From a virus, in IMG/VR virus record IMGVR_UViG_3300010392_000600, positions 1-20,037 of that record: DNA of 20,037 nucleotides; one strand, 5' to 3'. The position numbers were made by a program, and so were the translations under genes. The first letter of the stretch is position 1, and every line of letters starts with the position of its first letter. Of this stretch, positions 1 through 20,037 are shown one piece after another. The notes under the pieces are model-generated. The model was not told where the DNA came from, made no database searches, and saw only the letters and a program-made list of their open reading frames with translations.

Positions 1-213
1 CTAGAGTCTGTGTTGTGTGGGGAGTCTGATGGTAAAGCATTTTCAAGAGACTTTGCCTTTGCAAACGCAAAAGGTAAAAAATCTAATTTACTTTTCCGTA
101 CCAGAAAAGTGGGTACAGTATCCCCAAGCCCAGATTGTAGTAATCTAAACTTTACGCTACACAAAGGAAATGAGTTTTTGTTGGAGATGTTTGAGGAGTC
201 TATCAATGTTTGA
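1..213 (+). CDS. C-terminal end of an unidentified protein (5' truncated)
   Basis: The frame is open from the first base of the window to a TGA at 211-213, giving 70 visible residues of a protein whose start lies outside. Internal ATG/GTG/TTG codons near base 10 are not preceded by an SD, so I read it as the tail of a longer gene. The visible part is polar, with the segment NLLFRTRKVGTVSPSPD and an acidic end, and has no motif I recognise. It overlaps the start of the amidoligase gene by 8 bases, so the two are probably translated together. Phage amidoligase/ATP-grasp clusters often hold a third gene, such as a glutamine amidotransferase, but nothing visible here supports that identity. Confidence 0.6.
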   Translation, partial: LESVLCGESDGKAFSRDFAFANAKGKKSNLLFRTRKVGTVSPSPDCSNLNFTLHKGNEFLLEMFEESINV

Positions 214-1027
214 CAAAAAAGTAAGGGATTACCTGGGCCTCGGGAAGACAAATGGAGATTTTGGTATTGAGATTGAGATGGAGTATAACAAACACGTCTC
301 AGATCAAATAGGTGATAAACTAATTGACACGTGGAGATTTGAGGCAGATGGGTCTCTTCGTGGCACCTCCGCTGAACTTGTTACACGTAAACCACACCCC
401 CAAAAAGATATCCCCGATCTGATTAGAAACCTGTCTGATTGTCTGGCGAATGATGGAGTAAAAATTAAAAAATCTATCCGTGCGGGTATTCATGTTCACA
501 TGAATATGCAGGAGAATACTATTGGTGATGTATTCAGACTCATGGCTGTATACCTACCACTAGAGACGGTACTAACAGACTGGTGTGGCGATGGCAGACA
601 AGGTAATCTGTTCTGTATGAGATCCAGGGACGCCTTGGGGATGACAGAATATTATACAAACGCAGTGAAGGCTGGTGATTTGTATATGCTTCGCACTGAT
701 GATCTTCGTTACTGCACCATGAACCTACAATCATTGTTCCTTTATGGGTCTGTGGAGTTCCGAGCTTTGGCGACAGATCCAGACCTCACGAACATCATCA
801 CATGGTGTAAAATTCTAGGTAGACTGAAAGAGTTCTCTCTACAGAACAAGTCGGTATGGGAAATTACATCTGAAATCTCTGGTATGGGTCCGAGACATTG
901 GGCACAATCCGTATTGGGGGAAGACATTATGAAACTGGTTGACTCCGGGGATCTTGAAAGGGACATCATGGAAGACCTTCGTAATAATCAATACCTCCTA
1001 TCTGAACTCAACAAGAAAGGCCTCTAA
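206..1027 (+). CDS. Amidoligase-family protein (COOH-NH2 ligase, GCS-like)
   Basis: A 273-residue protein of the amidoligase_2 type, glutamine-synthetase-fold enzymes that use ATP to join a carboxylate to an amine. Visible motifs: GIEIEME (E22, E24) for metal/ATP binding, FEADGS with D48, an SAELVT segment with E57, and the characteristic HVHMN (H96, H98, N100), followed by VEFRA. I chose the ATG at 206 because TGAGGAG lies at 192-198; an in-frame start at 170 would add a poorly supported 12-residue extension. The gene is followed after one base by an ATP-grasp ligase, a pairing described for phage and bacterial amidoligase clusters. The substrate is unknown: peptidoglycan or cell-surface peptides, a small metabolite, or a host protein tail are all possible. 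Confidence 0.85.
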   Translation: MFDKKVRDYLGLGKTNGDFGIEIEMEYNKHVSDQIGDKLIDTWRFEADGSLRGTSAELVTRKPHPQKDIPDLIRNLSDCLANDGVKIKKSIRAGIHVHMNMQENTIGDVFRLMAVYLPLETVLTDWCGDGRQGNLFCMRSRDALGMTEYYTNAVKAGDLYMLRTDDLRYCTMNLQSLFLYGSVEFRALATDPDLTNIITWCKILGRLKEFSLQNKSVWEITSEISGMGPRHWAQSVLGEDIMKLVDSGDLERDIMEDLRNNQYLLSELNKKGL

Positions 1028-1028
1028 A

Positions 1029-1937
1029 ATGTTTATATACCCTTATAAGGCCGGTTCGCAGTCCGCTAAAAACTTGGCGGAAGCCCTTGGGGCTAAACGT
1101 ATTAAGCTGGAAGGATCGAAATTTAAAGGAGACCCATCTAAAATTGTTATTAATTGGGGATCAAGTTCTATGAGTGAACAAACAGAAAAATGCCAAGTCC
1201 TTAACAAGCCTGCTGCTGTAGCTATGGCTTCAAACAAACTTACCTTCTTTAACAAGGTGAAAAATATTGTATCCATCCCGGAGTTTACGACTAAATCTGA
1301 TGTTGCTAAGGAATGGATTGAAGAAGGCAGCACCGTACTGGCACGTACTACGTTGACCGGACACTCCGGCGAGGGTATCTATGTTATTGAGAGCATGGAG
1401 GAGTTTGATAACTTCAATAAAAACTCTGCCAAAGTGTGGGTAAAGTATATTCCAAAGAAAGATGAATACCGGGTACATGTTGTTGCTGGTAAGGTTGTTG
1501 ATGTAAGACGAAAGGGTCTTCGTAACGACTTTAATAAAAATAATGCCAATTGGAAAATCAGAAACCATGGGAATGGATTTGTGTTTGTTAAGAACGATGT
1601 AGATCCTCCCCAAGAAGTGTTGGAGCAATCTGTAGCTGCAATTGCTGTTTGTGGTTTGGACTTCGGGGCTGTTGATGTTATCTGGAATAACTTCCGTGAG
1701 AAGGCATTCGTACTTGAAATCAATACTGCACCTGGACTTGAGGGTTCTACTATTGATAGTTACTCTGAAGCATTCAACTGGCTATATGCAGAGGAAGATC
1801 GTTACAAGCAATGGGATGAACGTCGTAAAAAGATCCAATCTGAATATATGAGTACTATTATTAAAAGTAAAAAGGTTGCACTAAATCTTGATGACTATCT
1901 TGAGATGGATACCCCCCAACCTACACCTTGGGGTTGA
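1029..1937 (+). CDS. RimK-like ATP-grasp ligase
   Basis: A 302-residue ATP-grasp protein, likely forming amide or peptide bonds through an acyl-phosphate. Visible features: a glycine-rich phosphate-binding loop near residues 107-118 (TTLTGHSGEGIYVI), WVKYIPKKDEYRVHV at 137-151, where K and E are expected to hold ATP, and the metal-binding end D215 plus FVLEINTAPGLEGS at 227-240 (E230, N232). This order is typical of the RimK/glutathione-synthetase branch. The ATG at 1029 is used because AAGAAAGG precedes it by about 9 bases; the longer frame from 939 would run into the amidoligase. Its stop (1935-1937) lies inside the -35 box of the downstream promoter. Together with the amidoligase it probably makes or attaches a short peptide-like product, but the target cannot be read from sequence. 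Confidence 0.85.
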   Translation: MFIYPYKAGSQSAKNLAEALGAKRIKLEGSKFKGDPSKIVINWGSSSMSEQTEKCQVLNKPAAVAMASNKLTFFNKVKNIVSIPEFTTKSDVAKEWIEEGSTVLARTTLTGHSGEGIYVIESMEEFDNFNKNSAKVWVKYIPKKDEYRVHVVAGKVVDVRRKGLRNDFNKNNANWKIRNHGNGFVFVKNDVDPPQEVLEQSVAAIAVCGLDFGAVDVIWNNFREKAFVLEINTAPGLEGSTIDSYSEAFNWLYAEEDRYKQWDERRKKIQSEYMSTIIKSKKVALNLDDYLEMDTPQPTPWG

Positions 1938-1961
1938 CAAATAGGAAATAGTGCTTATATA
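1934..1961 (+). promoter_or_regulatory. sigma70-like promoter upstream of primase-helicase
   Basis: A perfect TTGACA lies at 1934-1939 and TATATA at 1956-1961, a 16-base spacer. A TGC at 1952-1954 sits directly before the overlapping hexamer TTATAT (1955-1960) and could act as an extended -10. Transcription would start near 1967-1970, giving a leader of roughly 40 bases before the primase-helicase ATG. The element sits in one of the few sizeable intergenic gaps on the plus strand, at the junction between the ligase pair and the replication block, so it likely drives replication genes with host RNA polymerase. Confidence 0.6.
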
Positions 1962-2006
1962 GGAGTATAGGACATGGAAATTGGGGTTAAATTCTAAGGA
2001 GGAATA

Positions 2007-3716
2007 ATGGGAATACCTATCGACAAGCTGCCACATTCATGTGGTACTCGTCAAGGGCTTCAAGTTTTCGCAAACGAAGAAACAGGTAAGGTAGATGGTT
2101 GGTGTTTCGCCTGTAACAAATATATAGCCAACCCCTACGGAGAAGAGAAGACCATTGATGACGTTGACATGCCTCAACCCAAGTCTCCAGAAGAGATTGA
2201 AGCAGAGGTGTTGGAAATCAGTGGTCTTCCCACAGTTGATGTCCCTACACGTAAGCTGAGAGGTGAATATCTTGACCAATTCGGGATTAAGATTGGCCTG
2301 TCTGAAGAAGATGGTTGTACCCCTGAGAAGATGTACTTCCCTCAGTATGTGGAAGGGGAACTCTCTGGCTACTATGTCAAGACTCTCACCGAACCAAAAC
2401 ACACTTGGTCTATTGGTGAAGTTAAGGGTGCAGAACCCTTCGGATGGCAGAGGGCAAAGAGATCTGGCGCATACAGACTAGTTATCACTGAAGGTATGGA
2501 GGATGCCGTCGCAGTAGAGTCCATCATGACTCGCTATGGCAGTGGTGACTATATGCCAGCCGTAATCTCTTTGACGAACGGGGCAGGTTCAGTTGACAAA
2601 AACCTGTCCCAGATTGCGAAAGAAGCGAGGTCTTTGTTTAAAGAAATCGTACTATGTTTTGATGACGATGAGCCTGGGCAGAATGCTGTTGCTAAAGCTA
2701 TGCAGTATTTCCCCAAGGCTCTGACAGTAACCTTGCCTGAGAAGGACGCAAATGATTGTATCCTGAAAGGCTCTCAGAAGGCCGCCTATAAGGCACTTGC
2801 CTTCAAGGCTACTACTCCTAAGAACAGTAGACTAGTGGTGGCTGACGAGGCTCTCCACGTCGCTGCTAGGGAACCCACACCATACGGTCAATTAACTTGG
2901 CCCTATGACAAGATGAATAGCCTTCTTCGTGGCATTAGATACGGAGAAACTATTTATATTGGTGCTGGTGTTAAGATGGGTAAGAGTGAGTTGCTTAATG
3001 ATATTGCTGCTCACTTCGTCAAAGAACATGGTGTAAAAGTTTTCATGGCTAAGCCAGAGGAGGCAAATAAAAAGACATACAAGCTCATGTGCAATAAGAT
3101 TGCAGGAGCTGTATTCCATGACCCAGACGTAGAGTTTGATTACGATGCTTACGATAAGGCTGGGGAAATTCTTCGTGGCAACCTAATTATGGTTGACCTT
3201 TATCAAGAGATGAGTTGGGACCACCTAAAACTCGACATTGTTAATGCAGCTGCTCTTGGCTGTAAAGCTATTTTCATTGATCCAATTACTAACTTGACTA
3301 ATGGCATGAATGCTGCTGATGCAAACACTAAGCTACAAGAAATTGCACAGGGTTTGTCGTCACTGGCGCATGACCTAGAAGTTGTCATCTTCATCTTCTG
3401 CCACCTTAAGGCCCCGGAGGGGTTCATTAGTAAGGATGCGCGGGAGAAGAAGTATGCTAAGGGTGAGTACACCCGCCTTGGTAATTGCCCCCACGAGTTT
3501 GGAGGCACTGTTCAGAGTGCTCAATTCGCGGGGTCTAGGGCAATGATGAGAAGCTGTAATCTAATGATCGGCTTGGAAGGTAACAAAGACCCAGAACTCC
3601 CGGAAGAAAACAGAAACCTAAGACAACTAACTATCCTCGAGGATAGGGAGTTTGGTAACGCAGACAGTACAACTTTGTACTGGAATAGAAACACTACACT
3701 ATTTAAACAGGTGTAA
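2007..3716 (+). CDS. Bifunctional primase-helicase (T7 gp4-like)
   Basis: A 569-residue protein joining an N-terminal zinc-binding primase segment, a TOPRIM primase domain and a C-terminal RecA-type replicative helicase, close to T7 gp4 in length (566). Visible: a zinc motif with C12, C33 and C36 and H10 as a possible fourth ligand; TOPRIM motifs VITEGMEDA (E162) and CFDDDEPG (D219-D221); Walker A GAGVKMGKS at 319-327; Walker B AIFIDP with D425; the helicase motif IFCHLKAPEG with H466; and a C-terminal ILEDREFG segment. It would unwind the fork and lay down RNA primers for the polymerase encoded downstream. The start is fixed by AAGGAGGA at 1996-2003, a near-perfect SD. The first pair of the usual four-cysteine zinc motif is altered. 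Confidence 0.95.
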   Translation: MGIPIDKLPHSCGTRQGLQVFANEETGKVDGWCFACNKYIANPYGEEKTIDDVDMPQPKSPEEIEAEVLEISGLPTVDVPTRKLRGEYLDQFGIKIGLSEEDGCTPEKMYFPQYVEGELSGYYVKTLTEPKHTWSIGEVKGAEPFGWQRAKRSGAYRLVITEGMEDAVAVESIMTRYGSGDYMPAVISLTNGAGSVDKNLSQIAKEARSLFKEIVLCFDDDEPGQNAVAKAMQYFPKALTVTLPEKDANDCILKGSQKAAYKALAFKATTPKNSRLVVADEALHVAAREPTPYGQLTWPYDKMNSLLRGIRYGETIYIGAGVKMGKSELLNDIAAHFVKEHGVKVFMAKPEEANKKTYKLMCNKIAGAVFHDPDVEFDYDAYDKAGEILRGNLIMVDLYQEMSWDHLKLDIVNAAALGCKAIFIDPITNLTNGMNAADANTKLQEIAQGLSSLAHDLEVVIFIFCHLKAPEGFISKDAREKKYAKGEYTRLGNCPHEFGGTVQSAQFAGSRAMMRSCNLMIGLEGNKDPELPEENRNLRQLTILEDREFGNADSTTLYWNRNTTLFKQV

Positions 3717-3717
3717 A

Positions 3718-4188
3718 ATGCACGAAATTGAAGAGCTATACCTAAGTATATACAAACAAAAAGTAAACACTATGGGTCGTATCCTAGGTGGGGACTATTC
3801 TGCTGGAGAGGATGTAACCCAAGAAGCATTTTGTCGAGCATGGAAATTCTACCCTTCGTTTGACCCTAATATTGGTAAGTTGGAAACGTGGTTTAATGCA
3901 ATCCTTTACAATTCTCTCAGGGATTACCAACGGGAGATGAAAGGAGAACCCTCTTCACAAGCCAAAGAGATTAGCCCAGAAGATGTGCTGATGAATATCA
4001 ATACAGACTTTACACTTATTCGTAAGGAGATAGGTGAGATAAGGAATAATAAGCACCGACGGGTATTAGAACTATTCTTTATCATGGGCTATACTTCAAC
4101 TGAAATTAATCAAATTGAGGAGAAGGTAAGTGTGAGTAATGTAACCACCATTGTTAATAGATTTAGGGAGGATATTTCTGATGAATGA
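3718..4188 (+). CDS. ECF-like sigma factor
   Basis: A 156-residue protein with the two-domain layout of extracytoplasmic-function sigma factors. Residues of about 22-70 match sigma region 2: AGEDVTQEAFCRAW, then a PSFDPNIGKLETWFNAI segment and SLRDYQRE, the part that melts the -10 element and binds the RNA polymerase clamp. The C-terminal third (HRRVLELFFIMGYTSTEI and onwards) looks like a region 4 helix-turn-helix that would read a -35 element. It starts one base after the primase-helicase stop with only a weak AGGTG before it, so it is probably translationally coupled. Its place in the replication block suggests it redirects host RNA polymerase to some phage promoters. A non-sigma DNA-binding role is possible, since region 4 is divergent. 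Confidence 0.72.
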   Translation: MHEIEELYLSIYKQKVNTMGRILGGDYSAGEDVTQEAFCRAWKFYPSFDPNIGKLETWFNAILYNSLRDYQREMKGEPSSQAKEISPEDVLMNINTDFTLIRKEIGEIRNNKHRRVLELFFIMGYTSTEINQIEEKVSVSNVTTIVNRFREDISDE

Positions 4189-4255
4189 TGCACTTATTGT
4201 ACAGCTACTGATGGTAGTAGCGGCAATTGTGATTGCACTATTTGTGTTTAGATGA
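4181..4255 (+). CDS. 24-residue single-pass membrane peptide
   Basis: A short gene beginning MNDALIVQ followed by an uninterrupted hydrophobic stretch (LLMVVAAIVIALFVF) and a terminal arginine, the pattern of one transmembrane helix. It has one of the best SD sites in the window, AGGGAGGAT at 4165-4172, eight bases before its ATG. It starts inside the end of the sigma-factor gene and stops at TGA 4253-4255, overlapping the polymerase ATG as ATGA. The polymerase start has no SD of its own, so this peptide gene probably delivers ribosomes to it. It may also act as a membrane peptide. I recognise no family. Confidence 0.6.
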   Translation: MNDALIVQLLMVVAAIVIALFVFR

Positions 4256-6767
4256 TCTTTGATGTGGAAGCTGATGGTCTCTTAGACGAGGCCACTAAGA
4301 TCCACGTCCTTGCATACAAGAAAGACGGTAAGGTACATCATACTCATGACTATGATGAGATGAGAAGTATTCTTACCAAAGCCGACATCCTTATTGGACA
4401 TAATTGTATCTGTTATGATATTCCGCTATTAGAAAAGTTGTTGGGCATTAAGATTAAGGCACGTCTTATCGACACACTAGCCTTATCTTGGTATCTAAAC
4501 CACACTCGTATTCGTCATGGCCTTGAAGGATATGGTGAAGACTACGGTGTGCCTAAGCCAGAAGTCAACGACTGGCACAACTTGTCTAAAGAGGAGTATG
4601 CACACCGTTGTATAGAGGATGTTAAAATCAACTCTAAACTCTGGCAAAAACTTAAAACTAAGCTGCTCCGTATCTATGGAACGAAGGATGATGCAGATAG
4701 GCTCATCAATTACCTTACGTTTAAGATGGAGTGCGTCAGAGAACAGGAAAGAAGTGGTTGGAAATTTGATCGCGATCTCACTGTCCGTACCCTTGACACA
4801 CTATATGAAGAAAAAGAGGAGAAAATCCAAGCTCTATCTAGGGCAATGCCAAAGGTCAAGAAGTACGCAACTAAGATAAGACCTAAGAAACCATTCAAGG
4901 CTGATGGTACGTGGTCAGTTGTCGGAGCCAAGTGGTTTAACCTTCTTAGACGAGAAGGACTACCTGAAGATTACACTGGAGAAATCCAAGTGTTGTTGCG
5001 GGAGGACGAACCAAATCCAGGAAGTCACGATCAGATTAAACAATGGTTGTACTCATTAGGCTGGGTTCCAACAAGCTTCAAGTATGACAAGGATAGTAAT
5101 GGAAACGAACGACAAATCCCACAAGTAAGGGTAGAAGGTGACGACGGTAAAGAATTATGTGAGTCTGTAAAGAAACTCATTGCTAAAGAGCCAGCGATTG
5201 AGTTGCTTGAAGGTCTTAGTGTAATCAATCATCGTATCTCTATCTTTGAGGGGTTTCTTAAAAACGAGAAGGACGGACAGCTAAGGGCTACTGTAGGTGG
5301 CTTGACCAATACTCTTAGGTTTAAACATAGGATATTGGTAAATCTTCCGGGTGTACATAAACCTTGGGGAGAAGAAATCCGTGGCTCTCTTATTGCACCT
5401 GATGGGTTTGAGTTATGTGGCAGTGATATGTGTTCTCTTGAAGAGAATACTAAGAAGCATTACATGTACATCTATGACCCAGATTTTGTAAGAGAGATGT
5501 CAAAGCCCGGATTTGATGCACACCTTGACTTGGCTAAATATGCTGGTGTCGTAACACAAGAGGAGATTGATGCTTATGTAAGGGGAGAGGATTGGGCTGT
5601 ATCCAAACTCAAACCCATTCGTAAAATCTATAAGGCTGCTAACTATGCATTAACTTGGTGCATATAAAATCATGTGAACTCAGGGGACACCTAGAACAGG
5701 CAATCCTGAGCCAAGCTAGGAGAAATATTTGATAAGGATTAGAAACGGAAACCATGGGGAAGAGGGGTTTACTGCCTCTCCTAACAAATACCCCAATAAG
5801 GTTTTTAAGGATAAGTCGTGCCGACAATGTGGAGAAGTATTTTCTCCAGTTGGACCATCTCACCACTACTGCTCTGACAGTTGTAGGGACAAAGCTTCAA
5901 CCAACAACTATTACATCAAGAACTATGGTGTATCTTTAGGGGAGGTTGAAGAAATGTTCTTGGAGCAAGGTGGGAAATGTGCTATTTGCAAGCAAGAGGG
6001 GTTCAAAATGAGGGATGTCCACAAGTCCTCCCTTAATCTCGACCACTGCCATGACACTGGTTTGGTCAGAGGACTCCTTTGCCACAATTGTAACAGGGCT
6101 TTGGGGCTTCTAAAGGATGACAAAAATATCTTATCTAATGCTATTGAATACCTAGAAGGTGCAACGACTATCCCGAAAGGGAGTAGGGTCAAGTGGCCCG
6201 AAGCGCATGACACTTCTGATGAGGAGTGATGATATAGTCTGGTCTGTATGGGGACATACAGCAGCAGGAAACTGCGGGGCAAGATTAACGACCTTGCTTG
6301 AACACTACGGTATTTATGGTGTTGGTGCAGCCAAGCTGGCTAGGGAAACTGGCCTATCTAAGAGCAAAGCTAAAGCTCTCATCGAAGCCTATTGGAAACG
6401 TAATTGGGCAGTGAAGAAGCTTTGCGAAGAAACCACTATCAAACATATTGATGGTGAAATGTGGTTGTACAACCCTGTATCTCGGTTATGGTACTCTCTT
6501 CGTTCCGAGAAAGACATTTTCTCAACACTGAATCAAGGTACTGGTGTATTCTGTTTTGATAGCTGGATTAGAGCTTTCAGAAATACACGACCACAACTCA
6601 CTGGGCAATTCCACGACGAGTGTGTGCTTACAATTAAGAAAGGTAGCAGGGATAAGTGTGTAAAATTATTGAAGGAGTCTATTGAAAAGGTGAATGATTC
6701 ATTAAAGCTTAATGTCAAATTGGATGTGGATATTCAGTTCGGTGCCACTTATGCCGATGTACACTAA
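4252..6767 (+). CDS. DNA polymerase I-family replicative polymerase, split by a group I intron
   Basis: Coding is in two parts: exon 1 at 4252-5650 and exon 2 at 6310-6767, which join to 618 residues. Exon 1 holds the 3'-5' proofreading domain (MIFDVEADGL with D4 and E6; GHNCICYDIPLL; YAHRCIEDV) and the start of the polymerase domain, including motif A (SDMCSLEENTKKHYM) and KPIRKIYKAANYA. Exon 2 continues motif B (YGVGAAKLARETGL) and contains motif C (QFHDECV), ending in ADVH. Joining after the U at 5650 and before the G at 6310 gives ANYACIYGVG, the same length between the motif B asparagine and tyrosine as in A-family polymerases such as E. coli Pol I. Without splicing, exon 1 reads four more codons and stops at 5667. 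The order after primase-helicase resembles T7, whose polymerase has 704 residues. The start has no SD and is coupled to the upstream micro-ORF. Confidence 0.9.
5651..6309 (+). other. Group I self-splicing intron in DNA polymerase motif B
   Basis: The splice sites and core can be read directly. P1: exon UAUGCAU (5644-5650) pairs with intron GUGCAUA (5658-5664), placing the required U.G pair at the 5' splice site with a 7-base loop. P3: GACACCTA (5686-5693, one bulged A) with TAGGGTC (6184-6190). The P/Q core at 5699-5716 reads GGCAATCCTGAGCCAAGC, the hallmark sequence also seen in plastid trnL introns. P7: GACTAT (6166-6171) with ATAGTC (6234-6239). A P7.1-like hairpin CCC-GAAA-GGG lies at 6172-6181 and P8 AAGTG/CACTT at 6191-6195/6211-6215. 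Three hairpins follow: 6244-6261, 6264-6275 with a GAAA loop, and 6279-6297. The intron ends in G6309. The hairpin between P7 and P3 suggests subgroup IA, common in phages. I see no clear P10. Confidence 0.92.
5729..6229 (+). CDS. Intron-encoded endonuclease VII-like HNH homing endonuclease
   Basis: A 166-residue protein inside the polymerase intron, predicted to cut intron-less alleles and so spread the intron. An N-terminal zinc knuckle (CRQCGEVF and a later CSDSC) precedes a recombination-endonuclease-VII fold: GGKCAICKQEG, then LDHCHDTGLVRGLLCHNC and NRALGLLKDD, with the catalytic DHCH histidines and four zinc cysteines. The start is TTG at 5729, supported by AGGAG at 5718-5722, which lies immediately 3' of the intron P/Q core. 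The last 24 or so codons cover P7, P7.1, P3 and P8 of the ribozyme, and the stop falls five bases before the second P7 strand. RNA folding and translation therefore share bases at both ends of this gene. Confidence 0.9.
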   Translation: MIRIRNGNHGEEGFTASPNKYPNKVFKDKSCRQCGEVFSPVGPSHHYCSDSCRDKASTNNYYIKNYGVSLGEVEEMFLEQGGKCAICKQEGFKMRDVHKSSLNLDHCHDTGLVRGLLCHNCNRALGLLKDDKNILSNAIEYLEGATTIPKGSRVKWPEAHDTSDEE

Positions 6768-7149
6768 TACATGTATAGTTCCGTCTGATGGCTATATAAA
6801 CACCGACGGGTATATTAGGGTACTAGATAAGCCCAGGTCTTGTGGCGGTAGACTTAAAATGCTGCATAGGATTGAGTGGGAGAAAATAAATGGCAGTATC
6901 CCAGATGACTATGAGATCAATCATAAATGTAAAAACCGGATGTGTTGTAATGTAAATCATCTGGAGATCCTTACAAAAAGTGATCACAAATCTAAAGATA
7001 ACTCTCTAAGATACAAGGAGAGGGAAGATCAGATTGTGGCATTCTATATGAAGAATGAAATCACTCAACAAGAATTAGCCGATACTTTCGGAGTAAGTCA
7101 GCCCGGCATATCTAAAATACTGAATAGGAGGATAGTAAATGTCTCTTAA
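6757..7149 (+). CDS. Free-standing HNH endonuclease with C-terminal HTH
   Basis: About 130 residues with an HNH_3-type domain (LHRIEWEKINGSIPDDYEIN, then HKCKNRMCCNVNHLEILT), catalytic histidines and a zinc-like cysteine set. A C-terminal helix-turn-helix follows (ITQQELADTFGVSQPGI, then SKILNRR), which probably binds the target DNA. The start overlaps the last 11 bases of the polymerase gene; ATG 6757 or 6751 could be used and neither has a good SD. The end overlaps the SSB start by 11 bases and contains its SD. It looks like a homing endonuclease lodged between polymerase and SSB, next to an intron-bearing gene. Whether it cuts at the intron site or elsewhere cannot be told. Confidence 0.82.
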   Translation: MYTNTCIVPSDGYINTDGYIRVLDKPRSCGGRLKMLHRIEWEKINGSIPDDYEINHKCKNRMCCNVNHLEILTKSDHKSKDNSLRYKEREDQIVAFYMKNEITQQELADTFGVSQPGISKILNRRIVNVS

Positions 7150-7882
7150 CGCAAAGAAAGCCCCAGGTGGAGGCTCTAAACGTCCCCGTCAACCAGCACT
7201 AGAAGCTGGTACATACCCTGCACGACTGGTGCAAGTTATTGGCCTTGGTACACAAAAACAACGGCCCTTTCAAGGACAAGAGAAAGACCCTCGCTTTGAA
7301 ATCTACACCACATATGAACTCTTAGATGAGTTTGTATTGGACGAAGAGGGAGAGGAGCAAGAAGATAAGCCTAGGTGGATTAGTGAGCGACTGCCTCTCC
7401 ATGCCTTGGACAGTGACCTTGCAAAGTCCACTAAGCGTTATTACGCCCTTGACCCCAAAGAAACTCATGGTGGCGATTGGGGAGAGCTTGTTGGCACGGC
7501 TTGTATGGTGACAATCACCAAGACCAAAGATAAGAAAGGTAAGACCGATGATAACGGAGAGCCTATCTATTACAATAATGTGGCAAGTGTTGCAACCATG
7601 CGGGACAAGGATGCAAAAAAAGCTGAGGGTTTGAAGAACGAACCGAAGGTTTTTGACCCCACAGAACCAGAGATGGAAGTGTTTCTCTCTCTGCCCGATT
7701 GGCTTCGTGATACCATCAAAGAGGCTCTTGACTTTGACGGAAGTCCTCTCTCTAAAGCCCTTGATGGAGTGGATGAAAAAGAGGAAGCCAAGAAACTTCG
7801 TAAGTCTGATGATAAGTCTGACAAGAAAGAGGAAGACTCTGACGATAAAGATGAAGAAGAGTCTCAGAATGATGATTGGTAA
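7139..7882 (+). CDS. Probable single-stranded DNA-binding protein (gp2.5-like role)
   Basis: A 247-residue protein with a basic N-terminus (AKKAPGGGSKRPRQP), a middle rich in beta-type segments (YPARLVQVIGLG, FEIYTTYELL, ACMVTITKTKD) and a long low-complexity tail of K, D, E and S ending in NDDW. An acidic tail closing with an aromatic residue is the docking feature of SSB proteins, including T7 gp2.5, which ends in F. It lies just after the polymerase, as expected for a replication SSB. AGGAGGAT at 7126-7133 fixes the start at 7139. It is a strong candidate by architecture and context, but I see no sequence motif that proves ssDNA binding; T7 gp2.5 itself is 232 residues. Confidence 0.75.
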   Translation: MSLNAKKAPGGGSKRPRQPALEAGTYPARLVQVIGLGTQKQRPFQGQEKDPRFEIYTTYELLDEFVLDEEGEEQEDKPRWISERLPLHALDSDLAKSTKRYYALDPKETHGGDWGELVGTACMVTITKTKDKKGKTDDNGEPIYYNNVASVATMRDKDAKKAEGLKNEPKVFDPTEPEMEVFLSLPDWLRDTIKEALDFDGSPLSKALDGVDEKEEAKKLRKSDDKSDKKEEDSDDKDEEESQNDDW

Positions 7883-7888
7883 TATCTA

Positions 7889-8005
7889 ATACCACCGGAT
7901 TGTTGGAACCGGGATGCTGGTTATGATATAGGTAATCTACTGGGCAGTGTGCCACTTGGTTTGTGGAAGCTGTCCAGTAAACAGCTTAACCCCTGATTAC
8001 CACCA
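7889..8005 (+). ncRNA. Structured RNA element with tRNA-like ends (candidate leader or small RNA)
   Basis: This 129-base gap after the SSB gene is dense in pairing. Stem A: GGTAATC (7931-7937) with GATTACC (7995-8001), followed by ACCA at 8002-8005. Stem B begins at the next base: TACTGGGCAG (7938-7947) with CTGTCCAGTA (7970-7979), ten pairs with one G.U. Stem C inside it: CCAC (7952-7955) with GTGG (7963-7966). The loop GGTT (7958-7961) can pair with AACC (7988-7991), a possible pseudoknot. Upstream, 7889-7924 forms a weaker hairpin around CCGG/CCGG. A possible promoter (TTGTTG 7900-7905, TATGAT 7922-7927) would start RNA just at stem A. The 75-base unit ends in CCA like a tRNA, but I find no T-arm or usable anticodon arm, so I do not call it a tRNA. 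Confidence 0.5.
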
Positions 8006-8011
8006 ATAGAT

Positions 8012-8344
8012 ATGGAGAAAAAATTGAAGAAAACTCTCGAACAAGAAATGAAAGTAATGAGTATCGCTCGTGTGGTGAGTGATAAGCGACTTAAGGGGTC
8101 TGGCCTATCTAAGGGTGACGAGGTAATGATTATTGCCACAAAAGATGTAGCCTTTAAGAAAGATGATCCCTATCTTAAGCGTACACTAATGGTAGTGTGT
8201 CGTATTGTGGATGATGAAGTACTCATCCCCAAAGATGGAACAGAGGACAAGGCCATTGTGGTTGATCCACGTAGTCTTGAACTAGTCTCCAAAGAGAGGC
8301 AAGATGATCTTATCAATAGATTTAATTCCAAATACAACGGATGA
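8012..8344 (+). CDS. Small conserved-type phage protein, beta-rich, function unknown
   Basis: A 110-residue protein with a charged helical N-terminus and a middle of alternating strands (GLSKGDEVMIIATKD, LKRTLMVVCRIVDDEVLI) ending at VDPRSLELVSKE, suggestive of a small SH3-like or beta-barrel fold. I recognise no catalytic motif. The ATG at 8012 has no SD. A TTG at 8024 preceded by GGAG at 8014-8017 is an alternative start, and ATG 8048 or 8057 are also in frame. The gene lies directly downstream of the structured RNA at 7889-8005, ten bases after its closing stem, so its translation may depend on that RNA. It sits among replication genes. Confidence 0.7.
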   Translation: MEKKLKKTLEQEMKVMSIARVVSDKRLKGSGLSKGDEVMIIATKDVAFKKDDPYLKRTLMVVCRIVDDEVLIPKDGTEDKAIVVDPRSLELVSKERQDDLINRFNSKYNG

Positions 8345-8383
8345 CCCCTGTGACGATTGTAGCCATTGGCTAGGGAGAATATA

Positions 8384-8887
8384 ATGAGTAGAGATTACTG
8401 GTTTATTTCTGATACCCATTTCTTCCACGAAAATATTTTAAAGTGGGGTAGGGGCGAGTTCTCTTCTATCGAAGAGATGAACGAAGTTATGGTTGAAAGG
8501 TGGAACTCTGTTGTCAAAAAGGGTGACAGGGTATATCATTTGGGTGATGTATGGATGGGACCTTCAACCCACGAGCAACGAGCCAGACTTTGGAACAGGC
8601 TTAACGGATCAAAAAGCCTCATTGTGGGGAATCACGATGATATTAAGTATATGTCTAAAGGCGGCTTCTTTCGTAAGATTGAACTGTGGAAGGTGTGGCA
8701 AGATAGAAATCTTCTTTTCACCCATGTTCCCGTACACAAAGACTGTATCTACGAAAGAGTGAATAGGACTGGAGAAGCGCTCAATATTCATGGGCACACG
8801 CATCTTAATGGCTCCCCAGAAGGTCCGTACAGAAGTGTGTGTGTAGAACTCAATAATTACACACCAGTAAATTTGGAGGATTTGTGA
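8384..8887 (+). CDS. Calcineurin-like metallophosphoesterase
   Basis: A 167-residue hydrolase of the calcineurin-like phosphoesterase superfamily, which uses two metal ions to cleave phosphoesters. All motifs are present in order: DTHFFH near the N-terminus, GDVWMG, GNHDD, a histidine in FTHVPVH, and HGHTH near the C-terminus. The ATG at 8384 is preferred over a longer frame from 8366 because GGGAGA at 8373-8378 precedes it correctly. The substrate is unknown; phage relatives of this size are found near DNA metabolism genes and could act on nucleotides, RNA ends or a signalling nucleotide. Its stop overlaps the next ATG (TGATGA), and its last codons hold the SD of the following gene. Confidence 0.9.
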   Translation: MSRDYWFISDTHFFHENILKWGRGEFSSIEEMNEVMVERWNSVVKKGDRVYHLGDVWMGPSTHEQRARLWNRLNGSKSLIVGNHDDIKYMSKGGFFRKIELWKVWQDRNLLFTHVPVHKDCIYERVNRTGEALNIHGHTHLNGSPEGPYRSVCVELNNYTPVNLEDL

Positions 8888-9087
8888 TGAATAGACTAGA
8901 AGTTGATTTGGAAGAAACACCATCTGAGACAGCATCTAGGCTTATTTTGGCTATAGAAGAGTTGCAATCAGAGGGGACTAGACAGCAGGTTTATGATTTG
9001 GTTTCTACATTCCTGAATGATTTCTATTCCCTGTCTTTTAAATCTGGTTATGACAAGGGTTATGATGCAGCTGTATATAGTAGGTGA
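8887..9087 (+). CDS. 66-residue acidic protein of unknown function
   Basis: A short, mostly helical-looking acidic protein beginning MNRLEVDLEETPSETASRL and ending with a tyrosine- and glycine-rich tail (YDKGYDAAVYSR). GGAGGA at 8876-8881 supports the ATG at 8887, which overlaps the stop of the metallophosphoesterase. No membrane segment or known motif is visible. The position suggests cotranscription with the phosphoesterase and the next small gene; I cannot assign a role. Confidence 0.7.
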   Translation: MNRLEVDLEETPSETASRLILAIEELQSEGTRQQVYDLVSTFLNDFYSLSFKSGYDKGYDAAVYSR

Positions 9088-9093
9088 GGATAT

Positions 9094-9369
9094 ATGAAAT
9101 CATCAATTGGTGTATATCATCCTAGTCATATAAAATCCCTAAAAGATTTTTATAGGGAGTCCGACCCAACAACATGGCCTTTTTATACCATTGTCATGCC
9201 TCTCACTGCAGAGGGGTATGGACCAGCAGACTTGAATGAGTGTCATGAGTTAACATGGGAGGTTTGGGACAGATTTTGTAATAGTTACGGGTCTTTTAAA
9301 TACCTCCCAGAAGCTATTGGTCATGCAATAGATCTGAATAAGGAACTGTTTAATGCAACCGCTGATTGA
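9094..9369 (+). CDS. 91-residue protein of unknown function
   Basis: A compact protein rich in aromatics (DFYRESDPTTWPFYTIVM, ELTWEVWDRFCNSYG), six bases downstream of the preceding gene and led by GTGAGGAT. Its last 17 bases overlap the start of the exonuclease gene, whose SD (AAGGA at about 9340) lies inside it. No signal peptide, membrane helix or catalytic motif is apparent. It may be an accessory protein for replication, but that rests on location only. Confidence 0.7.
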   Translation: MKSSIGVYHPSHIKSLKDFYRESDPTTWPFYTIVMPLTAEGYGPADLNECHELTWEVWDRFCNSYGSFKYLPEAIGHAIDLNKELFNATAD

Positions 9370-10231
9370 TGGAGATATTTTACTTCACGAAATTGGTTGG
9401 TCGGGTGAATTTAAGGACAGAGAAACTGGAGAGGAAATTTTACTGCCCTTTGACAAAGTGTCTGAAATCTTAGACGAGAAAATTAAATATATCTGTGAAG
9501 ATGTTGGAGCTACAGAACCCCCAATTATCTACATTACAGACTCAGAACAGATTAACAGGCAAGTAAACAGACTACGTAAATGGCAAGGGGAGCCTCCACT
9601 TGTTTTCGTACCAAATTTCAGGTATGCTGTGGCCAAGACTCGTCCTTATAAAGGTAATAGGAAAAACCCTAAACCTGAACACTTCTACAACATCGTCTTC
9701 TACCTAATGGCAAATTATAATGTTGTTGTATCAGAAGACGGACTAGAGGCAGATGACATGATGTGTATCGAACAAGCACGTCGTGGTGACGAGACTATTA
9801 CTTGCTCTCGCGACAAAGACCTTCGCATCTGTCCCGGCTGGCACTTCTCTTGGGAGTGCGGCAATCAACGAGCTATTGGGCCAGTACATACAGATCGTAT
9901 TGGTTGGCTTGAAATGCACATTACCGAAACCACAAATGAAAAGACTGGTAAGGTAAAAGTTGATAAGAAGGTTATTGGGTATGGACTAAAATTCTTCTAC
10001 TACCAAATGTTGGTGGGGGATACTGCTGATCACATCCCTGGGCTTAAGGGGTGGGGTACAGTTGGTGCATACAAACTGCTTAATGATTTGAATACAGAAG
10101 ATGAATTGTTTAAGGCTGTTAAGAGTGAGTATATCAATACCATGGGTAAAGACATGGCTAAAGAGTACTTCTTAGAGCAAGCAAATCTTTTGTACATGGT
10201 CCAAGAAAAAGGAAAACGCTTTAGTGTTTAA
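9353..10231 (+). CDS. FEN/5'-3' exonuclease (T7 gp6-like role)
   Basis: A 292-residue member of the flap endonuclease/5'-3' exonuclease superfamily. The acidic metal sites are visible: PLIDGDILLHE at the N-terminus, EDGLEADDMM, TCSRDKDLRI and VGDTADHIPGLKGWG, the last also carrying the helix-hairpin-helix that grips duplex DNA. YAVAKTRPYKGNRK matches the conserved region that contacts the 5' phosphate. In T7-type replication this enzyme removes RNA primers and degrades host DNA for nucleotides. The start at 9353 has AAGGA at about 9340. The gene ends in overlap with the GTG start of a two-TM protein. Confidence 0.93.
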   Translation: MQPLIDGDILLHEIGWSGEFKDRETGEEILLPFDKVSEILDEKIKYICEDVGATEPPIIYITDSEQINRQVNRLRKWQGEPPLVFVPNFRYAVAKTRPYKGNRKNPKPEHFYNIVFYLMANYNVVVSEDGLEADDMMCIEQARRGDETITCSRDKDLRICPGWHFSWECGNQRAIGPVHTDRIGWLEMHITETTNEKTGKVKVDKKVIGYGLKFFYYQMLVGDTADHIPGLKGWGTVGAYKLLNDLNTEDELFKAVKSEYINTMGKDMAKEYFLEQANLLYMVQEKGKRFSV

Positions 10232-10409
10232 CAAACAATTGTTTATCGTCATTATTGGAATTCTATCCAACTTTATTCTGTTGGGGTGTGGTGCTGCATT
10301 TCTGTACCAAACCTTTGGGTGGGAACTTGCTGGTATTGTTACAGCAATTGCCACTATCACAGGGTTTATGTCAACAGAAGTTGGTTACATTGAGGAAATT
10401 GATGAGTAA
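10224..10409 (+). CDS. Small membrane protein with two predicted TM helices
   Basis: Sixty-one residues with two hydrophobic segments, roughly 5-28 (LFIVIIGILSNFILLGC and onward) and 31-50 (GWELAGIVTAIATITGF), and an acidic C-terminus (EEIDE). The start is GTG at 10224 inside the end of the exonuclease gene, with AAAAAGGA about ten bases upstream. The stop forms TAATG with the next start. LLGC resembles a lipobox but lies in mid-helix, so I do not call a lipoprotein. Size and topology would fit a holin-like, superinfection or membrane-anchoring protein; none is proven. Confidence 0.65.
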   Translation: MFNKQLFIVIIGILSNFILLGCGAAFLYQTFGWELAGIVTAIATITGFMSTEVGYIEEIDE

Positions 10410-10858
10410 TGGCTAGACTCATTCCTAGAGAAGTCTTAGATTTGCCGGGTAAAGGGGGAAGGCCCAGTGGACCGAAGGTTCGCTGTAGTGGTAAGTGGAC
10501 GGAAGCCCGTTACAGAAGCTTTATTACAAGTTGTCTGAGACAGGGCTCTCGTCGTTGGGCACCAATTGGAGAGGTACAAAAAGAGGCAAGAGTATCTCGT
10601 GGTGTCTATCTTTGCGCTGGGTGTGGGAAACATGTTCCAGCAACCACTAAAGTGGGCCGTAAAAGACAACAGAATGTTTTTGTAGACCATGTAAATCCCA
10701 TTGTAGATCCTGATATTGGTTTTACTACTTGGGATGAATACATCGAGAGGATGTTCTGTGAAAAAGAAAACCTACAACTGTTATGCAAATCTTGTCATGA
10801 TATTAAATCTGATGATGAGAGAGCAAGAGCTGTTATTAGAAGAAAGAAAGAAAAATAA
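10409..10858 (+). CDS. HNH endonuclease, replication-module type
   Basis: A 149-residue HNH nuclease. A CxxC pair (LCAGCGKHV) and a second pair (LLCKSCHD) hold zinc, with the catalytic VDHVNPIVDP between them and the spacer FTTWDEYIERMFCEKENLQ typical of this subgroup. The N-terminus is basic. It overlaps both neighbours as TAATG (10407-10411 and 10856-10860), so it is embedded in the operon in a way that selfish endonucleases usually are not. It may serve in DNA processing, such as resolving branched intermediates or nicking, in place of T7 endonuclease I. A homing role cannot be excluded. Confidence 0.83.
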   Translation: MARLIPREVLDLPGKGGRPSGPKVRCSGKWTEARYRSFITSCLRQGSRRWAPIGEVQKEARVSRGVYLCAGCGKHVPATTKVGRKRQQNVFVDHVNPIVDPDIGFTTWDEYIERMFCEKENLQLLCKSCHDIKSDDERARAVIRRKKEK

Positions 10859-11124
10859 TGCAGATTGATATGAACCGATTTGATGAAATTCAACACACAC
10901 CACTCCGAGTATACAACCGCACTGTAGTTGCATTTAATCTTATGGAAGACTATGGTCAACCAGCAGTGGTGAAATACCTAGAACTATTTAGTGAGGACGA
11001 GAAAAAACAGATTGTTCTCATGAACCAATTTATTAAATCTAAGGGCAAAGAAGCAGCACATAAGTTTGCTATTCGTGATTTGAAAGTTGATGATTACGAG
11101 GAGGAAGAACATGTCTGCAACTAA
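10858..11124 (+). CDS. 88-residue protein of unknown function
   Basis: A short, largely helical protein with an acidic C-terminal run (VDDYEEEEHVCN). The acid-rich codons near its end also form the SD (GAGGAGGAAG) for the following gene, so that run may be partly dictated by RNA. It overlaps the preceding gene as TAATG and the next by 14 bases. I see no motif that indicates function. Confidence 0.68.
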   Translation: MQIDMNRFDEIQHTPLRVYNRTVVAFNLMEDYGQPAVVKYLELFSEDEKKQIVLMNQFIKSKGKEAAHKFAIRDLKVDDYEEEEHVCN

Positions 11125-11416
11125 GTTTGATGAAGAAAAGGTAAGACTAGAACTTGTCCCGACAGAACTTATCTGGGCTGTCGGGTCCATTCTTACCTTT
11201 GGGGCAATTAAATATTCGGCCCGTAATTGGGAACTTGGTATGGACTGGTCAAGAGTATATGGTGCCCTACAAAGACACCTCAATTCTTGGTGGAGTGGTG
11301 AGAGTAACGATCCAGAGACGGGCAAATCTCACCTATGGCACGCTGGTTGCTGTATTGCATTCCTAATTGCCTATGAACAACGTGGTGTTGGGGAGGATGA
11401 TCGTGAGTCTTCTTAA
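11111..11416 (+). CDS. dATP/dGTP diphosphohydrolase-family protein (DUF5664-like)
   Basis: About 101 residues matching the family labelled dATP/dGTP diphosphohydrolase N-terminal domain: KFDEEKVRLELVPTELI, LTFGAIKYSARNWELG, then YGALQRHLNSWWSGE, ESNDPETGKSHLWHAGCC and FLIAYEQRG. Conserved acidic and histidine residues (E, R.H, D, H..H) suit an alpha-helical metal-dependent nucleotide hydrolase that would adjust the purine dNTP pool. The ATG at 11111 has GAGGAGGAAG just upstream. The family includes enzymes in phages with modified adenine, but no PurZ-type gene is in this window, so a housekeeping role in dNTP balance is the safer reading. Family assignment is from memory of the motif pattern. 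Confidence 0.75.
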   Translation: MSATKFDEEKVRLELVPTELIWAVGSILTFGAIKYSARNWELGMDWSRVYGALQRHLNSWWSGESNDPETGKSHLWHAGCCIAFLIAYEQRGVGEDDRESS

Positions 11417-11489
11417 ATCACAAACAGTTTGTTGGGTACTAATTTTTATGTTTTTAGCGGCTAATATCATTTGGCCATGGAGTCTGTAA
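11403..11489 (+). CDS. 28-residue single-pass membrane peptide
   Basis: A GTG-started gene with a short polar head (MSLLKSQT) and a hydrophobic run (VCWVLIFMFLAANIIW) ending PWSL. GGGGAGGA at 11390-11397 precedes the GTG by five bases. It begins inside the end of the preceding gene, and its stop overlaps the exonuclease ATG as TAATG. It mirrors the arrangement of the 24-residue peptide before the DNA polymerase: an SD-led hydrophobic micro-gene coupled to a DEDD exonuclease-bearing gene. No family recognised. Confidence 0.55.
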   Translation: MSLLKSQTVCWVLIFMFLAANIIWPWSL

Positions 11490-12247
11490 TGACAGCAAGA
11501 ATTCTAATTTTGGATATTGAGACAGCGCCAAATATTGCTTATGTTTGGGGGGCTTGGAAGCAAAATGTTGGACAGAAGCAGTGGCTAGAGAAAAGCCATA
11601 TTATGTCCTTCGCTTCTAAGTGGCTAGGAGAAGATGAGATCTTCTACATGGACAATAGGAGTAATAATAACAAAGGAATTGTTACTGTACTATATGAACT
11701 TCTTAACCAAGCGGATATTGTTGTGGCCCATAACGGTCAACGATTTGATCTCCCGGTTATTATTGGGCGTGGTGTTGTTCATGATCTTACTCCCCCCAGC
11801 CCTTATTTTGTCGTTGACACATTCCAAGTGGCACGACGAGAACTTAGACTGGTAAGCAATAGTCTAGCCAATCTGTGTGAGGATCTGGGTCTTCCTATGA
11901 AGCAAGACCTTAAGAAATTCCCTGGGTTTCAACTTTGGCTTGAATGTCTCAAAGGTAATGATGAGGCTTGGGACGAGATGGAGGAGTATAACAAACATGA
12001 TGTTGTATCTCTTGAAGCTTTGTACCTACGCCTACGTCCTTATGTGCGCAATCACCCTAACGTTAGTCGTGATGATACTAATGTGGCTTGCCCTAAGTGT
12101 GGGAGTGGGCGTATCCAGTATCGTGGTTACTACTACACTCGTGCTGGCCTGTGCTACCGTCGCTTTGTCTGCCTTGATTGTGGCGGATGGAATAGAGTAA
12201 GACATAGTGAAAAGGATAAAAACCCTAATGGTCGAAACGCTACCTAA
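11489..12247 (+). CDS. DEDD-type 3'-5' exonuclease with C-terminal zinc ribbon
   Basis: A 252-residue RNase H-fold exonuclease. Exo I is ILILDIETAPN (D and E for metal), Exo II is VVAHNGQRFDLPVI, and Exo III is EYNKHDVVSLEALY, pointing to a DEDDy or related active site. After residue 195 a zinc ribbon follows (CPKCGSG and CLDCGGW), which may bind DNA or a partner. The ATG at 11489 is chosen because GGAG at 11479-11482 precedes it and it overlaps the upstream stop. The last 21 residues resemble the end of the next gene's product, indicating that this 3' end has been rebuilt by a mobile element. It probably trims DNA ends in replication or repair; an RNA substrate is possible. Confidence 0.85.
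   Translation: MTARILILDIETAPNIAYVWGAWKQNVGQKQWLEKSHIMSFASKWLGEDEIFYMDNRSNNNKGIVTVLYELLNQADIVVAHNGQRFDLPVIIGRGVVHDLTPPSPYFVVDTFQVARRELRLVSNSLANLCEDLGLPMKQDLKKFPGFQLWLECLKGNDEAWDEMEEYNKHDVVSLEALYLRLRPYVRNHPNVSRDDTNVACPKCGSGRIQYRGYYYTRAGLCYRRFVCLDCGGWNRVRHSEKDKNPNGRNAT
12182..12244 (+). repeat. Upstream copy of duplicated C-terminal coding segment
   Basis: These 63 bases encode the final 21 residues of the DEDD exonuclease (beginning GGWNRVRHSEKD and ending GRNAT). They align without gaps to the last 21 residues of the next gene, 14 of them identical. At DNA level many synonymous positions differ: the GRNAT codons are ggt cga aac gct acc here, against gga aga aac gca aca downstream. Confidence 0.65.
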
Positions 12248-12722
12248 AGAATTGTTGGAATGTGTTTATTATATATCTGGTAAATTGTATTGGAGAGGAG
12301 ATCAACGCTATCCTCACTGCCGAGTAGGGTGCCACAATACCGAGGGATACAGAGTGTTTGGTTGGAAAGGTAGGCAGTACAAGGAGCATCGAGTCATCTT
12401 TTTCATTTTTAATGAGTATTTGCCAAGTCAAATTGACCACAAAAATGGTATTAAAGATGACAACAGGTTTGAAAATCTCAGGGAATGTACAGCCGAAACA
12501 AATCAATATAATCGTAGTGATATTCTAGGTTATAGAAAAAAGAATGGTAAGTATGAGGCCCGCATTTCTCATAACGGAAAACGTAAAGCATTGGGCACTT
12601 ACAGTTGCCCGACGGCTGCCCGTCTTGCATACTTGAAAGCTACTAAAGAGATGTACGGTGAATGGGGTCGTGTACGGTTTGCAGAAAAAGATAGAACACC
12701 GGAAGGAAGAAACGCAACATGA
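12228..12722 (+). CDS. HNH-AP2 homing endonuclease
   Basis: About 164 residues: an HNH_3 catalytic region (HRVIFFIFNEYLPSQIDHKN, then GIKDDNRFENLRECTAETN) followed by an AP2 DNA-binding domain (GYRKKNGKYEARISHNGKRK, then ALGTYSCPTAARLAYLKATK). This pairing is typical of selfish phage endonucleases. The ATG at 12228 lies inside the end of the exonuclease gene; AAAAGGA upstream is a distant SD, and GTG 12207 is an alternative. The extreme C-terminus (AEKDRTPEGRNAT) extends past the AP2 domain and copies the exonuclease tail. The stop overlaps the MazG ATG as ATGA, the coupling that the exonuclease itself would be expected to have. Confidence 0.87.
   Translation: MVETLPKELLECVYYISGKLYWRGDQRYPHCRVGCHNTEGYRVFGWKGRQYKEHRVIFFIFNEYLPSQIDHKNGIKDDNRFENLRECTAETNQYNRSDILGYRKKNGKYEARISHNGKRKALGTYSCPTAARLAYLKATKEMYGEWGRVRFAEKDRTPEGRNAT
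12657..12719 (+). repeat. Downstream copy of duplicated C-terminal coding segment
   Basis: Encodes the final 21 residues of the HNH-AP2 protein (GEWGRVRFAEKD through GRNAT), aligned with 12182-12244. This copy touches the MazG start and holds the purine-rich GGAAGGAAG that probably serves as its SD, so it looks like the original exonuclease 3' end. Confidence 0.65.
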
Positions 12723-13045
12723 ATTTTAACGACTACCAAAAACAAGCAAAAAGCACAGCTATTTTTCCACGACACGAGGCTTTCCCTTACCTATCACTTG
12801 GATTGGTAGGGGAGGCTGGAGAGGTAGCTGAGAAGGCTAAAAAGGTCATCAGAGATAACTATGGTGTTGTCTCTTATGATGCTGAACAAGATATGGTAAA
12901 GGAAATTGGAGATGTTCTCTGGTATTGCGCTGTTCTTCTTGATCATCTTGGTGTTCGTATGGATGATGCTGCCCAAGTAAATTTGGATAAATTGACTTCT
13001 CGTAAGAAACGTAACAAGCTGCAAGGCAGTGGCGATGAGAGATAA
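12719..13045 (+). CDS. MazG-like nucleoside triphosphate pyrophosphohydrolase
   Basis: A 108-residue all-alpha NTP pyrophosphohydrolase. The family pattern is clear: LGLVGEAGEVAEKAKK supplies the EExxE-type acidic metal site in the form EAGEVAE, KEIGDVLWYCAVLLDHLG gives the second acidic helix, and N.DKLTSRK closes the fold. It would hydrolyse (d)NTPs to monophosphates; in phages it may adjust dNTP supply or, as proposed for other phage MazG proteins, alter (p)ppGpp or host physiology. The start overlaps the preceding stop, with GGAAGGAAG upstream. It belongs with NrdJ and the dATP/dGTP hydrolase-family protein in nucleotide metabolism. Confidence 0.92.
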   Translation: MNFNDYQKQAKSTAIFPRHEAFPYLSLGLVGEAGEVAEKAKKVIRDNYGVVSYDAEQDMVKEIGDVLWYCAVLLDHLGVRMDDAAQVNLDKLTSRKKRNKLQGSGDER

Positions 13046-13178
13046 CGTTCTTAGGGCGGGTATTAGACGAGAAATTTCTGCACTTGAAAAGGTACGTTTC
13101 GGTTCTACTGGGACCGAACGTATCATTCTTAACCAAATGATTTCTTCTTACAAAAGAATTTTAAAGGATATTCAATGA
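13035..13178 (+). CDS. 47-residue basic protein of unknown function
   Basis: A small gene between mazG and nrdJ, beginning MRDNVLRAGIRREISALE and ending SSYKRILKDIQ. It overlaps the mazG stop by 11 bases and the nrdJ start as ATGA (13175-13178). AAGG at about 13023 is a modest SD. It fills the otherwise open 129 bases with a continuous frame and carries the AAAGGAT that serves as the nrdJ SD, which supports it being real. The sequence is helical and basic with no known motif. Confidence 0.6.
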   Translation: MRDNVLRAGIRREISALEKVRFGSTGTERIILNQMISSYKRILKDIQ

Positions 13179-14926
13179 AAGTATATGGACCTCAAATCCC
13201 CATTGCGGTTTGGGCAGACGTACAGAAATACAGACAAGAGGGTGAAACATTTAACCAGAAGTGTGGTAGGATTGCTGGTGCTTTGTCGGATAGTGAAGAA
13301 CACAGAGATGCGTTTAAAGCCATTCTAAAAGACCAAAGATTTCTACCCGGAGGACGTGTTCAGAGTGCAGTAGGTTCTGTGCGAAGAGTGACAGCGTTCA
13401 ACTGTTTCGTTATTGGTAAGGTTCCCGATAGTCTAGACGGCATTGCAGACTACACTAAGTCAGCAGCTAAGACCATGCAGCTTGGGGGTGGAGTTGGATA
13501 TGACTTCTCTGCTATCAGACCAAAGGGAAGCAGGGTAAAGTCCACTCAGTCTGATGCATCTGGACCCCTGTCGTTCATGCAAGTCTTCGATGCTTGGTGT
13601 AAAACTATTATGTCAGCTGGAATGAGACGTGGTGCTCAAATGGCCACACTCCGTGTTGACCACCCAGATATTATGGAATTTATCACAGCTAAGATGAATA
13701 ACCATAACCTGACCCAGTTTAATCTGTCTGTACTTGTTACAGATAAGTTTATGGAGGCTGTTAAAAATGATGAGGGATTTAATCTTGTTTTTGACGGTCG
13801 TGTGTATTCTACTGTACGTGCTAGAAGCCTCTGGGACAGCATTCTTCGTGCCACCTGGGATTGGGCGGAACCCGGTGTAATCTTCATTGATCGTGTAAAT
13901 GAGATGAATAATCTCTACTACGTCGAAGAGATTACAGCTACCAACCCGTGTGGCGAACAACCTCTGCCACCTAATGGTGCTTGTCTACTCGGATCTGTAA
14001 ATCTTGTTAAATATGTTGAATCTGGTGGCAAGAAAGGCTGGCAACCCTATTTGTTCGATTGGGATCAGTTACATGAAGATCTGCCACACATCGTCAGGGC
14101 TATGGATAACGTCATTGACGAAACCATCTACCCGCTTGAGGAGCAGGCCGTAGAAGCGCGAAGTAAGCGACGTATGGGTCTGGGTATCACAGGTCTCGGT
14201 AATGTCCTTGGTGCCCTTGGCATTGAGTATGGGAGCACACAGGCACAACAATTCGTATCTGATGTAATGCAGTTTATGGCCAATGAGTGTTATCTTGCTT
14301 CGGCCATGTTGGCGAAAGAAAAGTACCCCTTCCCCCTCTTTCTCAAGGAGGAATATCTGGATAGCAAGTTTGTTCAGAAATTGGATAAGGATGTACAACA
14401 AGCCATTGCAGATTATGGTATTAGAAACTCACATCTTATCTCTATTGCCCCAACAGGTACTATCAGCCTTACAGCTAACAACGTAAGCTCTGGCATTGAA
14501 CCTGTGTTTAGTCTTGAGTATGAACGTACTGTACAAACTCCAGACGGACCTCAAATCGAAAAGGTTGAGGATTACGCTTGGAGAGAATGGGGCATCAAGT
14601 GCAAGACAGCAGATCAAGTAACTGTAGAAGAACATGTAGCTATGCTCTGTGCTGCTCAACAGTGGGTTGACAGTGCTTGTTCTAAAACTTGTAACGTCGG
14701 CAGTGAAGTTACTTGGGAACAGTTCAAAGACGTTTATATGCAAGCATACGAAGGTGGTGCAAAAGGTTGTACTACATTCCGTGCAGATGGTAAACGGTTT
14801 GGTATCTTGAATGCCTCTACTTCTGAAGATGTTGTAGTTGAGGAGGATAAACCTTCTGATGAAACTGTCGTAGAGGGTGGTGCCTGTTATATTGATCCAG
14901 AAACAGGTATCAGGAGTTGTGAATAA
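13175..14926 (+). CDS. nrdJ: Class II (adenosylcobalamin-dependent) ribonucleotide reductase
   Basis: A 583-residue reductase that converts ribonucleotides to deoxyribonucleotides using adenosylcobalamin. The thiyl-radical site NPCGEQ is at 257-262 (C259, with N257 and E261). The redox pair is C77 (AFNCFVI) and C270, which is 11 residues after C259, as in the Lactobacillus class II enzyme. The phosphate-binding segment APTGTISL follows near residue 430. The last residues carry two cysteines (GACYIDPETGIRSCE) that would pass electrons to the active site. No R2 subunit or activase gene is nearby, in line with class II. AAAGGAT at 13162-13168 precedes the start. Its presence suggests growth in a host that makes or imports vitamin B12. 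Confidence 0.93.
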   Translation: MKVYGPQIPIAVWADVQKYRQEGETFNQKCGRIAGALSDSEEHRDAFKAILKDQRFLPGGRVQSAVGSVRRVTAFNCFVIGKVPDSLDGIADYTKSAAKTMQLGGGVGYDFSAIRPKGSRVKSTQSDASGPLSFMQVFDAWCKTIMSAGMRRGAQMATLRVDHPDIMEFITAKMNNHNLTQFNLSVLVTDKFMEAVKNDEGFNLVFDGRVYSTVRARSLWDSILRATWDWAEPGVIFIDRVNEMNNLYYVEEITATNPCGEQPLPPNGACLLGSVNLVKYVESGGKKGWQPYLFDWDQLHEDLPHIVRAMDNVIDETIYPLEEQAVEARSKRRMGLGITGLGNVLGALGIEYGSTQAQQFVSDVMQFMANECYLASAMLAKEKYPFPLFLKEEYLDSKFVQKLDKDVQQAIADYGIRNSHLISIAPTGTISLTANNVSSGIEPVFSLEYERTVQTPDGPQIEKVEDYAWREWGIKCKTADQVTVEEHVAMLCAAQQWVDSACSKTCNVGSEVTWEQFKDVYMQAYEGGAKGCTTFRADGKRFGILNASTSEDVVVEEDKPSDETVVEGGACYIDPETGIRSCE

Positions 14927-15288
14927 TGTGGGCTGCCCTACTCAACTTCTTTGGGTCTGGTATCGTAGGTCAAATTGGGGAACAGCTCAATAGGGCCTAT
15001 GAGTCCAAACTAGAGGCAGAAAACGATAAGGAACGTATAGAGGCAGATAAGCTTATTGCTACATTAACTGCTCAACAAGCTATCCTTGTTGCAGAACAAA
15101 AGCGTTGGCTTACCGCATGGATTAGGCCAGCACTAGCCTTTCCAGTCGTACTATTCGTCTGGAAACTCATCATCTGGGACACAGTTCTTGGATGGGGAGT
15201 AACACCATATCCAGGCGACATGATTGCTTGGTTGGTAACAACTATTGTGGCAGCCTATATGCTGACACGACCTTTCGAAAGGAGGTAA
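14926..15288 (+). CDS. Holin-family protein (GTA-holin-like)
   Basis: A 120-residue protein with an amphipathic N-terminus, a charged coiled-coil-like middle (YESKLEAENDKERIEADKLI) and two hydrophobic segments near 80-100 (PALAFPVVLFVWKLIIW) and 98-115 (MIAWLVTTIVAAYML), ending in basic RPFERR. RWLTAWIRPALA is characteristic of the holin family first named for gene-transfer-agent release. It would form membrane lesions for endolysin release. It overlaps nrdJ as TAATG and is the last plus-strand gene before the terminator, apart from the minus-strand lysis genes, so its timing would follow the replication transcript. Confidence 0.75.
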   Translation: MWAALLNFFGSGIVGQIGEQLNRAYESKLEAENDKERIEADKLIATLTAQQAILVAEQKRWLTAWIRPALAFPVVLFVWKLIIWDTVLGWGVTPYPGDMIAWLVTTIVAAYMLTRPFERR

Positions 15289-15341
15289 CTTTGCTCTCGT
15301 TTAACAAGCTCCAATGAGAGGAGGTGATCCCTATCTCCCTG

Positions 15342-15360
15342 GTATCTAGGGTATAGATAC
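15342..15360 (+). other. Small hairpin preceding the terminator
   Basis: GTATCT (15342-15347) pairs with AGATAC (15355-15360) around a seven-base loop, five bases before the terminator stem. It may help folding or mRNA 3'-end protection; no coding role is apparent. Confidence 0.4.
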
Positions 15361-15364
15361 AAAT

Positions 15365-15404
15365 AACCCCCGCTCCGGCTTTCGCTGGGCGGGGGTTTCT
15401 TTTT
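15365..15404 (+). terminator. Strong intrinsic terminator between convergent blocks
   Basis: AACCCCCGC (15365-15373) pairs with GCGGGGGTT (15389-15397). An inner stem CCGGC/GCTGG (15375-15379/15384-15388) closes a TTTC loop. The run TTTCTTTTT follows on the plus strand. It sits between the last plus-strand gene and the 3' end of the minus-strand tailspike. Read on the minus strand it is followed by TTATTTGT, so it may stop both transcripts, the plus-strand one more efficiently. Confidence 0.93.
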
Positions 15405-15405
15405 G

Positions 15406-17169
15406 TTACGCATTGTCTGAATAAGACACCATACGCCAGTTACTGTTAAAAAATACTAAGTCAATAGTGTCGTGTATTGAGTTGAGTACACGATCAGATC
15501 CACATTGGATATTACCTGTACCATGTTTCACTGTAATCGTCCTACCTCCTGTAGAGGGGAACAGGGTTAGTCTATCCCCAGCAACAGCATTGGTGGTAGA
15601 GATAGTTGTAAGATCATCAGTACCTGCACCACCCTCTGTGTCTATCCTGTGAGCCTCATTTACAGGGGTGATAGACCCTGATGCAATAGTCAAAGTAGCG
15701 ACTGGACCACCTCGTGTCAACCCTCCATTAAACGACACAGAACCAGAGAAGGATACGGTGTCAGAGGACGGATTTACCACTATGTCGTAAACGTCGGTGC
15801 CTTGTTGGTATTTCTGTGTGAAAGAACCTGACAGCTTATAGCTGTACGTGGACGGAACATCTTGAGCAGTGTAGATCTTGTACTCAGTCTGAACTGCTTG
15901 AACTGTGGTGTTCTCGTCAGACATACCAGAGTACATGTCAGATTGAGGTACTGTTTGCCCTGCCCAAGTGTCACCACCAGACTGTTGGAACCCGATAGAA
16001 GCAAGACCACCTATCCCAGTAATTCTCAAGTTGGGGGCACTGCCTTTAGCTGCTGAGTCAGACCAAATACGTAGCTTGGGTTCGACAAGTGTAGCAGCAG
16101 CATTATTAACCCAGTGACCACCATTGACGTGCAAAGACGCAGTGTAGTCGTTAACAACACCGTTATCGAAGTAACAACTATCAAGATGGTTTTCACGACT
16201 GGCGTAGTTAGCCACTAGAACACCGTCAGTGAACGGGTTAGCTGCCCCATCTACAACGTTGCCAGATACAAAGTGTCCTTCAACGAAGTGTACTTGCGGT
16301 GGATCAGCAGCAGCATCGTCAGGGTCATTGCCGAAACGAACACACTCATTACACCAAAGTACGTTAGCGTTATAGCAGTTCCAATCCCCTTCACTAACCT
16401 GAATACCTCTAGCAGTGTAGTTAGCCTGTGTCGTGTACTCAGCGTCACTCTGCTGGTACTCTGAGACCAATGGAGCATACAGAGCAAACGAACCAGCAGA
16501 ACCTCTTACTCTAATGCCGTATCCTTTGAAGTTCCTGACTTCTGGGTAAAAGGCCCTTGACCCGGCTACTCCAAAAAAGTCAAGACAAGCTACAGATTTG
16601 TTGCCGTTCAAGTAACCAAAGTATTGGACAGCCTGAGTGCTTCTAACCTTTAACATAGCTACAGAGGTGGTAAGATCACCACCAGTAGTAGCAGTCCAAG
16701 AAGAACCTCTTAGGTCGAAGTTCATAAAATCAGTAGTGCCACCACCAGAAGCTTTGAACTCAATTTGGTTTTGAATAGTTACTCGTGAATTGTGGAACAG
16801 CCACGTTTGGTAGTCCGCCCCGTTGGCCTGCTGCCAAGTATAAAGAGTATACCAAGCGGCTTGGATTTCGGCTGAAGCCTCTACCCCATCTACTGCACCA
16901 AACTGTTCAGCATGGATAATTCCGTTATGGAGTAGTTTAGCTTGACCAGAGATACCTGTTAGGTCGTGGTAACTGCCTCCATCATCCGTCCCAGTTGCAG
17001 CAGCTACAATCTCGTAGGTTGCCCCTCCTCCGTCTCCCGGATTGAGGTATCCTAAAGTTTCCACTTTATCCCCGACAAGAAGCCTATCCTCAGCTCTCAT
17101 GTCAGAGACTGTATTGAACTTCCATTTCAGACCATCGACAACTGATGGTGTTGGTTTTGTAAGTGTCAT
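15406..17169 (-). CDS. Tailspike/tail fibre protein with pectate-lyase-like beta-helix
   Basis: A 587-residue protein. The N-terminus (FNTVSDMRAEDRLLVGDKVE, LGYLNPGDGGGATYEI) is the short lead-in common to phage beta-helix tailspikes, followed by HAEQFGAVDGVEASAEIQAAW, the start of a pectate-lyase-3-type right-handed helix, then many short strand repeats. The C-terminus (FPSTGGRTITVKHGTGNI and onward to VFFNSNWRMVSYSDNA) is a small beta domain frequent at tailspike ends. It lacks a recognisable virion-binding anchor, so it may attach through the other tailspike. The ATG at 17169 overlaps the stop of a micro-ORF as TGATG. It probably binds or cleaves surface polysaccharide; catalytic residues are not identifiable by eye. 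Confidence 0.85.
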   Translation of the reverse strand: MTLTKPTPSVVDGLKWKFNTVSDMRAEDRLLVGDKVETLGYLNPGDGGGATYEIVAAATGTDDGGSYHDLTGISGQAKLLHNGIIHAEQFGAVDGVEASAEIQAAWYTLYTWQQANGADYQTWLFHNSRVTIQNQIEFKASGGGTTDFMNFDLRGSSWTATTGGDLTTSVAMLKVRSTQAVQYFGYLNGNKSVACLDFFGVAGSRAFYPEVRNFKGYGIRVRGSAGSFALYAPLVSEYQQSDAEYTTQANYTARGIQVSEGDWNCYNANVLWCNECVRFGNDPDDAAADPPQVHFVEGHFVSGNVVDGAANPFTDGVLVANYASRENHLDSCYFDNGVVNDYTASLHVNGGHWVNNAAATLVEPKLRIWSDSAAKGSAPNLRITGIGGLASIGFQQSGGDTWAGQTVPQSDMYSGMSDENTTVQAVQTEYKIYTAQDVPSTYSYKLSGSFTQKYQQGTDVYDIVVNPSSDTVSFSGSVSFNGGLTRGGPVATLTIASGSITPVNEAHRIDTEGGAGTDDLTTISTTNAVAGDRLTLFPSTGGRTITVKHGTGNIQCGSDRVLNSIHDTIDLVFFNSNWRMVSYSDNA

Positions 17170-17216
17170 CAACCACTATTCCCTATTTTATATTTGAACC
17201 GGGCAATGATTATCAT
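17169..17216 (-). CDS. 15-residue coupled micro-ORF between tailspikes
   Basis: A minus-strand frame starting MIIIARFKYKIGNSG. Its ATG overlaps the stop of the 31-residue frame as TAATG, and its TGA overlaps the tailspike ATG as TGATG. It may only serve to hand ribosomes to the tailspike gene. No independent evidence of a functional peptide. Confidence 0.3.
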   Translation of the reverse strand: MIIIARFKYKIGNSG

Positions 17217-17311
17217 TAAACTACCATCCTAGCAGAAAACTTTGTTCGCCCAGAAGTCGCTGTGATGTTCTTTTTCGTTGATTTCCATTTCGTCAGTTCC
17301 TTTATTTCCAT
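17216..17311 (-). CDS. 31-residue coupled micro-ORF between tailspikes
   Basis: A minus-strand frame, basic, starting MEIKELTKWKSTKKN. The ATG overlaps the upstream tailspike stop as TAATG, and its own TAA overlaps the next ATG in the same way. A competing 19-residue frame in another phase (17288 to 17229) has AAAGGA ahead of it, so translation of this gap is uncertain. The 138-base gap otherwise holds no hairpin terminator that I can see. Confidence 0.35.
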   Translation of the reverse strand: MEIKELTKWKSTKKNITATSGRTKFSARMVV

Positions 17312-19596
17312 TAAGTCGGTTGGACCTGCCAGCGGTCAATAGTTATAGTATCTGCTGCATTGCCAAGCGTTCCGTAAATGCTGATATACAGATCACTGGC
17401 GAATGAAATGCTTGTGGTGTCGGCAACATCATCATTCGGACCGCCGACTTCTTTACCATTGACATCCACCACGACAGTCGTCCCAGATGTTCGGTAAATC
17501 TCGCCTGTGATGATAAATCTATTCTCATCGCCAGCCGCTTGGTTAATAACAATATTTGAGATGCCGCCCGCTCCCGTGTTCACCTCATAACGAACCTGTT
17601 TTGTGCCTGCTGTTCCTGAACAAAATCCTACGGCAGAAAACTTGATACGCTGCGATGCTGGCAAGTAGCCTGCCGGAATGATCAGCTGCTTTAGAAGAGT
17701 GATCGTTACCGTTCCCGTAACGCTAGATGGGGCCAGATCGTCAACAGTTGTCTTGAGGCCATAGCAGCGACCCACGCGCGAGTTATTCGCCAGTGTGTTG
17801 TCAAATACGATAGCTTCACCAGCACTAGGTCCGAACATATTATCGTCAGCGATCTGAATGAAATCTCCGTACTCATCGACGCGTATGTGATTTTCCTGCG
17901 TTGGCAATCCCTGGTCGTCGTAGAATTGGCATCCACTGATAGAAATGTATTCCGGGTCAACACTCGTGCCGCCAATGTGGATGCCTCCATTGCCGGTTAT
18001 TCCGCCAGGCGTGATTGTCCCATCTTGCCCGTTGTTACGCAGGACGCACCCCTGAATCGTCGCACGCAGCAATGCTTGTCCCAGTAGGATGCCTGCCGCT
18101 CCATTTTCCTCCGAAACACATCCTTGAAAAATAAGGTCGTCTATTTCGCCAAGGTTTCGCCAGCCGTCTCCGTCATTGCCCCTCGCCTCACATGCGACAA
18201 AGGTTGCGTGCTTGGCAGTGCTTGCCGAAAACCCCGTTTCGAAACCACTGCCACCATTACCTTGTCCGTTGTTGTACGAAATGCAGCCAATGTGGCGCCC
18301 ACCTGACTTGAACCCGTTAAGGTCATTCCCTGTTGCATGGCAAGAGACCCATTTCAGGCTATCGTGACCGCCAACGAATCCAGTGCCGCCAGCACCACCT
18401 GCAGCTTGGTGCGCAGCAGATCCGCAGTTTTCAGCTCGGCAATCAACGAAAGTGCTATCCCTGCCGCATTCGTTTGCCTCCACGCCGCCATTAGACAAGA
18501 ACAGACCGTGGTCTACTGCGTTTCGTATAAGCACATTCTCGCCGCGCAATCTGTGACATGCGCCAAGGAAATAAACGGCACGGGCGTTGTTGCTGCTACC
18601 TACAGTTTGGTTCGCCTGATTTCCGTCTACAATGATGTCGCGCAATGTAACGTCTGTAATGTCGGTTCCCGCCATAACGTTTCCGTTTGTGGCATCCAAC
18701 ATCTTGATTACGGGTCTAGAAGATGGGCCACCAGAGATTGCAAGGCCGGTGTGCATGGTAAGGCCAGAGTGCGCGTAAGTCCGCCCCTCACGCAGATTGA
18801 TTGTATCTCCGAACGCCTGCTGGTACGCCAGCGCCTGGGTCCAAGCTGATGAGTCATCACTCCCATCTCCGGATGCCCCAAAGTGCTCTAGGTAAACATC
18901 ACCAAACGGCAGCCATCCAAGCATATCGCTGATCGCGGTCGCACCTGCTGATTTAATGTAAGATACAGTGCCATCAGATACTACATTGCCGTCATCCCAC
19001 TTCTTACCTGCCACAATATCGGACACAAAATCAGTACGAGAAGTATAATGAGATTGGTCAAGCTTAGCTTGTACGTCTTCCCCATCAGAGGTGGATACTC
19101 CATTAGCACTAGGAGTGCCAGTAGAAGTAGACTCTTGGATGTTGATCTCTACATTATCTACACCCTTTGGTGGGGCCGTTGTAAAAGAAAGGGAGGTACC
19201 AGATACTGTGTAAGTGTCTTTTTGTTGGTAAATACCATCAATGTACACTTGAGTATTGGCCCTACTTACAGGGTCTTTGGTGAGAACGAAAGTTAGTGTA
19301 GAGCCATCACCAGAAAATCTATTAGTAGTATTAAATACAGTGCCAGGCCCCACTCCAGCTAAGATATCTGAAATGTCTACTCCCTGTACAGTGAGGTTTC
19401 TTTGAACATCTACATCTCTAGCATTGAGAATATCATTAGAGTTCATATCGAGGTCAGAAAGCATTTGATTGGGCGTTGAACCGTCTCTGGACAAGGTGTT
19501 ATCAAATGCCGAACCAATCTCATCCCAATTATTATTAATAGTCGTCCCTGAGTTTAGGATATTAGTTATATCAGTTAAGTTAGGTCTCTTTGCCAT
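17311..19596 (-). CDS. Large tailspike with conserved anchor and foreign beta-helix body
   Basis: A 761-residue protein. Residues 1-160 form the phage-typical N-terminal part that should attach to the virion (MAKRPNLTDITNILNSG, NNNWDEIGSAFDNTLSRDG) plus a T7-fibre-like strand domain (VYIDGIYQQKDTYTVSG, LSFTTAPPKGVDNVEI). From about 235 a pectate-lyase-3 opening (LEHFGASGDGSDDSSAWTQA) leads into a long right-handed beta-helix, and the last 120 residues look like a separate beta-sandwich. The ATG at 19596 has GGGGAGAAAG upstream; an in-frame start at 19641 would extend into the holin gene. Base composition rises sharply beyond roughly residue 195-230, so the receptor-binding part appears acquired. 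It probably recognises or degrades host capsule or O-antigen. Confidence 0.88.
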   Translation of the reverse strand: MAKRPNLTDITNILNSGTTINNNWDEIGSAFDNTLSRDGSTPNQMLSDLDMNSNDILNARDVDVQRNLTVQGVDISDILAGVGPGTVFNTTNRFSGDGSTLTFVLTKDPVSRANTQVYIDGIYQQKDTYTVSGTSLSFTTAPPKGVDNVEINIQESTSTGTPSANGVSTSDGEDVQAKLDQSHYTSRTDFVSDIVAGKKWDDGNVVSDGTVSYIKSAGATAISDMLGWLPFGDVYLEHFGASGDGSDDSSAWTQALAYQQAFGDTINLREGRTYAHSGLTMHTGLAISGGPSSRPVIKMLDATNGNVMAGTDITDVTLRDIIVDGNQANQTVGSSNNARAVYFLGACHRLRGENVLIRNAVDHGLFLSNGGVEANECGRDSTFVDCRAENCGSAAHQAAGGAGGTGFVGGHDSLKWVSCHATGNDLNGFKSGGRHIGCISYNNGQGNGGSGFETGFSASTAKHATFVACEARGNDGDGWRNLGEIDDLIFQGCVSEENGAAGILLGQALLRATIQGCVLRNNGQDGTITPGGITGNGGIHIGGTSVDPEYISISGCQFYDDQGLPTQENHIRVDEYGDFIQIADDNMFGPSAGEAIVFDNTLANNSRVGRCYGLKTTVDDLAPSSVTGTVTITLLKQLIIPAGYLPASQRIKFSAVGFCSGTAGTKQVRYEVNTGAGGISNIVINQAAGDENRFIITGEIYRTSGTTVVVDVNGKEVGGPNDDVADTTSISFASDLYISIYGTLGNAADTITIDRWQVQPT

Positions 19597-19771
19597 TTTT
19601 ATTCTTTCTCCCCAGAATACGCTGTACAGTATCTGTCTCATAGATCCTTAGAGCTGTCCAAATAATAGTTAGAGCTACAGCAACAAGGGGTAGACTGTCC
19701 GTAAGGAATGCCGCAACCCCAGTGGTAGAGGCTACGACATCCACGACATGTTTCTCGTCAGGGCTAATCAT
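19580..19771 (-). CDS. Small class II holin-like membrane protein
   Basis: Sixty-three residues: an acidic head (MISPDEKHVVDVV), a hydrophobic segment around 15-41 (ASTTGVAAFLTDSLPLVAVA, LTIIWTALRIYE) that can form one or two helices, and a basic tail (GRKNKNGKET). This size and pattern fit the small holins of T7-like podoviruses. GGTGAGAG precedes the ATG at 19771, which overlaps the upstream stop as ATGA. It overlaps the tailspike start by 17 bases. It probably makes the inner-membrane lesion, working with the protein encoded upstream. Confidence 0.72.
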   Translation of the reverse strand: MISPDEKHVVDVVASTTGVAAFLTDSLPLVAVALTIIWTALRIYETDTVQRILGRKNKNGKET

Positions 19772-20037
19772 CTCTCACCTTTGTTCCTTGCTTGTACCCT
19801 ATTATACACAACATAGGCACCAAAGGCCACCAAAGCCACGGAAAGGCCCACCAGTACATAACCTTGAAGTTCAGGGGCTAGTGTAGCCACAGAACCAACA
19901 AGGCCCGTAGCACCCGCTACCATGCCCCCTGCGCCACTAAGGATTTCCTTGGACTGGTTCAGGGGTTTTAGTATGCCGTTTGTATCATTTTCTGCGAGAA
20001 AATTTCTGGAGGGTTGTCCGTCAACAGGGTTTAGAAA
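19768..20037 (-). CDS. C-terminal part of a membrane-anchored protein, possibly endolysin (5' truncated)
   Basis: The minus-strand frame is open from the window edge to a TGA at 19768-19770, giving 89 residues of a longer protein. It has a polar linker (FLAENDTNGILKPLNQSK), an alanine/glycine-rich hydrophobic stretch (GAGGMVAGATGLVGSVAT), then a clear transmembrane helix (YVLVGLSVALVAFGAYVVY) and a basic end (NRVQARNKGER). A C-terminal membrane helix of this type is found in some phage muramidase-like endolysins, and the neighbouring holin supports that. The catalytic part lies outside the window, so the lysin assignment is an inference. Confidence 0.6.
   Translation of the reverse strand, partial: FLNPVDGQPSRNFLAENDTNGILKPLNQSKEILSGAGGMVAGATGLVGSVATLAPELQGYVLVGLSVALVAFGAYVVYNRVQARNKGER

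Follow-up and report, generated by a model that had tools for sequence, protein, structure and literature searches.

The window analysed here is a virus record of 20,037 bases whose genes match those of Zobellviridae podoviruses, the matching set comprising a primase/helicase, a sigma factor, a family A DNA polymerase, ssb (phrog_862), a small SH3-like protein, a phosphoesterase, a 5'-3' exonuclease and a ribonucleotide reductase; the source is an uncultured Zobellviridae-like podovirus of bacteria. The ssb product carries an acidic C-terminal tail with DDW as its last residues, and its homologues were found in Zobellviridae, the copy in phage RIO-1 being annotated as a putative ssDNA binding protein. 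Because the nearest ssb homologues in the collections searched were only 57-58% identical, those collections contain no near relative of this virus. Upstream of ssb, the DNA polymerase gene is split by a group I intron (~5655-6310) holding an ORF for an Endonuclease VII-type homing endonuclease (5729-6229); the Rfam Intron_gpI match (31.6 bits, E = 3.6e-6) falls under the gathering score of 50, and polymerase exon 2 lies within ORF 6159-6767. An HNH-type endonuclease gene with an HTH-like C-terminus occupies positions 6712-7149, between polymerase and ssb, and a second HNH-type endonuclease gene, which matches an HNH/AP2 protein, lies at 12207-12722.

Directly downstream of ssb lies a spacer that measures 129 nt if the next gene starts at ATG 8012 (7883-8011) and 141 nt to the likelier start, TTG 8024 (Table 1). 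The first-pass annotation of this DNA had described 129 bases kept free of coding, which the ORF list bears out, and the spacer is the longest same-strand spacer in that list, provided that a 47-aa ORF at 13049-13174 counts as coding. Readthrough of the ssb stop, beyond which 36 codons are open, was discarded on finding no protein match for the extension. The spacer is flanked by a 7-bp inverted pair, ATATCTA/TAGATAT (7884-7890/8006-8012). The terminator scan found no intrinsic terminator (a GC-rich hairpin followed by a T run) in the spacer, and no sigma-70 promoter there exceeded the scan threshold; the promoter proposed earlier at 7900-7927 is weak, scoring 8/12 by hand and falling below that threshold.

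Table 1. Features of the spacer downstream of ssb and of its flanking genes, in window coordinates.
Feature	Position	Strand	Description and basis
ssb-like gene, phrog_862	7139-7882	+	PHROG match, E = 1.4e-42; stop TAA at 7880-7882
Non-coding spacer	7883-8023	+	No supported ORF; no homologue found
Possible outer stem (weak)	7900-7906/8003-8009	+	Would close a three-way junction; minimum-energy fold of 7878-8020
Small hairpin AACCGG/CTGGTT (uncertain)	7907-7922	+	6 bp, upstream of stem A; minimum-energy fold of 7878-8020
Stem A	7931-7937/7995-8001	+	7 Watson-Crick pairs; pair probability 0.93-0.98
Stem B	7938-7948/7969-7979	+	11 pairs, two G.U; first ten pairs 0.95-1.0
Stem C	7952-7955/7963-7966	+	7-nt loop; probability 1.0
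Shine-Dalgarno GGAG	8014-8017	+	Six bases before TTG 8024; read directly, start scan
Small downstream gene, predicted SH3-like fold	8024-8344	+	106 aa from TTG 8024; 110 aa from ATG 8012

The 75-nt unit at 7931-8005 folds with an energy of -30.2 kcal/mol and a z-score of -3.27, more strongly than 199 of 200 dinucleotide shuffles, and the larger region 7878-8020 has a z-score of -3.21. The three stems that had been drawn by eye are reproduced by the computed fold, in which stem B consists of the ten pairs (one G.U) originally claimed plus an extra U.G; stem B stacks on stem A, with a 15-nt bulge at 7980-7994, and all three stems remain paired with probabilities of 0.93-1.0 when folded within 200 nt of sequence. 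On these fold statistics and context probabilities, the general idea of a structured RNA stands as plausible. A 7-bp stem stacked on a 10-bp stem, with G.U pairs allowed, occurs about 2.4 times per shuffled 20 kb, or roughly 0.015 times by chance per spacer of the same size. In a z-score scan of the contig, 7931-8005 ranks 13th among 1,332 segments of 75 nt, with several coding segments above it. Thus, the fold is unusual, yet not extraordinary, and is notable for its place rather than for its strength.

The elements proposed beyond this core were less robust. In the minimum-energy fold of 7878-8020 the outer stem closes a three-way junction, but its probability in a 200-nt context is only 0.19-0.28, and this architecture was rejected; the small hairpin upstream of stem A reaches ~0.45 in the longer context. 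A GGTT/AACC pseudoknot suggested from inspection would join a 7-nt loop to a 15-nt linker through only 4 bp, and we estimate by hand a chance of ~0.17 for such a match. An alternative pairing that breaks stem B, 7967-7972/7982-7987, had been taken as the mark of a switch, and the pairing does exist; two-state behaviour, however, fails, as evidenced by an energy of -18.4 kcal/mol for the alternative vs -28.0 kcal/mol for the main fold and by an ensemble probability of 0. With the alternative ~10 kcal/mol above the main fold there are no two competing folds of similar energy, and we rejected a riboswitch or other two-state switch.

The unit is compact and closes on a 7-bp end stem followed by ACCA, which had invited comparison with a tRNA and would suit a small RNA of ~75 nt, possibly tRNA-like, that is transcribed on its own or cut from a longer transcript. 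However, neither a T-arm nor a D-arm is present, ARAGORN found no tRNA or tmRNA, Rfam returned nothing over the spacer either at the gathering score or at E up to 10, and no promoter rises above threshold. The tRNA-like end itself is at chance level: a 7-bp stem plus NCCA within a span of 66-80 nt occurs six times on the plus strand and eight times on the minus strand of the window, against a shuffle mean of 5.6. The missing arms, the empty ARAGORN and Rfam searches and the chance-level NCCA end led us to reject a tRNA mimic, and a discrete small RNA of ~75 nt is in our judgement very unlikely.

Neither Rfam, phage BLAST, IMG/VR word scans nor the ~90 ssb-bearing relatives yielded a homologue of the RNA, which is, as judged from these sequence comparisons, an orphan of its lineage. 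Phage BLAST with the spacer alone gave just 19-26-base chance-like matches. A 14-mer scan of IMG/VR, for which the word is too short, showed no extended similarity among the matches listed; the single 17-mer match was coding and was dismissed as chance, and the 20-mer scan gave no match. An exact 17-nt match to PQ867840.1 was likewise set aside, lying inside a small membrane-peptide ORF on the other strand. The 21-mer scan returned one match, to the strand opposite an HNH/AP2 endonuclease gene in locus L234, where 23 identical bases (window 7949-7971, minus strand; L234 287-309) encode SFHKPSG, as in the AP2-like part of the L234 HNH endonuclease. We estimate ~0.02 exact 21-mer matches by chance, assuming ~4e10 bases in the collection. 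Beyond these bases the similarity to L234 does not clearly continue, and Pfam gave no match for the window's antisense frame; the shared bases, possibly a relic or chance, are a weak hint that the spacer may contain remnant DNA.

These results bear on the possibility that the spacer has no function and is a lineage-specific insertion or remnant DNA that folds by accident. The failure to find a homologue anywhere searched is in keeping with that account, as are a z-score placing just 13th in the contig, a chance of ~0.015 per spacer for a similar stem arrangement and, perhaps, the 21-nt antisense match to the HNH/AP2 gene. It fits poorly with a fold that beats 199 of 200 shuffles and with the hairpins that relatives often carry at the same place; moreover, phage genomes shed useless DNA. 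We consider an accidental fold unlikely.

The spacers of relatives were collected by an ssb-alignment search that brought in 80 IMG/VR loci and two genome-collection loci, and 18 annotated phage stretches were also read. In most relatives ssb overlaps or abuts the next gene. When the 60 nt after each ssb stop were classed automatically by a simple rule, the non-coding spacers had a mean z-score of -1.78, with 5 of 7 below -2.2, compared with a mean of -0.51 for the 78 coding cases; the classifier missed L165, which has a 90-nt spacer with a z-score of -3.93. The hairpins found after ssb in L223, L218, L231, L226 and L165 share no common sequence, and the post-ssb spacers of L139 and L209 hold no hairpin. 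The comparison, a small one (n = 7) with classes assigned by a simple rule, is suggestive of non-coding post-ssb spacers often holding stable hairpins that differ from one another. CVT22 and Klyazma share a small hairpin upstream of the exonuclease gene (L231 ~1605-1621 and L228 ~1791-1806, respectively), in which compensating changes (GGCTC/GAGCC vs GCCTC/GAGGC) preserve the 5-bp stem that surrounds AAGGAA. In CW02, the post-ssb spacer has a small hairpin (L226 1714-1745) upstream of the exonuclease gene, the stem of which encloses AAAGGAGG.

The gene downstream of the spacer had been reported to lack a Shine-Dalgarno sequence, a statement that does not hold if translation starts at TTG 8024, ahead of which there is a good GGAG; in the alignment, the best homologue has nothing that matches the initial residues of the version read from ATG 8012. 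Homologues of this small gene occur at 38 loci, duplicates included, and the patterns used to scan IMG/VR for the small gene brought up no relative. The product is modelled as SH3-like (pLDDT 88.7), and its fold matches in the PDB are loose. A 71-72-nt 'leader' ahead of the small gene in eight relatives was rejected as an RNA candidate because it codes for a membrane peptide of 28-29 aa. This peptide (~MNDxGWCxxxxLLxFxxxMYxNxxVxCGS) is conserved in L147, L164, L177, L203, L013, L146, L141 and L198, and its stop codon overlaps the GTG at which the small SH3-like gene begins (e.g. L013 3873-3962); in phage GP100, L013 3888-3958 bears no annotated feature.

A rival to consider here is a cis-regulatory leader of the small gene, in which the fold, or an outer stem over the Shine-Dalgarno region, would set its translation, perhaps as an operator for the SH3-like product or for SSB by analogy with T4 gp32. 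The distance of 13 nt from the end of stem A to a Shine-Dalgarno sequence whose bases are partly unpaired in the ensemble (0.03-0.71) would suit such control, as would the predicted small SH3-like barrel, the CW02 hairpin around the Shine-Dalgarno sequence in its post-ssb spacer, and the precedent of T4 gene 32, which is controlled by a structured leader (PMC3014915). Most relatives, however, have small-gene homologues without a structured leader, in eight of them the space is taken up by the membrane-peptide ORF, and the window offers no competing fold of similar energy; with no PDB match below 1e-3, RNA binding by the product is a guess. On balance, a leader of the small gene seems to us rather unlikely.

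The spacer could also act as DNA, for example as a replication origin hairpin, as had been raised at the outset. Its position in a replication gene cluster and the inverted pair that brackets it are compatible with such a role. No origin signal was seen, however, GC skew being positive and smooth across 7-9 kb without a change; such repeats as it has in common with other parts of the contig are only chance-like, and the sole 17-nt match in a relative is the opposite-strand membrane-peptide ORF described above. We consider a DNA element highly improbable.

The explanation we prefer, and hold tentatively at somewhat less than an even chance, is that the spacer forms a structure in the mRNA between the two genes, where it protects the ssb message or serves in its processing while insulating the gene that follows. 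What lies in the spacer is probably an ordinary intergenic RNA structure, real and moderately unusual, rather than a mimic of tRNA or a novel switch. We favour this reading because in a compact operon a long same-strand spacer carries a stable fold and because the non-coding post-ssb spacers of relatives often hold unrelated hairpins; insulation is suggested by the fact that the small gene has its own Shine-Dalgarno sequence, as an insulated gene needs. Under such a mechanism, transcription of the replication operon would run through the spacer, whose RNA would form a stable hairpin with uneven bulging (A+B+C), 49 nt past the ssb stop and 13 nt before the next Shine-Dalgarno sequence. The hairpin would then either block 3'-to-5' exonucleases or provide a double-stranded, RNase III-like processing site, so that the ssb message would be either preserved or severed from those downstream. 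In addition, it would stop terminating ribosomes from running on into the next gene. Against this reading, several coding segments of the contig match or beat the fold, and only seven non-coding spacers were available for comparison, of which L139 and L209 are without a hairpin, and the RNA has no conserved sequence that would point to selection on the structure.

RNase III cuts T7 pre-mRNA and also cleaves between the coding sequences of bacterial polycistronic mRNAs, a 12-bp stem being sufficient for single-strand cleavage (PMC8708148). Set against this minimum of ~12 bp (PMC8708148), the window's RNA has the 11-bp stem B and the stacked 7-bp stem A, interrupted by the 15-nt bulge. Like the T7 sites of the R1.1 type, it is a hairpin between genes of an early phage operon, stable but imperfectly paired and bulged asymmetrically; unlike them, it belongs to another phage family, is unrelated in sequence and has a longer one-sided bulge, and we regard it as a candidate likeness only, with no claim of membership. 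The post-ssb hairpins of other Zobellviridae (L223, Vibrio phage 1.253.O; L218; L165; CVT22) are stable and occupy the same place in the operon, but they are unrelated in sequence and shape to that of the window and mostly shorter; the likeness is one of place and stability.

A structured RNA beside a phage ssb gene is also known from T4, where gp32 recognises a pseudoknot in the leader of its own mRNA and the structured leader controls the ssb gene (PMC3014915). The T4 structure, however, precedes and controls ssb, whereas that of the window follows it, and the putative pseudoknot of the window has only 4 bp and lacks the AU-rich UUAA(A) repeats. It would be a bolder proposal that the spacer encodes a new class of Zobellviridae RNA, either leader or free-standing, in which coaxial A/B stems and a loop-linker pseudoknot would bind SSB or the SH3-like product and couple the expression of both genes; we give this very little credence. 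If the intergenic mRNA structure that we prefer is the correct reading, Zobellviridae podoviruses would use post-ssb hairpins of unrelated sequence to uncouple SSB dosage from the other genes of the replication operon, which would be a modest, testable point on how a little-studied family of phages controls expression after transcription.

Two further features of the contig were recorded. A very strong GC-rich hairpin with a T run lies at 15366-15400 between convergent gene blocks and is likely a bidirectional terminator. Ahead of the replication block, positions 170-1937 hold amidoligase and ATP-grasp (R2K-like) genes, and PQ867840.1 has a longer version of this set, to which glutamyl hydrolase, cyclotransferase and aminotransferase genes are added.
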